Positions 1 through 64,000 of a stretch of 64,000 nucleotides of DNA are shown here, piece by piece. Source of the stretch: Syntrophotalea acetylenivorans (GTDB lineage: Bacteria; Desulfobacterota; Desulfuromonadia; Desulfuromonadales; Syntrophotaleaceae). The stretch spans positions 1,550,001 to 1,614,000 of the forward strand of contig NZ_CP015519.1 in the NCBI RefSeq assembly GCF_001887775.1, in the 5' to 3' direction. How positions within the stretch are numbered: the first letter of the stretch is position 1; each line of letters opens with the position of its first letter. The position numbers were made by a program, and so were the translations under genes. A model generated the notes under the pieces. That model saw only the letters and a list, made by a program, of their open reading frames with translations. It did not search any database and was not told where the DNA came from.

Positions 1-22
1 TGATGAAGGACAATTCGAGGCC

Positions 23-928
23 ATGAAGACCATTATCTATGCCATATTATTGTGCCTGACAGCGACTGCAGCGCCGGGGCAAGATCTTGCGAAGTTGAAC
101 AAACGCACGTTTCACATCGGTGTTTCTTCACGACTTTTTCGAAAGTTGAACCACAATGAAGTCATCGCCTCCTACAAGGTCTGGGCATCCACAGTTGCTA
201 AAGAAAGGGATCTTGACCTCGATGTTCAGGTGTCCATGCTAAATGGACTGGAAGGAATTCAAAATGGACTCAAGAACGGCTGGCTGGACGCCGTCAATCT
301 TGCCACCGATGATTATGATGTCCTAAGCATTGATCCCGACACAGTCTTTTACCCTCTTCGGGAAGATGGCGCTGGAACCGTCTACATACTGCTCGTTCAT
401 ACCGAGAGTGGAATCGAAGGGGTGAAAGACCTCGAAGGGCTTAACCTGGTCACATATGAAAGCCATAACATGGTCCTGGCCCGAAAGTGGCTTCAAAGCG
501 AGTTTACGCGTGCAGCAAACGGGGCCATGCAAGAACGGGACATCGATATCACCACAGTTGACAAGGCCGCTGATGGGATTTTTAAAGTGTTTTTCCGCCA
601 GGCCGATGCCGTCATAATGAACCTGGGCACCTTCAACTTGGCCTGTCAATTGAACCCCCAGCTGCAGAAAAAACTTAAAATTATATCGAGGTCACCAAGG
701 CTTATACCGTCGTTTTTTATATTTAGCCCTGATTATCAGGGCAAAAACAGGCAGCTTATTGAGGAAGCCATCACCGGACTGCACAACTCTGCAGCCGGCC
801 AGCAGGTGCTCACTATATTTCAAAGCTCTCGCATGGAAAAGTCCTCTACGAAAATTCTGGATGAAACCCTCAGCTTTCTTTCCGATTATAAGGCTTTGCA
901 GCTAAATCTTTCGGCAGCGAGGCAGTAA
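23..928 (+). CDS. PhnD-like periplasmic substrate-binding protein (first of two)
   Basis: Periplasmic binding protein of the phosphate/phosphite/phosphonate (PhnD) type, 301 residues. A hydrophobic Sec signal (residues 1-18, likely cleaved near the Ala-rich segment before QDLAK) is followed by the family layout: an N-terminal beta strand HIGVSSRLF, a central region with LREDGAGTVYILLVHTES, and a C-terminal helix with the AGQQVL motif also found in the next gene. No ABC permease or ATPase gene is nearby. It lies 16 nt before a paralogue and in line with a sensor kinase, so I infer a ligand-sensing role rather than transport. The ligand is unknown. The RBS (gaggcc) is weak. Confidence 0.8.
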   Translation: MKTIIYAILLCLTATAAPGQDLAKLNKRTFHIGVSSRLFRKLNHNEVIASYKVWASTVAKERDLDLDVQVSMLNGLEGIQNGLKNGWLDAVNLATDDYDVLSIDPDTVFYPLREDGAGTVYILLVHTESGIEGVKDLEGLNLVTYESHNMVLARKWLQSEFTRAANGAMQERDIDITTVDKAADGIFKVFFRQADAVIMNLGTFNLACQLNPQLQKKLKIISRSPRLIPSFFIFSPDYQGKNRQLIEEAITGLHNSAAGQQVLTIFQSSRMEKSSTKILDETLSFLSDYKALQLNLSAARQ

Positions 929-944
929 TCACGGGAGAGGGATA

Positions 945-1901
945 TTGATCAATCGACAGACATGGATTGCCGGAATTGCCCTGCTCTTTCTCATACTGGG
1001 TGGAGGGACATCTCACAGTACGAAAGAATCTACAGTCGCATTAAAACCGGCACATCTGACTGTGGCCTTTACGGAAAGTGCTTTTCACGGCATTAAACGC
1101 CAAGACGCGGAAATTGCTTTCAAGGCCTTCACAAAAAGCATCGGCATTAACAGTGGTTACGATATATCAGTTAGGGTAAAAACCTTTAAAAATGTCGATG
1201 ATATTAAAGACCTCCCAGTCAAAGAAAGGCCAGAGCTGGTTATTTTGGACAGTCTGACCTTTTTGGAAATGGGAGAAACCCCTTGGATCGATCCGGTTTT
1301 TATGACATCCCAGCAGGGACAGGTCGCTAAAAGCTACCTGCTTCTGACGCACCAGGACAGCAAACTGAGAGCCCTGAGTGATTTACGTGGGAAGTCTTTG
1401 AACCTTTGTGCAACCAATAATGCAAAACTGGGCGACTGCTGGCTAAACTCACTGCTAAAAGAAAAAAAACTCGGCAGCCCTGCAGAGTTTTTCACGAAGG
1501 TTGAACTTCACGACAAGCCGATGCCTGCGCTTCTTCCGGTTTTTTTTAATAAAACAGATGCGGCCATCATCGATACGCTTAAGTTTAAGCTGATGACAGA
1601 GCTAAACCCGCAACTCAATAAAATGCATACGGTAATAGCCTCTGAACCTCTCGTGGAGAGCGTGATATGCGCCAGCGATTCCGAGTGGTCCTCAAAAAAG
1701 TTTAAAGAGGCAGTTCTAAAACAAATGATCGATTTGCACCGTTCTCTGTCGGGCCAGCAAATACTGACCCTGTTTAAAGTCGATCAGATAGTCCCATACG
1801 AATCGGCGTACCTGAATTCCATGCGTACAATCCACGACCGATTAAAGTCTCCTGACAAGAGCCGCACCAGGCAACAACGGCAAAAACCCGCTTTCAATTA
1901 A
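945..1901 (+). CDS. PhnD-like periplasmic substrate-binding protein (second of two)
   Basis: Paralogue of the preceding binding protein, 318 residues. The start is TTG, supported by a good Shine-Dalgarno (gagagg) 5 nt upstream. Residues 1-25 form a signal peptide. The shared family features are HLTVAFTESAFHGI near the N terminus, the LTHQDSKLRALSDLRGKSL segment, and a C-terminal SGQQILTLF that matches AGQQVLTIF in the first copy. The C terminus ends in a basic tail (KSRTRQQRQK). It is 16 nt from the sensor kinase gene, so the operon reads binding protein, binding protein, kinase, response regulator. Base composition is more AT-rich than the downstream core genes. Confidence 0.78.
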   Translation: MINRQTWIAGIALLFLILGGGTSHSTKESTVALKPAHLTVAFTESAFHGIKRQDAEIAFKAFTKSIGINSGYDISVRVKTFKNVDDIKDLPVKERPELVILDSLTFLEMGETPWIDPVFMTSQQGQVAKSYLLLTHQDSKLRALSDLRGKSLNLCATNNAKLGDCWLNSLLKEKKLGSPAEFFTKVELHDKPMPALLPVFFNKTDAAIIDTLKFKLMTELNPQLNKMHTVIASEPLVESVICASDSEWSSKKFKEAVLKQMIDLHRSLSGQQILTLFKVDQIVPYESAYLNSMRTIHDRLKSPDKSRTRQQRQKPAFN

Positions 1902-1917
1902 GGACGAGGATGTCACT

Positions 1918-4131
1918 ATGTCTTTAAATCAAGACTTACCTATCCGCATGGGGATATCCATGCGCATCGCTCTTTTGACCTGGCTGGTGGCCCTGGTGAC
2001 GTTGCTGGTGTTCGTCCTGACCATTCTCCCCCAGCAAAAAATCACCTATCAAAAAAACCTGAAATCCAAAGCTAACAGCGTGGCCATCTCATTGCATAAC
2101 GTGGCCGCCGGTGCTGCGATCAACGAGGACTACGCCGGAGTTGTCAGTGCCTGCCAGACTCTGCTGTCCGGAGACGATGAAATCGATTTTCTGATGGTGG
2201 TGAAAAACGACGGCTTTGCCTTGATCAACGACCAAAACGGCTGGAAAGTGGAACAGCAGGTCGAAGATTACTGGCATCCTGAAAACCGAAAGGCCGCAGG
2301 CAGCATCGCCGCTGTCCCTCTTCTCGATCGCAGGGTTTTTCACTTTGCACAACCCTTCGATTATTCCGGCATTCAGTGGGGCTGGATTCACGTTGGCCTT
2401 TCCCTCGAGTCCTATGACAGCAGCGTTGCATCCTTGTACCGCACCACTCTGTTGCTGACCGTGGGATGTGCCTTTCTGAGTCTGCTGATTTCTTTGGGTT
2501 ACGCATCACGGCTTGTTCGTCCCATCCTGCGCTTACGCCATGCTGTTAAACAGGTCGCCGAAGGGGACTTTTCGGTGCGGATCGACATGAATCGAAGAGA
2601 CGAACTGGGTAATCTTGCCTCGTCGGTCGATATCATGACCAATGCATTGCGACGCCGGGACCGCATTCTAGAAAGCGTTCGTTATTCTGCCCAGGAGTTC
2701 CTGCAGACGGAACAATGGGAAAGCTCTATCGACACGGTACTTGCCCGGATCGGCAATGCGGCCGATGCCAGCCGAGCCTACATCTTTGAAAACACAGAGG
2801 ATGAAACGGGCAGCCTGTTTATGTCCCAACGTTACGAATGGACGGCGCAGGGTGTTGCCCCGGAGATATCCAATCCGGAACTGCAGATGCTTTCTTATGA
2901 CGCCTCCGGTTTCAATCAATGGCGTTCGATTCTTGCCGACAACAAAACCATCAGCGGAGCGGTTGCCGAAATGGAGGAAAGGCAGCGCGCCATTCTCGAA
3001 CCGCAAGGCATCCTCTCCCTTCTGGTTATGCCGGTTTTTGTCAACAACAAGTGGTGGGGATTTCTTGGGTTGGACGACTGCTCTCAGGCGCGCCTTTGGA
3101 CGGACGCCGAAAAAGACAGCCTGCGCGCCGCCACCGACATGCTCGGTGCGACTATCGCCCGCCAGGGCATCCAGGAAGCCCTGTTGGAAGCCAAAGCCAC
3201 ATTGGAATTACGGGTCAAAGAACGCACCAGGGAGCTGCAAGCCCAGGTGGCGGCCAAGGAGAAGGCCTTATCGGATCTCGCCGAGGCCCAAAGCTCTCTT
3301 CTTGAGGTGTCCCGGGCAGCCGGAATGGCCGAAGTGGCTACCGGCGTATTGCATAATGTAGGGAATGTCCTGAACAGCGTAAATGTCTCCAGCACCCTGC
3401 TCATCGAGCACCTGCGAAAATCCCGCTGCGGCAATATCGCAAAGGTGGCGGATCTGATGCAGGAACATGCCGGGAAACAGCCGAACTTTCTCACTGAAGA
3501 TCCGCGGGGTCGCCAGATACCTGAATATCTGGCATCCCTTTCTAAGTCACTGGAAGAGGAACGTCAATTGATGCTGCAGGAGACCGAGTCTTTGTGTGAA
3601 CGAATCGACCACATCAAGGAAATTGTCTCGATGCAGCAGAGCTATGGTCGCGTAGCCGGCGTTGAAGAAACCGTTTGTCCTGAGAAGCTTATGGAAGACG
3701 CCCTAAAACTTAATACCGGTGCACTTGAACGCCACGGGGTAGAGGTTGAACGTCATTACCAAAATCCGTCACCGGTCACTGTAGACAAGCATAAAACCCT
3801 GCAAATCCTTTTAAACCTGATCAACAACGCCAAGTATGCTTGCAGCGAGAGAGAGGGTGAAAAAATCATCACCTTGAGAGTCGATAATCCTGCGCCGGAT
3901 CGCATACGATTCCAGGTTGCGGATACAGGAGTTGGTATAACATCGGAGAATCTGACCCGGATTTTCCAGCACGGTTTTACAACCCGCAAATCGGGCCATG
4001 GTTTCGGCCTTCACAGCGGGGCCCTTGCTGCTCGCGAGCTTGGCGGTAGTCTCACCGCGTTTAGCGATGGGCTTAATACAGGCGCAACCTTTACCCTTGA
4101 ACTGCCCTGTCATTCGGGAGAGATAGTATGA
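1918..4131 (+). CDS. Membrane sensor histidine kinase (HAMP-GAF-HATPase)
   Basis: Inner-membrane sensor kinase, 737 residues. Transmembrane segments lie near 16-37 and 176-194 and bracket a periplasmic domain of about 135 residues. A HAMP linker (197-250), a GAF-like domain (265-418), a coiled coil (420-465), a dimerisation/phosphorylation helix with His479 (VATGVLHNVGN) and a C-terminal HATPase (NLINNAKYA, DTGVGI) follow. The phospho-acceptor context LHNVGN is the variant form seen in many deltaproteobacterial kinases, not the usual HEIRTP. The periplasmic domain could read the two binding proteins encoded upstream (inference). The stop overlaps the next start by 4 nt (ATGA), so translation is coupled to the response regulator. 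Confidence 0.88.
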   Translation: MSLNQDLPIRMGISMRIALLTWLVALVTLLVFVLTILPQQKITYQKNLKSKANSVAISLHNVAAGAAINEDYAGVVSACQTLLSGDDEIDFLMVVKNDGFALINDQNGWKVEQQVEDYWHPENRKAAGSIAAVPLLDRRVFHFAQPFDYSGIQWGWIHVGLSLESYDSSVASLYRTTLLLTVGCAFLSLLISLGYASRLVRPILRLRHAVKQVAEGDFSVRIDMNRRDELGNLASSVDIMTNALRRRDRILESVRYSAQEFLQTEQWESSIDTVLARIGNAADASRAYIFENTEDETGSLFMSQRYEWTAQGVAPEISNPELQMLSYDASGFNQWRSILADNKTISGAVAEMEERQRAILEPQGILSLLVMPVFVNNKWWGFLGLDDCSQARLWTDAEKDSLRAATDMLGATIARQGIQEALLEAKATLELRVKERTRELQAQVAAKEKALSDLAEAQSSLLEVSRAAGMAEVATGVLHNVGNVLNSVNVSSTLLIEHLRKSRCGNIAKVADLMQEHAGKQPNFLTEDPRGRQIPEYLASLSKSLEEERQLMLQETESLCERIDHIKEIVSMQQSYGRVAGVEETVCPEKLMEDALKLNTGALERHGVEVERHYQNPSPVTVDKHKTLQILLNLINNAKYACSEREGEKIITLRVDNPAPDRIRFQVADTGVGITSENLTRIFQHGFTTRKSGHGFGLHSGALAARELGGSLTAFSDGLNTGATFTLELPCHSGEIV

Positions 4132-6029
4132 TGAATCACGGAGTTTCCTCAGCACCTCGCATTCTTATCATTGACGACAACGTAGCAATACATGAAGATT
4201 TCAAAAAGATTCTTCTGAAGGGAAAATCCTCCGACAGCAAATTGGATGATCTCGAAAGCGCCCTTTTCGGCGAAAGAGATGAGGTTTTTTCTCCGCCCGA
4301 ATATGTAATTGATTTCGCCACTCAGGGAAAAGAGGCTTTGGCCATGGTCGAACAGGCCGAAAAGGAAGGGAGTCCCTATGCACTGGCCTTTGTTGACGGC
4401 CGCATGCCTCCGGGATGGGACGGCATTGAGACGATTAGCCGCCTCTGGAAAGTCAGTCCCGATATGCAAATGGTTTTGTGTACCGCTTATGCCGATTATT
4501 CATGGGATGAAATCCAACAAAACCTGGGCCAGACCGACAGCCTGGTCATCCTGAAAAAGCCATTTGATATCGCTGAGGTACTGCAGTTAGCCCACGCTTT
4601 GACCCGCAAGTGGGAGCTGAACCGGGAGATACAAGGAAGACTGCACCAACTGGCCTATTTTGATAGTCTGACCGGCTTGCCGAATCGAACGCAATTCCTG
4701 GATTCATTAAACAAAACGCTGGCCAATGCCCAAAAAATGGAAAAAAAGGCCGCACTTCTCTATATCGACCTCGACGAATTCAAACGCATCAACGACACCC
4801 TGGGTCACAGCATTGGAGATAAACTGCTAAAAATTATTGCCCAGCGTTTGTCCACTTGCGTCAGGAATTCCGACCTGCTGGGAGAGCGGGGTGAAAATCA
4901 CAAAACAGCCCGCCTTGGAGGCGACGAATTTACCGTACTGCTTTCCAACGTAGAGTCAGATGAGGAGGCTTCCGCTGTTGCCAAACGTATTTCCAATAGC
5001 TTGAACCAGCCCGTTGAGCTAGGCGGCCATCAGATGATGGTTGTCCCCAGTATCGGCATTGCCATGTTCCCTGCAGACGGTGAAGATGCCGATAGTCTTA
5101 TGAAAAATGCTGATATGGCAATGTACTTTGCAAAACGCAACGGCCCCCAAAACTATCGATTTTACCAAGAGTCCATGAATGCTAATGCATTGAAAAGGCT
5201 AACCATTGAAACACAATTGCGTAATGGGCTCGAGGCGGAAGAGTTTTCCCTTGCCTATCAGCCGCAATTTGATTTGAAAACAGGGAATTTGAGTGGCGTC
5301 GAAGCTCTGCTCCGCTGGAAGAATAAAGAACTTGGACAAATCCCCCCCATGGAATTTATTCCTATTGCTGAAGAAAGCGGCTTGATTCATCCCCTTGGCG
5401 AGTGGGTAATGCGCACAGCATGCACGCAAGTAAAGACGTGGCAAGACCAAGGAATAGACCTGCCCCGGATAGGCGTGAATGTTTCACCTAAAGAATTCAT
5501 TCATCCAGAGTTTATATCCAATGTTAAGTCTGCCCTCGCGGATAGCGGTCTGGACCCATCAGCGCTGCAAATTGAAATTACCGAAACACTTTTAATGGAA
5601 CATTTTGAGGGGACGGCGAAAACCCTGGAGGAACTCCATAAAATGGGAGTTCAAGTGGCTATAGACGATTTTGGCAAAGGCTACTCAAGTCTAAGCCGGC
5701 TGCAAGAACTTGCCATTGACTGTCTCAAAATAGACCGCTCATTTGTCAGTGCGGTCGACGAGAGCTTCAGGCAAAAGTCGGTATTGAACGCCATCATTGC
5801 CATGGCCAACGGCATGGACCTGGGTATGATCGCAGAAGGAGTGGAAACAAAAGAGCAGTTTCTCTTTCTCCAGGAAAAGCATTGTGATGAGGCCCAGGGC
5901 TACATGCTTAGCAGGCCGCTGACTTTGGAGCAAGCTGAGGAGTTCCTACAAAAAGCAACTATGCAATTAAACGATCAAGACCCTTATTCTTCACTAGATC
6001 AAGGTTCCGCCGATCTTCAGAGCTCATAA
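4128..6029 (+). CDS. Response regulator with GGDEF and EAL domains
   Basis: Cytoplasmic c-di-GMP turnover protein, 633 residues, probable output of the kinase encoded just upstream. The receiver (11-160) has DD at 16-17, phospho-acceptor Asp90 and KKPFD, with an insertion of about 35 residues between its first strands. GGDEF is intact (264-268), but the usual RxxD inhibitory site is not present at the expected spacing. The EAL domain begins at 360 with intact EAL (392-394), NVSP, EITE, DDFGKGYSSL, KIDRSF, EGVE and QGY motifs, so phosphodiesterase activity is likely and cyclase activity possible. It starts at the ATG overlapping the kinase stop; a second ATG follows immediately. Confidence 0.9.
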   Translation: MMNHGVSSAPRILIIDDNVAIHEDFKKILLKGKSSDSKLDDLESALFGERDEVFSPPEYVIDFATQGKEALAMVEQAEKEGSPYALAFVDGRMPPGWDGIETISRLWKVSPDMQMVLCTAYADYSWDEIQQNLGQTDSLVILKKPFDIAEVLQLAHALTRKWELNREIQGRLHQLAYFDSLTGLPNRTQFLDSLNKTLANAQKMEKKAALLYIDLDEFKRINDTLGHSIGDKLLKIIAQRLSTCVRNSDLLGERGENHKTARLGGDEFTVLLSNVESDEEASAVAKRISNSLNQPVELGGHQMMVVPSIGIAMFPADGEDADSLMKNADMAMYFAKRNGPQNYRFYQESMNANALKRLTIETQLRNGLEAEEFSLAYQPQFDLKTGNLSGVEALLRWKNKELGQIPPMEFIPIAEESGLIHPLGEWVMRTACTQVKTWQDQGIDLPRIGVNVSPKEFIHPEFISNVKSALADSGLDPSALQIEITETLLMEHFEGTAKTLEELHKMGVQVAIDDFGKGYSSLSRLQELAIDCLKIDRSFVSAVDESFRQKSVLNAIIAMANGMDLGMIAEGVETKEQFLFLQEKHCDEAQGYMLSRPLTLEQAEEFLQKATMQLNDQDPYSSLDQGSADLQSS

Positions 6030-6109
6030 CCCTTAGACTGCCCTCGGAATATTTGTCGCTCGCAATCCATTTGATGCGATTGCGAATATCACCATTTGCC
6101 ATAATATAA

Positions 6110-6140
6110 AGGCCCGTCCGGTTTCCGGACGGGCCTCTTC
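6110..6140 (+). terminator. Rho-independent terminator after the GGDEF-EAL gene
   Basis: Perfect 12-bp inverted repeat (6110-6121 and 6125-6136) with a 3-nt loop and a pyrimidine-rich tail. The other side carries an AT-rich run (ataatataa), so it may also stop minus-strand transcription arriving from 6227. Confidence 0.8.
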
Positions 6141-6226
6141 TTATCAGTTGTGCCAGTACGGCATCCCCGGATATCCAGGGCACCGCATCGGCACTTATTA
6201 AAGGCTGCGGTTGGCGTCCAAGACCA

Positions 6227-6451
6227 TCAATCGACCTGCACCACCTCTTTAAGTTCGGGAAAATGCTGAAGCAGTGTGCGTTCGATGCCCATTTTCAGGG
6301 TCATGGTCGACATGGGACAGGAACCACATGCACCGGTCAAGCGCACCTTGACCACGCCATCGTCCGTGACATCCACCAGTTCCACATCACCGCCATCGGC
6401 TTGTAATGCCGGACGGATAGTCTCGAGAACTTCCTGGACCTGTTGTTTCAT
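6227..6451 (-). CDS. NifU C-terminal-domain iron-sulfur protein
   Basis: Small (74-residue) stand-alone NifU C-terminal domain, the family that carries or assembles Fe-S clusters as a scaffold. Diagnostic features are the [11 protein letters not shown] segment and the CGSCP motif (CxxC) that binds a [4Fe-4S] cluster between subunits. It covers only the Nfu domain, without the N-terminal IscU part, which is normal for many bacteria. The start ATG has an upstream aggag-like RBS on the minus strand. It is the last gene of a minus-strand group with a HAD hydrolase and a glycerophosphodiesterase. Confidence 0.9.
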
Positions 6452-6522
6452 AAGCTTCTCCTTTTTCCCATATTATACCGTGGAAAAGCAGATAACTTAT
6501 AGGGAATGGAGATAGAACCCGC

Positions 6523-7167
6523 TCAATGAAGCAGGCCAAGCAGCTTGTGGATCTGCAGCAGGTCGGAAACCTGCCGCACCAACAGAGTTGAAATCCCTCT
6601 TTCTGCTGGGGGCAGCAGATCGATGTGTTGGCGGTCGCCGACAAACAGGAAACTTTCCGGAGGCCCGCCGATATCGTTTAGAACCTGATCCAATGCCTCA
6701 CTGTCCGGCTTTGGCCGCCAGCAAAACTCAATGGTATAAATACGCGTGAACAGGTGTTCGATCCCCAGCAGCGCAAGGATCTTTTGCACTAAAGGATAGT
6801 TGTTGTTGGTATAGATAAACAGGCTGTATCGTTCGGCAAGGCTGCCAAGGAGATGCTGCAGCGCCGTGTCGTTGTTCAGATATTGTTCAGGCCGAACCCG
6901 GTCCTGAAGTGCTTGGTGAAATTCAGAAAGTTCGATGCCGAGCTCAGCACAAACCAGGCTTAGAGCCGGTTCGAATCCCGTCTGGTCGGTCAGCTTTTGA
7001 CGGGTACTGCGCACCACATTACAGCCCTGCGAGGTGGTCAAACCACGCCCCGAAGCCACTAACTCGCACGCAACCTGCTCGATTTCATCACGGACCCCCT
7101 CGTTGACGTAGAGGGTGCCATCCAGATCAAAAACAATCGACTTTAGCGTATTGGAAAAGCTGGTCAT
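6523..7167 (-). CDS. HAD-family hydrolase (putative phosphatase)
   Basis: HAD superfamily phosphohydrolase, 214 residues. Motif I is VFDLDGTLYV with the nucleophile and acid/base Asp pair, motif II is IYTNNN, motif III is the Lys in RPKPDSEA, and motif IV is VGDRQHIDL. An alpha-helical cap between motifs I and II suggests a small phosphorylated metabolite as substrate. The layout resembles pyrimidine 5'-nucleotidase-like (SDT1/YjjG) members, but the specific substrate cannot be read from sequence. It lies between the NifU-domain gene and a glycerophosphodiesterase on the same strand. Confidence 0.85.
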   Translation of the reverse strand: MTSFSNTLKSIVFDLDGTLYVNEGVRDEIEQVACELVASGRGLTTSQGCNVVRSTRQKLTDQTGFEPALSLVCAELGIELSEFHQALQDRVRPEQYLNNDTALQHLLGSLAERYSLFIYTNNNYPLVQKILALLGIEHLFTRIYTIEFCWRPKPDSEALDQVLNDIGGPPESFLFVGDRQHIDLLPPAERGISTLLVRQVSDLLQIHKLLGLLH

Positions 7168-7248
7168 TGGTTGTCACCCAAAATTTTCGATATCTCGTTG
7201 TGAATACTTTTATGGATGCAGACAACTCTATCAACCTGCGGTGACATG

Positions 7249-7989
7249 TCAAAACTTGCTGGACGCCCTGCCCTGGTCCAGATCTTTTAACCAAGCCAAA
7301 AGTTGCTTCGGATCGTTGCAAAAGACGCCATCAACACCTAGCTGCCAGCAGTGTTGGAGCCGGGCAAAAGTATCGACGGTCCAGGGATAAACAGCCAGCC
7401 CCCGCTGGTGACAGGCGGCAACCAATTCAGCGGATAAAAAATCGAAGCGCGGATTGAAGCTTTCCGCAGTGCAAGCCGCCGCCCGCTCTACGGCTGCGGC
7501 CCAGTCCGGCTGTTCCCACAAAAAAGCCAGAGGCAATTGCGGCGCCCTACGCCGCAGCTGGTATAGAAGATCATGGTCAAAGGAAGATAAAACGATGGAA
7601 GCCTGCGGATAAGAACGGGACAAACCCAGCACCGCCTTACCGGCGGCGGAATCTTTGATTTCAACATTGAAGCGCAATTGCCTGCCGCCCCGGCATAATA
7701 CTTCCTGGAGAGTCGGTATCTTCTCGCCGGCAAAGGCTGCACTGAACCAGGAACCGGCATCCAAACGCTGGAGTTCCTCCAAAACCAGTTCCGCAACGGG
7801 ACCTCGCCCGTCACTGGTGCGATCAAGGGTCTCATCATGAAGTACCACCGGTACCCCATCATGGCTTAAGTGCACGTCGAGTTCCAGACCGTCGGCCCCG
7901 GCAGCCTCGGCAGCCTGAAAGGCCGCCAGGGTGTTTTCCGGTGCCAAGGCCGAAGCCCCCCGGTGCGCCCAGACAAAAAACCTTCTCAT
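7249..7989 (-). CDS. Glycerophosphodiester phosphodiesterase
   Basis: Cytosolic glycerophosphodiester phosphodiesterase (GDPD, UgpQ-like), 246 residues, which hydrolyses deacylated phospholipids to glycerol-3-phosphate and an alcohol. Visible motifs are the N-terminal WAHRGASALAPENT with the catalytic His and Arg, DGLELDVHLSHDG with the metal-binding Glu and Asp, and VLHDETLDRTSDG with the second catalytic His. Later blocks FNVEIKD and YPWTVD complete the TIM barrel. No signal peptide is present, consistent with a cytoplasmic enzyme of about 250 residues. First gene of the minus-strand group 7989-6227. Confidence 0.92.
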   Translation of the reverse strand: MRRFFVWAHRGASALAPENTLAAFQAAEAAGADGLELDVHLSHDGVPVVLHDETLDRTSDGRGPVAELVLEELQRLDAGSWFSAAFAGEKIPTLQEVLCRGGRQLRFNVEIKDSAAGKAVLGLSRSYPQASIVLSSFDHDLLYQLRRRAPQLPLAFLWEQPDWAAAVERAAACTAESFNPRFDFLSAELVAACHQRGLAVYPWTVDTFARLQHCWQLGVDGVFCNDPKQLLAWLKDLDQGRASSKF

Positions 7990-8333
7990 TTACCCTCCAC
8001 CTTGTACTGAAACGGCCAGTCATTCCACTCTTTTGCTGCTTCTAAATATACATCAATAAGCCCCAGGAGTCTGTCGGTCTTGACGGGCCGAAATGAAAAG
8101 CTGGCTGTTCGCATCCGCATTTTCGATAATTTGAGAGCGAATAGCAGGGTTATTTGGCGAAAATTGTCGAGAATCTGGGCCGATCAGACGATTTTGCGGT
8201 CGGCTCATGATAAGCCCGGCAGCCTCCTTACATTCATCTGCCATCGGGCAACTTGTTTTCGAAGGTAAATCGTGGCATGATGAGCGCCGACCGAAACCAC
8301 CTATTTTTTTACATCCAAGGAGGGCAACGCACG
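7990..8333. other. Divergent intergenic region, glycerophosphodiesterase / glpX
   Basis: About 340 nt between the divergent glycerophosphodiesterase and glpX genes. It must hold promoters for both directions. I see no strong hairpin, riboswitch-like structure or convincing small gene. An open frame extends glpX 81 nt upstream, but the strong RBS lies at the later ATG. Confidence 0.5.
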
Positions 8334-9287
8334 ATGGATCGCAATCTTGCACTGGAACTGGTGAGAGTCACCGAAGCCGCGGCTCTGGCCTGCGGCCGTT
8401 GGGTCGGCAAAGGGGATAAGAACAACGCCGACGGTGCCGCGACGGAAGCTATGCGGCGCACCCTCGACTCGATCGAGATCAACGGCACGGTAGTCATCGG
8501 TGAAGGCGAGATGGACGAAGCCCCGATGCTTTATATCGGCGAAAAGGTCGGTACCGAGGGCGCCCCCGAGGTCGACATCGCCGTCGACCCTCTGGAAGGC
8601 ACCATCATCTGTGCCAAGGGCACGGCCGGCGCCATCACCACCATCGCCCTGGCCCCCCGTGGCGGCTTTCTCCATGCCCCCGACATGTACATGGATAAGA
8701 TTGCCGTCGGTCCTACGGCCTACGGTGCCATCGATATAACGGCTCCTCCCAAAGAAAACCTCAAGCGGGTAGCGGAAGCCAAAAATTGTTACATTGAGGA
8801 CTTGACCGTGGTCATTCTCGACCGACCCCGGCATGAAAAGATCATCAACGAAGTGCGCCAGGCAGGCGCCCGAATTCATCTTGTCTCCGATGGTGACGTA
8901 GCTCCCGCCATTGCCGCTACCGTAGCCGACAGCGGCGTCGACATGATGATCGGTATCGGCGGCGCTCCGGAAGGTGTGCTGGCCGCGGCCGCCCTCAAAT
9001 GCATGGGAGGCGATATGCAGGGCCGTCTGGTCTTTATGAGCGACGAGGAAAAAACCCGCGCCAAGAGCATGGGTATCGACGACTTCGATCGCATCTATAC
9101 GGCCGAGGAAATGGCCAGCGGAGACATCTTCTTTGCGGCAACCGGAGTAACCAACGGTGAGCTGCTGCGAGGAGTCCGCTACTACTCAGGCGGAGCCGAA
9201 ACCCACTCCATCGTCATGCGCTCCAAAAGCCGCACGGTTCGGTTCATCAAATCCCAGCATCAATTTGACTTCAAGCCGCTCTACTAA
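8334..9287 (+). CDS. glpX: Fructose-1,6-bisphosphatase class II
   Basis: Gluconeogenic fructose-1,6-bisphosphatase of the GlpX type, 317 residues, metal-dependent and cytosolic. Supporting motifs include GEGEMDEAPMLYIGE near the N terminus, DPLEGT (metal-binding Asp and Glu), the conserved GIGGAPEGVLAAAALKCMGG block, and FAATGVTNGELL. I chose the ATG at 8334 because an aaggaggg Shine-Dalgarno lies 8-14 nt upstream and the protein then has standard family length. The longer frame from 8253 lacks family similarity in its extra 27 residues. It stands alone between divergent and parallel neighbours. Confidence 0.95.
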   Translation: MDRNLALELVRVTEAAALACGRWVGKGDKNNADGAATEAMRRTLDSIEINGTVVIGEGEMDEAPMLYIGEKVGTEGAPEVDIAVDPLEGTIICAKGTAGAITTIALAPRGGFLHAPDMYMDKIAVGPTAYGAIDITAPPKENLKRVAEAKNCYIEDLTVVILDRPRHEKIINEVRQAGARIHLVSDGDVAPAIAATVADSGVDMMIGIGGAPEGVLAAAALKCMGGDMQGRLVFMSDEEKTRAKSMGIDDFDRIYTAEEMASGDIFFAATGVTNGELLRGVRYYSGGAETHSIVMRSKSRTVRFIKSQHQFDFKPLY

Positions 9288-9424
9288 GCGCCTTGCAAGC
9301 CAGGCAAGAGGCTTGTCGCTCTGAGCTTTTACATGCTATGATGAGCAACTTTTTCGGCCGTATCAGGAGATTGTCCGACACTCTCCTGGCGGCATAAGAA
9401 TAACCGTACAAGGAGAACAGTTCC

Positions 9425-10171
9425 ATGGCAGGACACAGTAAATGGGCTAACATCAAGCATCGTAAAGGTGCTCAGGATGCCAAACGCGGCAAAATATTCA
9501 CCAAACTGATCAAAGAGATCACCGTAGCCGCCAAGCTCGGCGGCGGCGATCTTGATACCAATCCGCGCTTGCGCACCGCCGTTGACAAGGCCAAAGCCGG
9601 CAATATGCCCAAGGACACCATCGAGCGGGCTATCAAGAAAGGTAGCGGCGATCTCGAAGGGGTCAATTATGAAGAGGGCACTTTCGAGGGCTACGGTCCC
9701 GGTGGAGCGGCGGTAATCGTCGAGTTCATGACCGACAACCGGACTCGCACCGTGGCTGATGTGCGTTTTATCTTCAACAAGCATAACGGCAGCCTCGGGG
9801 TCAACGGCTCGGTAGCCTTTCTCTTTGATCGCAAAGGACTGATTGTTTTCGACCAGGAACAAGACTTCGACACCCTGTTTGAGATGGCCCTGGAAGCCGG
9901 TGCCGAAGACGTTAAGGACGAGGGTGACGGTTATGAAATCATTACGGACCCCACGACCTTCATCGAGGTGCGCGATGCCCTGGCCGCCCAGGGATTACAG
10001 TGGCAGTCAGCGGAAGTCACCATGATTCCCCAGACCACCGTGCAGCTCGAAGGCAAACAGGCCGAGCAGATGCTGAAGATGATGGACAAGCTGGAGGATA
10101 ACGACGACGTGCAGAACGTCTACGCCAACTTCGACATCTCCGAGGAAGAGTTCGCCAACTTCATGGGTTGA
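9425..10171 (+). CDS. yebC: YebC/PmpR-family protein
   Basis: YebC/PmpR/TACO1 family, 248 residues, the standard length. The N terminus [22 protein letters not shown] (first 20 residues diagnostic) and the YEGYGPGG-like [10 protein letters not shown] block define it. Members were long annotated as transcriptional regulators, and recent work links several to relief of ribosome stalling. It lies directly upstream of ruvC, the usual yebC-ruvCAB arrangement, although a terminator separates them here. RBS aaggag 9 nt before ATG. Confidence 0.95.
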
Positions 10172-10186
10172 TTCAGTAATTCGAAT

Positions 10187-10232
10187 ACGGGCGGCGATCT
10201 GGGTCTTCGGAACCGACGCCGCCCGTTTTTTA
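10187..10232 (+). terminator. Rho-independent terminator between yebC and ruvC
   Basis: 10-bp GC-rich stem (10187-10196 pairing with 10217-10226) followed by a run of T. It separates yebC from ruvC and implies that ruvC has its own promoter in the short gap or depends on read-through. Confidence 0.8.
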
Positions 10233-10270
10233 ATCCGGACTATTCAGCCAGCAGGACGAAGGCAGGATCC

Positions 10271-10759
10271 ATGCGCATTCTGGGAATCGACCCCGGCTCA
10301 CGAATCACCGGCTACGGCATTATTGAAAAGCGCGGAAACCGGCTGTTGCATATCGACAACGGTGCTATTACGACCCGCAGCAGCGACGAGTTGGCCAACC
10401 GGCTGAAAGTGATCTACCGGGATCTTGAACAGGTGATTACCGAATACGCTCCCAACGCGGTCGCTATCGAACAAATTTTTGTAGCCAAAAATGCCCAGTC
10501 GGCTCTCAAGCTGGGCCATGCCCGGGGCGCCGCTATGTTGGCCGGGGTCAATGCCAACCTCACGGTGGCCGAATACACCGCCATCGAAGTCAAAAATGCG
10601 GTGGTCGGCTATGGTCGGGCCGAAAAACGACAGGTTCAACAGATGGTCCGCATGCTGCTCAATCTGCCGGAGATCGCCCAGGAAGATGCTTCGGATGCTC
10701 TGGCCGTCGCGATCTGCCACGCGCACAGCGCTCGGATAACCCAACTCAAGCGCTCTTAA
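10271..10759 (+). CDS. ruvC: Holliday junction resolvase RuvC
   Basis: Crossover junction endodeoxyribonuclease, 162 residues, which cuts Holliday junctions in recombination and repair. The acidic catalytic residues are visible in [14 protein letters not shown] (Asp7), [11 protein letters not shown] (Glu), and the C-terminal [13 protein letters not shown] (two Asp). [16 protein letters not shown] is the family's conserved helix. Length matches the family (160-175). It is followed at 25 nt by ruvA, giving the common ruvC-ruvA-ruvB order. Confidence 0.96.
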
Positions 10760-10784
10760 CCCATATATCCCCCTGGAGTCTATC

Positions 10785-11378
10785 TTGATCGCCCTGCTCA
10801 GCGGCAACATCGTTCATAAATCGGTCAACCAGATCATCGTCGACGTCAACGGCGTCGGCTATCGGCTGCTGATCCCCCTCTCCTCTTTCTATTCTTTGCC
10901 GGAAGAGGGCGCCGTACGGCTCCATGTACACACCCATGTGCGGGAAGATGCTATTTCGCTGTTCGGGTTTCTGACTCTGGAAGAAAAAGAGATGTTCGTC
11001 CTGCTACTGACCATCTCAGGGGTCGGTCCCAAGCTGGCTCTCAACATTCTGTCCAATATTCCCGTTAACGATTTGAAGTGCGCCCTGACCCAGGGGAATA
11101 TCAAGCAGCTCTCAAGCCTGCCGGGAATCGGTAAAAAGACCGCCGAGCGACTGGTATTGGAGTTGAAGGAAAAGATTCCCCAAGGCACATTTGAACCAGC
11201 TGCGGCTGGAACCCCGGCCACAATGGCCGGCGACCAACGGGAAGATGCCTTGTCAGCGCTGGTCAATCTCGGCTACAAAGAAAACCTGTCCAAAAAAGCT
11301 CTCGACAATCTGGAAATCCCCCCAGAGGCCTCTCTGGAAGAGACTCTCAAAGCGGCTTTGAAGATTCTGATGCGCTGA
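10785..11378 (+). CDS. ruvA: Holliday junction branch migration protein RuvA
   Basis: RuvA, 197 residues, the tetrameric junction-binding partner of RuvB. The OB-fold N terminus starts [13 protein letters not shown], and the double helix-hairpin-helix region carries [16 protein letters not shown] and [20 protein letters not shown] flexible linker leads to the C-terminal RuvB-binding domain with [13 protein letters not shown]. Translation starts at TTG (10785) with RBS ctggag upstream; no better ATG exists in the conserved N terminus. Confidence 0.95.
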
Positions 11379-11464
11379 GCAGGCTGAAAGGGATCGATAC
11401 CAATCGACCAGGACCGGCGACAGGTACCATTTTTTTATTTACGGCTTTATGGCAAGGAGGGAAT

Positions 11465-12484
11465 ATGAGCGAGCGACTGATCAGCGGCGAACTCGGTGAA
11501 GACGACCGTTTCGAAGCCTCGCTGCGGCCGCGCACCCTCAAGGAATATATCGGCCAGATAAAAGCCAAGGACAACCTGCAGGTCTTTATCGATGCGGCCC
11601 GCGCTCGCCAGGAGACCCTGGACCACGTTCTTTTCTTCGGTCCTCCGGGCCTCGGAAAAACCACCTTGGCCAACATCATCGCCAGCGAAATGGGCGTGAG
11701 CATCAAAAGCACCTCCGGACCGGTGATTGAAAAACCGGGCGACCTGGCAGCTATTCTGACCAACCTTGAAGAAGGCGACGTCCTGTTTATCGACGAAATC
11801 CATCGTCTGTCGCCGGTGGTAGAAGAAATACTCTATCCGGCCATGGAGGATTATCAGCTCGATATCATCATCGGCCAGGGTCCTTCGGCCCGCACCATCA
11901 AGCTCGATATTCCCCGCTTCACTCTGGTCGGCGCCACCACCCGAGCGGGCCTGCTTTCTTCGCCGCTGCGCGACCGTTTTGGCGTCATCTGTCGCCTGGA
12001 GTTCTATACCGCCGAGGACCTGGCTACCATCGTTCGCCGCAGCGCCGGTATCCTTGGTGTGCCGGTGGCCCAAAACGGCGAAATGGAAGTCGCCCGGCGT
12101 AGCCGGGGCACCCCCCGTATCGCCAACCGCCTGTTACGCCGGGTACGGGATTTCGCCGAGGTTAAAGGCGACGGTACGATCACGCGCGAGATCGCCGACA
12201 TGTCTCTGAACCGGCTGGAGGTTGATGGCTGCGGCCTCGATCAAATGGACCGGCTGATTCTGCTGACGATCATCGACAAGTTTGGCGGTGGCCCGGTTGG
12301 AGTCGAAACCCTGGCAGCGGCAGTCGGTGAGGAGAAAGACACCATCGAGGATGTCATCGAACCCTATCTCCTGCAGCAGGGTTACCTCAACCGCACACCT
12401 CGCGGCCGTACTGCCACCGACCTCGCCTATCGTCACTTGCAACGTCTGCCTCAAGATGCCGACAACGGCGAGCTTTTTTCTTAA
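11465..12484 (+). CDS. ruvB: Holliday junction branch migration helicase RuvB
   Basis: AAA+ motor of the RuvAB branch-migration complex, 339 residues. Motifs in order are the N-terminal [12 protein letters not shown], Walker [12 protein letters not shown], Walker [10 protein letters not shown], sensor 1 LVGATTRAG, arginine finger region SPLRDRFGV, sensor 2 [18 protein letters not shown] and the C-terminal winged helix ending in RTPRGRTAT. Strong RBS (aaggaggg). An 86-nt gap separates it from ruvA. The next gene, of unknown function, starts 24 nt after its stop. Confidence 0.97.
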
Positions 12485-12508
12485 TTACTTACCAAGAGCT
12501 GTCAGTGC

Positions 12509-14881
12509 ATGGTTCCTGCAAACCCAGCATCCATTGATCCCGACACCCTGCACCAGCTTACCGACCAGCTGAGTCACTGGGCTGAAAGTCTCATCAGCCG
12601 AGGCCGTACGCCTCTGCGCAAGGTCGAGACCTTTCCGTCCCTGTTGACCGCCATTGGTGAGCTGCGCCCCCCCCTGCTGTTCTGGATTAATCGTGACAGC
12701 TGCATGGCTGGGGGAGTCGTACTTTTCCCGGGGGAAAACGATACAGCAGCAATGGAAATGGGCCACTACTGCGCTCAAGCCCTGGGACTGCGCTATTTCA
12801 TCACCTGGACCCGAAACGAAGTCTCCTTTTGGGACGATGAATCCCCTCCTCGCCTGCGAAAACAGTTGCCTCTGACTAAAGGGGCCAAAGCCAACGCCCG
12901 CGATTTCCAAGAAGTCCTGCAGCTTCTTCTGGAGGAGATCAAACTGCTGGCGGTACTCGCCGCGGTGCCGCCACCGGAACTTTCGGCCTGTTATCTGGCC
13001 AACATGTGGCGCACCACCTTGCTGGCAGCGGAACCCCTGTTAAATGAACATTACCGTATCGCCCGCAGCGAAGAGCGTCTGACCAAGGGTGACGTTCCGG
13101 GGCAATTGGCCATCGGCAAGGGGTTCCTTACCTTTGTCCGGTTGCTGGCTCTGAGTCACTATGATTTGCTGCCCACCGAGATCCAACCCCATCTATTAGA
13201 AGAAGAGATTCGCCGCGTCCTGCCGATCTTACCTCCCGGCCTACGGCAATCTCTGGCCATGAGCGATACGGAACTGGCGCTTCCGGAACCGGTCGCGGTT
13301 CGCTACCACCTATTGTTTCGTCGCCTGACACAGTTGCGACCAGCCAGCGATCTGCAGCGCTGTTGCCAGGCCTTAGACCTGTTGCTGGAGCAGGAGCACC
13401 GGCGACTGGGTGGTTACGCCCCACCCTGTCCGGTCCCGGCCACGGCCGCAACCTTGTTGCTTAATCCGGACCGCGCATACAAAACCGTTGCGCCAGCCCT
13501 GGAATTTGCTTCGGCACCCTTGTTGGCCGGGCTGGCTCTACAGCGCAACCTATGCGGTCACCCGGCCATCGACCAGACCGTATCTCTCTGGCAAGCCCCG
13601 GAGGGCTTTGTTCCCAGCCATATCAGCGGCACTCTGGTCGATCAACGGCTACCGTCCCCCGAACGGCGTAATCATTTTCTGGCCCTGTTGCGTCGATCCT
13701 GGCCTAACCGCCGCTTTCGCCTGCCGGTGGCTACACCGACCTGGACCTGGCACCTGCTGCACCTGTTGGGCCTGGCCGCCGCCGGTGCGACCATCGAACT
13801 GCGCCTGCCAAGCGGCTGGTTGGCCAGCAACTACGGCCTGACCGTTCTGGAACTGATTCAAAAACAATTCACCCTGGAACAACTCTCTGCCGAGACGGAC
13901 GAAGAAATCATCCTGCGCATCAAAAAATCGATAGATGATGACTGCATGACGTTCATGACCCATGGCGACAGCACGCGCTCAGTTGAATGGAGATGGTTGA
14001 ATTCCCGGCATCCGGCCCTGTTGTCCCTGGCTCTGCACCTGCCCGATCCGCTGCTCAGCTTGCTGCAGAACGGTTCGCTCTGCCTGCCGGAGGAGCAAAC
14101 CTGGCCGGAACATCATACCGAAGCGATCTTCGCTTTTACCCGTTCAACTCTCGGTCAGGCCTTTTGGCAATTGCTCGGCGACGGCCGCCCTTTGCCCCGC
14201 CGAACTTTATTGCAAAAAGAAGTGCTGCGCACCGGCTTACCCCTGCCGCCCTCCAAGGTTCTGGACCAATTACAAAGAACCATGGACGGCGAAACATCGG
14301 AAACCACTCGTCAGCGTGCCTACGAACGGGAACTGGCCCTCTGGCTGGGCAGCGATCTTTCTTCCCTCGCCGCTGGTCCCTGGGCCGAAGGCTACGAAAC
14401 CATCGCGGCCAGAGCTGTTAATACCGACCCTAAGGAGTTGACAGAGACAATCACCCAGGAAGTCTTTGTGGATGGAATTCCGGTTTTTCCCGACCACTAT
14501 CTTTACGACTATTACCGGCCGGAACTTCGTGATTACACTTTCACTCCGCCACTAAACCGTGGCTCTGAATTTTTCGGTCGTGTCGAATTGATTGATAAAC
14601 AGCAGCGCCGGTTGGAGGTCGAAGGCCTGGATGCTGCCCGTGCCCTGCTGCTCTGCGCCGCGGCCGGCAAGACTTCCATCGGCCTGCCAGTCGAAGGTCA
14701 GATTATTTCAGCCATCGTCCAACGTTATCTGACAGATTTGCAGAACCTGCACCAGGCTCTATTGCGTTGCTGCCATCGCCATTGCGCTGACCCTCAGAAA
14801 GCTGAAACCCTTACCAAAACGATCTGGGCCGACCAGCCCTTACCTTCCTGGGACTGCATTCTAGAGCTGTCGCGCCTCTAG
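12509..14881 (+). CDS. Large protein of unknown function downstream of ruvB
   Basis: I do not recognise this 790-residue protein. It has no signal peptide and no clear membrane segment, and is rich in Leu, Pro and Arg. Residues 45-110 (PPLLFWINRDSC, GGVVLFPGE, then ALGLRYFITWTRNEVSFWD) faintly resemble the N-terminal nuclease-like fold of type I restriction R subunits, where a similar strand reads out a name-and-value pattern. This is a weak visual impression, not a domain call. No Walker, zinc or SAM-binding motif is evident. It begins 24 nt after ruvB, so co-transcription with ruvCAB is likely, suggesting a DNA-related role. The gene has normal coding character throughout and no frameshift. 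Confidence 0.75.
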   Translation: MVPANPASIDPDTLHQLTDQLSHWAESLISRGRTPLRKVETFPSLLTAIGELRPPLLFWINRDSCMAGGVVLFPGENDTAAMEMGHYCAQALGLRYFITWTRNEVSFWDDESPPRLRKQLPLTKGAKANARDFQEVLQLLLEEIKLLAVLAAVPPPELSACYLANMWRTTLLAAEPLLNEHYRIARSEERLTKGDVPGQLAIGKGFLTFVRLLALSHYDLLPTEIQPHLLEEEIRRVLPILPPGLRQSLAMSDTELALPEPVAVRYHLLFRRLTQLRPASDLQRCCQALDLLLEQEHRRLGGYAPPCPVPATAATLLLNPDRAYKTVAPALEFASAPLLAGLALQRNLCGHPAIDQTVSLWQAPEGFVPSHISGTLVDQRLPSPERRNHFLALLRRSWPNRRFRLPVATPTWTWHLLHLLGLAAAGATIELRLPSGWLASNYGLTVLELIQKQFTLEQLSAETDEEIILRIKKSIDDDCMTFMTHGDSTRSVEWRWLNSRHPALLSLALHLPDPLLSLLQNGSLCLPEEQTWPEHHTEAIFAFTRSTLGQAFWQLLGDGRPLPRRTLLQKEVLRTGLPLPPSKVLDQLQRTMDGETSETTRQRAYERELALWLGSDLSSLAAGPWAEGYETIAARAVNTDPKELTETITQEVFVDGIPVFPDHYLYDYYRPELRDYTFTPPLNRGSEFFGRVELIDKQQRRLEVEGLDAARALLLCAAAGKTSIGLPVEGQIISAIVQRYLTDLQNLHQALLRCCHRHCADPQKAETLTKTIWADQPLPSWDCILELSRL

Positions 14882-15117
14882 GGCCCTGTCGGACACTACC
14901 GGCCCAAGGGAAAATTCGGCTGATAGAGAACGGATTTCAGCTCATTTGAAGATTCATAGCTGAAGCTATGGGCCAATCGGCCGAGCTTGCAGCTGGCTCA
15001 TGGATGGTCTGCCAGCCCCTTGAAAGTTCAAAACCTTGTCAGACCTTTCTTTGCCCGTATAATTAGCAACAACACTCTTTCGGTTCTGCCTTCCCTGCTG
15101 TTCACACGAGGCGTTCC
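14882..15117. other. Intergenic region before the patatin gene
   Basis: 236 nt without a gene. It contains a small inverted repeat catagct-ga-agctatg near 14956-14972 and several GC-rich half-palindromes (gggccctg, cggccgag), but no clear terminator with a T tail. A promoter for the patatin gene must lie here; no box stands out. Confidence 0.4.
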
Positions 15118-16074
15118 ATGGATACAGTGAAAACCACCATTGGCCTGGCACTCGGCAGCGGCGCCGCCCGAGGCCTGGCGCACATCGGCGTGCTGAAGGT
15201 ACTTGAAGAAGCCGCCATCCCCATCGCCTGTATCGCCGGGACCTCCATCGGTGCATTTATTGGCGCACTCTACGCTGCCGGCGTCCCGGTTCAACAGATG
15301 GAGAAGACCCTTTGCGAACTCAACTGGCGAGCCCTGGCCCGCCTTCTCTCTCCTGCCCTGCCCACCTCGGGCCTGTTGGACGGTGGCAAAGTCGTCGAGT
15401 TTATGGCCGAGCTGTTGCCGGTTCAAACATTTGAAGAGCTTTCCATTCCTCTGGCAGTAACGGCCACCGATATCGAATCGGGGGAAGCCCTGGTTATACA
15501 CCAAGGCAGCCTCTTAGAAGGACTGCACGCCGCGACAGCCTTTCCCGGCATTTTTACGCCCGTACCTTGGAACGGCCGTTTTTTGGTCGACGGCGGCTTA
15601 TGTAATCCGGTGCCGGCTAACGTAGCCTACCGCATGGGTGCCCAACGAGTGATCGGCGTCAGCGCGATCCCTACGCTGACAGGACCTCAATCAACAGGTC
15701 TGCAGACACCTTTCATCAAGCCGCGCAAGCCGCACAATACCCTTCGAAGATTCTTTACCAGCGCCCAACTCGAGAACCTGTTTCACGATATTTGGCAGAA
15801 CAACCGTCAACCACAGAGTTCGGCCGCCGCACAGTCACAAAAACGTCCCCAACAACGGTCGCCCGGTATTTTCAGGGTCTGTTCCCGCAGTGTCGCCATC
15901 ATGGAAAACCAGATCAATGATCTGCGCCTCGAGAAAGAAGCCATCGATCTGCTGGTTCGGCCCATCTTTGACGACATCAGCCTGCTTGACTTTCACCGAG
16001 CCAAAGAGTCCATTAAGGCCGGCGAAATCGCTACCCTCCGGTTACTACCAAAAATTCGCCAGCTGTTAGAATAA
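15118..16074 (+). CDS. Patatin-like phospholipase family protein
   Basis: Patatin/RssA-type serine acyl hydrolase, 318 residues. The oxyanion glycine loop is GSGAARGLAHIG (13-24), the nucleophile elbow is GTSIG with Ser43, and the catalytic Asp158 lies in the DGG motif (LVDGGLCNPVPA), so the Ser-Asp dyad is complete. No signal peptide is present, so it likely acts on lipids from the cytoplasm. Beyond residue 200 a basic, Gln-rich linker (QNNRQPQSSAAAQSQKRPQQ) precedes a C-terminal helix. It precedes a phasin-like and an ABC1-kinase gene, a lipid-flavoured group. Start supported by gagg 9 nt upstream. Confidence 0.9.
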   Translation: MDTVKTTIGLALGSGAARGLAHIGVLKVLEEAAIPIACIAGTSIGAFIGALYAAGVPVQQMEKTLCELNWRALARLLSPALPTSGLLDGGKVVEFMAELLPVQTFEELSIPLAVTATDIESGEALVIHQGSLLEGLHAATAFPGIFTPVPWNGRFLVDGGLCNPVPANVAYRMGAQRVIGVSAIPTLTGPQSTGLQTPFIKPRKPHNTLRRFFTSAQLENLFHDIWQNNRQPQSSAAAQSQKRPQQRSPGIFRVCSRSVAIMENQINDLRLEKEAIDLLVRPIFDDISLLDFHRAKESIKAGEIATLRLLPKIRQLLE

Positions 16075-16146
16075 TTTTGCAGCAACAGCCCTCTGTGTTA
16101 TTATTGAAAGTACCTAGAATCATTGCTGATCTATAGGAGAACAAGC

Positions 16147-16440
16147 ATGAATGATCTCATTGAAAAAACCCTGATGGCCGGTATTGGAGCCCTGGCTCTG
16201 AGTCAAAAAAAAGCTGAAGAACTGGTGGGGGAATTGCAACGCCAGTTTAACCTCAGCGAAGAAAAGGGGCAGGAATTGTTGGACAAAATCAAGGAGACCG
16301 TGAGTGGCCAACAGCAACGACTGGAGGAAGTCGCTCGAGAGGAGCTGCAAAAATCGGTGACTCGTTTCGGTCTGGTAAACAGGGAAGAATTCGATCAACT
16401 GGTCCAACGGATTGAAGAAATGGAAAAACGCCTGAAGTAA
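16147..16440 (+). CDS. Phasin-family (polyhydroxyalkanoate granule-like) protein
   Basis: Small helical protein of 97 residues. The frame can extend upstream, but ATG 16147 has an ataggag RBS at the right distance. The N terminus (MNDLIEKTLMAGIGALALSQ) has a short hydrophobic Ala/Gly helix, followed by a heptad-rich, highly charged coiled coil to the C terminus (EEMEKRLK). This is the layout of phasin-like proteins placed next to UbiB/ABC1 genes in Desulfuromonadales. Whether it coats PHA granules is unproven, since no PHA synthase is visible. It lies 37 nt before the ABC1 kinase and is likely co-transcribed. Confidence 0.72.
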   Translation: MNDLIEKTLMAGIGALALSQKKAEELVGELQRQFNLSEEKGQELLDKIKETVSGQQQRLEEVAREELQKSVTRFGLVNREEFDQLVQRIEEMEKRLK

Positions 16441-16477
16441 GCCGAATGATCGGCCCTTACCGGAATCGATAGCAACC

Positions 16478-18169
16478 ATGCAGATCTTTTCGCGGATCAA
16501 CCGCAATATTCGCTCGTTGCGCCGCTATCGCCAGGTTCTCGGCGTTCTCATCAAGTACGGCTTCGGTCACGTCGTTGAACAACTCAATATCCACCACTAC
16601 CTGCACCGGGGCAAGCAACTTATCAGTCGCGGTGCTGCGCGCAAAGAAATCGAGCACCTGACCGCTCCCCACCGGCTACGGCTGGCTCTTGAAGAACTGG
16701 GGCCGACCTTTATCAAACTCGGCCAGCTCCTTTCTACCCGTCCCGACATTCTGTCGGTGGAATACACCCGAGAATTGGGAAAACTGCAGGACAAGGTGCC
16801 CATGGTTCCGGCGGGCTCCATCCGGGAAGTCATCGAGACCGAATTCGGCCAATCGGTGGAGACCCTGTATGCCGAATTCTCCTTTTCCCCCTTGGCTGCC
16901 GCCTCCATCGCCCAGGTCCATCGCGGCAAATTGCATAGTGGTGAAGAAGTGGTCATCAAGGTGCGGCGACCGGATATCGCCCGCATCATCGAAACAGATA
17001 TCGATATTCTGCAGGGTCTTGCTTATCTGGTCGAGCGCCATCTGGCCAGCGGCACGATCCTCAATCCCGTAGCTCTGGTCAAAGAATTTCGCCGCACCAT
17101 AGAGCGGGAGATGAATTTCAACCGGGAACGCCACACCATAGACCGGTTTCGGGAAAACTTTTTACAAGATGCCACGGTCTATGTTCCTCAAACCTACCCG
17201 AACTATTGTGGTGAAACGGTCCTGACCCTGGAGTATGTCGATGGGATAAAGGTGTCCAACTTCGATCAGCTTCGGGAAGCCAGCTATGATCTCAAGACCA
17301 TCGCTTGTAACGGCGCCAACGCCATCTTGCAGCAGGTTCTGGTGCACGGCTTGTTTCATGGAGACCCGCACCCCGGCAACATCTTTGTTCTGCCGAACAA
17401 CGTCGTTTGCTTCATCGACTTTGGGATGATCGGACGTCTCGACAGGGAACTGACCTTCCGCCTTGCCGAGCTGCTGACCGCCGTACTGCAAAGAGATGTG
17501 GAACGACTGGTGGCTATCCTGCTCTACTCCGGTGATTTAACAGAGGAGATTCGCCGTCCCGAATTGAAAAAAGCGGTCAGTGACTTTGTCGATGACTATT
17601 ACGAGGTGCCGTTGCAGGAGATTAGAGCGGGACGCTTGTTGATTGAATTCGTGGAAATCCTGATCCAGTTTCGCATTCCCTTTTCTCCCGACCTGATGCT
17701 GCTGGCCAAAACTTTGATTACCATGGAGGGTATTGGCCGACAACTCGATCCCGAGTTCAACATGGTGGGCCATCTCAAACCCTTTATGAGCAGGTTATTG
17801 CAAGAAAAAGTCGGGCCGACTAACCTGAGTCGAGAGGGAATGCGTATGATGCAGTCCTACGGCGCGCTGCTAAAAACGCTACCTGATGACCTGAAAGAAT
17901 TCATCACCCGGATCAACCGAAACAAATTCAAAATTGACCTTGAACACCGCGGCCTCGAACGACTCATCACCGATCTGGACAAATCGAGCAATCGACTCTC
18001 TTTCAGCCTGCTCATCGCCGCCTTGATTATTGGCTCTTCCATCGTCATGCAAACCGACAAGGGCCCGCTACTCTTCGGCTTTCCAGCCCTCGGCATCCTG
18101 GGCTACTCCATCGCAGCGGTGCTCGGTCTATGGCTGGCCATCGGTATTTTACGCTCCGGCCGCCTGTAA
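16478..18169 (+). CDS. UbiB/AarF/ABC1-family atypical kinase
   Basis: ABC1/UbiB protein-kinase-like ATPase, 563 residues, linked in bacteria to isoprenoid quinone synthesis or lipid homeostasis. Family signatures are the KxGQ motif (FIKLGQLLSTRPD), the Ala-rich loop AAASIAQVHRG, the catalytic Lys in VVIKVRRP, the catalytic loop HGDPHPGNIF and the metal-binding DFGMIGR. Two C-terminal hydrophobic helices (about 505-525 and 530-555) anchor it in the membrane. Start ATG 16478 has only a weak RBS. The organism probably makes menaquinone, so the exact substrate is uncertain. Confidence 0.92.
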   Translation: MQIFSRINRNIRSLRRYRQVLGVLIKYGFGHVVEQLNIHHYLHRGKQLISRGAARKEIEHLTAPHRLRLALEELGPTFIKLGQLLSTRPDILSVEYTRELGKLQDKVPMVPAGSIREVIETEFGQSVETLYAEFSFSPLAAASIAQVHRGKLHSGEEVVIKVRRPDIARIIETDIDILQGLAYLVERHLASGTILNPVALVKEFRRTIEREMNFNRERHTIDRFRENFLQDATVYVPQTYPNYCGETVLTLEYVDGIKVSNFDQLREASYDLKTIACNGANAILQQVLVHGLFHGDPHPGNIFVLPNNVVCFIDFGMIGRLDRELTFRLAELLTAVLQRDVERLVAILLYSGDLTEEIRRPELKKAVSDFVDDYYEVPLQEIRAGRLLIEFVEILIQFRIPFSPDLMLLAKTLITMEGIGRQLDPEFNMVGHLKPFMSRLLQEKVGPTNLSREGMRMMQSYGALLKTLPDDLKEFITRINRNKFKIDLEHRGLERLITDLDKSSNRLSFSLLIAALIIGSSIVMQTDKGPLLFGFPALGILGYSIAAVLGLWLAIGILRSGRL

Positions 18170-18287
18170 TCCATTGTGTTGTAAATAACACACGCCATCT
18201 GTCTAAATAACCACAATAGTTTTATCCCGCCTTCAATGTCCTAACCCAAACCTAATGATTACAACACCTTAAATAGACCCAAAAAAG

Positions 18288-18303
18288 TGGCAAGCTCTTT
18301 GCA
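18288..18303 (+). promoter_or_regulatory. Candidate sigma-54 promoter upstream of lpxC
   Basis: The sequence tggcaagctctttgca has the sigma-54 -24/-12 layout: GG at 18289-18290, exactly 10 nt, then GC at 18301-18302, with the TGGCA and TTTGCA context. It lies 65 nt before the lpxC start, leaving a leader of roughly 50 nt. The call rests on pattern match only; no upstream activator site was identified. The nearby ntrX-like gene encodes a sigma-54-type activator. Confidence 0.55.
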
Positions 18304-18367
18304 TTAACCCTGTGTGTAACATGAGGAAAGCTTCTTGTAATTAATTGAGGGAGGACACCCTTTTATC

Positions 18368-19294
18368 ATGATTTATCAAAAGACCCTGCAACAACCCGTC
18401 AAGATTTCCGGTATCGGCCTTCACTCGGGGCAAGAGATCACCATGTCCCTGCGTCCCGCCGAAGCGAACACCGGTATTATTTTCCACCGCAGCGAAGGCG
18501 AACGCATCGTTTCCATTGAAGCGTCCTCCGCGAACGTGGTCGATACACGCATGGCGACCGTCATTGGCAAGGGCGGCCTGTCGGTTTCAACCGTCGAACA
18601 TCTAATGGCAGCCCTTGCGGCCTGCGGCATCGACAATCTGCACATTGACATCGACGGTCCGGAAGTACCGATCATGGATGGCAGCGCCGCTCCCTTTATC
18701 GCCCTGCTGCAGGACTGCGGTACACGCCAGCTGGCTGCCAACCGCAAATACCTGGCGATCCGCAAGCCGATCACCGTGGTCGACGGCGAAAAACGCGTCA
18801 CCCTGATTCCTTCGCGTTTCTTTCGCATCTCCTACGATATCGCCTTTGACCACCCCTGCATTTCCCTGCAGCATCGCGCGGTCAAGGTTTCAGAGAACCT
18901 CTTCGCAAAAGACTTGGCCCCTGCCCGAACCTTCGGCTTTCTACACGAGGTCGAATATCTCAAGGCCAACGGTCTGGCCCGCGGCGGCTCGTTGGAAAAT
19001 GCCGTAGTCATCGGCGAAGACAGCATTCTCAACCCTGAGGGATTGCGCTTCAACGACGAATTTGTCCGGCACAAGATCCTTGACGCCATCGGCGATTTCA
19101 GTTTGGTAGGCTATCCGATCCTTGGCCATATCAAGGCGTACAAAGCCGGGCACGACATCAACCACCAGACAGTTGAAAAGATCCTTGCTTCTCCCGACTG
19201 CTGGCAGCTGGTTGAACTGGGAGAAAGCCCACAGAAAAAGACTCGGGCCGTTGCCGGCCAGCGGTCTTTTGCTCCCGACATGGCTTTCTCTTAA
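18368..19294 (+). CDS. lpxC: UDP-3-O-acyl-N-acetylglucosamine deacetylase LpxC
   Basis: Zinc deacetylase for the committed step of lipid A synthesis, 308 residues, cytosolic. Diagnostic motifs: SGIGLHSGQEI at the N terminus, STVEHLMAALAA with a zinc-binding His, the DGPEVPIMDGSAAPF block, ARTFGF, and HKILDAIGDF plus GHIKAYKAGHDINH with the remaining zinc and catalytic His/Asp residues. RBS gggagg. It is followed by a terminator, then ntrY- and ntrX-like genes; lpxC here sits apart from other lipid A genes. It may be transcribed from a sigma-54 promoter. Confidence 0.97.
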   Translation: MIYQKTLQQPVKISGIGLHSGQEITMSLRPAEANTGIIFHRSEGERIVSIEASSANVVDTRMATVIGKGGLSVSTVEHLMAALAACGIDNLHIDIDGPEVPIMDGSAAPFIALLQDCGTRQLAANRKYLAIRKPITVVDGEKRVTLIPSRFFRISYDIAFDHPCISLQHRAVKVSENLFAKDLAPARTFGFLHEVEYLKANGLARGGSLENAVVIGEDSILNPEGLRFNDEFVRHKILDAIGDFSLVGYPILGHIKAYKAGHDINHQTVEKILASPDCWQLVELGESPQKKTRAVAGQRSFAPDMAFS

Positions 19295-19313
19295 ATCAAA
19301 TAATCTAATCAGC

Positions 19314-19345
19314 AAAAAAGGCAGCCCTCGGGCTGCTTTTTTTTT
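19314..19345 (+). terminator. Rho-independent terminator after lpxC
   Basis: A-run, GC stem gcagccc/gggctgc (19321-19327 with 19330-19336) and a run of nine T. It can act in both directions but mainly closes lpxC. Confidence 0.85.
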
Positions 19346-19426
19346 ACCTGCGGCAGTCAGCGATAGAACTTGCAATTCGGACAATAAATGTCCTAGAATT
19401 GGCTATTTACTCATTCCAAGAGCGCT

Positions 19427-21679
19427 ATGAAACCCGCTATCGAAAGCCCTCCGAAGAGAAATAAAGAGCAACGTAAACGCCGTCGCGAATGGCTGATTGC
19501 AGGACTGGTTACCCTGTTGGTGGTGGTGCTGGGACGGTACGAACAGGAACTGTTCGAAATTTCCGCCCAACTGCCTCTCTCCCAAAGCATTCTGGTTCTT
19601 GCTCTGATCAACATCAATATTCTGTTGATCATCCTGATTTTATTTCTGGTCGTTCGCAACCTGTTTAAATTGTTAGTTGAGCGACGACGACAGCTTCCTG
19701 GTGCACGCCTGCGTACCAAACTGGTCGTGGCCTTTGTCGCACTCTCTCTGGTGCCGACCATGCTATTGTTTTTTGTGGCGGCCGGCATCATTTCCAGCAC
19801 TATTGAAAACTGGTTCAATGCCGAAATCGAATCGTCTCTCGAAGAATCCCTGGCCGTCGCTCAAACCTACTATAAAAACTCCGCCACCAATGCCCTCTAT
19901 TATGCGGATCAAATCTCCCGCATTGTCAAAGAACAAAAGCTGCTTAACGAGACCAATTTGCCGTTTCTGGTGGCACTAATTGAGCAGAAACAGCAGGAAT
20001 ACAATCTCGGGGTAGTCGAGGTTTTCTCGGCCACCCATGAAGAGTTGGTCCGCGCCTCTAACCCGCAAATTCCTGACACCGAATTCACCGATCCCGATTC
20101 GGACACCATCCGCGAAGCCCTGCAAGGCAACAGCCGCACCCTCATCACCCGCATGGGCAAAGCCGACTTGATTCGGGGCATCGTCCCGGTTTTTTCCAAT
20201 TGGAATCCCAACGACGTGGTCGGTGTGGTGGTGGTCAACTACTACGTTCCCTATTCGCTGGTCAGCAAAATGGAGGAAATTTCTTCCTCTTTTGAACAAT
20301 ACAAGTCCACCAAACTGCTCAAAGGAAAGATTCAAAAGGGCTACGTGCTGGTCCTGTTGTTGATCGCCTTAGTCATTATCTTTTTGGCTACCTGGTTCGG
20401 TTTCCACCTGGCTCGGGGCATCACGGTACCGATTCAGGAACTGGCCCTGGCCAGCAACAGAGTCGCCGAAGGCGACCTCGAGGTACAAATTGCCATTAAA
20501 AGCGATGACGAAATAGCCCTTTTGGTGGAAGCTTTCAACAAGATGACGGCCGACCTGCGCAAGGGCCAGGAGAGTATTCGCCAGGCCAATCGCGAATTGC
20601 AGGTGTCAAACCTTGAGCTGGAACAACGTCGCCGCTACATGGAAATTATCCTCAAGAACGTTACCGCCGGCGTCATCTCGGTCGACCAAAAAGGCAACCT
20701 GACTACTATCAACAAATCGGCGGAAAAGCTTCTTAAAATTCAAACGGGCAAGGTTTTAGGCAAGAACTTCCGTGAAGTCATCAAGACCGAGCATCTTCCT
20801 CAAATCAAGGAATTACGTCTTCTCCTGGCCCAATCAGGTAAGGATTCCATTCGTAAACAGGTCACCGTCGATTTGCCCGATGCGAAACTGACCCTTTTGG
20901 TCAACCTGACGACCCTGCGGGATGAAAACGGTGAATTCATGGGTACGGTCGTCGTATTCGACGATCTTACAGAATTGATCCGTGCCCAGCGCATGGCCGC
21001 CTGGCGCGAGGTGGCGCGGCGCATTGCTCATGAAATCAAGAACCCGTTGACCCCCATTCAGCTTTCCGCCCAGCGCCTGAGACGCCGGTATCTAAGCCGT
21101 TTTGATAGCGACGACACAGTATTCGACGAATGCACCATGATGATCGTCAAGCAGGTAGACGAACTCAAGAACCTGGTCAACGAATTTTCCAGTTTTGCCC
21201 GCATGCCGGCCAGCAAACCGACCCCCAACAACCTCAACGACATCATTGCCGAGGCCTTGGTCCTCTACCAGGAAGGACACAAGGACATCTCTTTCGACTT
21301 CAATGCCGATGACCACCTGCCGGTCTTTAATCTCGATCGAGATCAGATTAAGCGGTCAGTGATCAACCTTCTCGACAATGCGGTCGGCGCCGTCGGAACC
21401 GGTGGCCATATCTCCGTGGAAACCGGTTTCAACGAAGAATTGCAGATTGCCTCCTTTACCGTTGCCGACGATGGCTGCGGCATCACCGCTGAAGACAAAC
21501 CACGGCTGTTCGAGCCCTATTTCTCTACCAAAAAGACCGGTACCGGTCTTGGCCTGGCCATTGTTTCCAGCGTCATTTCCGATCACAACGGCTATATCCG
21601 GGTCAAGGACAACCAGCCGCGGGGCACCCGCTTTATCGTCGAACTGCCGGTAACTAACGACCGCAGCTCTCTAACCTGA
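19427..21679 (+). CDS. NtrY-like membrane sensor histidine kinase
   Basis: Large sensor kinase, 750 residues, of the NtrY/DUF4118-free nitrogen-type group. Four hydrophobic segments (about 22-36, 53-77, 98-122, 305-325) surround an extracytoplasmic sensing domain of roughly 180 residues. HAMP (326-380), PAS (402-520) and a HisKA domain with His535 in RRIAHEIKNPLTPIQ follow. The HATPase has N box NLLDNAVGAV, G1 DDGCGI and the GTGLGLAI lid. It pairs with the sigma-54 response regulator 265 nt downstream. Signals sensed by NtrY relatives include nitrogen, redox and envelope state; which applies here cannot be told. Confidence 0.9.
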   Translation: MKPAIESPPKRNKEQRKRRREWLIAGLVTLLVVVLGRYEQELFEISAQLPLSQSILVLALININILLIILILFLVVRNLFKLLVERRRQLPGARLRTKLVVAFVALSLVPTMLLFFVAAGIISSTIENWFNAEIESSLEESLAVAQTYYKNSATNALYYADQISRIVKEQKLLNETNLPFLVALIEQKQQEYNLGVVEVFSATHEELVRASNPQIPDTEFTDPDSDTIREALQGNSRTLITRMGKADLIRGIVPVFSNWNPNDVVGVVVVNYYVPYSLVSKMEEISSSFEQYKSTKLLKGKIQKGYVLVLLLIALVIIFLATWFGFHLARGITVPIQELALASNRVAEGDLEVQIAIKSDDEIALLVEAFNKMTADLRKGQESIRQANRELQVSNLELEQRRRYMEIILKNVTAGVISVDQKGNLTTINKSAEKLLKIQTGKVLGKNFREVIKTEHLPQIKELRLLLAQSGKDSIRKQVTVDLPDAKLTLLVNLTTLRDENGEFMGTVVVFDDLTELIRAQRMAAWREVARRIAHEIKNPLTPIQLSAQRLRRRYLSRFDSDDTVFDECTMMIVKQVDELKNLVNEFSSFARMPASKPTPNNLNDIIAEALVLYQEGHKDISFDFNADDHLPVFNLDRDQIKRSVINLLDNAVGAVGTGGHISVETGFNEELQIASFTVADDGCGITAEDKPRLFEPYFSTKKTGTGLGLAIVSSVISDHNGYIRVKDNQPRGTRFIVELPVTNDRSSLT

Positions 21680-21722
21680 TCTTCACCCAGATACTTTGGA
21701 TGCAGATTACTGAGTTACTGCT

Positions 21723-21875
21723 TTGGAACCGAGCAACTTTTTGCAAGGTCAAGGAAATCAAGGCCTTGCACGGAGGCGTACATCGGTACGCCGCACCATT
21801 CAGCAGGACAGCGGAACGGGACAGTCTTTGGCTGCCCGCCGGGTGAGGGCCATGGAGGTCCCCAATCACACGCAA
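21723..21875. repeat. Palindrome-bearing intergenic element between ntrY- and ntrX-like genes
   Basis: The 265-nt gap inside this two-component pair is filled by a GC-rich segment with a central palindrome ggcgtac-atcg-gtacgcc (2175 5-21792 region: arms 21775-21781 and 21786-21792), preceded by aaggccttgca. The 70-codon frame through it is Arg/Gln-rich with no family resemblance and no RBS, so I read it as a non-coding repeat-type element of the kind dispersed in related genomes. A second palindromic element lies at 41594-41649. Confidence 0.45.
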
Positions 21876-21944
21876 GGCCGTAGAATGATGCAGAGCTTGC
21901 GAAAAGGGGCCTTTTCTAGACAGAAGCCAACATAGGAAACAAGT

Positions 21945-23300
<1,356 letters not shown>

Positions 23301-23379
23301 AAACCTTCGTCTTCTTTTACGGCAACAACAGACCGGGACACCTCAAATCAGCGCCTGAACTTGTTGAATGGATGTGCAA

Positions 23380-23424
23380 CTGAAGAAGGCTCCTCGGATC
23401 ACGAGGAGCCTTCTTCAGTTTTTA
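23380..23424 (+). terminator. Rho-independent terminator after the ntrX-like gene
   Basis: Perfect 17-bp stem (23380-23396 with 23402-23418), 5-nt loop and a T-rich tail. It also marks the boundary between the core region and the convergent minus-strand accessory block. Confidence 0.88.
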
Positions 23425-23445
23425 TGGCGGACCAAAAGAACAAGC

Positions 23446-25682
<2,237 letters not shown>

Positions 25683-25740
25683 GTGTTTTCTCCTGGATGG
25701 TTTTGATTTATTTTCATGATACGTTGGGTCCAAGCGAAAC

Positions 25741-25782
25741 CGGTAGACCGATTCTGCCGGACCATTGCCTGATTGTCCGAAA
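25741..25782. promoter_or_regulatory. Putative AraC-regulator operator, copy A (upstream of alcohol dehydrogenase)
   Basis: A 42-bp sequence starting cggtagacc and ending gtccgaaa, 59 nt upstream of the alcohol dehydrogenase start. By hand alignment it matches copy B at 33619-33660 in 35 of 42 positions with no gap and in the same orientation relative to the minus-strand genes. Conserved cores are cggtagacc, ctgccgga, ttgc and gtccgaaa. Outside coding DNA such identity indicates a shared regulator site, most likely for the AraC-family protein at 33732. Confidence 0.65.
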
Positions 25783-25980
25783 GAGCATCGGTTTATGCTG
25801 AAATGCGAGCACAGTGGACCAGCCGCGCCCATCCGCCGCATTGCCCGATAGCCCGAGTTGAAGGTCTCGGAATAAATCGTGAGCCTGCGTCGGAATGTCC
25901 ACACCCAATTAAGGAAATGAGTGGCACTCCCCAGAATGCATAAAGTCACAGGAATGAATATTTAAGCCTTGAATGTCAGT

Positions 25981-27132
25981 TCAGAGCCTTTGCATTGGGG
26001 GACTTTCAGAATCGCCGGTTTTCGCGATTTTATCCTTTGGTATGTGCCACCACGCTGCATAGGGGATACCCAAAGGGTCTTCAACAGGCTGACCCATTAA
26101 AGGTGTCGCAACGCTAACGTCCCTGCGATTCGCTTCTGCCAGCAGCCTCTCGATGGGCTCCGTCCAGTTGTGGAGGGAAAGATTAAACTGACCCCAATGG
26201 ATGGGCAGCAACACCTTGCCCTTAAGATCGATATGGGCCTGCACGGTTTCCTCCGGCATCATGTGAATCTCCGACCACGCCTCGTTATAGGCGCCAGACT
26301 CCAGAAGGGTCAGATCAAAAGGACCGTACTTGTCCCCGATACTTCTAAACCCATCAAAGTAGCCCGAGTCTCCTCCAAAGAAGATTCTGTGCTTTTGACC
26401 CTGAATCACCCAGGAAGACCAGAGTGTTTTATCCCGAACAAGCCACCGACCGGAGAAATGTCGGGCAGGTGTTGCAACCAGCTTTATCCCCTTGTTCGAC
26501 TGTTCCTGCCACCAGTCCATCTCGACAATTTTATTTCTTGGAACCCCCCAGTATTCCAAATGTCCCCCCACGCCTAAAGGAACGCAGAACAGGGAAGTCT
26601 TATCAATCAGTGCTTTGATGCTCCGGTAGTCGAGGTGGTCATAGTGGTCATGTGAGATCAATACGATATCGACCTTTGGCACATCCTTGAGTTGCAGTGG
26701 GAGAGCTGTGCCAAAGCGCTTTGGTCCCAGGAAGGTGAAAGGTGACGCCCGGTCACTGAAGGTCGGATCGGTAAGGATGACTTGTCCATCCATCTCGATC
26801 AGGCAAGTAGAGTGGCCAAGCCAGGTCAGACGTAAGCCATTGGTTGCACCGATGCTTTCGACAGCAACCGGAATGGAAGGAAGTACGGCTTCAGGCTCTC
26901 GTTTTTGCTGGTCGGTGAAAAACTCAAGCAAAGAACCCAATCTGTTTCCCGAAGCGGTACTGACACGGGTTTCAATTGTGTTGAAGAATTTTCCATCCTT
27001 AAACTGAGAAGAACTTATCAACCTTGCATCACGCCCAGCCAGTCCCAACTGGGGCGCGCAAGAGGTGAACAAAAGCACTGATGCCAACACTATGAGCACA
27101 AGACAACATGTCATTTGGATAGTTCTCTTCAT
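25981..27132 (-). CDS. MBL-fold metallo-hydrolase lipoprotein (NAPE-PLD/UlaG-like)
   Basis: Metallo-beta-lactamase-fold hydrolase, 383 residues, probably an exported lipoprotein: the N-terminal hydrophobic segment ends at FTSC, a slightly atypical lipobox. The metal-binding motif is SHDHYDHLDYRS (HxHxDH), with further ligands in ATPARHFSGR, GGDSGYFDGF and LPIHWGQF. The WLGHSTCLIEMDG start of the domain is typical of the NAPE-PLD/ComEC-like branch acting on phospho-esters or lactones; the substrate is unknown. It starts 34 nt after the Tat aldo/keto reductase gene and is likely co-transcribed. Operator copy A lies after its 3' end. Confidence 0.85.
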   Translation of the reverse strand: MKRTIQMTCCLVLIVLASVLLFTSCAPQLGLAGRDARLISSSQFKDGKFFNTIETRVSTASGNRLGSLLEFFTDQQKREPEAVLPSIPVAVESIGATNGLRLTWLGHSTCLIEMDGQVILTDPTFSDRASPFTFLGPKRFGTALPLQLKDVPKVDIVLISHDHYDHLDYRSIKALIDKTSLFCVPLGVGGHLEYWGVPRNKIVEMDWWQEQSNKGIKLVATPARHFSGRWLVRDKTLWSSWVIQGQKHRIFFGGDSGYFDGFRSIGDKYGPFDLTLLESGAYNEAWSEIHMMPEETVQAHIDLKGKVLLPIHWGQFNLSLHNWTEPIERLLAEANRRDVSVATPLMGQPVEDPLGIPYAAWWHIPKDKIAKTGDSESPPMQRL

Positions 27133-27149
27133 TTAACACTCTTTATTGA

Positions 27150-28369
<1,220 letters not shown>

Positions 28370-28476
28370 ATCGGCGACCCTTCTTCGATTACCTTCAATG
28401 GCGTAGGGTTACGTGTTGTTGCTGCCAGTATTTTCACGATGGACGAAGCAATGAAAAAGCGCTTCTTTACCTTCTT

Positions 28477-29613
28477 TCAGTACCCATATTGTTCGTCATT
28501 GACATGCTCCAGCCATTGAACGGTTAAACCATTGCGGGGAGCAGAGATTGCGACATGCGACATAGGGCTATCCGGTGCAGCGCCATGCCAATGACGTTCA
28601 TCCGCCGGAATCCAGACTACGTCCCCCGGCAGGATTTCCTGAACGGCTTCACCTTCCGACTGGACCAACCCCCGGCCGGAAGTAACGATCAGAGTCTGTC
28701 CGAAAGGATGTGTGTGCCATGCCGTGCGTGCCCCGGACTCAAAATTTACAATTCCGCCACGATAACTTTCGGGTATTTCTGCAGAAAACCTGGACTCGAC
28801 GGTGACATGGCCAGTGAAATAATCTGCCGAAGCCTTTGTCGGCTGCTCTTTTTTGATGACCTTAACGGATTTGGCCTGGTTCTCCGGCGGGCTGATGCCG
28901 AGGAGGTCGTTGAGAACCGCAGTGGCTTTTTCAGCGCTTTCTACACTGACGTCCTGCCTGAGAACCGAAATATAGTCTTCAAGCTGCGTTTTGCCCAACC
29001 CAGCATTCATGGAGACTCTAAGATGTGCTTTGAGCTGTGGTTCTGTCCCTGTCATAGCGGCTAGAATACTGATGGTCGCCAGTTCGCGTTGTTGATGGCT
29101 GAGAACATCTCGATAAAAAATATCCGCAAACAGATGCTCCACTAAAAACTGGTCAATGATGGGGGTAAAAACCGGATACCCGCTCGTGCGTTTCGATACA
29201 TCCCTGCCCACAAGGGCATTGCGGGTTTTGTGACCATATGCGGTCTTATCGAACTCGGCGGCCATGGCCGTTGCCTGTTTACCAATGTTGTCTTTTATGC
29301 CTTGCTCTTTGCGTTTATCCATGACGGCCATGAATGTATTGATGCCATTCAGGGCCCGTGGAAAACCAGCATAGGCATAGGCATGAACCAGAATTTCTTT
29401 TATTTCATTTACAGTAAGTCCAGAATCCAGACCTTCACTCAGGGCTGTTTCAAGCTTCTGCATATCTCCACTCGCGGTAAAGGCCGCAATGGGGATGATT
29501 TTTTTCTCCTTGGCACTTAATGCTTCACATCCCTCTGCCCGCGCTTTAGAAGTACCCGCTAAACAAACCACCGCGACAACCAATGTGGCGATAATTATTG
29601 TAAATTTTTTCAT
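28477..29613 (-). CDS. Exported CMD-CMD-cupin fusion protein
   Basis: 378 residues from the ATG at 29613, where a Sec signal starts (MKKFTIIIATLVVAVVCLAG). The longer frame adds 30 unsupported residues. Two carboxymuconolactone-decarboxylase-like helical segments follow (about 35-120 and 130-235; EIKEILVHAYAYAGFPRA and FYRDVLSHQQRELATISIL). A cupin domain (about 275-370) has HTHPFGQTLIV and ERHWHGAAPD with the His residues for a metal. The CMD parts lack the AhpD CxxC pair, so peroxidase activity of that type is unlikely. The fusion resembles exported quinone- or lactone-handling enzymes; function is not established. RBS is weak (gggaaaac). Confidence 0.83.
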   Translation of the reverse strand: MKKFTIIIATLVVAVVCLAGTSKARAEGCEALSAKEKKIIPIAAFTASGDMQKLETALSEGLDSGLTVNEIKEILVHAYAYAGFPRALNGINTFMAVMDKRKEQGIKDNIGKQATAMAAEFDKTAYGHKTRNALVGRDVSKRTSGYPVFTPIIDQFLVEHLFADIFYRDVLSHQQRELATISILAAMTGTEPQLKAHLRVSMNAGLGKTQLEDYISVLRQDVSVESAEKATAVLNDLLGISPPENQAKSVKVIKKEQPTKASADYFTGHVTVESRFSAEIPESYRGGIVNFESGARTAWHTHPFGQTLIVTSGRGLVQSEGEAVQEILPGDVVWIPADERHWHGAAPDSPMSHVAISAPRNGLTVQWLEHVNDEQYGY

Positions 29614-29744
29614 AGTTTTCCCTTGTTTATGTTCCTTGTCAGCGAGGATCGTTACATTCAAGACAGATCTTCTTATTGCTCCATATCCTTGCCTAAATAA
29701 CATGGGTTACGCTTGTTGATTCGGTTGACTTCCGGGTAGAATCA

Positions 29745-30833
29745 CTAATCCAACCCTTTCTTTGCTAGCCAGTCGGACATAAGGTTCGCGATTTCGAGAT
29801 TATTCAGATCCGAAAATGGCAAGTGCGTATTGCCGCGTACTCCTATTTCCGGCAAATGCACGACCGTGGCATCGCCCCCGTGCCGATTCACCGCATCGGC
29901 CCACAGACGCGCCATTTCCAGGCGTATCCGCCACATGTCCTGACCCGGATTTTTTGAAGGCAGTTCTGGGATATAGTCACCGTAATAGATGACGATCGGA
30001 ATCTTGGTGAGTTTCATGAAGTCAGACAATGGAACAGGCACACCCTCAAGTGTCCCTCCAGAGCTGGGTTTTGGGGCTGGCACATCACCTTCCGGAAAAA
30101 CAAAATTACTGCCGGGTTCATAAGAGACGACAGCACGAATATCGGGGCTTTTGATTACAGTTTGCCAACCCATGCCACCACTGTGCGAATGGGTAACAAG
30201 GATACCCGGACCTATCTTGTCGAAGAGTGCTGCCACGGCATCCGAGTTTACGTCGATATCGATCGGGCCGGTATCAGGAGCCAGCTGACGAAAGTACTGA
30301 CCCAACGCTTCCGAGGCCCGGGAGAACTGTACACCAGAGAAATACTCGGGCCAGACCCCGATGCGAAAAATATTAAACCATCGCTGTTCATCCGGCACAG
30401 GTGCCAAGGTCGCCGGTTGGGTGCTGCGCCCCGCATTGCCTCGACGTGGTTGGTCAAGTACATAAACTTCGTAACCTCGCCTGAGGAAGAGATTCTGATA
30501 ACCCTCTCGTCCATCGGGTGTGGTTTCCCAGGTCTTTGAGAACTGCCCGAAGCCATGCCAGAGCACAAGCGGCAATTTCCTGGGGTTTTCCGGAATTTGG
30601 TAGAACACGTAGGCGTGGTCTCCGTGGAAGGTCTGGCCCTCCGGAGTCATTTTGAGCGGGTCAAACGTTCCGGGGTTAGTGATTACGGTGCCGCCGACGG
30701 CAAAACTCCCTTGCTCCTGAATGACCAGCAATCCGGGTTTGCCGCTTCGCTCAGCAATTGAGCAGGCGGAGAGGCTCACGCTGAGCAAAGTCAGTGTGAG
30801 CGCAAGCATGAGCTTCCGAAACTTTGTCTTCAT
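29745..30833 (-). CDS. Alpha/beta hydrolase lipoprotein
   Basis: Exported alpha/beta hydrolase, 362 residues. The signal peptide ends at LSVSLSAC, a good lipobox, so it is probably a lipoprotein. The oxyanion block is LVLWHGFGQFSKTW, the nucleophile Ser lies in VTHSHSGGMGW, and the C-terminal catalytic His in GVRGNTHLPFSD. RRGYEVYVLDQPRRGNAGRS is the conserved strand after the lid. This family is annotated as esterase or hydrolase of unknown substrate. It lies 11 nt downstream of a second alpha/beta hydrolase gene, an operon pair. Confidence 0.86.
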   Translation of the reverse strand: MKTKFRKLMLALTLTLLSVSLSACSIAERSGKPGLLVIQEQGSFAVGGTVITNPGTFDPLKMTPEGQTFHGDHAYVFYQIPENPRKLPLVLWHGFGQFSKTWETTPDGREGYQNLFLRRGYEVYVLDQPRRGNAGRSTQPATLAPVPDEQRWFNIFRIGVWPEYFSGVQFSRASEALGQYFRQLAPDTGPIDIDVNSDAVAALFDKIGPGILVTHSHSGGMGWQTVIKSPDIRAVVSYEPGSNFVFPEGDVPAPKPSSGGTLEGVPVPLSDFMKLTKIPIVIYYGDYIPELPSKNPGQDMWRIRLEMARLWADAVNRHGGDATVVHLPEIGVRGNTHLPFSDLNNLEIANLMSDWLAKKGLD

Positions 30834-30844
30834 CGTTTGGCTCC

Positions 30845-31903
30845 TTACTTCAGCACCTTGCCGAAGAATTGGGTCAATTTATCCATGGCCTGATTCACAT
30901 ATTGCGGCTTCCAATAGGTTTCGATGTGAGTTGCACCGTCAAGCAGGAACAATTCCTTATTTTTTGCGCTGGTCGCCCCCTTAAACGCACTTTGGGTCAT
31001 GTACAGGGAATCGGCCTTGCTGCCTGCCATCATCAGTAACGGTTGGTTGATCAGGGCCATATGGCTGGCCGCATCGAAATTCATTAAATCGAGGAGACTG
31101 CTCATAGTGTATTTGAACGTGGAGTTGGGGTGGGCGTGGGTCTTGCCGTAATATTCAAAACCCTGGCGATACAAATCAAACGGCAACTGGGCGATTTGTT
31201 CATCCGTCAGCTGCACATCACCTGCATAGATAATTTCACCGCCGGCGGCTTCTTGCGCACGGGCGTCTGAGGCTTGCTTTAAGCGTTCCTGTATGGTGGA
31301 TATTTGCGAGCCCAGATAGCCGTTGCGTCGCACCAGGCCGGAATTAAACATACTCAAAGTGGCAACGGCCTTAAACCGCTTGTCGGTTTGGGCCGCCTTC
31401 AAGGCATAGCCGCCACCGCCACAGATACCCAGCAAGCCTAGGTGGTCGGCATCGACACCGGCAAATTGCGTGATGAAGTCGGCCATGCCGCGTACATCTT
31501 CAATCCGGTTTGCCGGCTTGTCCACATTGCGGGGCAGACCACCGCTGGCGCCTTGATACGCCGCATCCGCAGCAATGGTGAGGTATCCCTGTTCTGCCAA
31601 ACGCTGAGCATACAAGCCGGCGACTTGCTCTTTCACGCCACCATTGGGGTGAGCCACCACCACCGCCGGGTAGTGCTTGCTCGGGTTATAGTTCGCAGGG
31701 GTATACACGTTCGCGGAGATAGCAATACCGTTGAGCTGGTAAGTGACCGAATGGATATTCACTTTGCCTGCTGCATTTTCGGTAATCGCGCCGTCGTAGG
31801 TGAGGGTAAACGGATTAAGTGTATAGCCTGCTGCCATGGTTGCTCCTGGTGAAATGCTGAGCGCCGCCACTAATAGCAACGCTACGATTTTCAAGCTGGG
31901 CAT
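30845..31903 (-). CDS. Exported alpha/beta hydrolase (dienelactone-hydrolase-like)
   Basis: Alpha/beta hydrolase, 352 residues, with a Sec signal (MPSLKIVALLLVAALSISPG). The nucleophile elbow is GLLGICGGGGYAL, with Cys in place of Ser as in dienelactone hydrolases and YcjY-type proteins. VVVAHPNGGVKEQVAGLYA is the oxyanion region and LLDGATHIETYWKPQYV carries the terminal His. A good RBS precedes ATG (agaataacc is weak, ggagaat is visible slightly upstream). It lies 62 nt after the transporter gene and 11 nt before the lipoprotein hydrolase. Confidence 0.86.
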   Translation of the reverse strand: MPSLKIVALLLVAALSISPGATMAAGYTLNPFTLTYDGAITENAAGKVNIHSVTYQLNGIAISANVYTPANYNPSKHYPAVVVAHPNGGVKEQVAGLYAQRLAEQGYLTIAADAAYQGASGGLPRNVDKPANRIEDVRGMADFITQFAGVDADHLGLLGICGGGGYALKAAQTDKRFKAVATLSMFNSGLVRRNGYLGSQISTIQERLKQASDARAQEAAGGEIIYAGDVQLTDEQIAQLPFDLYRQGFEYYGKTHAHPNSTFKYTMSSLLDLMNFDAASHMALINQPLLMMAGSKADSLYMTQSAFKGATSAKNKELFLLDGATHIETYWKPQYVNQAMDKLTQFFGKVLK

Positions 31904-31965
31904 GGTTATTCTCCGTTCTTTTTGTCTGCTCGGTTGGTTTTAAAACTGCCGGTAGGGGCCCCCGG

Positions 31966-33428
31966 TCAGGCTTCCGCTGCCAGCCCGTTATCCGGTCTTT
32001 TTGCTGCTAAATCCGCCTGCGCCCGTGCCGCGGACGGTCGAACGAAAACCAGGGCGATGAGCAGGGCGACAAACAGCATGAACCCGCCGCCGGTCATCAC
32101 CGCCGAGATCCGATGACTGAGCAGTTCCGACCCCTGCAGCCGCGGCGCATCCGCCGCGGCGAACACCACCACCAGGATGCCGAGACCAAGGGATCCGCCG
32201 ATCTGGTGGGCGACATTGACCAGCCCCGAAGCCGCCCCCTGATCACGGTCCTCGACCCCCGCCACTCCCGCCACGGTCAGGGGGCCGAGGGCGGCGCCGT
32301 TACCCAGACCGATCAGAATCATCGGCAGGGCGATATCCGTAACGAAAACGGCGTGCGGACCGGCCTGCCCCAGCCAGAACATGCCGGCCGCCGTAAACGC
32401 CAGGGCAAGACACAACACCCCGCGTTGCCGAGCCTGCGGGTGAGATTCGGCAAGATCATGGCGGCGAGGAAGGTCGGGATGGTCATTGGCAGGAAACCGA
32501 TGCCGGCCTGCAGCGGCGAGAAACCGAGTACCAGCTGCATATATTGGGTGGAGAAGAAAAAGAAGCTCACCATGGCGCCGAGAAACAACATGCGGGCGGC
32601 ATAAGCTCCCGAGCGTTCGCGGCTGGCAAACAGTCGCAAGGGCAGGATCGGCTGCCTCACCCGGGCCTCGTTGAAGACAAAGAGCGCCAACAGGACCAGG
32701 CTGAGACCGAGGGCGGAGCGTGTCAGCGAATCGCTCCAGCCGGCCTCGGCCGAACGCACGATGCCGTACACCAGAGCGCCCATCCCCAGGGTCGAGCAGA
32801 TCGCCCCGAGAACGTCAAAGGCGCCGCCGGTGCGCTTTGATTCCACCAGCAGGCGCGCAGCGGCCATGATGAGGCCGATTCCGATCGGCACATTCATGAA
32901 GAAACCGATCCGCCAGGAGAGCTGATCGGCAAAGATACCACCGAGCACGAGGCCGAGGCTGGCCCCGGCGCCGGCGACCATCGAGTAATAAGCCAGCGCC
33001 TTGGTCCGTTCGGGACCATCAGGGAAGGTCGTCGCAATCAGCGAGAGCACCGTCGGGGCGAGGATCGCGGCCCCGACGCCCTGCACGGCGCGGGCACCGA
33101 TCAGCCAGGCCGGTGTCCCGGCGATGCCAATGGCAAAGGACGATGCGGTGAAGAGGGTCAAGCCCAGGATCAGCATGCGCTTGCGCCCCAAGATATCACC
33201 GGTGCGCGCCGCCAGCAGCAGAAAGCCGCCAAAACAGAGCAAGTAGGCGTTCTGCACCCAGGAGAGGCCGATGGGGGAGAAACCCAGCGCCTGCCGGATC
33301 TCGGGGAGACCGGTGATGACGATGGAAATATCGAGGACGATGATCAGATAACTGACCAAAACGATGGCCAGCACCGCACCGGGAGAGGCTGACGACGTTG
33401 TCGCCAGCTTTTGGTTTTCACTATTCAT
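31966..33428 (-). pseudogene. DHA2-type MFS efflux transporter, frameshifted
   Basis: Multidrug efflux transporter of the 14-TM DHA2 family, split between two frames. The first part (33428 to about 32420) has TM helices including LVSYLIIVLDISIVITGLPE and FLLLAARTGDILGRKR, the family signatures. Near the C-run at 32418-32421 the frame changes, and the C-terminal third (LCLALAFTAAGMFWLGQAG onward, to 31966) continues in another frame. One extra G in this run would restore a single protein of about 487 residues. This is either a real inactivating frameshift or a one-base sequencing error. It is divergent from the AraC regulator; substrate unknown. Confidence 0.8.
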
Positions 33429-33731
33429 CTGTTGTTGCCTTTCCGGTATCCGTTGAAACCTTTATTGCCGGCCCAAAGGGGTTCCCTTTGTCCCCTGGCC
33501 CTCGATCGTTGATCCTATCTTGTTTTCATCCGCAAACCGCCCTTTTCCATAGGGCAACTGCGCTGTGTCATCCGGAGTTTCCAGATGGACACTATCTTGG
33601 ACCGAGGCGCGCCACGGCCGGTAGACCAATCCTGCCGGATTCTTGCATGATCGTCCGAAATCCGGAAAAATGGTTGTCATGAAGGGCAGGATCAACTAGC
33701 CTGTAAGCGAAGAAAATCATCGTAACAAGGG
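33429..33731. other. Divergent intergenic region, MFS transporter / AraC regulator
   Basis: 303 nt between divergent genes, holding operator copy B (33619-33660) and presumably both promoters. A segment tggacactatcttgga (33583-33598) mimics sigma-54 spacing but has GG in place of the essential GC. Nothing else recognisable. Confidence 0.5.
33619..33660. promoter_or_regulatory. Putative AraC-regulator operator, copy B
   Basis: Matches copy A at 25741-25782 in 35 of 42 positions. It lies 71 nt before the AraC gene start and about 190 nt before the divergent transporter, so it could mediate autoregulation and transporter control together. Conserved parts are cggtagacc, ctgccgga, ttgc and gtccgaaa. 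Confidence 0.65.
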
Positions 33732-34664
33732 ATGGTTATGCAGAAGAGCGAGGGCAACGAAAAAGACATTGCCATAGAGACCTTGGGCGGGAGCATTGCC
33801 CGATTAACCGAACAGGGCGAGTTGCAGACAACGGCTATTCCGGCCTTGTCTCTGTTTCGGCGGACCGAGCCGACCGAACCGGTCACCGGCATGTACCAGC
33901 CGAGCATCTGTCTGATCGGCCAGGGCGCCAAGCGCGTGCAACTCGGTGACGACACCTACATCTACGATCCGCAGCATTACCTGATCACCTCGGTGCACCT
34001 GCCGACGGTGGTGCAGATCACCGAAGCCAGCCCGGAAAAGCCCTATCTGGGGCTGCGGCTGACCTTCGACCTGCACGAGATCGCCCAGTTGATGGCGGAC
34101 AGCCAGCTGCCGCCGCCCCGGACCCAGCAGTCGGGCCGCGGCATGGCAATCGGCGAGACAACCCTGCCGCTGGTGAATGCCTTTGTACGTCTGATCGACC
34201 TGCTTGACGCCGAGGAGGATATTCCGATCCTGGCACCGGTCATCCAGCGGGAGATCATCTACCGGTTGCTGGTAGGGGACCAGGGAGCGCGACTGCGCCA
34301 GATCGCCGCGGCGGGGAGCCAGAGCCGGCAGATAGCGGAGGCTATCGATTGGCTGAAGGGTAACTACACCCAGCCGTTGCGTATTGACGAGCTGTCAACC
34401 CAGGTCAACATGAGCATTTCAACCTTCCATCACCATTTCCGGGCGCTGACGGCCATGAGCCCGCTTCAGTACCAGAAAACGCTGCGTCTGAACGAAGCCA
34501 GGCGGCTGATGCTCATGGAACGTTTGGATGCAGCCTCTGCCGGATTCCAAGTCGGCTACGAAAGCCCTTCCCAGTTCAGCCGAGAGTACAGTCGCCTGTT
34601 CGGCGCACCGCCATTGCGAGATATCACCAACCTTCGACAAATCACACCCCTTGAAAATCCCTGA
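33732..34664 (+). CDS. AraC-family transcriptional regulator (AraC_N type, YqhC-like)
   Basis: 310 residues with the AraC-type N-terminal domain of the YqhC group (PALSLFRRTEPTEPVTGMYQPSICLIGQGAKRV, read in part; core QPSICLIGQG) and a C-terminal double helix-turn-helix (about 200-295; IDELSTQVNMSISTFHHHF, LNEARRLML, VGYESPSQFSREYSRLFG). In E. coli the homologous YqhC activates yqhD, an iron alcohol dehydrogenase gene, in response to aldehydes. Here a YqhD-like gene and several reductases lie nearby and share a 42-bp box with this gene's upstream region, so it is the probable regulator of the block (inference). A second in-frame ATG lies two codons on. Confidence 0.9.
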   Translation: MVMQKSEGNEKDIAIETLGGSIARLTEQGELQTTAIPALSLFRRTEPTEPVTGMYQPSICLIGQGAKRVQLGDDTYIYDPQHYLITSVHLPTVVQITEASPEKPYLGLRLTFDLHEIAQLMADSQLPPPRTQQSGRGMAIGETTLPLVNAFVRLIDLLDAEEDIPILAPVIQREIIYRLLVGDQGARLRQIAAAGSQSRQIAEAIDWLKGNYTQPLRIDELSTQVNMSISTFHHHFRALTAMSPLQYQKTLRLNEARRLMLMERLDAASAGFQVGYESPSQFSREYSRLFGAPPLRDITNLRQITPLENP

Positions 34665-34780
34665 TATTACAGAACAACCTCAAACATTTTCAAAATGGCA
34701 TGATGATTTAAACCAGTCGTTTGGATCACAAAAGCATTGACCGTCCCCAACGGTATAAACGCAATCATAAAGCTTCAACA

Positions 34781-34822
34781 AAAAACGCCCGCTGACAAAA
34801 ATGTCGGCGGGCGTTTTTTGTT
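34781..34822. terminator. Bidirectional terminator between AraC gene and ylqF
   Basis: A-run, strong stem (cgcccgctgac pairing with gtcggcgggcg, one wobble) and T-run on the other side. It suits both the plus-strand AraC gene and the minus-strand ylqF. Confidence 0.85.
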
Positions 34823-34838
34823 TATGAAGGAAGCAAGC

Positions 34839-35678
34839 CTAGGCGATTGCCGGAGGACTTTCGAAACTGACACGGCCAATCTTGCCGCTCTGCAGGTCCC
34901 GAAGCAACACCTCGGCTGCCCGATAAGAATCGACCACGCCTCCGGAACCCAGACAACCACGCCGGCGGCCGATTTCATCCAGCAGTTCAGTGGGTTCTTC
35001 CGGCATATCTTTGAGTTTGTAGCGCGTGGCCAGCAGCTCCAGGTAGCTTTGTCGCAAGTAGTCTGCGGCAAACACAGCCACATTCTGGTAATCCATGGCG
35101 TTGTCGCCGATTGCGCCGCTGGCGGCCAGGCGATAAGCGCCCTGTTGGTCTTCGAGGTTTGGCCACAGAATACCGGGGGTGTCGAACAGCAGGATGCCAT
35201 TGCGCAGATCAATCTGTTGAGCGTGTCTTGTTATTGCCGGCCGGTCGCCAACCTGGGCGATGCGTTTTCCGGCCAGAGTGTTGATCAGGGTCGATTTGCC
35301 GACGTTGGGAATGCCCATCACCATCACCCGTAGCGGCCGGCCCGGTTTACCGCGCTGCGGCGCGAGGCTTCGGCAGAGCTTGGGAATTCGAGAAACATCC
35401 CCTTTGTTGCCGGCGTTGATGGCCACGGCGCGCAGCCCGTGGTCGCTCTTTTCGAAATATTTCACCCAGGCCTTGGTGACCTGCGGATCGGCCAGGTCGG
35501 CCTTGTTCAATACTTTGATAAACGGCTTCTGTTGGCGCAACTCCGCCAGCAAAGGATTACCGCTGGATGCCGGCAGCCGGGCATCGACCACTTCGACGGC
35601 GACATCGATCTTGGGCATCACCTCGATGATCTGCTTGCGGGCACTGTGCATATGGCCTGGGAACCACTTGATGGTCAT
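34839..35678 (-). CDS. ylqF: Ribosome biogenesis GTPase YlqF/RbgA
   Basis: Circularly permuted GTPase for large-subunit maturation, 279 residues from the ATG at 35678 (RBS caggag). The permuted motif order is visible: G4 NKADLA, then G1 GIPNVGKSTLIN, G2/G3 DTPGILWP. The N-terminal IKWFPGHMHSARKQI is diagnostic for the family. The longer open frame adds 36 residues with no homology. The C-terminal ANTAR-like RNA-binding tail is present. It starts 34 nt downstream of hemG, so it is probably co-transcribed with it. Confidence 0.94.
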   Translation of the reverse strand: MTIKWFPGHMHSARKQIIEVMPKIDVAVEVVDARLPASSGNPLLAELRQQKPFIKVLNKADLADPQVTKAWVKYFEKSDHGLRAVAINAGNKGDVSRIPKLCRSLAPQRGKPGRPLRVMVMGIPNVGKSTLINTLAGKRIAQVGDRPAITRHAQQIDLRNGILLFDTPGILWPNLEDQQGAYRLAASGAIGDNAMDYQNVAVFAADYLRQSYLELLATRYKLKDMPEEPTELLDEIGRRRGCLGSGGVVDSYRAAEVLLRDLQSGKIGRVSFESPPAIA

Positions 35679-35712
35679 GCGTATCACTCCTGACGCGAAA
35701 GCGTCTATTAAA

Positions 35713-37128
35713 TTATTCGACTGGTCGACCGCTGTTGCTGGAAAGGATCGCCGAAGCGGTCCGCTGGGCAGCACTGACGCAGTCATTCAGGCCAATGCCA
35801 AAAAAGGCATTGCCGGTGAAAAATAGCCCCGGATAACGAGCACTATGCTGCTGTAAGTCTTGCAGACGTTTCCCATGACCGACCAGATATTGAGGAATGG
35901 CCTGGCGGTGGCGAAAGATCTGTACAAAATCGGGTTGGACATCGATGCCCATGGTCTGCCGCAACGCCGACCGGGTTTCAGACACCACCCGGTCATTATC
36001 CCATTCGGCCACTTCAGGATGGGTGGCGCCTCCCAACATGGAGCGCAACAGGACACTGTCTTTGGGCGCGCGCTGCGGAAAGATACTCGAATCCCACAGG
36101 GTCCCCAACAGGGGCATGGCATTGGGCCGCGCCACCAGATAACCGAAACCATTCAGGTTGTGGGCAATACGCTGGCGCCGGTAACCGAAGCAGGCCACCT
36201 GCAGCGAGGCGTAAGGAATTTGTCCCAGCAGGTCGGCCATTGGCTGATCGAAACCCTTCACCAAACTGGCAAAACTATAGGCGGGAACCGCCGAAACCAC
36301 GGCATCCGCGGTGAACTGCCGGCCATCGGCCAACTGCAAGTTAAACTTTGTCCCTGCCGGTTCCAGGCCGACCACCTTAGCCGAAACCTGCACATGGTCG
36401 GCCAGTACCTGATGCAGACGATCGGTGAGCTGTTGCAATCCGTTGGAAAAAGAAGTCAGTACACCGGCCGGCCCGGAAGCACTGGCCACCGCCTGACCGG
36501 AACGGCGTTCCGCGCGGCGTTGGCGAGCCAGGCGCAGCATAGCACGAAAAAGTCCGCCATATTCCTCTTCCAGTTGGTGAATGCGGGGAAAACAGCTCTG
36601 CAGGCTCATGGATTCCGGATCACCGGCGAAAATCCCCGATACCATCGGCCCCACCAATCGATCAAGAGCCTGCCGCCCAAGCCGGCGACGACAGAAATCA
36701 GCCAGGCTTTCGTCCTCACCCCCACGACGAGCCGGAATAGCTATTTCAGCAGCCATGCGCACCTTGGCCACCGGCGAAAGCAACCCGGAGCGCAGAAAAG
36801 CCACGGCATTTTCCGGTACCTGGTGCAAGCGGTCCAAGGCATAGATGAAGCGCCGGCGAGCGTTGTCATTGGAACGGACCAGCTCTTCAGCCACTTCCAA
36901 TTGCCTGCAAAGATCGAGAGTAGCTGGCTTACCATCAAGAAAACCGTTGGGACCCCATTCACACAGATAGCCTTCATCGTTGCGCAAGCTACGGATCTTG
37001 CCGCCGACATGAGGCTCTTCCTCGAGTACGGTCAACGACAACTGCCGGCCTTTGGCACGGGCTTCCTGCTCCAGCAAAAAAGCTGTGGCCAAGCCCGAAA
37101 TACCGGCACCGATGATAACCACCTGCAT
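35713..37128 (-). CDS. hemG: Protoporphyrinogen oxidase, HemY type
   Basis: FAD-dependent protoporphyrinogen/coproporphyrinogen oxidase of the HemY family, 471 residues from ATG 37128, which precedes the FAD motif VVIIGAGISGLATAFLLE. Other blocks: EEEPHVGGKIRS, GPNGFLDGKP, SGIFAGDPESMSLQSCFP, and the C-terminal GLFFTGNAFFGIGLNDC. The open frame runs 25 residues upstream without homology. HemY enzymes classically use oxygen, unusual for a presumed anaerobe, though related bacteria carry them. First gene of a hemG-ylqF pair, divergent from dnaJ. Confidence 0.92.
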   Translation of the reverse strand: MQVVIIGAGISGLATAFLLEQEARAKGRQLSLTVLEEEPHVGGKIRSLRNDEGYLCEWGPNGFLDGKPATLDLCRQLEVAEELVRSNDNARRRFIYALDRLHQVPENAVAFLRSGLLSPVAKVRMAAEIAIPARRGGEDESLADFCRRRLGRQALDRLVGPMVSGIFAGDPESMSLQSCFPRIHQLEEEYGGLFRAMLRLARQRRAERRSGQAVASASGPAGVLTSFSNGLQQLTDRLHQVLADHVQVSAKVVGLEPAGTKFNLQLADGRQFTADAVVSAVPAYSFASLVKGFDQPMADLLGQIPYASLQVACFGYRRQRIAHNLNGFGYLVARPNAMPLLGTLWDSSIFPQRAPKDSVLLRSMLGGATHPEVAEWDNDRVVSETRSALRQTMGIDVQPDFVQIFRHRQAIPQYLVGHGKRLQDLQQHSARYPGLFFTGNAFFGIGLNDCVSAAQRTASAILSSNSGRPVE

Positions 37129-37312
37129 GGGAAACCGCCTTTGTAAGAGAGAATAACGATCGTCCATTATGACAACAAACGAACCGCTATGCAATGATGG
37201 CACTAAACGCTAACCGAACTATTTATCCAAACCTTTTCCCGGCTCCTCTTGACCTTCGGCATGAGCATCTCTATATTGTCAGGGCACTTCAGCTGCACAA
37301 CCGGGAGACACC

Positions 37313-38203
37313 ATGAGCAAAGACTACTACGCTACCCTTGGCGTCGCAAAAGGCGCCGATACCGATACTATCAAAAAGGCCTATCGCAAACTGGCCCTTA
37401 AGTACCATCCGGACAAAAATCCGGACGACAAAAAGGCCGAGGAAAAGTTCAAAGAGATCACCGAAGCCTATGCGGTCTTGTCCGACAAAGAAAAGCGTCA
37501 GCAATACGATCAATTCGGCGATAGCGGTTTTCATCAACGCTATTCCCAGGAAGACATCTACCGTAATTTTAATGCCAATGACATGTTCCGCGATTTCGGC
37601 TTCGGTTCTGACGACATCTTCAGCCGATTGTTTGGTGGAGTTGGCGGACGTAGCGGCTTTCCCGGCGGCCGTCCGCAGGCGGTAAAAGGCCAGGACTACG
37701 TCATGCATCTCAGCATCCCTTTCCGTCTGGCGATAGAAGGGGGCAAAAAACGGGTCGAATATCGTGGCGAGCAGGGAGTGGAGAACCTTCAGGTAACCAT
37801 TCCTGCCGGCATCGAATCGGGGCAGAAGCTGCGGGTTTCCGGAAAGGGCGGAAAAAGTCCTTCGGGAGGGCCTCCGGGTAATCTCTTTCTGGAAATCAAG
37901 GTCACTCCCGACCCCACCTTCAGCCGGGAAGAGCAAAATCTACTGGTAAAGGTTCGCATTCCTTTCAGCGGTGCCTGCCTGGGCTCATCGGTCGAAGTCC
38001 CCACCCTGCAAGGGAATAAACGGATCAAGGTACCGGCGGGCATTCAAAGCGGTGGCAAAATTCGTCTTAAAGGCTATGGCGTCCCGGCCAGGAAGGGTCA
38101 CGCAGCAGGCGACCTGTATGCGATCATCGAGGTAGAAGTTCCAGACAAACTCGATATTGAGCAAAAGGCCCTGCTGAAAGAGTTAAAAAAGGCCGGCCTG
38201 TAA
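37313..38203 (+). CDS. DnaJ C-terminal domain chaperone (CbpA-like)
   Basis: J-domain co-chaperone of 296 residues. The J domain (1-70) has [19 protein letters not shown] and the HPD tripeptide in [12 protein letters not shown] Gly/Phe-rich segment (about 85-125; [19 protein letters not shown]) leads directly into C-terminal peptide-binding domains ([47 protein letters not shown]). The zinc-finger domain of classical DnaJ is missing, so it is CbpA-like. It lies alone between divergent heme genes and has its own terminator. Confidence 0.92.
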
Positions 38204-38231
38204 GCAACAACATACCACACCCTACGCACAC

Positions 38232-38262
38232 AAAAGCCTCTCTTGATGAGAGGCTTTTTTTC
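38232..38262. terminator. Bidirectional terminator between dnaJ-like gene and hemH
   Basis: 11-bp stem aaaagcctctc/gagaggctttt (38232-38242 with 38248-38258), 5-nt loop and T-run. Serves the plus-strand chaperone gene, and possibly hemH from the other side. Confidence 0.85.
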
Positions 38263-38336
38263 GTTCGGACCATCAGCAGAGGCCGCCGGGAATATAGGTA
38301 TTCCCCATGCGGTAGAGACTCCCTGCATACGAACTT

Positions 38337-39356
38337 TTATGAGCAATTCAAGGACAGATGGTGTCTGGCCAGTTCGGCCAGCGCGTCAATAAAGTCCTCA
38401 TGGTCGTTCAAGGAGGGGCTGCGCACCATATGCTTGATACCCCGCTGAAAAGCTGCCGCCTGCAGTTCAATATCGATTTCATAAAGAGTTTCCACATGAT
38501 CGGAAACGAAGGAAATGGGCACCAGCAAAACCTCCGTCTGGCGTGACACAGCCAACTTGTCTAGCAGGGTGGTCACCGACGGTCCGGTCCAGCGTACCGG
38601 GCCGCTGCGGCTTTGAAATCCCAAGAGCCACTCCCGGTCGGGCAGGCGCTGCATAATTCCCCGTACGGTGGCCAGCACCTGACTCAGATAGGGGTCGCCA
38701 CGGTCGATGACCTTTTGCGGCATGGCATGGGCAGAGAAAAGCAATGGCACTCCGGCTTGCCGGTCGGCCGGAAAGCACTCGAGACCTTCACGGATACGCA
38801 TCACCAGGGCGTCGAGATATGGAGGCCAATCATACCACTCGGGGATAACGGCATAGGACAGATCGGGGTAAAGCACCGCCGCGGCCTGCTGAAAGTCGGC
38901 GATACTGCTACCGCTGGTGGCACCGGCATACTGGGGATAAAGAGGCAGCACCAAGGCTTGATCGATGCCGTCGTCGCGCATCTGCCACAGCACCTCTTGG
39001 GCCCTTGGCGTTGAATACCGCATCAACACATAGCTCTTCCAGCGATCTCCCAACTGCCGATCTAAAGCCGTAGCCTGACGTTCACTCCAGTCACGCAATG
39101 GAGACTTACCGCCGATCTGACGGTAATACTCACGACTTTTGGGCGCACGGCGACGGGCCAGGAGGCGAGCCAGCGGCTTTTGCAACAAAGGACCACCGGG
39201 CAGCTTGATCAGGTGCCGGTCGCTAAAAAGCTTGCATAGATAAGGCTCTACGTCTTCCAGACTCTCGGGACCGCCCATATTGAGCAGTACCAGTCCGGTT
39301 TTCCGGTCGGATTGCAGTTTACCGCTGCCCGACAGGGTATCAAGAATCCGTTGCAT
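38337..39356 (-). CDS. hemH: Ferrochelatase HemH
   Basis: Ferrochelatase, 339 residues, inserts Fe(II) into (copro)porphyrin. Motifs: VLLNMGGPESLEDVEPYL at the N terminus, the SGKSPLRDWSERQATAL-type region, LPLYPQYAGATSGSS, and the active-site His in FSAHAMPQKVIDRGDPY. No C-terminal Cys cluster is present. Both TTG (39359) and ATG (39356) are possible; I prefer the ATG, which sits about 5 nt after the gagga RBS. It is 15 nt downstream of hemE's gene region on the same strand (order hemE, hemH in transcription is radical-SAM gene, hemE, hemH). Confidence 0.94.
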   Translation of the reverse strand: MQRILDTLSGSGKLQSDRKTGLVLLNMGGPESLEDVEPYLCKLFSDRHLIKLPGGPLLQKPLARLLARRRAPKSREYYRQIGGKSPLRDWSERQATALDRQLGDRWKSYVLMRYSTPRAQEVLWQMRDDGIDQALVLPLYPQYAGATSGSSIADFQQAAAVLYPDLSYAVIPEWYDWPPYLDALVMRIREGLECFPADRQAGVPLLFSAHAMPQKVIDRGDPYLSQVLATVRGIMQRLPDREWLLGFQSRSGPVRWTGPSVTTLLDKLAVSRQTEVLLVPISFVSDHVETLYEIDIELQAAAFQRGIKHMVRSPSLNDHEDFIDALAELARHHLSLNCS

Positions 39357-39371
39357 CAAGTCCTCACCTGC

Positions 39372-40403
39372 CTACCCTTTGCCGCTCAGTCGGTGTACGC
39401 ATTCAACCAGGAAAGCGGCTTTTTCCGGGGCTACTGTCGGCACAATTCCATGCCCGAGATTGAAAACATGCCCAGGTCGACCGGCATTTTCATCAAGGAT
39501 ACGCCTGACTTCCCTTTCGATAATCGCTTCCGATGCAAACAATACTGCCGGATCGAGATTTCCCTGAACGGCCATTTTGTTGCCCAATTGATCGCGAGCC
39601 CGTCCCAAAGAGGTGTACCAGTCGAGACCCATGACCTGACCGCCGGCCTGTTGTACCGTATCGAGCATAGCACCAGCTCCTTTGACGAAATGAATCACCG
39701 GCACTCCCCGCCCCTCAAGAGCGGCAATCAGCCGACGGCTGTAAGGCAATACAAAGCGCTGATAATCTGTGGGAGAAAGAATGCCTCCCCAGGTATCAAA
39801 AACCTGAATGGCCTCCGCGCCGGCATCGATTTGTGCGTTCAAGTAGCGGCAACTTGTTTCGGTAATCTTGTCCATCAGGGCCGTATAGACCTCCGGTGCC
39901 TGATACATAAGACGTTTGATGCTGGCAAAATCCTTGCTGCCGCGCCCTTCGACCATATAACAGGCCAGAGTAAAGGGGGCTCCTCCAAAACCGATCAGCG
40001 GTACCCTGTCCTGTAATTCCTGACGCAGCAAACGGATCGTCTCATAGACGAAAGGAACCTCGTCCTGCACTTCGGGAATTCTCAAGGCGTCCACCGCCCT
40101 TGCATCACGGACCGGATCACTAAACACCGGGCCCGGTTCATAGCGCAGTTCCAGCCCCATGGCTTCGATCGGGATGAGAATATCGGAGAAGAGGATGGCT
40201 GCATCGACACCGAGGATATCGATCGGCTGGATAGTGACCTCGGCGGCGAGTTCGGGGGTCTTACAGAGTTCCAGAAAGCTTAATTTGGAGCGGATGGCCA
40301 TATATTGGGGCAAATATCGACCCGCCTGACGCATCAGCCAGATGGGTGTTCTTGCCGTCGGTCGCCCCCAGCAGGCCTCAATAAAATCGTATTGGATAGA
40401 CAT
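39372..40403 (-). CDS. hemE: Uroporphyrinogen decarboxylase HemE
   Basis: Converts uroporphyrinogen III to coproporphyrinogen III; 343 residues, cytosolic TIM barrel. Substrate-binding motifs: RTPIWLMRQAGRYLPQY (N-terminal Arg pair), ILFSDILIPIEAMG (catalytic Asp), GFGGAPFTLACYMVEG, and QVFDTWGG and GHGIVPTVAPE near the C terminus. I prefer the ATG at 40403, spaced correctly from ataggag, over GTG 40409, which would be too close. Middle gene of a three-gene minus-strand operon: radical-SAM protein, hemE, hemH. Confidence 0.95.
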   Translation of the reverse strand: MSIQYDFIEACWGRPTARTPIWLMRQAGRYLPQYMAIRSKLSFLELCKTPELAAEVTIQPIDILGVDAAILFSDILIPIEAMGLELRYEPGPVFSDPVRDARAVDALRIPEVQDEVPFVYETIRLLRQELQDRVPLIGFGGAPFTLACYMVEGRGSKDFASIKRLMYQAPEVYTALMDKITETSCRYLNAQIDAGAEAIQVFDTWGGILSPTDYQRFVLPYSRRLIAALEGRGVPVIHFVKGAGAMLDTVQQAGGQVMGLDWYTSLGRARDQLGNKMAVQGNLDPAVLFASEAIIEREVRRILDENAGRPGHVFNLGHGIVPTVAPEKAAFLVECVHRLSGKG

Positions 40404-40414
40404 GGACACCGCTC

Positions 40415-41497
40415 CTATGATTTACGACCGGTCGAGGCCGGCGGCTGATAGTTACAAAAAGGTTCCTCGGCCAGATAATCACCATGAACCGCATCGGCTC
40501 TTGCCCGGCAGCCACCGCAGACCTGAAGATATTCGCAGACCCCGCATTTGCCGCGATAGAGACTGAAGTCACGCAATTCTTTCAACAAAGGAGCATTAAA
40601 CCAGAGATCCTTGAAAGACCGCTCCTTAACGTTACCGGCGATAGTCGGAAAGTAGGAGCAAGGCTTTAGGTTGCCGTGAGCATCGATCAGACAGATGCTC
40701 TGTCCGGCCAGACAGCCTTTGCCGCCTCCCGTGGAAAAGGACAAGCTGCGCCGTTCGTAGGAAACCTTGGAAGCTCGCGCCAGCTGCGGGGCAATACGAT
40801 AATAGTGGGGGGCACAGGTGGGACGCATGAGAATCTCCGTCTCTTGGCATTCCTGGTGGAAATGCCAGGCCAGAATCTCCTCATAATCCTCCGGCGAGAT
40901 CAACTCGTCCATGATCTCCTGTCCGCGACCGGTGGGAACAATCATGAAAAGATACCAGGCGACCGCCCCGAGCTCCTTGGCCAGCCGAAAGGTAGCGACA
41001 ATGTCGGTCTGATTGCGACGGGTAAAAGAGGAGTTGATCAAAAATTTGATACCGTGACGCTTTAGGGTGTGAGCGGCGCGAATAGTGGCATCAAAAGCGC
41101 CGGGGCTCTGACGAAAGTCATCATGCCGTTCGGCTCGGGAACCGTCCAGAGAAAGGGAAACCATGCGAATTCCGCTGTCGAGCATCTGTCGACAGACCTG
41201 GTCGTTGACCAAAGTTCCATTGGTCGCCATACACATGCGTAAACCCTGCTCCGTGCCGTAACGAGCGATCTTGAAGATATCGTCACGCAGCAGCGGCTCG
41301 CCACCGGACAATACCAGCACAGGCTTGGAAACTTGGCAGATATCATCGATAAGGCGAAACGCCTCGGAGGTGGAGAAGTCTCCCTCTGCCGCGTCCATAT
41401 TGGAAGAACAACGACAATGAACACACTGCTGGTTACAGCGTTGGGTGGTTTCCCAGGCGATCCACTTGGGTAAAAAAGGCTGGTCGTTGCTACTCAT
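40415..41497 (-). CDS. Radical SAM/SPASM protein, AhbD-like (heme-associated)
   Basis: Radical SAM enzyme, 360 residues from ATG 41497 with RBS aaaggagag. The SAM-cluster motif is CNQQCVHC (CxxxCxxC), followed by [11 protein letters not shown] and the SLDGS motif. The C-terminal SPASM domain has two auxiliary Fe-S sites ([17 protein letters not shown], then [17 protein letters not shown]). This matches AhbD/NirJ-like proteins of heme metabolism; AhbD makes heme b from Fe-coproporphyrin in the siroheme-dependent route. Its place before hemE and hemH supports a heme role. Whether it is a true AhbD or another decarboxylase cannot be settled here. Confidence 0.85.
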
Positions 41498-41593
41498 GCC
41501 TCTCCTTTGACAAGACTGAAGCAGAAAACTATTATTGATGCATTCCCAAAAACTCACAGGATGGCCAAACAAAAATTTGGTCCACCAAGGCCT

Positions 41594-41649
41594 GGTGTTT
41601 TTCAGGAACGAAGACATACATCTCGTATGTCATGGTCCAGAAAAATACC
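41594..41649. repeat. Long imperfect inverted repeat (hairpin element)
   Basis: Two arms of about 25 nt (41594-41619 and 41625-41649) form an imperfect hairpin whose tip is a perfect gacatac-atctc-gtatgtc. The outer arms pair ggtgtttttc with gaaaaatacc. The flanks (aaaaatttggtcc and ggactttttgcg) extend partial symmetry. It lies between the radical-SAM gene start and the terminator at 41731, and resembles a dispersed intergenic repeat rather than a terminator. Confidence 0.5.
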
Positions 41650-41726
41650 GTCACACCGTAGAAGGACTTTTTGCGATGCCATTAATCTTACCTCAGATAC
41701 CAGGTACTTAACAAGTTCAGGATGAC

Positions 41727-41760
41727 AATAAAAAAGGCGGATCTTTCGATCCGCCTTTTT
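41727..41760 (-). terminator. Rho-independent terminator after the nitronate monooxygenase-like gene
   Basis: Stem aaaaaggcggatc/gatccgccttttt (41731-41743 with 41748-41760), 4-nt loop. Read on the minus strand it ends in a run of T and follows the gene at 41791-42888. Confidence 0.85.
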
Positions 41761-41790
41761 TCGACTTAAATGAATGGGACTGTGTAACGA

Positions 41791-42888
41791 TCAGCCGTTA
41801 GAAACCATTTTCGGCAGAGCGGCGCTGACTCCGAACAGCTCTTCAAAAATCTCCGCCACGGTAGAGATACGGTCGGCTTTCCAGGCATTAGTGCCGCAAA
41901 AAACCAGTCCATTAACCACGTCGCCCCGCTGGGCACGATCCAACGCCTCTACAATACAGAACCTCTCCCGGCTCTCTTTGTAGGTGCATCGGTGCAGACA
42001 GTTGCTCGGACACTTCTGACCGGCAGCCAACTGCCCTTCACGAATCTGCTCGATATGCTTGATAATGGCCCGTCCGGGAAGCCCCGCAGGACTCATGACC
42101 AGACCGATGTCCTCCGGCCGACAATCGAGATAAGCCTGTTTGAAAGCCAAATCCGCGTCGCACTCATCAGTGCAGACAAAACGGCTGGCCATCTGTACCG
42201 CATCCGCACCTTGGGACAAGGCATGTTCCACATCAGCCCGATCCCAGATACCACCCGCAGCAATAACCGGAACTTCGGCCTCCCAGGTCTCCCTGAAGTA
42301 GGCTTTGACAGCGCGTACGGTTTCGTACTGATCGTATTGGCCGTTACCGATATTTTCCAGCTTTTCGCCAAGATGACCACCGGCAGTATCAGGATCTTCG
42401 ACTACCACGGCATCGGGCAAGCGACCGTAATTTTTGTACCACTTGCGAGCGATCAACTGTGCCGCACGGCTGGATGAAACAATGGGAATCAACGCCACTT
42501 CGGGAAAATGTTCAGCAGTAATACCCGGTAACTGCATCGGCAGGCCGGCACCACTGACAATGAATTTGGCTCCCGCTTCACAGGCTGCTACTACCATCTC
42601 GGCATAATTGGTCACAGCGACCATGCAATTGACCCCGATCACCCCTTCCGGAGCAATAGAATAGGCCTTGCGGATTTCATCCTGAAATGCCAGGGGGTCG
42701 GCGACAGCCAGATTCTTACCGTTAAAGTGACGACTGTTGACACCGATACCGGCTGCCGCTACGGTGCCAAAACCCCCGCACCGGGCAACATGGCCGGCCA
42801 GATTGCCGGCGGATACACGGACACCCATTCCACCAAGGATCAAAGGTAAGGGAGCGCTATGACGGCCGATAGTCAGACTATGATTCAC
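41791..42888 (-). CDS. Nitronate monooxygenase-like flavoprotein
   Basis: FMN-dependent enzyme of the nitronate monooxygenase / 2-nitropropane dioxygenase family, 365 residues. The N terminus has PLILGGMGVRVSAGNLAGHVARCGG (core PLILGGMGVRVS), VIGVNCMVA, and FIVSGAGLP, followed by AAGGIWDRADVEHALSQGADAVQMASRF, the FMN phosphate site. A Cys-rich segment (GQKCPSNCLHRCTYKESRERFC) is unusual for classic nitronate monooxygenases and could bind a metal or Fe-S cluster. I chose GTG 42888 as start because residues upstream of it show no family match; RBS is weak. True substrate unknown. Confidence 0.8.
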   Translation of the reverse strand: MNHSLTIGRHSAPLPLILGGMGVRVSAGNLAGHVARCGGFGTVAAAGIGVNSRHFNGKNLAVADPLAFQDEIRKAYSIAPEGVIGVNCMVAVTNYAEMVVAACEAGAKFIVSGAGLPMQLPGITAEHFPEVALIPIVSSSRAAQLIARKWYKNYGRLPDAVVVEDPDTAGGHLGEKLENIGNGQYDQYETVRAVKAYFRETWEAEVPVIAAGGIWDRADVEHALSQGADAVQMASRFVCTDECDADLAFKQAYLDCRPEDIGLVMSPAGLPGRAIIKHIEQIREGQLAAGQKCPSNCLHRCTYKESRERFCIVEALDRAQRGDVVNGLVFCGTNAWKADRISTVAEIFEELFGVSAALPKMVSNG

Positions 42889-43065
42889 GTCTAATATCCT
42901 AATTAATATGGGGTTTAAAATACAAATAAGCCATGGTCTCACCTTGGCTTGTTATAAATACTACCACCAGCCCATAAGTAATATATGTAATAGTTATGTA
43001 AAAACAACCTTGCCTTTGGGTCAAAACCCCTTGTCCCCACTGAAGCTCAGTGGTAAGAAAGCAGT

Positions 43066-44028
43066 ATGAAAATTTTCCGTCGTCTCGTCAGCCCTTTGAT
43101 CGTCTTTATCGGCATCCAACTTGCGTGGGTGCTGGTGGTAATATTCTGGATTTCGTGGTTTGTACGCTACAACCGCAAATTCCGCACCTTGGCCGAAAAA
43201 TACGGTCCTGGATTGCCCCAGAGTGGTCTCGACTGGATAGTTCTCGTCGAAGGCCTGGTACTGCTCATAGCGATCCTTGCCGGAGTCTATGTCATTTTTC
43301 TCTACTGGCGAAGGCAAACCTCCCTGGCCCAGGAACAACGCAACTTTATCTCGCAAGTCAGCCATGAATTCAAGACACCGCTGGCCTCCTTGCAATTGCA
43401 CCTTGAAACCATTCGGCTGCGCCGGCCGGACCAGCAGCAGCTAGACTTCTTTCTCGGAACCATGCTTGAAGACACCGTGCGATTGCGCAGCCTGGTCGAC
43501 AACCTGCTGGACGCCAGCCGACTGGAACAAAAACGCATCCGTCTCGACCTGAAACCCGGTAACTTGTCACAACTGGTTGGCGATTTTTTTCAACAGCAAA
43601 CCGCAACTCTGCCGGAAGACGCTCGACTGACGCTGAATCTAACTCCACACCTTTATTCCCGAATCGATGCTGCGGCACTGCAGATGGTTTTACGGAATCT
43701 GCTGGAGAATGCTCTGCTCTATTCCGATGGCCCCCCCATCATACATGTCAGCCTCAAGGCAGAGGGCTCCCGCTGCCACCTCTGCTTTTCCGATCAGGGA
43801 AGAGGTATCGCTGACAAGGATAAAAAAAAGGTGTTCCGCATGTTTTATCGCGTTCGCAAGAGCGATGAAACGATTCGCGGGTCAGGACTCGGTCTATTTA
43901 TTGTCAAAGCGGTCATCTGGCGCCACAAGGGCAAGGTCTGGCTTGAGAGTAAAGGATTGGGGAAGGGCACGAGTTTCCACATGTTATTGCCACGCATCGA
44001 GCCAATAGAGGGAGCCGGGAATGACTGA
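43066..44028 (+). CDS. Sensor histidine kinase (two-TM)
   Basis: Small membrane sensor kinase, 320 residues. Transmembrane segments near 8-30 and 58-80 enclose a short periplasmic loop of about 25 residues, so sensing is probably intramembrane or envelope-related. The HisKA domain has His100 in FISQVSHEFKTPLASLQ, and the HATPase has NLLENALLYS, DQGRGI and GSGLGLFI. RBS is moderate. It overlaps the response regulator gene by 8 nt, so the two are translationally coupled. Confidence 0.9.
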   Translation: MKIFRRLVSPLIVFIGIQLAWVLVVIFWISWFVRYNRKFRTLAEKYGPGLPQSGLDWIVLVEGLVLLIAILAGVYVIFLYWRRQTSLAQEQRNFISQVSHEFKTPLASLQLHLETIRLRRPDQQQLDFFLGTMLEDTVRLRSLVDNLLDASRLEQKRIRLDLKPGNLSQLVGDFFQQQTATLPEDARLTLNLTPHLYSRIDAAALQMVLRNLLENALLYSDGPPIIHVSLKAEGSRCHLCFSDQGRGIADKDKKKVFRMFYRVRKSDETIRGSGLGLFIVKAVIWRHKGKVWLESKGLGKGTSFHMLLPRIEPIEGAGND

Positions 44029-44728
44029 ACCCTATATTCTGTTGGTCGAAGATGAACTTCACATCGCCCAGGGCTTAAAGTTCAACCTGGAAATGGAAGG
44101 CTTTGCAGTTCAACACGTGACCACCGGCGAGCAAGCCCTGGCCAAAAAGCCCTGGATCGGCTGCTGCCTGGTTATTCTCGACCGGATGCTGCCCGGCATA
44201 GACGGGCTGCAGGTGTGCCGTTCTATCCGTCAGAACAATGACCAATTACCGATCCTGATGCTGACGGCTATGAGCAAGGAGCAGGACCGTATAGCCGGAC
44301 TGACCGAAGGCGCCGACGACTATCTGACCAAACCCTTCAGTCTCGAAGAATTTCTGTTACGCGTCAAAGGCATTCTGCGCAGAGCCGGCTGGTATCGCCA
44401 AAAAGCGGCAGCAGAGAAATGTTACTCTTTTGCCGAAAACCATGTCTACCTGCAGCAACAACGTGCGGTCACCAACAACAAGGAAATTACTCTGACCGAA
44501 CTTGAAACCCGCATGTTGCAGGTTTTTTTTGAGCATGAAGGCGAGGTTCTGTCCCGGGCAAAGTTACTGGAATCCGTGTGGGGGGTTACTCCGGACACAG
44601 AAACTCGCACCCTGGATAATTTTATCGTCCGACTGCGTAAATATTTTGAAAAGCGGCCGAGCCATCCCCAACATTTTGTTACCGTTCGTGGGAAGGGTTA
44701 CCGGTTCCAGCGACAGGCGAAAAATTAA
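44021..44728 (+). CDS. OmpR-family response regulator
   Basis: Response regulator with an OmpR/PhoB winged-helix output domain, 235 residues. Receiver: acidic ED at 10-11, phospho-acceptor Asp54 (LVILDRMLPG), and the KPFSLEEF lysine. The DNA-binding domain (about 130-230) ends with TRTLDNFIVRLRKYFE and VRGKGYRFQ, as in PhoB-like regulators. It is the partner of the kinase encoded immediately upstream. Targets are not identifiable from the window. Confidence 0.93.
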   Translation: MTEPYILLVEDELHIAQGLKFNLEMEGFAVQHVTTGEQALAKKPWIGCCLVILDRMLPGIDGLQVCRSIRQNNDQLPILMLTAMSKEQDRIAGLTEGADDYLTKPFSLEEFLLRVKGILRRAGWYRQKAAAEKCYSFAENHVYLQQQRAVTNNKEITLTELETRMLQVFFEHEGEVLSRAKLLESVWGVTPDTETRTLDNFIVRLRKYFEKRPSHPQHFVTVRGKGYRFQRQAKN

Positions 44729-44731
44729 CGC

Positions 44732-44777
44732 AAACGACAAAAGGGGGAGCCGTCGGCTCCCCCTTTTGTCGTTTTGT
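44732..44777. terminator. Strong bidirectional terminator between response regulator and sulfite reductase genes
   Basis: Perfect 20-bp stem (44732-44751 with 44755-44774) and a 3-nt loop, flanked by A- and T-rich ends. The longest perfect hairpin in the window, placed between convergent genes. Confidence 0.88.
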
Positions 44778-44797
44778 ACAGAAATTAAGCTCTGTAT

Positions 44798-45460
44798 TTA
44801 TCCTAAAATTTCTTTGCGGAAGGCGTCGATGCCCATCTCGTTGATGAACCTGCCGATCCGCCCCTTCTTGTTATGATTTTTGAACCATTGAACGACCTTA
44901 TCCAGGATCTCCATGGCTTCTTCGTCGGTGGGGACGTGCTCGGCCAGTTTCTGCGAAAGATGGGGCATGCCGCCGCCGTTACCGCCGACCATGACGTTCC
45001 AACCTTTGGGCGTGCCGATCAGGCTTACATCCTTGATACAGGCTTCAGCACAGTCGTTGGCGCAGCCGGAGACACCCATCTTGAATTTCCAGGGCAGCTC
45101 CATACCGTGATATTTTTCGTCGAGCGCCATACCCACGCCGACTGCATCCTGCTGACCGCGCTTGCAAAAGGTGGTACCCGGGCAGATCTTTACCGAGCGC
45201 ACGCAGAGCCCGATAGCATGACCCGGTCTTTGGTCCAAAGCTTCCCAAACATCATCGAGGCTTTCTTCGGCCAAGCCGACAATAGCGATACGCTGAGCGC
45301 TGGTAATTTTAAGAGCCTGAGCATTGAACTTTTCGGCTACATCAGCGATCTTGCGCAGAGCCGCGGGAGAAGTAACGCCACCGGGGATATGGGGTGCAAC
45401 AGCATAGGTTTCCTTGTCCCGCTGAACAATGGCACCTTTTTCCAGGATGTCTTTTTTCAT
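44798..45460 (-). CDS. Small (assimilatory-type) siroheme sulfite reductase
   Basis: Monomeric low-molecular-weight sulfite reductase-like protein, 220 residues, like the small assimilatory-type enzyme of Desulfovibrio. The ferredoxin-like half-domain (TYAVAPHIPGGVTSP) is followed by the siroheme/[4Fe-4S] ligands Cys93-x5-Cys99 (KICPGTTFC) and Cys133-x3-Cys137 (GVSGCANDCAEA). VMVGGNGGGMPH closes the siroheme site. It has only one half of the usual duplicated SiR fold, which is normal for this class. It is isolated, with no flavoprotein or other sulfur genes adjacent, so its electron donor is unknown. RBS gagaaaacc is weak. Confidence 0.86.
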   Translation of the reverse strand: MKKDILEKGAIVQRDKETYAVAPHIPGGVTSPAALRKIADVAEKFNAQALKITSAQRIAIVGLAEESLDDVWEALDQRPGHAIGLCVRSVKICPGTTFCKRGQQDAVGVGMALDEKYHGMELPWKFKMGVSGCANDCAEACIKDVSLIGTPKGWNVMVGGNGGGMPHLSQKLAEHVPTDEEAMEILDKVVQWFKNHNKKGRIGRFINEMGIDAFRKEILG

Positions 45461-45550
45461 AGCTGGTTTTCTCCTAAAAAGTAAAATTCAAAAAACATAC
45501 AACAGACTTCAACCACAGGTGGGATAACTCATAATGATTACGGACAATTT

Positions 45551-45922
45551 TTAACCCGCACCCAGCAAATTGTCAACTCTTGCGAACAGATCGTCGAGCT
45601 TAAAGGGCTTGACCAGATAATCGCCAACCCCCAGGGACGCAGCGCGATCACGCTCTGGTTGCTGATCTTTCGCCGTCAGGATCATAAATGGACATTGTTT
45701 ATAAACGGGACTCTGCTGCAGATATTCAATCGTTTCAAAACCGTCCATACCCCCAGGCATCATCAGATCGACAATAATAAGATCAAAACGATGGTCCTCG
45801 GCCAGCTGCACCGCTTGCTCTCCGCTTTCTGCCAGAAAGACCTGCCGGCCTTCGCCCTGCAGGCTGATTTCCAACAGCTGCCGAATAATTGCCTGATCAT
45901 CAACGATAAGTATGTTTTTCAC
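45551..45922 (-). CDS. Single-domain response regulator (CheY-like)
   Basis: Stand-alone receiver, 123 residues, with acidic pair DD (8-9), phospho-acceptor Asp52 in IIVDLMMPG, Thr in MILTAKD and Lys in LVKPFKLDD. It has no output domain, so it likely passes phosphate on or acts by protein interaction. It starts 40 nt downstream of the PAS kinase, probably its partner and in the same transcript. Confidence 0.9.
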   Translation of the reverse strand: MKNILIVDDQAIIRQLLEISLQGEGRQVFLAESGEQAVQLAEDHRFDLIIVDLMMPGGMDGFETIEYLQQSPVYKQCPFMILTAKDQQPERDRAASLGVGDYLVKPFKLDDLFARVDNLLGAG

Positions 45923-45962
45923 TGTGCTACCTTTAGGTCAAGGACCGAACACTCTGCCATCA

Positions 45963-47657
45963 TCATTCCACGGGCAGAGTAAAGTGTACTATAGTGCCCT
46001 CACCGAAACAACTTTCCACCCAGATTCTGCCACCATGAGCCTTGATGATTTCCTGAACGATATTCATACCGAGGCCGACCCCCTCAATAGCGGAATTGGA
46101 CGTGTCGGCCCGATAAAACTTGTCAAAAATTCGCTGTCGTTGATCTTCGCGCATGCCGATGCCCTCATCTGCTACCGACACCTGAAAACCGCTGTCGTGA
46201 CGCTGGCCAGTGACCCGTATTGGACCACCTTCAGGCGAATATTTCACTGCGTTACCAAGGATATTTTCCAAAGCCTGACGCAACTTGACCCGGTCGCCGT
46301 AAACCACCGAGTCCGGTTCAGGCAGAGCCACTTCAAACAGATGACGGTCCGACTTCCAGGAAAGTTGCGAAGTGGCTTGCTCAATAAGCTGAGAAAGATC
46401 ACAGGGGGTTTTTTCCAGCACGAACCCCGTCCCCGACTCGATACGCGCCAGGTCGAGCAAATCGTTAACGGTCCTCGACAAATTTTCGGATTGATCGTGA
46501 ATTATAGCCAGCAGCGATCGCTGCTGGGCGGTCTCCAAGTCAGGACGAGACAGCAATACTTCTGAGAAGCCCTGGATGGATGTCAAGGGAGTCCTTAATT
46601 CGTGAGCGGCAGTAGTGATAAACTCCGTCTTCATCGAATCGATTTCCCGCTCTCGGCTCACATCCCGCAAGGTAGTGATAATCCCGCTGTGCTTGTCAGC
46701 CTGATCATGAATCGCCGACATTCGTGCCTGCAGAGCGCGGGATGCGCCGGCACTGTCGCATTGTTCAAACTCAAAGAGGCCCCCTGCCTCGGCACAGCAC
46801 AAAGCCCTGACCAATTTCGCCGGCAACAGCGCCGTTACATAAGGATCGTTTACGGACCGATTGGCTACCTGCCCAAAAGTAATTCCCAGCAAGAATTCTG
46901 CTGAAGGGTTCATGCGCACTATACGCTGGCAGGTATCGGTCACGATCAGGCCATCGCCAACGGACTTCAATATACAGGCGATATTGGCCCGCGCTTCCCG
47001 AGCAGAGGCGAGAGCGTTTTTCAGTTCTGCTTCAGTCTCTTTACGACCAGAGATATCTTGTACCAGACCGATACCATAGAGGGGTTGTCGATAGCCATCA
47101 AACACCCAGGCGCTGGTCACATGGCCCCAGACCTGTTTCCCCTCTTTGCAGACAAAGCGTTTTTCGTAATCGAAAGCTTCACATTTGCCTTGGCGAATGG
47201 CGTCAAAACGCTCCCGCGTAGCAAGCAGATCATCGGGATGGGTAAGGTCGAATACCGTCAGGTGTTGCAGCTCTTCACGACTGTAGCCGATAAAGTCACA
47301 AAAGGCTGAATTAACCTGCAGATAACGTCCCTCCAAAGTAATCGTGTTCATGCCGGCCGCGGCATGCTCAAAGATAGAACGAAATAGTTCCTCACTCTCC
47401 CGCAACCGACCATCAAGACGCTGACACCGAAGCATACTCAGCGTCAGACGTTCATTAACTTCCGTCAGTTCCCGAGTCCGCTGCTTGATCAAGGACTCCA
47501 GCGTACCACCGCCCCTTAAACAGGAAGAACGCCCCTTGGTCGGCAACAATGGCCCGCGACCCCTTCTGCCGCGCCGCGTACCCGTTATTGCAGCTTTAAG
47601 CAACCTGCGTTTAATTGCCCGGCGTGATCGATTGACTGTGGATCTTCGATTTCCCAT
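45963..47657 (-). CDS. Soluble PAS-PAS sensor histidine kinase
   Basis: Cytoplasmic sensor kinase, about 564 residues. A basic Arg-rich N terminus (1-50) and a coiled segment (TLESLIKQRTRELTEVNERL) precede two PAS domains (about 88-205 and 222-330). HisKA contains the His in TAAHELRTPLTSIQG and the HATPase has N box and DEGIGM, GVGLGMN. No transmembrane helix is evident, so it senses an internal signal. The start is uncertain: ATG 47657 or TTG 47693; neither has a good RBS. It is followed by the single-domain receiver. Confidence 0.86.
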   Translation of the reverse strand: MGNRRSTVNRSRRAIKRRLLKAAITGTRRGRRGRGPLLPTKGRSSCLRGGGTLESLIKQRTRELTEVNERLTLSMLRCQRLDGRLRESEELFRSIFEHAAAGMNTITLEGRYLQVNSAFCDFIGYSREELQHLTVFDLTHPDDLLATRERFDAIRQGKCEAFDYEKRFVCKEGKQVWGHVTSAWVFDGYRQPLYGIGLVQDISGRKETEAELKNALASAREARANIACILKSVGDGLIVTDTCQRIVRMNPSAEFLLGITFGQVANRSVNDPYVTALLPAKLVRALCCAEAGGLFEFEQCDSAGASRALQARMSAIHDQADKHSGIITTLRDVSREREIDSMKTEFITTAAHELRTPLTSIQGFSEVLLSRPDLETAQQRSLLAIIHDQSENLSRTVNDLLDLARIESGTGFVLEKTPCDLSQLIEQATSQLSWKSDRHLFEVALPEPDSVVYGDRVKLRQALENILGNAVKYSPEGGPIRVTGQRHDSGFQVSVADEGIGMREDQRQRIFDKFYRADTSNSAIEGVGLGMNIVQEIIKAHGGRIWVESCFGEGTIVHFTLPVE

Positions 47658-47859
47658 GGCTATCGCTGCAGCAACACCGCGCCTTCTACTCAAAAAAGCA
47701 GTGCCAACATCCCTGACACCGATTTCTTGACCCGGATTAAAGCTGGAATATTCTTAAGTAAACCAGTCTAGCGGACAATATAACGAATTCAAGGGGCCGA
47801 CCATTTTTTATAACATTTCGTTGTCTTTAGCAGGACAACTATTTATAGTTTCTCTAATC

Positions 47860-47869
47860 GTGACGTCAC
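47860..47869. promoter_or_regulatory. Palindrome gtgacgtcac upstream of the OCD-family gene
   Basis: 10-bp perfect palindrome about 47 nt before the OCD-family gene start. It could be an operator for an unknown regulator; its significance is uncertain because a 10-bp palindrome arises by chance at modest frequency. Confidence 0.3.
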
Positions 47870-47915
47870 ATATAGCGCGAACCGATCAGGCAAGATTTTC
47901 AAGGAGAATTCACCA

Positions 47916-48875
47916 ATGGCACTATTCCTTACTGAAGGGGACGTTCAACAAGTCCTGACCATGCCCATGGCCATTACGGCAATTGAGGAGGTGCTGCGTG
48001 AGGTCAACCTGGGGTTAGCGGTAAACATTCCCCGTCAGAGAACTCGAGTCCCAAAAGGAGCGTTGCATATCCTGCAGGGAGCGGTGGAGAGTCAACAAGT
48101 CATCGGCTATAAGGCTTATACATCGACCAGAGAAGGCAACCGTTTCTTGCTTCACCTCTACGACAGCAATCACGGCAATCTACAGGCGGTTATTGAAGCA
48201 AATTATCTCGGGATGATACGCACTGGAGCCGCCAGCGGTGTCGCCAGCAAATGGCTAAGCCGCAATGATTCGACCACGGTCGGACTGTTCGGCTCGGGCT
48301 GGCAGGCAACGGGGCAGTTGGAAGCCCTCTGCTGCGTTCGACCCATCTCCCGGGTTAAGGTGATGGCCCGCAATGCGGAACGACTGAACGAGTTCTGCCG
48401 TCACAACAGCGATCGGCTCGGAATTTCCGTCGAGCCTTATCAAGATGCGGAACAGGTGGTTCGCAATAGCGACATTGTCACCACGGTCACCACAGCCGCC
48501 GAACCGTTGGTTCACTTTCCCTGGGTCGAAGAAGGCACCCATCTGAACGCCGTCGGCAGCAACGCCTTGATCCGCCGTGAAATCGACGAAAAGACCATCC
48601 GCAATTGCAACCTGGTGACCGTTGATTCCCGGGATGTCGCGGCTAACGAGTGTGGCGACCTGTTGCCACTTATTGAAAAGGGGCGCCTTAACTGGCGGCA
48701 GGTGGTAGAACTGGGGGATATCATAGCCGGTCAGGTCAGCGGCCGGACAGCCAACGCACAGATCACCTTGTTCGAATCCCAAGGTATGGCCGTTCAAGAT
48801 CTAATGCTTGGCAAACGAATACTGGCGGCGGCTCAAGCAAAGGGTCTCGGCAAGGAACTGCCTTTCGGCAATTGA
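47916..48875 (+). CDS. Ornithine cyclodeaminase/mu-crystallin family protein
   Basis: NAD(P)-dependent enzyme of the ornithine cyclodeaminase / archaeal alanine dehydrogenase / mu-crystallin family, 319 residues. Features are the substrate-binding region KAYTSTREGNRFLLHLYD and EANYLGMIRTGAASGVASKWLSR (conserved Arg and Lys), and the Rossmann motif GLFGSGWQATGQLEAL. The catalytic Asp is likely in WVEEGTHLNAVGSNA or the following helix. RBS aaggagaa. Possible reactions include ornithine cyclisation, ketimine reduction or alanine dehydrogenation; sequence alone does not decide. Divergent from the PAS kinase gene. Confidence 0.88.
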   Translation: MALFLTEGDVQQVLTMPMAITAIEEVLREVNLGLAVNIPRQRTRVPKGALHILQGAVESQQVIGYKAYTSTREGNRFLLHLYDSNHGNLQAVIEANYLGMIRTGAASGVASKWLSRNDSTTVGLFGSGWQATGQLEALCCVRPISRVKVMARNAERLNEFCRHNSDRLGISVEPYQDAEQVVRNSDIVTTVTTAAEPLVHFPWVEEGTHLNAVGSNALIRREIDEKTIRNCNLVTVDSRDVAANECGDLLPLIEKGRLNWRQVVELGDIIAGQVSGRTANAQITLFESQGMAVQDLMLGKRILAAAQAKGLGKELPFGN

Positions 48876-48901
48876 AAAAACTGCCGGATATTATTGCACG
48901 C

Positions 48902-51100
48902 TCACAACATATCGATAGGATCAACGTCGATAGTCGCTGTCACCCCGGCCGGGACCCGACTACGCAAATCTTTGAAATGGTTCAGCAAATGGCGCAAAGC
49001 AGATCGGCTGGGAGCTTTGAGTAAAATTTGTCGACGCCACTTACCCCGTAACCGGCTTAAGGGACAGGGCGCCGGCCCGAGGATTTCCACCGTTGTGCCA
49101 TCCGCCAGTTCCTGCCACGCGTCCGCCAGCCCTTCGGCGGCGGCAATCACCCGCTGTTCATCGTTCCCTGCCAGCAGACAATTCACCAGGTGACCAAAAG
49201 GCGGATAACCCAGCATTTCACGGTTAACCAATTCTTCATCATAAAAAGATCGATAGTCATGCCCCGCCGCACAACTCAACACATAGTGCTCAGGATCGTA
49301 GGTCTGAATGAGTACCCGGCCTGGTTTTTCTCCCCTGCCCGCCCTGCCGGCCACCTGGGTCAACAGCGAAAATGCCCGCTCGGCAGAACGGAAGTCGGGT
49401 AAGTTCAGTGCACTATCGGCATTAACCACCCCCACCAGGGTCACACCGGGAAAATCATGCCCCTTAGCCACCATCTGGGTACCGACCAACACATCGATAC
49501 GGCGACTCGCCATACCGTCAATCAATTTCTGATGGGTACCCTTACGCAAAGTGGTATCACGATCCATGCGTCCGATATTAGCCGCAGGCAGCAACTCCGC
49601 CAATTCTTCCTCCAGGCGCTCGGTACCGGCTCCTTCCGGGGCCAGTTCATTACCGTGACAAACCGGACAGGTATCGGGCGGAGTCAGGGAAAAATCACAG
49701 TAATTACAGCGCAGTACTCGTTGCTGCTGATAGTAGGTCAGGGTAATTTCGCAATTGGGACAGCGCACCGTCGCGCCGCAGTCGACACAGAGCAGGAAGG
49801 GGGCAAAACCGCGTCGATTCAAAAGCAGCAGGGATTGCTCTCCCCGTTCCAGATTTTCCAGCAGGGCCTGTCGCAGCGGCTCAGCTAAAACGCCTTCGGG
49901 ACGTTGCTCGGACAGGTCGACCAGTTCCACTGTCGGCAACGGCCGCCCCATAACCCGGTCTGCCAGGGGCAGGTATTCACTCTGCCCCTGCTGAGCCCGA
50001 TAAAAGGTGGTCAGGGCCGGAGTGGCACTGCCCAGCAATACAGTGGCACCTAGCATCTGGCCCCGCAACAAGGCCAGATCACGGGCATGATAACGAAACC
50101 CGTCCCCCTGCTTGTAACTGCCCTCATGTTCCTCGTCGACCACAATGATCCCCAGGTTTTCGATGGGGGCAAAAATCGCCGAGCGGGCACCGATCACAAT
50201 ATCGGACTCCCCGCGAGCCACGGTTCGCCAGGTGTCATAACGCTCGCCATCGGACAACCCCGAATGAAGCACAGCCAACCGTGCGCCTTCCGCAGCAAAC
50301 CGCGCTCGAAAACGCCCCACCAACTGGGGGGTGAGGGCAATCTCCGGTACCAGCACCAGCGCTTTACGACCCAACTTCAAAGCCTGCTGAACAGCTCGCA
50401 AATAGACTTCCGTCTTGCCACTGCCGGTCACACCGTGCAACAACATCGGTCGAAAATCGTTGCCGGCCAGTGCTTCTTCGATAGTCTGCAAGGCGACCAG
50501 CTGCCCCTCAGCGGGTTCGACAGGACAATCGGCTGTCAACGGTACGGCTGCAAAGGGATCACGGTTTCGTTCTTTTTTGTCTTCAGTGACAAAGCCCTGC
50601 TCAACGAGGCGTTTGAGACTGCCATAGACATCGCCGAACTGTTCTTTTAATTGCGTCAAAGGCGTGGCGCCGTGCTGTCTCAGATAATCCACGATGGCCC
50701 GCTGCTTCGCCCCCCGCGGTTCCTCCTTTTCAAGCAGCAGAGTAAAAAAACTTTCGCTAAGGATTTTCGGGCCCTTCCCGACACCACTCAAACCAGCCGG
50801 CAGCGCAGTGCGAATCACCTCTCCAAGGGGATGACAATAGTAGTCGGCGGCCCATTCAAAAAACGCCACCATCGATTCATGAAAAAGGGGCTCGCGATCG
50901 AGCACCTCAAGCACATCTTTCAGGCGCGCAACGGGCTGATCGGTAAAGCCGAGTAGATAACCGACCACCTGCCGTCGACCGAGGGGCACCCGCAGGCGTG
51001 CACCGACCCGAGCCTGCTGGGACAACGATTCGGGAATACGGTAGTAAAGAGCCTGGGGTAAAGGAGCGGCAACAGCCACGCGAGCAATCAAATCAGACAA
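48902..51100 (-). CDS. priA: Primosomal helicase PriA
   Basis: Replication-restart helicase, 732 residues. Walker A is GVTGSGKTEVYLRA, Walker B is the DEEH box (IVVDEEHEGSYK), and the zinc module has eight Cys (CVDCGATVRCPNC, CNYCDF, CPVCHG), as in PriA. The N-terminal 3'-DNA-binding domain begins with IARVAVAAPLPQALYYR and the helicase motif TQMVAKGHDFPGVTLV is intact. Complete and single-copy in the window. Start ATG 51100. Confidence 0.96.
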   Translation of the reverse strand: MSDLIARVAVAAPLPQALYYRIPESLSQQARVGARLRVPLGRRQVVGYLLGFTDQPVARLKDVLEVLDREPLFHESMVAFFEWAADYYCHPLGEVIRTALPAGLSGVGKGPKILSESFFTLLLEKEEPRGAKQRAIVDYLRQHGATPLTQLKEQFGDVYGSLKRLVEQGFVTEDKKERNRDPFAAVPLTADCPVEPAEGQLVALQTIEEALAGNDFRPMLLHGVTGSGKTEVYLRAVQQALKLGRKALVLVPEIALTPQLVGRFRARFAAEGARLAVLHSGLSDGERYDTWRTVARGESDIVIGARSAIFAPIENLGIIVVDEEHEGSYKQGDGFRYHARDLALLRGQMLGATVLLGSATPALTTFYRAQQGQSEYLPLADRVMGRPLPTVELVDLSEQRPEGVLAEPLRQALLENLERGEQSLLLLNRRGFAPFLLCVDCGATVRCPNCEITLTYYQQQRVLRCNYCDFSLTPPDTCPVCHGNELAPEGAGTERLEEELAELLPAANIGRMDRDTTLRKGTHQKLIDGMASRRIDVLVGTQMVAKGHDFPGVTLVGVVNADSALNLPDFRSAERAFSLLTQVAGRAGRGEKPGRVLIQTYDPEHYVLSCAAGHDYRSFYDEELVNREMLGYPPFGHLVNCLLAGNDEQRVIAAAEGLADAWQELADGTTVEILGPAPCPLSRLRGKWRRQILLKAPSRSALRHLLNHFKDLRSRVPAGVTATIDVDPIDML

Positions 51101-51302
51101 AAGTGAAAACCTCGGTGCCTACAAGGCACTGTCGTTTGTGTTTATAAGCGCCCATAGAACATTATTGGACATCCCAAATACTTGCATTTGGTGCCCTGAC
51201 AGGGCCCATGCTATAGTTCGACATAAAGCGTTGAGAAAAGGCAAGGTTTATCCAGAAGCATCAGGAGTTTACTTGCATTATCCGGCAGGAGCATCCTAAT
51301 CC

Positions 51303-52175
51303 GTGAGCGAACCCACTACGAATAAAACCATCACCAGCCTTTCCCGCCGCAAGTTTCTTACGGTCGGCACCGGGCTGATTGGAGGTCTCTTTCTGGGCAA
51401 GGCCTGCTGGTACGAGCCACGGTCTTTCGTTGTGGAAAAAGTGCAGCTGAGCATCGCCAAGATCCCCCCGGGGCCGGGACTGCGCATCGTCCATCTGTCG
51501 GACTTCCATCTGCGTTCCTTGCCCAATCATTTCGCCGAGGCCGCGACAACCATCAACGAACTGCGCCCTGACCTGATCCTGTTAACCGGTGACTATTTGG
51601 ACCAAGCACGCAAACTTGAGGGCGCCCTTGAGTTCGTCAGCTTACTGCGGTCCGAAGGAGGCATCTTCGCCGTTCAGGGCAACTGGGAATATTGGTCCCG
51701 CCTGGAGGGGGAACCTCTTCGGCGGAAACTGGCCAAGGCGGGAGCTGAGCTATTAATCAACGAGCGCCGCGACCTGCTGATACGCGGCATCCCCTTATCG
51801 ATCCTCGGTATCGACTATCCTTCGGCCTCCCAAGGTCTGGAAAAGATACGGCAGGCCGCAACCAGCAATCGCCTCAATGTTGTCTTGTCCCATGTCCCGG
51901 CCTTTGGGCACGACAGACTGTCACCAGTGGCCGACTTGATCTTAAGCGGCCATACTCATGGCGGGCAAGTTCGCCTACCCTTTATTCACCCCTTCTATCT
52001 GCCTCGGTTCTCCGCCCCTTTTGTTTCCGGTCTCTACAGAGTAACGGCCAACAACATCCCCCTCTACGTCAATCGCGGCATGGGCACCAGTGTTTTACCG
52101 GTCCGTTTTTTCTGTCAGCCGGAAATTGCCTTGTTGCAGTTACACAGTCCAGCGGCAGGCGAAGTACCCTGGTAA
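51303..52175 (+). CDS. Tat-exported metallophosphoesterase (YkuE-like)
   Basis: Calcineurin-like metallophosphoesterase, 290 residues, with a twin-arginine signal (SRRKFLTVGTGLIGGLFLG, about 14-32). The metal-binding set is complete: IVHLSDFHLRS (Asp, His), LLTGDYLD (Asp), VQGNWEYW (Asn; the usual GNHD is GNWE here), VLSHVP (His) and ILSGHTHGGQ (His pair). The GNWE variant keeps Asn but replaces His with Trp, an oddity seen in some YkuE-like proteins. Probably a membrane- or envelope-associated phosphodiesterase. Start GTG 51303. Confidence 0.9.
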   Translation: MSEPTTNKTITSLSRRKFLTVGTGLIGGLFLGKACWYEPRSFVVEKVQLSIAKIPPGPGLRIVHLSDFHLRSLPNHFAEAATTINELRPDLILLTGDYLDQARKLEGALEFVSLLRSEGGIFAVQGNWEYWSRLEGEPLRRKLAKAGAELLINERRDLLIRGIPLSILGIDYPSASQGLEKIRQAATSNRLNVVLSHVPAFGHDRLSPVADLILSGHTHGGQVRLPFIHPFYLPRFSAPFVSGLYRVTANNIPLYVNRGMGTSVLPVRFFCQPEIALLQLHSPAAGEVPW

Positions 52176-52225
52176 CAACAGCCCGCATCCCGGTTCAATG
52201 GCCTCCTAAAACCCGACATGTCGCC

Positions 52226-53239
52226 TTAGCATGTTTCGAGCACAGGCAGCAACCGGCGAATTTGATCCATTAAATCGGCAAAACCTTCGCCGGTGAGACT
52301 TTGAGCACCATCGCAAAGAGCGGTTTCCGGCGTGGGGTGAACCTCTATCATCAGACCATGCGCCCCGGCCACCAGTGCCGACTTGGCCATAACCGGCACA
52401 AGAGACCTTTTACCGGTAGCATGGCTGGGATCGACCACAATCGGTAGATGACTCAATTCCCTCACCAGGGGGACAATGGACAGGTCAAGAGTATTTCGAG
52501 TTGCGGTTTCAAAGGTTCGGATGCCCCGTTCGCAGAGCACCACCTGACTATTACCCTCAGCAAGAATATATTCAGCGGCTGCCAGGAATTCCTCCAGCGT
52601 AGCACTCATACCCCGTTTGAGCAGTATTGGACGATCGAGTTTACCGACTTCTTTCAGCAGCTCAAAATTCTGCATATTACGGGCGCCGATCTGCACCAGA
52701 TCGGCATATTGACAGACCGCGTCTAATTGACCGATGCGCATGACTTCCGTAACTACCGGCATATCGACTTCGTTGCCGGCAGCGCGAAGGTATTTAAGGC
52801 CTTCAATACCCAATCCCTGAAAGGAATGGGGGCCGGTTCTCGGCTTGAAAGCGCCGCCCCGCAATATTTGGGCACCGGCGCTCTTCACCAATCGAGCGGC
52901 CGTCACGATCTGTTCTTCGCTTTCGATAGAGCAGGGACCAGCCATAACCACCGGAGCCAATCCATTACCCAGAACCACCTCACCCACCCGCACTTCGCTG
53001 GCAGCAGGATGGAAATCGCGAGAAACCAGTTTGTAGGGCTTGCTGACATGGATAACCTCAAGCACACCGGGAAGCTCCAAGATAGTGCCATCATCGACAT
53101 AACCCTGATTGCCAAGTACCCCGATGGCCGTCCGCTCTTTACCGGGGATCGGCTCACTTCGAAAACCAAGGGCGGTCACAGCTGCCTGAACGGCCTTGAT
53201 CTCTTCAGCTGTGGCGTGATGATGCATTACGATAAGCAT
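52226..53239 (-). CDS. aroF: 3-deoxy-7-phosphoheptulonate synthase (DAHP synthase)
   Basis: First enzyme of the shikimate pathway, joining PEP and erythrose-4-phosphate; 337 residues. An N-terminal ferredoxin-like regulatory domain (1-70) is followed by the KDO/DAHP synthase barrel: VVMAGPCSIESEEQIV, RGGAFKPRTGPHSFQGLG, LLKRGMSATLEEFLAAAEYIL, and VDPSHATGKR. This is the type I-beta form found in Thermotoga and many anaerobes, with the N-terminal domain giving aromatic-amino-acid feedback control. It is monocistronic. Divergent from a small cytochrome c gene. Confidence 0.96.
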   Translation of the reverse strand: MLIVMHHHATAEEIKAVQAAVTALGFRSEPIPGKERTAIGVLGNQGYVDDGTILELPGVLEVIHVSKPYKLVSRDFHPAASEVRVGEVVLGNGLAPVVMAGPCSIESEEQIVTAARLVKSAGAQILRGGAFKPRTGPHSFQGLGIEGLKYLRAAGNEVDMPVVTEVMRIGQLDAVCQYADLVQIGARNMQNFELLKEVGKLDRPILLKRGMSATLEEFLAAAEYILAEGNSQVVLCERGIRTFETATRNTLDLSIVPLVRELSHLPIVVDPSHATGKRSLVPVMAKSALVAGAHGLMIEVHPTPETALCDGAQSLTGEGFADLMDQIRRLLPVLETC

Positions 53240-53436
53240 GGCTCACCATCCTCTTCCGTTAAATATACAAAGACCAAACACAACATTTAGGTTTTTCCTG
53301 TTCCTTATTCAGACTATGGTTAAATACCACTTTTTATCGAAGCTTCGCAATTGTCAAAACAAACGGCAAAATGCTATGCTCGCTGAAGCTTGATACAGAT
53401 TCGACAACTCAGCCCCTTTCACTACGATTCCCACCA

Positions 53437-53751
53437 ATGACCATAATCCGCCAGATTGGCCTATATATCATGATACTGGTTCCCCTCTGCTTAAGCTCTG
53501 CTACCGAAGCAGCGGACACACCGGGGGATATAATAGCGATGCTCGGTTGCCGCGCCTGTCATCGATTAAACGGTAAGGGCGGTCAAATCGGACCAATCCT
53601 CAACGGAATCGGTCAGCGCATGAACAGGCGGCAACTAGAGCAGATGCTGATGTCCCACGAGGCAACAGAGCCCAAACAGCACATGCCGCATTACGACTAC
53701 CTCTTCGAATCAGAAAGGCAACAACTGCTAGACAGCCTTGAGCATCAATAG
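53437..53751 (+). CDS. Small exported cytochrome c
   Basis: Monohaem c-type cytochrome, 104 residues. ATG 53437 starts a Sec signal (MTIIRQIGLYIMILVPLC), better than the upstream ATG that adds 22 unsupported residues. Haem is bound by GCRACHRL (CxxCH), and the distal Met is likely in KQHMPHYDYL. The sequence after the haem site (NGKGGQIGPILNGIGQRM) is typical of soluble electron carriers. Neighbours give no clue to its partner. Confidence 0.82.
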   Translation: MTIIRQIGLYIMILVPLCLSSATEAADTPGDIIAMLGCRACHRLNGKGGQIGPILNGIGQRMNRRQLEQMLMSHEATEPKQHMPHYDYLFESERQQLLDSLEHQ

Positions 53752-53963
53752 AGTGTTTGTTTTGTCCCCCTTCTGATAGTTGAAAAAGGTTGTCAGCTAT
53801 GATATTTTGCCGGGCTTTGATTCTCCAGTAAGGGAACAAGTGACCCGAGTATTTTTCAGGGATGTTTCCGGCAACCACCGATAATTAACCAACAACTTTT
53901 TTGTTGCCTTAAATGCCTTAGAACCGTTGTTCAGCACCCAGTCAACAGAGAGTATGATTCTTC

Positions 53964-54665
53964 ATGACTCAGCGCATCATTGAAATAACCTCTCCAACAT
54001 TTCTCCCGGAGCAACAACTTGAACCCCCGGTGGATTTTGCCGCAATCTTTGGCAACGACAATCCCCTTGCCCTGGAGATCGGCTGTGGCATCGGAGACTT
54101 CATCGTTCAACTGGCGGCACAACAACCACAGCGAAACTTTTTAGCCATCGATATCTATAACAAGGGCTGCTACAAGACCTGCCGAAGAATCGACAAAACC
54201 AGCCTGACCAATGTTCGAGTCATGCGTATCGAGGCCCGCTTTCTCCTTGACCGCTATCTGACCATGGATAGCCTGGATGCCGTGTATATCAACTGCCCTG
54301 ACCCCTGGCCAAAGAAACGTCATCGCCAACGGCGCCTTCTCAATCAGGAATTCCTAAAAACATTGCTGTACTATCTGCGACCCGGCGGCGAACTTTTCTT
54401 CAGCACCGACTTTGCCGATTATGCCGAACAGGTCGCCCCGCAACTGCTCAGTCTGCCCGACTATCAAAGCAAGCTCGAACAACTGCCCGGACAGTTGCCG
54501 GCAGACTATCCCCGCTCGAAATACATGCGCCGTTTTCTGGACCGGGGACAGCCGATCTATTTTCTGCACTGCAACAAAAAGGAGTCTTGCGACAGCGGCC
54601 CTCATTTGCTTGCACCGGTCAGCCCGGGATTTAGAACCCCTTGGAGCACCATTCCCCATGGCTGA
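53964..54665 (+). CDS. trmB: tRNA (guanine-N7)-methyltransferase TrmB
   Basis: SAM-dependent m7G46 tRNA methyltransferase, 233 residues. Motifs are the SAM-binding LEIGCGIGDFIVQLA, the catalytic region YINCPDPWPKKRHRQRR, and the C-terminal FSTDFADYAEQV block. The last 25 residues extend past the usual family end. The stop TGA (54663-54665) overlaps the truD ATG at 54658, an 8-nt overlap that couples the two tRNA-modification genes. RBS upstream of ATG 53964 is weak. Confidence 0.92.
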   Translation: MTQRIIEITSPTFLPEQQLEPPVDFAAIFGNDNPLALEIGCGIGDFIVQLAAQQPQRNFLAIDIYNKGCYKTCRRIDKTSLTNVRVMRIEARFLLDRYLTMDSLDAVYINCPDPWPKKRHRQRRLLNQEFLKTLLYYLRPGGELFFSTDFADYAEQVAPQLLSLPDYQSKLEQLPGQLPADYPRSKYMRRFLDRGQPIYFLHCNKKESCDSGPHLLAPVSPGFRTPWSTIPHG

Positions 54666-55857
54666 CTACTTGACCGAAAATTTCGCCGGCACCGGCGGCA
54701 CCATCAAAGAGTGCCCGGAAGACTTCCGCGTCGAAGAGATTCCTCTCTATGAACCTTGCGGAGAAGGCGAACACCTGTATCTCGACGTGGAGAAAAGCGG
54801 CCTCACCACCCTCGACTTGCTGGATACTCTGGCAAAAGCCCTCGGCGCCAAACGACAAGAGATGGGCTATGCCGGTCTAAAAGACGCACGGGCGATCACC
54901 CGGCAAACCATCTCGGTGACAAAAGTCAGCCCCGAACAAGCCATGGCCTTGCAAATTGATGGCGTTACCATTCTGGCAGCCCGCTATCATCGAAACAAGC
55001 TACGCACCGGTCATCTAAAGGGCAATCGTTTTATTATTCGCATTCGCAATGTCGGTCCGCAGGCCCTGGAGAGAGCACAGGAAATCTTGCATGTTCTGCA
55101 AATGACCGGGGTGCCCAACTACTTCGGCAAACAGCGCTATGGCGTGCTCGGTAACAACCACTTAGTGGGCAAGGCTATATTGAATGGGGATTTCCCTGGC
55201 GCAATCGCTCATATCATCGGTGACCCGACGGCTATCCTCAACAGCGATTGGCAACGAGCTGCCGAAGCCTTTGTCAGCGGCGATGTTGAAGCAGCCCGCA
55301 GCCTTCTGCCCCGGGGCATGGGCAGCGAAGCTCGGCTACTGGGCCAGTTAATCAAGGGGCATTCGCCCAAAAAAGCTCTTCTCGGCATGCCGCACAAGCT
55401 GCTACGGCTCTATCTGTCGGCCTATCAATCCTGTCTCTTCGACCGACTCGTAACCATGCGGCTCGCCTCACTGGAGACCCTCTGGCCTGGCGACCTCGCT
55501 TACAAGCATGACAATGGGGCCTGTTTTCTGGTAACCGATCCGGCCGCAGAGCAACCGCGCGCCGACCGACTGGAGATCAGTCCGTCAGCCCCACTATACG
55601 GCTACAAGGTCACATTGAGCCAGAAGCAAGCAGGCATTCTCGAAGAAAGTCTCCTGACCAAAGAAGGTTTGTCCCGCGAAAGCTTCCGCCTTGCTCGGGG
55701 CCTCTCTCTGGAGGGGAGTCGCAGACCGCTCCGTGTACCGTTGGGGAAAGTCACTGTCGAAAAAGAGAACGACCATCTGGTCGTAGCCTTTTCCTTACCC
55801 AAAGGCAGCTATGCCACCAGTGTTTTGCGCGAAGTGATCAAAGCGGATGAAACCTGA
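54658..55857 (+). CDS. truD: tRNA pseudouridine(13) synthase TruD
   Basis: Pseudouridine synthase that modifies U13 of tRNA(Glu), 399 residues. Start at ATG 54658, which overlaps the trmB stop; the longer frame runs through trmB. Visible motifs are FRVEEIPLYEP, the catalytic Asp block YAGLKDARAITRQTISV, and GVPNYFGKQRYGVLGNNHLVG. RFIIRIRNVG and the C-terminal LPKGSYATSVLREVIK complete the two-domain fold. Complete. Confidence 0.95.
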   Translation: MADYLTENFAGTGGTIKECPEDFRVEEIPLYEPCGEGEHLYLDVEKSGLTTLDLLDTLAKALGAKRQEMGYAGLKDARAITRQTISVTKVSPEQAMALQIDGVTILAARYHRNKLRTGHLKGNRFIIRIRNVGPQALERAQEILHVLQMTGVPNYFGKQRYGVLGNNHLVGKAILNGDFPGAIAHIIGDPTAILNSDWQRAAEAFVSGDVEAARSLLPRGMGSEARLLGQLIKGHSPKKALLGMPHKLLRLYLSAYQSCLFDRLVTMRLASLETLWPGDLAYKHDNGACFLVTDPAAEQPRADRLEISPSAPLYGYKVTLSQKQAGILEESLLTKEGLSRESFRLARGLSLEGSRRPLRVPLGKVTVEKENDHLVVAFSLPKGSYATSVLREVIKADET

Positions 55858-56434
55858 GAGGTTGAGGCCAAGCGACAACCGTAACCTTTTCAGCTACTGG
55901 GCATATCAAATGATTGGCATGAAGTCTGCTTAAAGAAAGCACCAATAAAACACCGTACTTGTTTTACAAAAAACCCAAAAAAAAAACAGTTTGGTAAATT
56001 ATTTTATTGCTTTCCAAACAAAAAAACCGCAGCACATTAGGCCAGCCAAACAACCACCAAAAAGATGGCCTAAGATGCTGTTGTTTCTCAGCTTTATGAA
56101 AGAAATACTCCATAAATATTTCTTGTCTAGCATTTATCTTTAAAGAAAAATGACAAACGAACCGCATTGACAATTATAAAACAAGATTTTAGTATTTAAG
56201 CGGCAATGTATAAAAAGGCAGCTTTTCAGGCCACTTTTTTAATCAGGCAATGAGCCAAATCATAACAGGCCCTTCGCCGTTATTTATTCATTCAATTATT
56301 GAACGACAACACTTTGCCTCAAAACCTTACCCCTTCGGTGCGATCAAACACCCCGAAGCAGGCAAGGATCTTCTCGCCGCAAACAGTAGAAAATTTGACC
56401 CATAGAATGAATTTAAATAAGGATACAAAATACC
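55858..56434. other. AT-rich gene-free stretch between truD and iclR-type gene
   Basis: 577 nt clearly richer in A and T than the flanking genes. It includes A-runs near 55975 and a weak inverted repeat gtttgg/ccaaac around 55989-56018. A 69-codon minus-strand frame (55964-56173) has no RBS and no family resemblance. I see no RNA gene or mobile element. The IclR gene's promoter is probably near the 3' end. Confidence 0.5.
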
Positions 56435-57220
56435 ATGGCACGTAAAGAAAAATCCGAATACATGATTCAGGCAGTGTCCCACGCCCTCGATCTGCTTGAG
56501 CAGTTCCATGGCGACGACGTTGACGAACTCGGAGTCACCGAGCTGAGCAAGCGGTTGAAGCTTCATAAAAACAACGTTTTTCGCCTCCTTGCAACCCTCG
56601 AGTCCCGCGGATATATCGAGCAGAACAAAGCGACCGAAAACTACCGTCTGGGCCTCAAATCCCTGGAGCTTGGCCAAACCTTCATCAAAAAGATGGGCCT
56701 GCTGCATCAGGCCAAACCGGTCCTTGAAGAACTGGTCAACGAATCCAACGAAACCTCCTACGTCGCCATCTTTAAGGACGGCTATATCGTTTACCTCGAC
56801 GTGGTGGAAACCCGCCTGACGGTGCGAGTGGTTTCCCGTGTCGGAACCCGATTGCCGGCCTACTGCACCGCCGCAGGGAAAGTCCATCTGGCTTATATGT
56901 CCGACGAGGAACTGGAAAGCGTCTTGCCCAGCCAGGAACTGGATGCCTACACGCCCTATTCCATCACCGACCGCCAGGAGCTCAAGAAAGATCTGGCCCA
57001 AGTTGCCGAGAGGGGCTATGCCTTTGACATCGAGGAGCTCGACATTGGTGTCCGTTGCGTTGCCGCCCCGATTCGAGATTACACCCGGCGCATCGTTGGT
57101 GCCTTGAGCATCTCCGGTCCCGCTACCCGCTTTTCCGACGAACGACTGGAAAAAGAACTGGTCCCTCTGGTGACTCGCGCCGCCGAAGAACTTTCGACCC
57201 GTCTCGGCTTCCACAAGTAG
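56435..57220 (+). CDS. IclR-family transcriptional regulator
   Basis: 261 residues. The winged-helix domain (about 10-75) has VSHALDLLEQFHGDDVDELGV and LSKRLKLHKNNVFRLLATL with the recognition helix near 45-58. The ligand-binding GAF-like domain (90-250) shows the conserved AGKVHLAY and the DIEELDIGVRCVAAPIRD loop and LSISGPATRF. IclR proteins usually control catabolic genes in response to small metabolites. Likely target is itself or adjacent genes, not identified. Start ATG 56435 with AAGGA 11 nt upstream. Confidence 0.92.
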   Translation: MARKEKSEYMIQAVSHALDLLEQFHGDDVDELGVTELSKRLKLHKNNVFRLLATLESRGYIEQNKATENYRLGLKSLELGQTFIKKMGLLHQAKPVLEELVNESNETSYVAIFKDGYIVYLDVVETRLTVRVVSRVGTRLPAYCTAAGKVHLAYMSDEELESVLPSQELDAYTPYSITDRQELKKDLAQVAERGYAFDIEELDIGVRCVAAPIRDYTRRIVGALSISGPATRFSDERLEKELVPLVTRAAEELSTRLGFHK

Positions 57221-57319
57221 ACCCGTTTCGACCGAGTCAAGACAACTGTTAACGACATGCAGACTGTTTTCTGAGCGAAACCACCACCCCTTGAACCTGG
57301 GCAGTCCAAAAGACCGGTC

Positions 57320-57360
57320 GCCTTTCAACCGAAGCCATCTTCCAGCTTCGGTTGAAAGGC
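57320..57360. repeat. 16-bp perfect inverted repeat after the IclR gene
   Basis: Arms 57320-57335 and 57345-57360 pair perfectly around a 9-nt loop (gcctttcaaccgaagc and complement). There is no T-run, so it is not a canonical terminator. It lies between the IclR gene and the esterase gene and could be a regulator site, a processed RNA hairpin or a rho-type signal. Confidence 0.6.
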
Positions 57361-57425
57361 TGGCTTCCTTGTCGGCCAACCGACTCGCAAACACTTTCCC
57401 GCCACCTCGGCAAGCCCTCTCAGCC

Positions 57426-58262
57426 ATGACCACTAACGAACCATCACAACTGGAAGCACTCATCTCCCGTGCCCGAGAACAAGGCGTCCTAAATGACGAA
57501 CAGCTGCCTTTTCTGCTGACGCCGGCCAGGCCCAACGGCTACGGAATTCTGCTGGTTCACGGTTTCACTGCCAGCCCCCGCGAGATGGAGCCCCTTGCCC
57601 GGCTTCTGACTCAATTGGGATTTACGACCATGGGGGTACGACTACCGGGTCACGGCACCAGCCCGGAGGATCTGGCCATTCGGCATCACGATGAATGGCA
57701 ACAGGCAGTAGAGGAAGGATATCTACTATTACAGCAACACACGCAAAAGATCTTTGGACTCGGCCTTAGCACCGGCGCCCTGCTGATCATTGCCCTGGCC
57801 GCTCGGCAACCACTGGCGGGAATGATCCTGCTTTCACCTTTCCTACGGATGAAACATCGATTGGCGCCGGCCGCCGGCCTTTTGCGCTTTATCAAAAAGT
57901 ATCAGAGCCGACCGGTTGCCCCCGAGGAGGCAGCAACCTATTACGACCGCCGACCTTTACATGGAGTCCATCAGCTTAATCGGCTCTGCCGTAAGGTGCG
58001 CCGACTGGCTCGCCAAATAACCATCCCTGCACTTCTCGTTAACGGCACGGGAGATAAGACCGTTCGCGTCGACAGCAGCCTGAAACTATTTCACCTGCTG
58101 CGGAGTCAACACAAAATCTTTCATCTTTACGGCCCGGAAGTCGGACACGCCCTGACCGCACCGGAGAACCCCCGACGCCTGGAGCTCTACAGTCTCATTC
58201 AGCACTTCCTGAATCTTTGGGCTCCCGCGAAGGGGGACTCAAATATTCCATCAGAGACCTGA
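57426..58262 (+). CDS. Alpha/beta hydrolase (carboxylesterase / monoacylglycerol lipase-like)
   Basis: Cytoplasmic serine esterase, 278 residues from ATG 57426. The frame extends 45 codons upstream across the inverted repeat, so the later start is preferred. Oxyanion loop GILLVHGFTASPREM, nucleophile in GLGLSTGALL, catalytic Asp in LVNGTGDKTV and His in GPEVGHALTAPE. It resembles the est/MGL carboxylesterases of Gram-positive bacteria. Its 3' end overlaps the convergent coaE by 68 nt (58195-58262). Confidence 0.87.
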   Translation: MTTNEPSQLEALISRAREQGVLNDEQLPFLLTPARPNGYGILLVHGFTASPREMEPLARLLTQLGFTTMGVRLPGHGTSPEDLAIRHHDEWQQAVEEGYLLLQQHTQKIFGLGLSTGALLIIALAARQPLAGMILLSPFLRMKHRLAPAAGLLRFIKKYQSRPVAPEEAATYYDRRPLHGVHQLNRLCRKVRRLARQITIPALLVNGTGDKTVRVDSSLKLFHLLRSQHKIFHLYGPEVGHALTAPENPRRLELYSLIQHFLNLWAPAKGDSNIPSET

Positions 58263-58821
58263 CCTGCTCCTCGGTCTCTTGTGGTGACCCTGAGTTGTCG
58301 ACAATAAAATCGGCGCGGGCTAGTTTTTCCATCTGCGGCATCTGGGAATCTATGCGGGCCAGAGCCTTTTGCCGGTCGATTCCATCCCGAGCCATCAAAC
58401 GTGCTAATTGAACCTCCGCATCGACCTTTACCACCAATACCTTATCGACCTGCCGGTCGGCACCGGCTTCAAACAGCAAGGGAGCATCATAAACCACTAG
58501 CGGCGCCCCTTCTTGTTCTGCCTCTCGCAGTCTCTTGCTGGCCAACTCGGCAATTGCCGGATGAGTAATGTTGTTCAGCGCCAAACGGGCCTGATGGTCA
58601 TTAAAAACCATATCGCCCAGCAACTGACGATTAAGGGTGCCATCTTCCCTGAGCACCTGCCGGCCAAAGTACGCGGCGATCTGCCGTAAAGCCTTGGCAC
58701 CCGGCCGGACAACCTCCCGAGCCAAAAGGTCAGCGCTAACCACCACAGCCCCCAACGCTTGAAAAGTCTGTGCCACTGTTGTTTTACCGCTGGCGATGCC
58801 ACCGGTTATGCCCAACACCAT
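58195..58821 (-). CDS. coaE: Dephospho-CoA kinase CoaE
   Basis: Last step of coenzyme A synthesis, 208 residues from ATG 58821 (RBS gaaagg). P-loop LGITGGIASGKTTVAQ, followed by VVSADLLAREVV and the LID-type region RLMARDGIDRQKALARIDSQM, complete the kinase. The open frame runs 20 residues upstream without support. The C terminus (residues 187-208, Pro/Ser-rich) overlaps the end of the convergent esterase gene by 68 nt. Confidence 0.94.
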   Translation of the reverse strand: MVLGITGGIASGKTTVAQTFQALGAVVVSADLLAREVVRPGAKALRQIAAYFGRQVLREDGTLNRQLLGDMVFNDHQARLALNNITHPAIAELASKRLREAEQEGAPLVVYDAPLLFEAGADRQVDKVLVVKVDAEVQLARLMARDGIDRQKALARIDSQMPQMEKLARADFIVDNSGSPQETEEQVRSLMEYLSPPSREPKDSGSAE

Positions 58822-59068
58822 ATATCTACCTTTCCCAAACAAGTCGATCCACTGTTGAACATCAAAAACTAGTGAAATCAAATAACAAATGTTGTAATAT
58901 TAAAATATTTATTTTTATCTATTGCTGCTTAGCGGACCTGTTTATCGATCTTGTGGTAAAACATATCATAATCACCAGCAGCAGATGCAACAACCAAGCT
59001 TTCAATTGCAGAACTAATTTCAACGAGATGAACCCTGCTGGTCAGCGGAGAGGCATAGACATTTCGCC
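58822..59068. other. AT-rich upstream region of the HEAT-repeat operon
   Basis: 247 nt between divergent coaE and the HEAT-repeat gene. It includes an AT-rich tract (58885-58920) probably harbouring the promoter. Nothing else recognisable. Confidence 0.4.
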
Positions 59069-60718
59069 ATGAATGAAATCCGTAGCGGACATAACGACCC
59101 TGCTGAATTTCGCCGGCAGGGGCAGGTTGCAAAAGCCCTTCTCGGTATCGGCAAGCTGTTCAAGGCGGTCCGCTTCTATCCCCCCGGACATCCGGCCCTC
59201 GAGAGCACGTGCCAAGAAACCCTTAATCTTCTTGCTCCCCTGCTGCGGCAGGGACAAATGGTAATTATCATTAGAAAAACTGGATTTTACTGGCAGGAAG
59301 AACCTGTCGGCAGCGATATCCCACCCCTAAAAGACCTAGCCTTCTTCTTTTTCGCCCGTTTAGTGCATCGCCTGTTATTTCTACCTGACCTGACGATGCG
59401 CGATCTTGAGGCTTTCGCTCGCTGTGCCATCGGCGAACCGGCTGAGATACAGCGGGCAGGGGGACTTCAAGAACTTCTTCTGCAACAACATATTACCGGC
59501 CTGTTCCTCAATGAAATTGACTTGCAAACCATCCAGGCCCGGCGTGAAAAGATCCTTGTTGAGCAAGGCATCGATCCGGGGAAACTGGACGAAAGCCCCT
59601 TTGATCCGCCCCCAGAGCCGCCACCAGAAATCGACACGAAACAGATCCTGTCGCCCGAAACACTGCTAGAGAACCTTTCGGCCGCCCAACTCGATCCGGC
59701 ACAACTGCTACAAGAGCTGGAAAAGAACAACTCGGATCAACGCTATCGCCTGCTCTGTCAAAAACTCGTTACCATTCTGCCAGAACATCTGCACGAACCG
59801 GAGCTGTCCACACCGCGAAAAGCTCTGCTATTACTGGCCCGACATGGTGCCGAAAGATCTCGCAGCAACGACCAACGCCGATCATGCCTGGAGGCCCTCG
59901 ACAAACTCGCCAGGCCGGAAATACTGAAATTCTTCATCAATGCTCTGTGCGACAAACACCAACACAGCGGGGGGCGTGACAACATTATCGAGGCCCTGAG
60001 CGTGTTTAAAGAAAAAGCAGCCGTTGCCCTGGTCGACAGACTGGCCAACGAAGAGAATAGCCAAGTTCGAAAGCTGCTAGCAGAAGCCTTGATAAAACTC
60101 GGCAACTGTGCAGCTCCTGCCCTTGTTGAACGACTGGCCGACAACCGTTGGTATATTGCTCGTAACGCAGTGGCCATTCTCGGCAGAATTGCGAACCGTA
60201 AGACCGCCATCCACGTTCGCCCCTATCTTGACCATCGCGATCACCGCGTTCGAAAAGAGGCTGTACGATCCTTGGGCCGCATCGGCGGCCCCGTTGCGCT
60301 CAAGGGGCTACAGCCCTTGATCGACAACCGGGACCGGGAACTATGCCCCCTGGCAATTGTCGCCCTGGGAGCAATGCAAAATGAAGCGGCAGTCGGACCG
60401 TTGATCCGATTGCTAAATTCCTTTGACCCATTGTTGAAGACTTTTGACCTCAAAAGAAGAACGATCAAGGCCCTGGGTGCCATTGGCTCGCCACAAGCCG
60501 TCCCTCACCTTGTAAAAGTCCTCAGAAGAAAGCGTCTCTGGAAACGAAACCTCCATAACAAGCTCCGCAGCAGCGCAGCTCAGGCACTAGGGAATATTGC
60601 CACCGAGGACTCGCTTCTAGCCCTTGAAATTGCATGCAAGGACCCTTCGCCACTGGTCGCCCATGTAGCGCGGGAAGCTTTCGACAAAAATTTAGCAAGG
60701 ACCAAAAATGAACCCTGA
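59069..60718 (+). CDS. HEAT-repeat protein with N-terminal domain shared with the next gene
   Basis: 549 residues, probably a scaffold or regulator. Residues 20-145 form a domain with FYPPGHPALE and a later helix pair (RLVHRLLFLPDLTMRDLEAFARC) that resembles the N terminus of the downstream HD-GYP protein. A Pro-rich linker (PPPEPPPEI, near 185) leads to HEAT/PBS-lyase-like repeats from about 255 to the end (EENSQVRKLLAEALIKLG, DNRWYIARNAVAILGRIA, DHRVRKEAVRSLGRIGG). No membrane segment or signal. It overlaps the HD-GYP gene by 11 nt, so co-translation is likely. The start codon has a poor RBS. Confidence 0.83.
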   Translation: MNEIRSGHNDPAEFRRQGQVAKALLGIGKLFKAVRFYPPGHPALESTCQETLNLLAPLLRQGQMVIIIRKTGFYWQEEPVGSDIPPLKDLAFFFFARLVHRLLFLPDLTMRDLEAFARCAIGEPAEIQRAGGLQELLLQQHITGLFLNEIDLQTIQARREKILVEQGIDPGKLDESPFDPPPEPPPEIDTKQILSPETLLENLSAAQLDPAQLLQELEKNNSDQRYRLLCQKLVTILPEHLHEPELSTPRKALLLLARHGAERSRSNDQRRSCLEALDKLARPEILKFFINALCDKHQHSGGRDNIIEALSVFKEKAAVALVDRLANEENSQVRKLLAEALIKLGNCAAPALVERLADNRWYIARNAVAILGRIANRKTAIHVRPYLDHRDHRVRKEAVRSLGRIGGPVALKGLQPLIDNRDRELCPLAIVALGAMQNEAAVGPLIRLLNSFDPLLKTFDLKRRTIKALGAIGSPQAVPHLVKVLRRKRLWKRNLHNKLRSSAAQALGNIATEDSLLALEIACKDPSPLVAHVAREAFDKNLARTKNEP

Positions 60719-62030
60719 ATTGTTCCAGCAGATTGTCATAGGCTTTACCAGCACTTTTAAAGGATTGCACCTTTACCCGGCTCAGCATCCCACCATTCGT
60801 ATCCAATTGGAAAAACTGCTCCTGCGCCTGACCACCCATCTTGAGCAGCGGGAAATGCTTAAAATGGGTTTGCTGGAAGACACCTTATTCATCGATGACC
60901 ACCTGTTTGCCGTTCAGACTCCGGCCACCACAATACTTACCCAACTACTGAAGCAGTTTCAGATCGAAGCCTTGGAATTTCACCGAGGCCTTACCGAAAA
61001 CGAACTGCTTTATTTTCTGCAACTCTTGAAACAGACAGACATCGCCCCGGAGGATTTGGAGGCGATGCTGGCAGAACAAAATATCGAGCATATTCGACTG
61101 GCTGGCGGCAACCCAGACGAAGATCAGGAACCGCGCAAAATTTACGGCCGAGCCATGACGGTCGTTAATGAGATGTTCGAAGACGTACACTTGGGGCGCA
61201 TTCCCTGTTCGAAAAAAGCCAAGCATGTCGTTAAGGACATGGCAAGGCTTACCCTGTCCGACCCCCATGCCCTTTTTGCTCTGTCCATGCTCAAAAGTTA
61301 CGACAACTACACCTTTACCCATTCGGTCAATGTCTCGGTGATAGCCTTGGCAGTCGGCCGAGCCTGCGGATTAACGGAAGAGCAACTGCGCATTCTGGGG
61401 CTGGGAGGTCTGCTGCACGACATCGGCAAATTGAAGATCGACCTGGAGATTATCAACAAACCGGGGCGCCTGACCGAACAGGAATTTGCCCAGATCATGA
61501 ACCATCCCCGCCTGGGAGCGGAAATCGCCCATGAGGCAGAAGGCATTCCCCCAACAGCTATCGACATCGTGTTGGGTCATCATCTTCGTTATGATTGCCA
61601 GGGTTATCCTGCCGATGCGCAATTGCAAGGCTCTATGGAAATGGTCAATATGGCTGCCATTGCGGACACCTATGATGCCATTACAACTCTGCGGTCCTAC
61701 CAAAGACCGGTCTCTCCGCGACAAGCCGTGGCCAAGATGCTAACGGTCAGCGGAACCATGCTCCATCCGGAATACCTTGACGCCTTTATCACATCCCTCG
61801 GCACTTATCCCGTCGGCAGCTTAGTGCGCCTGGCGAACAACGAAATCGGCTTGGTGGTCCGGGTCGGCACTGACAATCCCGATGAAATCGAGGTCAAAAT
61901 TCTTTTTGACGCAGACGGCCAACATCTGTCAAGACCACGCTCGTTACAAATGGCGAGCAACGTTAAGCACCTGGTGGTGGCTGAAGTCGACAGCTTTATC
62001 AAAGGTATCAATCCGGTCGATTATTTTTGA
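60708..62030 (+). CDS. HD-GYP domain phosphodiesterase (c-di-GMP)
   Basis: 440 residues. The N-terminal domain (about 5-110) contains LHLYPAQHPTIR, shared with the preceding HEAT protein. The HD-GYP domain (about 190-385) has His205 (THSVNV), the HD pair HDIGK (237-241), and GHHLRYDCQGYP (291-301), a variant of the usual HHERxDGxGYP with the GYP kept. Cyclic-di-GMP hydrolysis is likely, but the altered loop means activity needs testing. The C-terminal tail (VKILFDADGQHL to the end) is a small beta domain seen in related proteins. Overlaps the HEAT gene by 11 nt. Confidence 0.85.
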   Translation: MNPELFQQIVIGFTSTFKGLHLYPAQHPTIRIQLEKLLLRLTTHLEQREMLKMGLLEDTLFIDDHLFAVQTPATTILTQLLKQFQIEALEFHRGLTENELLYFLQLLKQTDIAPEDLEAMLAEQNIEHIRLAGGNPDEDQEPRKIYGRAMTVVNEMFEDVHLGRIPCSKKAKHVVKDMARLTLSDPHALFALSMLKSYDNYTFTHSVNVSVIALAVGRACGLTEEQLRILGLGGLLHDIGKLKIDLEIINKPGRLTEQEFAQIMNHPRLGAEIAHEAEGIPPTAIDIVLGHHLRYDCQGYPADAQLQGSMEMVNMAAIADTYDAITTLRSYQRPVSPRQAVAKMLTVSGTMLHPEYLDAFITSLGTYPVGSLVRLANNEIGLVVRVGTDNPDEIEVKILFDADGQHLSRPRSLQMASNVKHLVVAEVDSFIKGINPVDYF

Positions 62031-62053
62031 GCAAGTCTGCAGCAGGAAGGTTT

Positions 62054-62653
62054 TCAGCGGGAAAGGGCGGGATCATCTGTTTCATCGAGAGGTAGTACAC
62101 CCAGGGCTTCAGCAGCAAGGGCTCGCAGGACAGGACGCGGATCATTAAGCAGAACCAGCAGGTCGGTCTCTGCGGCCGGGTCGGCGATGGCGGCGAGGGA
62201 CCGCACGGCACTTTTGACCAATTCCTCATCCGACCCTTGCAAAAGAGCTGTTAAAAAGGGAGTAAGACGCCGGTCGGAAAAGTTGCCAAGAGCTTCGGCT
62301 GCATGAACCCTAACCGCCGGATCGGGATCTTTAAGGTGCCGTACCATGTACTTAAGTACTTTAACATTCTTTTTTTTGCCCAAAACCTGAAGTGCGGCAC
62401 CACGAACATCCGCCTCTTTGGCATTAAGAGCGGCAACCAGCGGAGAAAAAGCCTTGGAGCTGGCTACCTTCTCCAAAGCATAAATTGCTCGGATCTGCTG
62501 CTCGCGACTGCCGGCTTTCAGTATCTTGGCAATAGCACCCAGGCCTTGCATGGATTCAAGCTTTTCCAGTGCCGCTGCGGCAGCTTCACGCACATCACTT
62601 TCCGTATCGCTCAATGCTGCAACCAGAGCTTCTTTTCTTTTTTTCAGCATCAT
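62054..62653 (-). CDS. HEAT-repeat protein (second)
   Basis: 199 residues composed almost entirely of HEAT/PBS-lyase repeats of about 31 residues (EALVAALSDTESDVREAAAAAL, KGDPDPAVRVHAAEALG-like; here DPDPAVRVHAAEAL). No catalytic motif. It is convergent with the HD-GYP gene, ending 24 nt from it, and is preceded by a 10-bp tandem repeat array in its own promoter region (62681-62730). A role as an adaptor of the neighbouring HEAT/HD-GYP system is a guess. Confidence 0.8.
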   Translation of the reverse strand: MMLKKRKEALVAALSDTESDVREAAAAALEKLESMQGLGAIAKILKAGSREQQIRAIYALEKVASSKAFSPLVAALNAKEADVRGAALQVLGKKKNVKVLKYMVRHLKDPDPAVRVHAAEALGNFSDRRLTPFLTALLQGSDEELVKSAVRSLAAIADPAAETDLLVLLNDPRPVLRALAAEALGVLPLDETDDPALSR

Positions 62654-62680
62654 CCACCCATAACAAATAAGCGATCACCA

Positions 62681-62730
62681 AACGCATATAAACGCATATA
62701 AACGCATATAAACGCATATAAACGCATACT
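62681..62730. repeat. Five tandem copies of a 10-bp repeat (aacgcatata)
   Basis: Four perfect copies and one variant (aacgcatact) of aacgcatata occupy 62681-62730, 28-77 nt upstream of the HEAT gene start. Ten-base spacing puts each copy on the same face of the DNA helix. Possible roles are binding sites for a cooperatively binding regulator or a slippage-prone tract that varies gene expression. Confidence 0.85.
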
Positions 62731-62858
62731 AACAGAAAGCAAAAAACGGTGCAACGGCTTTACATTCCGCGCCTATTGTGCCCTCTCAACTGCGGAACCA
62801 CGCAAGACTTGAATCCGTTGGTAGTTCCTGCTATTATGGTTCGCTGAGCCCTTCAAAA

Positions 62859-62898
62859 TGTGGTGCAATGTGGCCTAATGTGGTGCAGTGTGGTGCAG
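62859..62898. repeat. Four tandem copies of a 10-bp repeat (tgtggtgcar)
   Basis: tgtggtgcaa, tgtggcctaa, tgtggtgcag and tgtggtgcag follow one another at exact 10-bp intervals, 59-98 nt upstream of the nfnA start. The unit differs from the other array, but the period is the same. Three copies differ by at most one base; the second is more divergent. Confidence 0.8.
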
Positions 62899-62956
62899 CA
62901 TTTTATGCTGGCCGGCAATAATGGGTTCAGATCCTGATGATACTGGGAGTGTTTAC

Positions 62957-63814
62957 ATGTTCGAAGTTCTGCAAAACGATACGCTGGCACCGAACGTTCA
63001 CCGACTGGTGATTCGTGCACCGCGTATTGCCAAAGCTCGTAAATCCGGGCAATTTGTTATTATTCATCCGGAAAAGGGTGGTGAACGGATTCCGCTGACC
63101 ATTGCCGATGCTGATCCGCAAGCCGGCACGATTACTCTGTTTGTCCAGGCAGTTGGCCCCTCGACCTTGAAGATCGTCGGCACACCTGTTGGCGACAGTT
63201 TGCAGGACATCGCCGGGCCACTGGGAAAAGAGACCGAAATCGAAAGATGGGGTAAAGTGGCCTGTGTCGGCGGCGGTGTCGGCACGGCGGTCCTCTACCC
63301 TCTGGCCAAAGCCCTCGCTGATGCCGGCAACGAAGTGACCACCATCATCGGCGGTCGGGCCAAACCGTTTATTATCTTGGCCGATGCACTTGCCGAATTT
63401 TCCCGCGAAGTACTGATTACCACCGAAGACGGCAGCCTCGGGAAGCAGGGGTTTGTGACCAATGCCCTGCAAGAACTCATTGATGACCCCGAGCTCTGTC
63501 CTCAGGCTATTTTTGCCGTGGGCCCGGTTCCAATGATGAGGGCGGTATGTGAATTGACCCGTCCCTACGGCATCAAAACCATCGTTAGTCTCAACCCGAT
63601 CATGATCGACGGCACCGGCATGTGCGGCGGTTGCCGGGTCAAGATTGACAATGAGACCAAATTCGCCTGTGTCGACGGTCCCGAATTCGACGGACACCAG
63701 GTTGATTTTGCACTGCTTATGGACCGTTTGACCATGTACCGGGAGCAGGAAGCCAAATTAGTCGGTGAACTGCCACCGGAACTTCAGAAAAAAATCATCA
63801 AGGTAAAGAAATAG
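62957..63814 (+). CDS. nfnA: NADH-dependent ferredoxin:NADP+ oxidoreductase subunit A (NfnA)
   Basis: Flavoprotein of 285 residues of the sulfide dehydrogenase/dihydroorotate-dehydrogenase-electron-transfer type, the alpha subunit of NfnAB. The FAD-binding domain has HRLVIRAPRIAKARKSGQFV and RIPLTIAD; the NAD-binding domain has CVGGGVGTAVLYPLAK and FAVGPVPMMRA; the [2Fe-2S] site is DGTGMCGGCRV with a later Cys (FACVDGPEF). NfnAB couples NADH and ferredoxin to NADPH by electron bifurcation in anaerobes. ATG 62957 is chosen because residues upstream of it have no homology. It starts the operon with nfnB. Confidence 0.9.
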   Translation: MFEVLQNDTLAPNVHRLVIRAPRIAKARKSGQFVIIHPEKGGERIPLTIADADPQAGTITLFVQAVGPSTLKIVGTPVGDSLQDIAGPLGKETEIERWGKVACVGGGVGTAVLYPLAKALADAGNEVTTIIGGRAKPFIILADALAEFSREVLITTEDGSLGKQGFVTNALQELIDDPELCPQAIFAVGPVPMMRAVCELTRPYGIKTIVSLNPIMIDGTGMCGGCRVKIDNETKFACVDGPEFDGHQVDFALLMDRLTMYREQEAKLVGELPPELQKKIIKVKK

Positions 63815-63821
63815 CTTTCCG

Positions 63822-64000
63822 ATGAAAAAAAATCTAAGTCATAAAGAGATCATGGCCATCAAGCGGGTTAAAATGCCCGAGCAAGATGCGCAGGACCGCA
63901 GCCGCAACTTCAAAGAAGTTAACCTGGGTCTGAACAAGGAACAGGCGATCCGCGAAGCGCAACGCTGTCTTCAGTGCAAAAGTCAACCCTGCGTTGACGG
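63822..64000 (+). CDS. nfnB: NfnB / glutamate-synthase-small-subunit-like protein, truncated by window end
   Basis: First 59 codons, starting 7 nt after nfnA. The N terminus (MKKNLSHKEIMAIKRVKMPEQ in part, then REAQRCLQCKSQPCVDG) has the Cys-rich [4Fe-4S] domain of the NADPH-dependent glutamate synthase small subunit / NfnB family. The NADPH and FAD domains lie beyond the window. Its coupling to nfnA supports the NfnAB assignment. Confidence 0.85.
   Translation, partial: MKKNLSHKEIMAIKRVKMPEQDAQDRSRNFKEVNLGLNKEQAIREAQRCLQCKSQPCVD

Follow-up and report, generated by a model that had tools for sequence, protein, structure and literature searches.

Results

The X790 gene and its neighbors in the window

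The window, i.e., the whole stretch of 64,000 nucleotides from Syntrophotalea acetylenivorans that was analyzed, contains an open reading frame which starts with ATG at position 12509, ends with its stop codon at 14881 and encodes a protein of 790 amino acids, called X790 here. It lies on the same strand as the ruvC, ruvA and ruvB genes:

10271..11378, + strand: ruvC (10271-10759) and ruvA (10785-11378), both upstream of ruvB (ORF list)
11465..12484, + strand: ruvB, directly upstream of the X790 gene (ORF list; matched at the same place in other genomes)
12509..14881, + strand: X790 gene, for a 790-residue pseudo-restriction-modification protein (ORF, translation, conserved family, model)
15036..15063, + strand: promoter-like site (11/12) before the patatin-like gene at 15118-16074 (consensus match only)

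Between the end of ruvB (12484) and the start of X790 there are 24 nt, in agreement with the tight spacing behind ruvCAB pointed out in a preliminary description of this DNA. Since the patatin-like gene that follows has a good promoter-like site in front of it, the ruv transcription unit probably ends with X790, as judged from the sequence. Joint expression of X790 with RuvC, RuvA and RuvB is probable in S. acetylenivorans. The names AarF, LpxC, GlpX, patatin and histidine kinase, used for genes of this neighborhood, are presumed from the sequences themselves and not taken from a family search, and the gene called QueH downstream of X790 is likewise presumed to be one. The patatin-like gene and AarF are separated by a small conserved gene (window 16123-16440, h16123 in the following), which matched the phasin family (PF05597, E 4.4e-8).

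Occurrence of the family and selection

X790 belongs to a single-copy family and was found in 49 of 58 close relatives and in 3 of 198 genomes of a phylum-wide sample, all three belonging to one order and one being the source genome itself. A profile of the 43-row family alignment A1, to the rows of which all counts given as n/43 refer, found it in 122 of 277 genomes of the class, with the matches listed all coming from Desulfuromonadales. No genome outside this order was matched in any of the three sets. The gene is thus lineage-specific, as had been proposed, in the sense of being confined to one order. By our own count, 14 Desulfuromonadales genomes had no X790 match. For seven of them RuvB was not found either, so the ruv locus is probably missing from these assemblies; the other seven, three of genus g5 and four of family f6, keep ruvB. 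X790 is a vertically inherited gene of almost the whole order. One contig titled as a Chloroflexi MAG (L100) carried a ruvA-ruvB-X790-QueH-AarF-LpxC block of the Desulfuromonadales type and was probably wrongly binned.

Comparisons with three relatives gave dN/dS values of 0.13, 0.14 and 0.26 for X790, the third pair having a high dS, next to 0.03-0.04 for RuvB and 0.13-0.16 in two pairs for the patatin-like gene. Conservation in close relatives together with this purifying selection indicates that the coding frame, described as normal beforehand, is genuine, and the same values mark X790 as constrained but fast-evolving. Its mean protein distance of 1.47 was the highest of eight genes (38 of 47 loci). 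In a Mantel test of rate covariation, from which phylogeny was not removed, X790 and RuvC showed the highest partial correlation of 28 gene pairs (r 0.51), the values for YebC, LpxC, RuvA and RuvB being 0.345, 0.26, 0.23 and 0.22, respectively.

Gene neighborhood across relatives

Synteny was compared on 70 contigs with X790, obtained from a scan of 84,980 species genomes. RuvB lay upstream on the same strand in 70/70, and no X790 copy away from ruvB was found among these contigs, in line with the expectation that homologs always follow ruvB. A GGDEF-type gene, often accompanied by a small lipoprotein-like gene, separated the two in 13/70 loci (tblastn). For the 57 loci with no GGDEF match in between, the distance between the aligned ends of ruvB and X790 was 15-512 nt, and at most 75 nt in 39 of them. 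Wherever there was enough flank, YebC, RuvC and RuvA were present upstream (52/52 loci), while LpxC (51/51), AarF (50/51), h16123 (50/51), QueH (36/51) and patatin (23/51) were found downstream. The linkage of ruv and X790 is perfect, yet the linkage to genes of quite other kinds is nearly as strong.

The genes between ruvB and AarF are variable, with GGDEF, lipoprotein, QueH and patatin genes coming and going. Three of the f6 genomes show the order ruvB-GGDEF-h16123-AarF and the fourth has ruvB adjoining LpxC, X790 being absent from all four. In genus g5, the h16123-AarF-LpxC part is separated from ruvB in two of three genomes and AarF was not found in the third; X790 is gone, and the regions scanned showed no clear remnant of it. 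In other orders of the class, ruvB is followed in several genomes by an ATPase gene (DnaA/Hda-like AAA by eye; L160, L162, L164, L168), and in L162 this gene is followed by QueH, AarF and the histidine kinase, with X790 absent. Some of these four loci contain a further gene of ~440 amino acids with TPEEIEL near its start.

The intergenic insert found elsewhere between ruvB and X790 (L033:3215-4546, L035:3388-4704 and equivalents) encodes a HAMP-GGDEF membrane protein, in which GGDDY replaces GGDEF in six of seven copies printed and GGDYY in the seventh. It is often followed by a small lipoprotein-like coiled-coil gene, and both are missing from the ruvB-X790 gap of the window.

Fold and domain layout

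Searches of the whole protein against Pfam, NCBIfam and PDB sequences yielded no match at E-values up to 10, Pfam scans of the separate domains gave none, and the A1 profile matched no PDB sequence. Scans of all 43 family members returned only scattered matches at chance level; a PADLOC match to PD-T7-3 (E 0.051) and an NCBIfam match to TraF in one member (E 1.6e-4) were isolated and set aside.

An AlphaFold2 model built from A1 reached a pLDDT of 88.7 and a pTM of 0.80. Its top PDB match in Foldseek was the type IIG enzyme BpuSI (3s1s, E 1.9e-10), followed by DrdV and type I M subunits, and the best matches in a viral library were methyltransferases and restriction-modification proteins. VIA-align superimposed residues 300-617 on CamA (Z 15.9, rmsd 4.9, 292 aligned), 162-513 on the methyltransferase 7eew (Z 15.6, rmsd 3.5, 305 aligned), 161-515 on the type I M protein 2okc (Z 14.8, rmsd 3.5, 315 aligned) and 8-629 on BpuSI (Z 14.4, 426 aligned), the last with an rmsd of 13.7 and shifted domains. 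These Z values of 14-16 clearly exceed the best Z of 7 to 8 which the tool gives as usual when a model has no clear match. The following layout was derived:

12530..12973, + strand: residues 8-155, PD-(D/E)XK-like nuclease fold without catalytic residues (hhalign 95.1%; alpha-beta-beta-beta-alpha-beta core by DSSP)
12683..12706, + strand: residues 59-66, family-specific W-I-N-R-x-S loop beside the former nuclease site (alignment)
12974..13408, + strand: residues 156-300, helical connector resembling the helices at the N-terminus of type I M subunits (VIA)
13409..13990, + strand: residues 301-494, gamma-class N6-adenine methyltransferase fold lacking SAM motif I and NPPY (VIA Z 14.5-15.9 against CamA, BseCI and TaqI)
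13463..13468, + strand: residues 319-320 (NP), probably what remains of the motif I DP, with the G-x-G loop lost (P in 30/43; equivalence by eye)
13634..13654, + strand: residues 376-382, expected place of NPPY after the strand 371-375 (alignment columns; placed by eye from the secondary structure of the model)
13991..14413, + strand: residues 495-635, helical and dispensable, at the position of a target-recognition domain (model, alignment)
14414..14878, + strand: residues 636-790, C-terminal domain (pLDDT 94.9; hhalign 95.7%)

The matches to 2okc, 3lkd and 3ufb all begin at X790 residues 153-161. Residues 495-635 are mostly helical in the model, partly covered by the CamA and TaqI alignments and shrunk to fewer than 70 residues in 7/43 members.

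Distant relatives with a nuclease-methyltransferase architecture

A profile of the C-terminal part (A2) gave a full-span match (E 4.3e-8) in a 1177-residue frame of genome G483, which belongs to another family of the same phylum. The corresponding protein, L253 (1174 residues), has the same domain architecture as X790, carries DPSCGTG and NFPY, matches N6_Mtase and Eco57I of Pfam and is also matched by type IIG, MTase_II and MAD2 models. BLASTP of X790 against L253 produced collinear pieces at the C-terminus (E 1e-4), at an N-terminal FxTWxxxxxxW motif (0.078) and in the methyltransferase (0.11). Using L253 as query, three more proteins of 1,223-1,231 residues were found (L262, L263 and L264), and a widened C-terminal profile (A5) led to a further one of 1,158 residues (L291).

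Alignment of A1 with these five relatives by hhalign gave 90.2% for columns 18-470 against 22-589 (E 1.5e-6) and 82.5% for the C-terminal part (columns 585-786 against 957-1195), the E-values being rough because the five-protein profile is thin (Neff about 2.2). Taken separately, the N-terminal domain reached 95.1% and the C-terminal domain 95.7%, and the methyltransferase part gave 17.5% at the expected place; 30 column shuffles per domain profile gave 0.7-1.5% at best. In a run with four proteins, 20 shuffles per profile stayed at or below 1.0% and reversed profiles at or below 1.2%. Since L253 and L291 were found through the C-terminus, the N-terminal match counts as partly independent evidence. 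Against 20 ordinary gamma-class methyltransferase segments from relatives, A1 yielded 0.1% in hhalign and, in hmmsearch, scores comparable to the shuffled and reversed controls, the signal coming only from the distant relatives reached via the C-terminal domain. Because of this and of the 17.5% for the part alone, the methyltransferase assignment rests on predicted fold plus collinearity. The earlier statement that no known domain is present is superseded, fold and distant sequence relatives having been found for nearly the whole protein by Foldseek, VIA and hhalign, and the faint resemblance of residues 45-110 to the nuclease-like fold of type I restriction subunits proved correct at fold and profile level.

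Catalytic residues missing from both sites, and family-specific conservation

When residues 53-74 of X790 are placed ungapped on the nuclease motif of L263 (RRD...GEVK), in a register set by eye where hhalign puts a gap in the loop, the nuclease D is kept in 6/43 rows and the E and the K in none (0/43 each). Beside this site, the WINRxS loop is strongly conserved, with W59, N61 and S64 in 42/43 rows and R62 in 40/43. The SAM motif I pattern (DPxCGSG type) occurs in 0/43 rows, and the model has no helix between the strands 315-318 and 330-333. NPPY is found at the motif IV columns in no row of 43, the sole match to [NDS]PP[YFWH] (1/43) lying outside the motif IV columns printed. After strand 4 follows an LRxSWPxRRF segment, in which W398 is invariant and R395, P399, R401 and R402 are nearly so; it would sit at the former base-flipping face of the methyltransferase-like core. 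All domains of X790 have a neutral to negative net charge, which does not favor unspecific DNA binding.

Occurrence of the C-terminal domain in other proteins

Modeled alone, the C-terminal 155 residues reached a pLDDT of 94.9. Comparison with PDB folds stayed at chance level and gave no fold match, the best Foldseek E being 0.41 and the best VIA Z 4.8, the latter with ribosome recycling factor (rmsd 4.7, 97 aligned). Searches and the alignment A5 define a family of ~150 residues with a GxxxFPxxxL start and LP and YxxxL motifs, to which X790 conforms. At one locus of G483 (L274, L253 and L275; about 1,034,000-1,050,500) the domain is present in three genes, encoding L253, a protein of 274 residues and another of 321 residues in which it is fused to PC4. 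WYL, ARPP-1, PLD, BrxD-like ATPase and HerA/mad8-like neighbors make this a defence-like locus. A free-standing copy of ~136 residues was found in G540 (L290). Because it travels with nucleic-acid-related defence-like proteins, the domain may perhaps serve as an assembly module. Weak matches in G153, G081 and G079 belonged to unrelated-looking proteins by eye and were dropped. Searches of the two small proteins with this domain against plasmids and of L253 against viral contigs yielded no match. Next to the genes for the domain, L275:2720-3901 matches NsnA (E 1.1e-58) and PD-T4-2_A models.

Discussion

X790 is probably related to a restriction-modification enzyme of the one-chain type, with vertical inheritance and with both active sites lost. 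This interpretation builds on what was computed for the family, namely its domain order, the lack of catalytic residues (43/43), its confinement to a single order, purifying selection and the fixed place behind ruvB. The ancestral enzyme would have combined a PD-(D/E)XK nuclease, a gamma-class N6-adenine methyltransferase, a specificity region and the special C-terminal domain. We infer that X790 is most likely a binding protein with no catalytic function. A scaffold for a partner protein or a nucleic acid would be formed by three parts, namely the nuclease-like domain (WINRxS loop), the methyltransferase-like core (LRxSWPxRRF) and the C-terminal domain. Loss of the known motifs may leave room for a different activity at the WINRxS or SWPxRRF sites.

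As for the process served by such a scaffold, a house-keeping role unrelated to RuvABC is quite conceivable, if short of probable. The position of X790 would then be due to the old and stable block yebC-ruvCAB-...-AarF-LpxC, in agreement with the occurrence of a related block in another order that lacks X790 (ruvB, ATPase gene, queH, AarF and histidine kinase in L162), with the coming and going of genes between ruvB and AarF and with the neutral-to-acidic nature of the protein. Two points speak against it, namely gaps that in many genomes are short enough to suggest a common transcript with ruvB, and the covariation of rates with RuvC. Such a role, merely sharing the operon, is nevertheless somewhat more likely than a partnership with RuvABC at Holliday junctions.

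In that second explanation, X790 would be an accessory factor of Holliday-junction processing, binding branched or nicked DNA or one of RuvC, RuvA and RuvB and thereby steering branch migration or resolution in this order. The invariable place of RuvB upstream on the same strand (70/70), the small distance in most loci with no GGDEF match in between (39/57), the lack of any X790 locus away from ruvB, the disappearance of X790 where the block broke in genus g5 and the top rank of the X790-RuvC pair in rate covariation all agree with it. However, h16123, AarF and LpxC are equally tightly linked, rate covariation also reaches 0.345 for YebC, not itself a Ruv protein, and 0.26 for LpxC, a GGDEF gene intervenes in 13 loci, and family f6 keeps ruvCAB without X790, with seven genomes in all having ruvB but not X790. 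Moreover, the same argument from neighborhood has been used before. The tRNA-modification enzyme QueH belongs to DUF208, and both yebC and DUF208/queH occur in the neighborhood of X790 in many relatives. A comparative genomics study of 2012 tied YebC and DUF208 to RuvABC (PMC3403352), and YebC has since been shown to act as a translation factor (PMC12234827). Because of the fixed unrelated neighbors, the GGDEF insertions, the losses and this precedent, we regard a direct role with RuvABC as rather unlikely. The fuller scenario, in which the ancestor of the order captured a restriction-modification enzyme behind ruvB that lost both sites and then became a fixed RuvABC partner, i.e., a pseudo-enzyme recombination factor, is a little more doubtful still.

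A continuing role of X790 in defence or anti-defence, e.g., as a decoy or sensor for DNA-mimicking phage anti-restriction proteins, is improbable. The C-terminal domain does occur in three neighboring genes of a defence-like locus (HerA, WYL, PLD, ATPase), and solved structural relatives bind the DNA mimic Ocr according to their structure titles, but a single-copy, order-wide gene in a house-keeping locus under purifying selection is not what would be expected of such a protein, and tblastn found no phage record with an X790 relative. Least probable is a new enzymatic activity of X790 at its WINRxS and SWPxRRF sites. Both former catalytic domains do contain polar and aromatic residues that are near-invariant, but no known catalytic motif is present, and the conserved set consists mostly of aromatic residues, proline and arginine, as would be expected for binding.

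Restriction-modification genes are usually mobile and quickly lost. In contrast, the doubly inactivated relative described here is inherited vertically through nearly an entire order, is subject to purifying selection and always lies behind ruvB. If confirmed, X790 as a binding protein would provide a clear bacterial case of a defence enzyme retained for binding alone, and it shows the extent of restriction-enzyme erosion that is compatible with continued selection. It also defines a C-terminal domain with no PDB fold match found, which recurs in other proteins of a defence-like locus, and makes X790 a candidate lineage-specific recombination factor. Judged from sequence and model, X790 is a real, unannotated, order-wide pseudo-enzyme of the restriction-modification type, and its proposed mechanism is binding or scaffolding.

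Comparison with known systems

A search of the open-access literature (dead restriction enzymes; ruvB-yebC-Desulfuromonadales) found no paper on the X790 gene. Among the systems it can be compared with, BREX PglX/BrxX and type I M subunits share a helical N-terminal part and a gamma-class methyltransferase core with X790 (VIA Z 12-15), but X790 lacks their motifs and has no BREX or hsd genes at its locus. A connection to MADS exists through L253, which is matched by the MAD2 models of PADLOC (E 1e-27) and NCBIfam (54.9 bits, far below the 720-bit cut-off) and has a neighbor that matches mad8 (HerA-like MAD8). X790 itself has no mad match, and its neighbors are of the ruv, AarF and LpxC type and not mad1-mad8.

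Type IIG restriction-modification enzymes are described as combining DNA cleavage and a gamma-class methylation domain in one chain (PMC4081073). X790 likewise contains both domains in one chain, as folds only and with profile support, and resembles BpuSI (3s1s) in the order of N-terminal nuclease fold, helical connector, gamma-class methyltransferase fold and C-terminal part. Unlike type IIG enzymes, it is without the nuclease E and K, SAM motif I and NPPY in all 43 members, its specificity region is apparently shrunk or absent, and it is a chromosomal single-copy gene of one order.

L253, L262, L263, L264 and L291, from the same phylum and 1,158-1,231 residues in length, differ from X790 in keeping NPPY or NFPY, in being about 370-440 residues longer and in not lying next to ruvB in the stretches seen. 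A D...ExK-like nuclease motif is kept, by eye, in L262, L263 and L291, whereas the variant of L264 ends in R and L253 is without the motif. It is with these five proteins that X790 shares a nearly full-length hhalign alignment, which includes the C-terminal domain.
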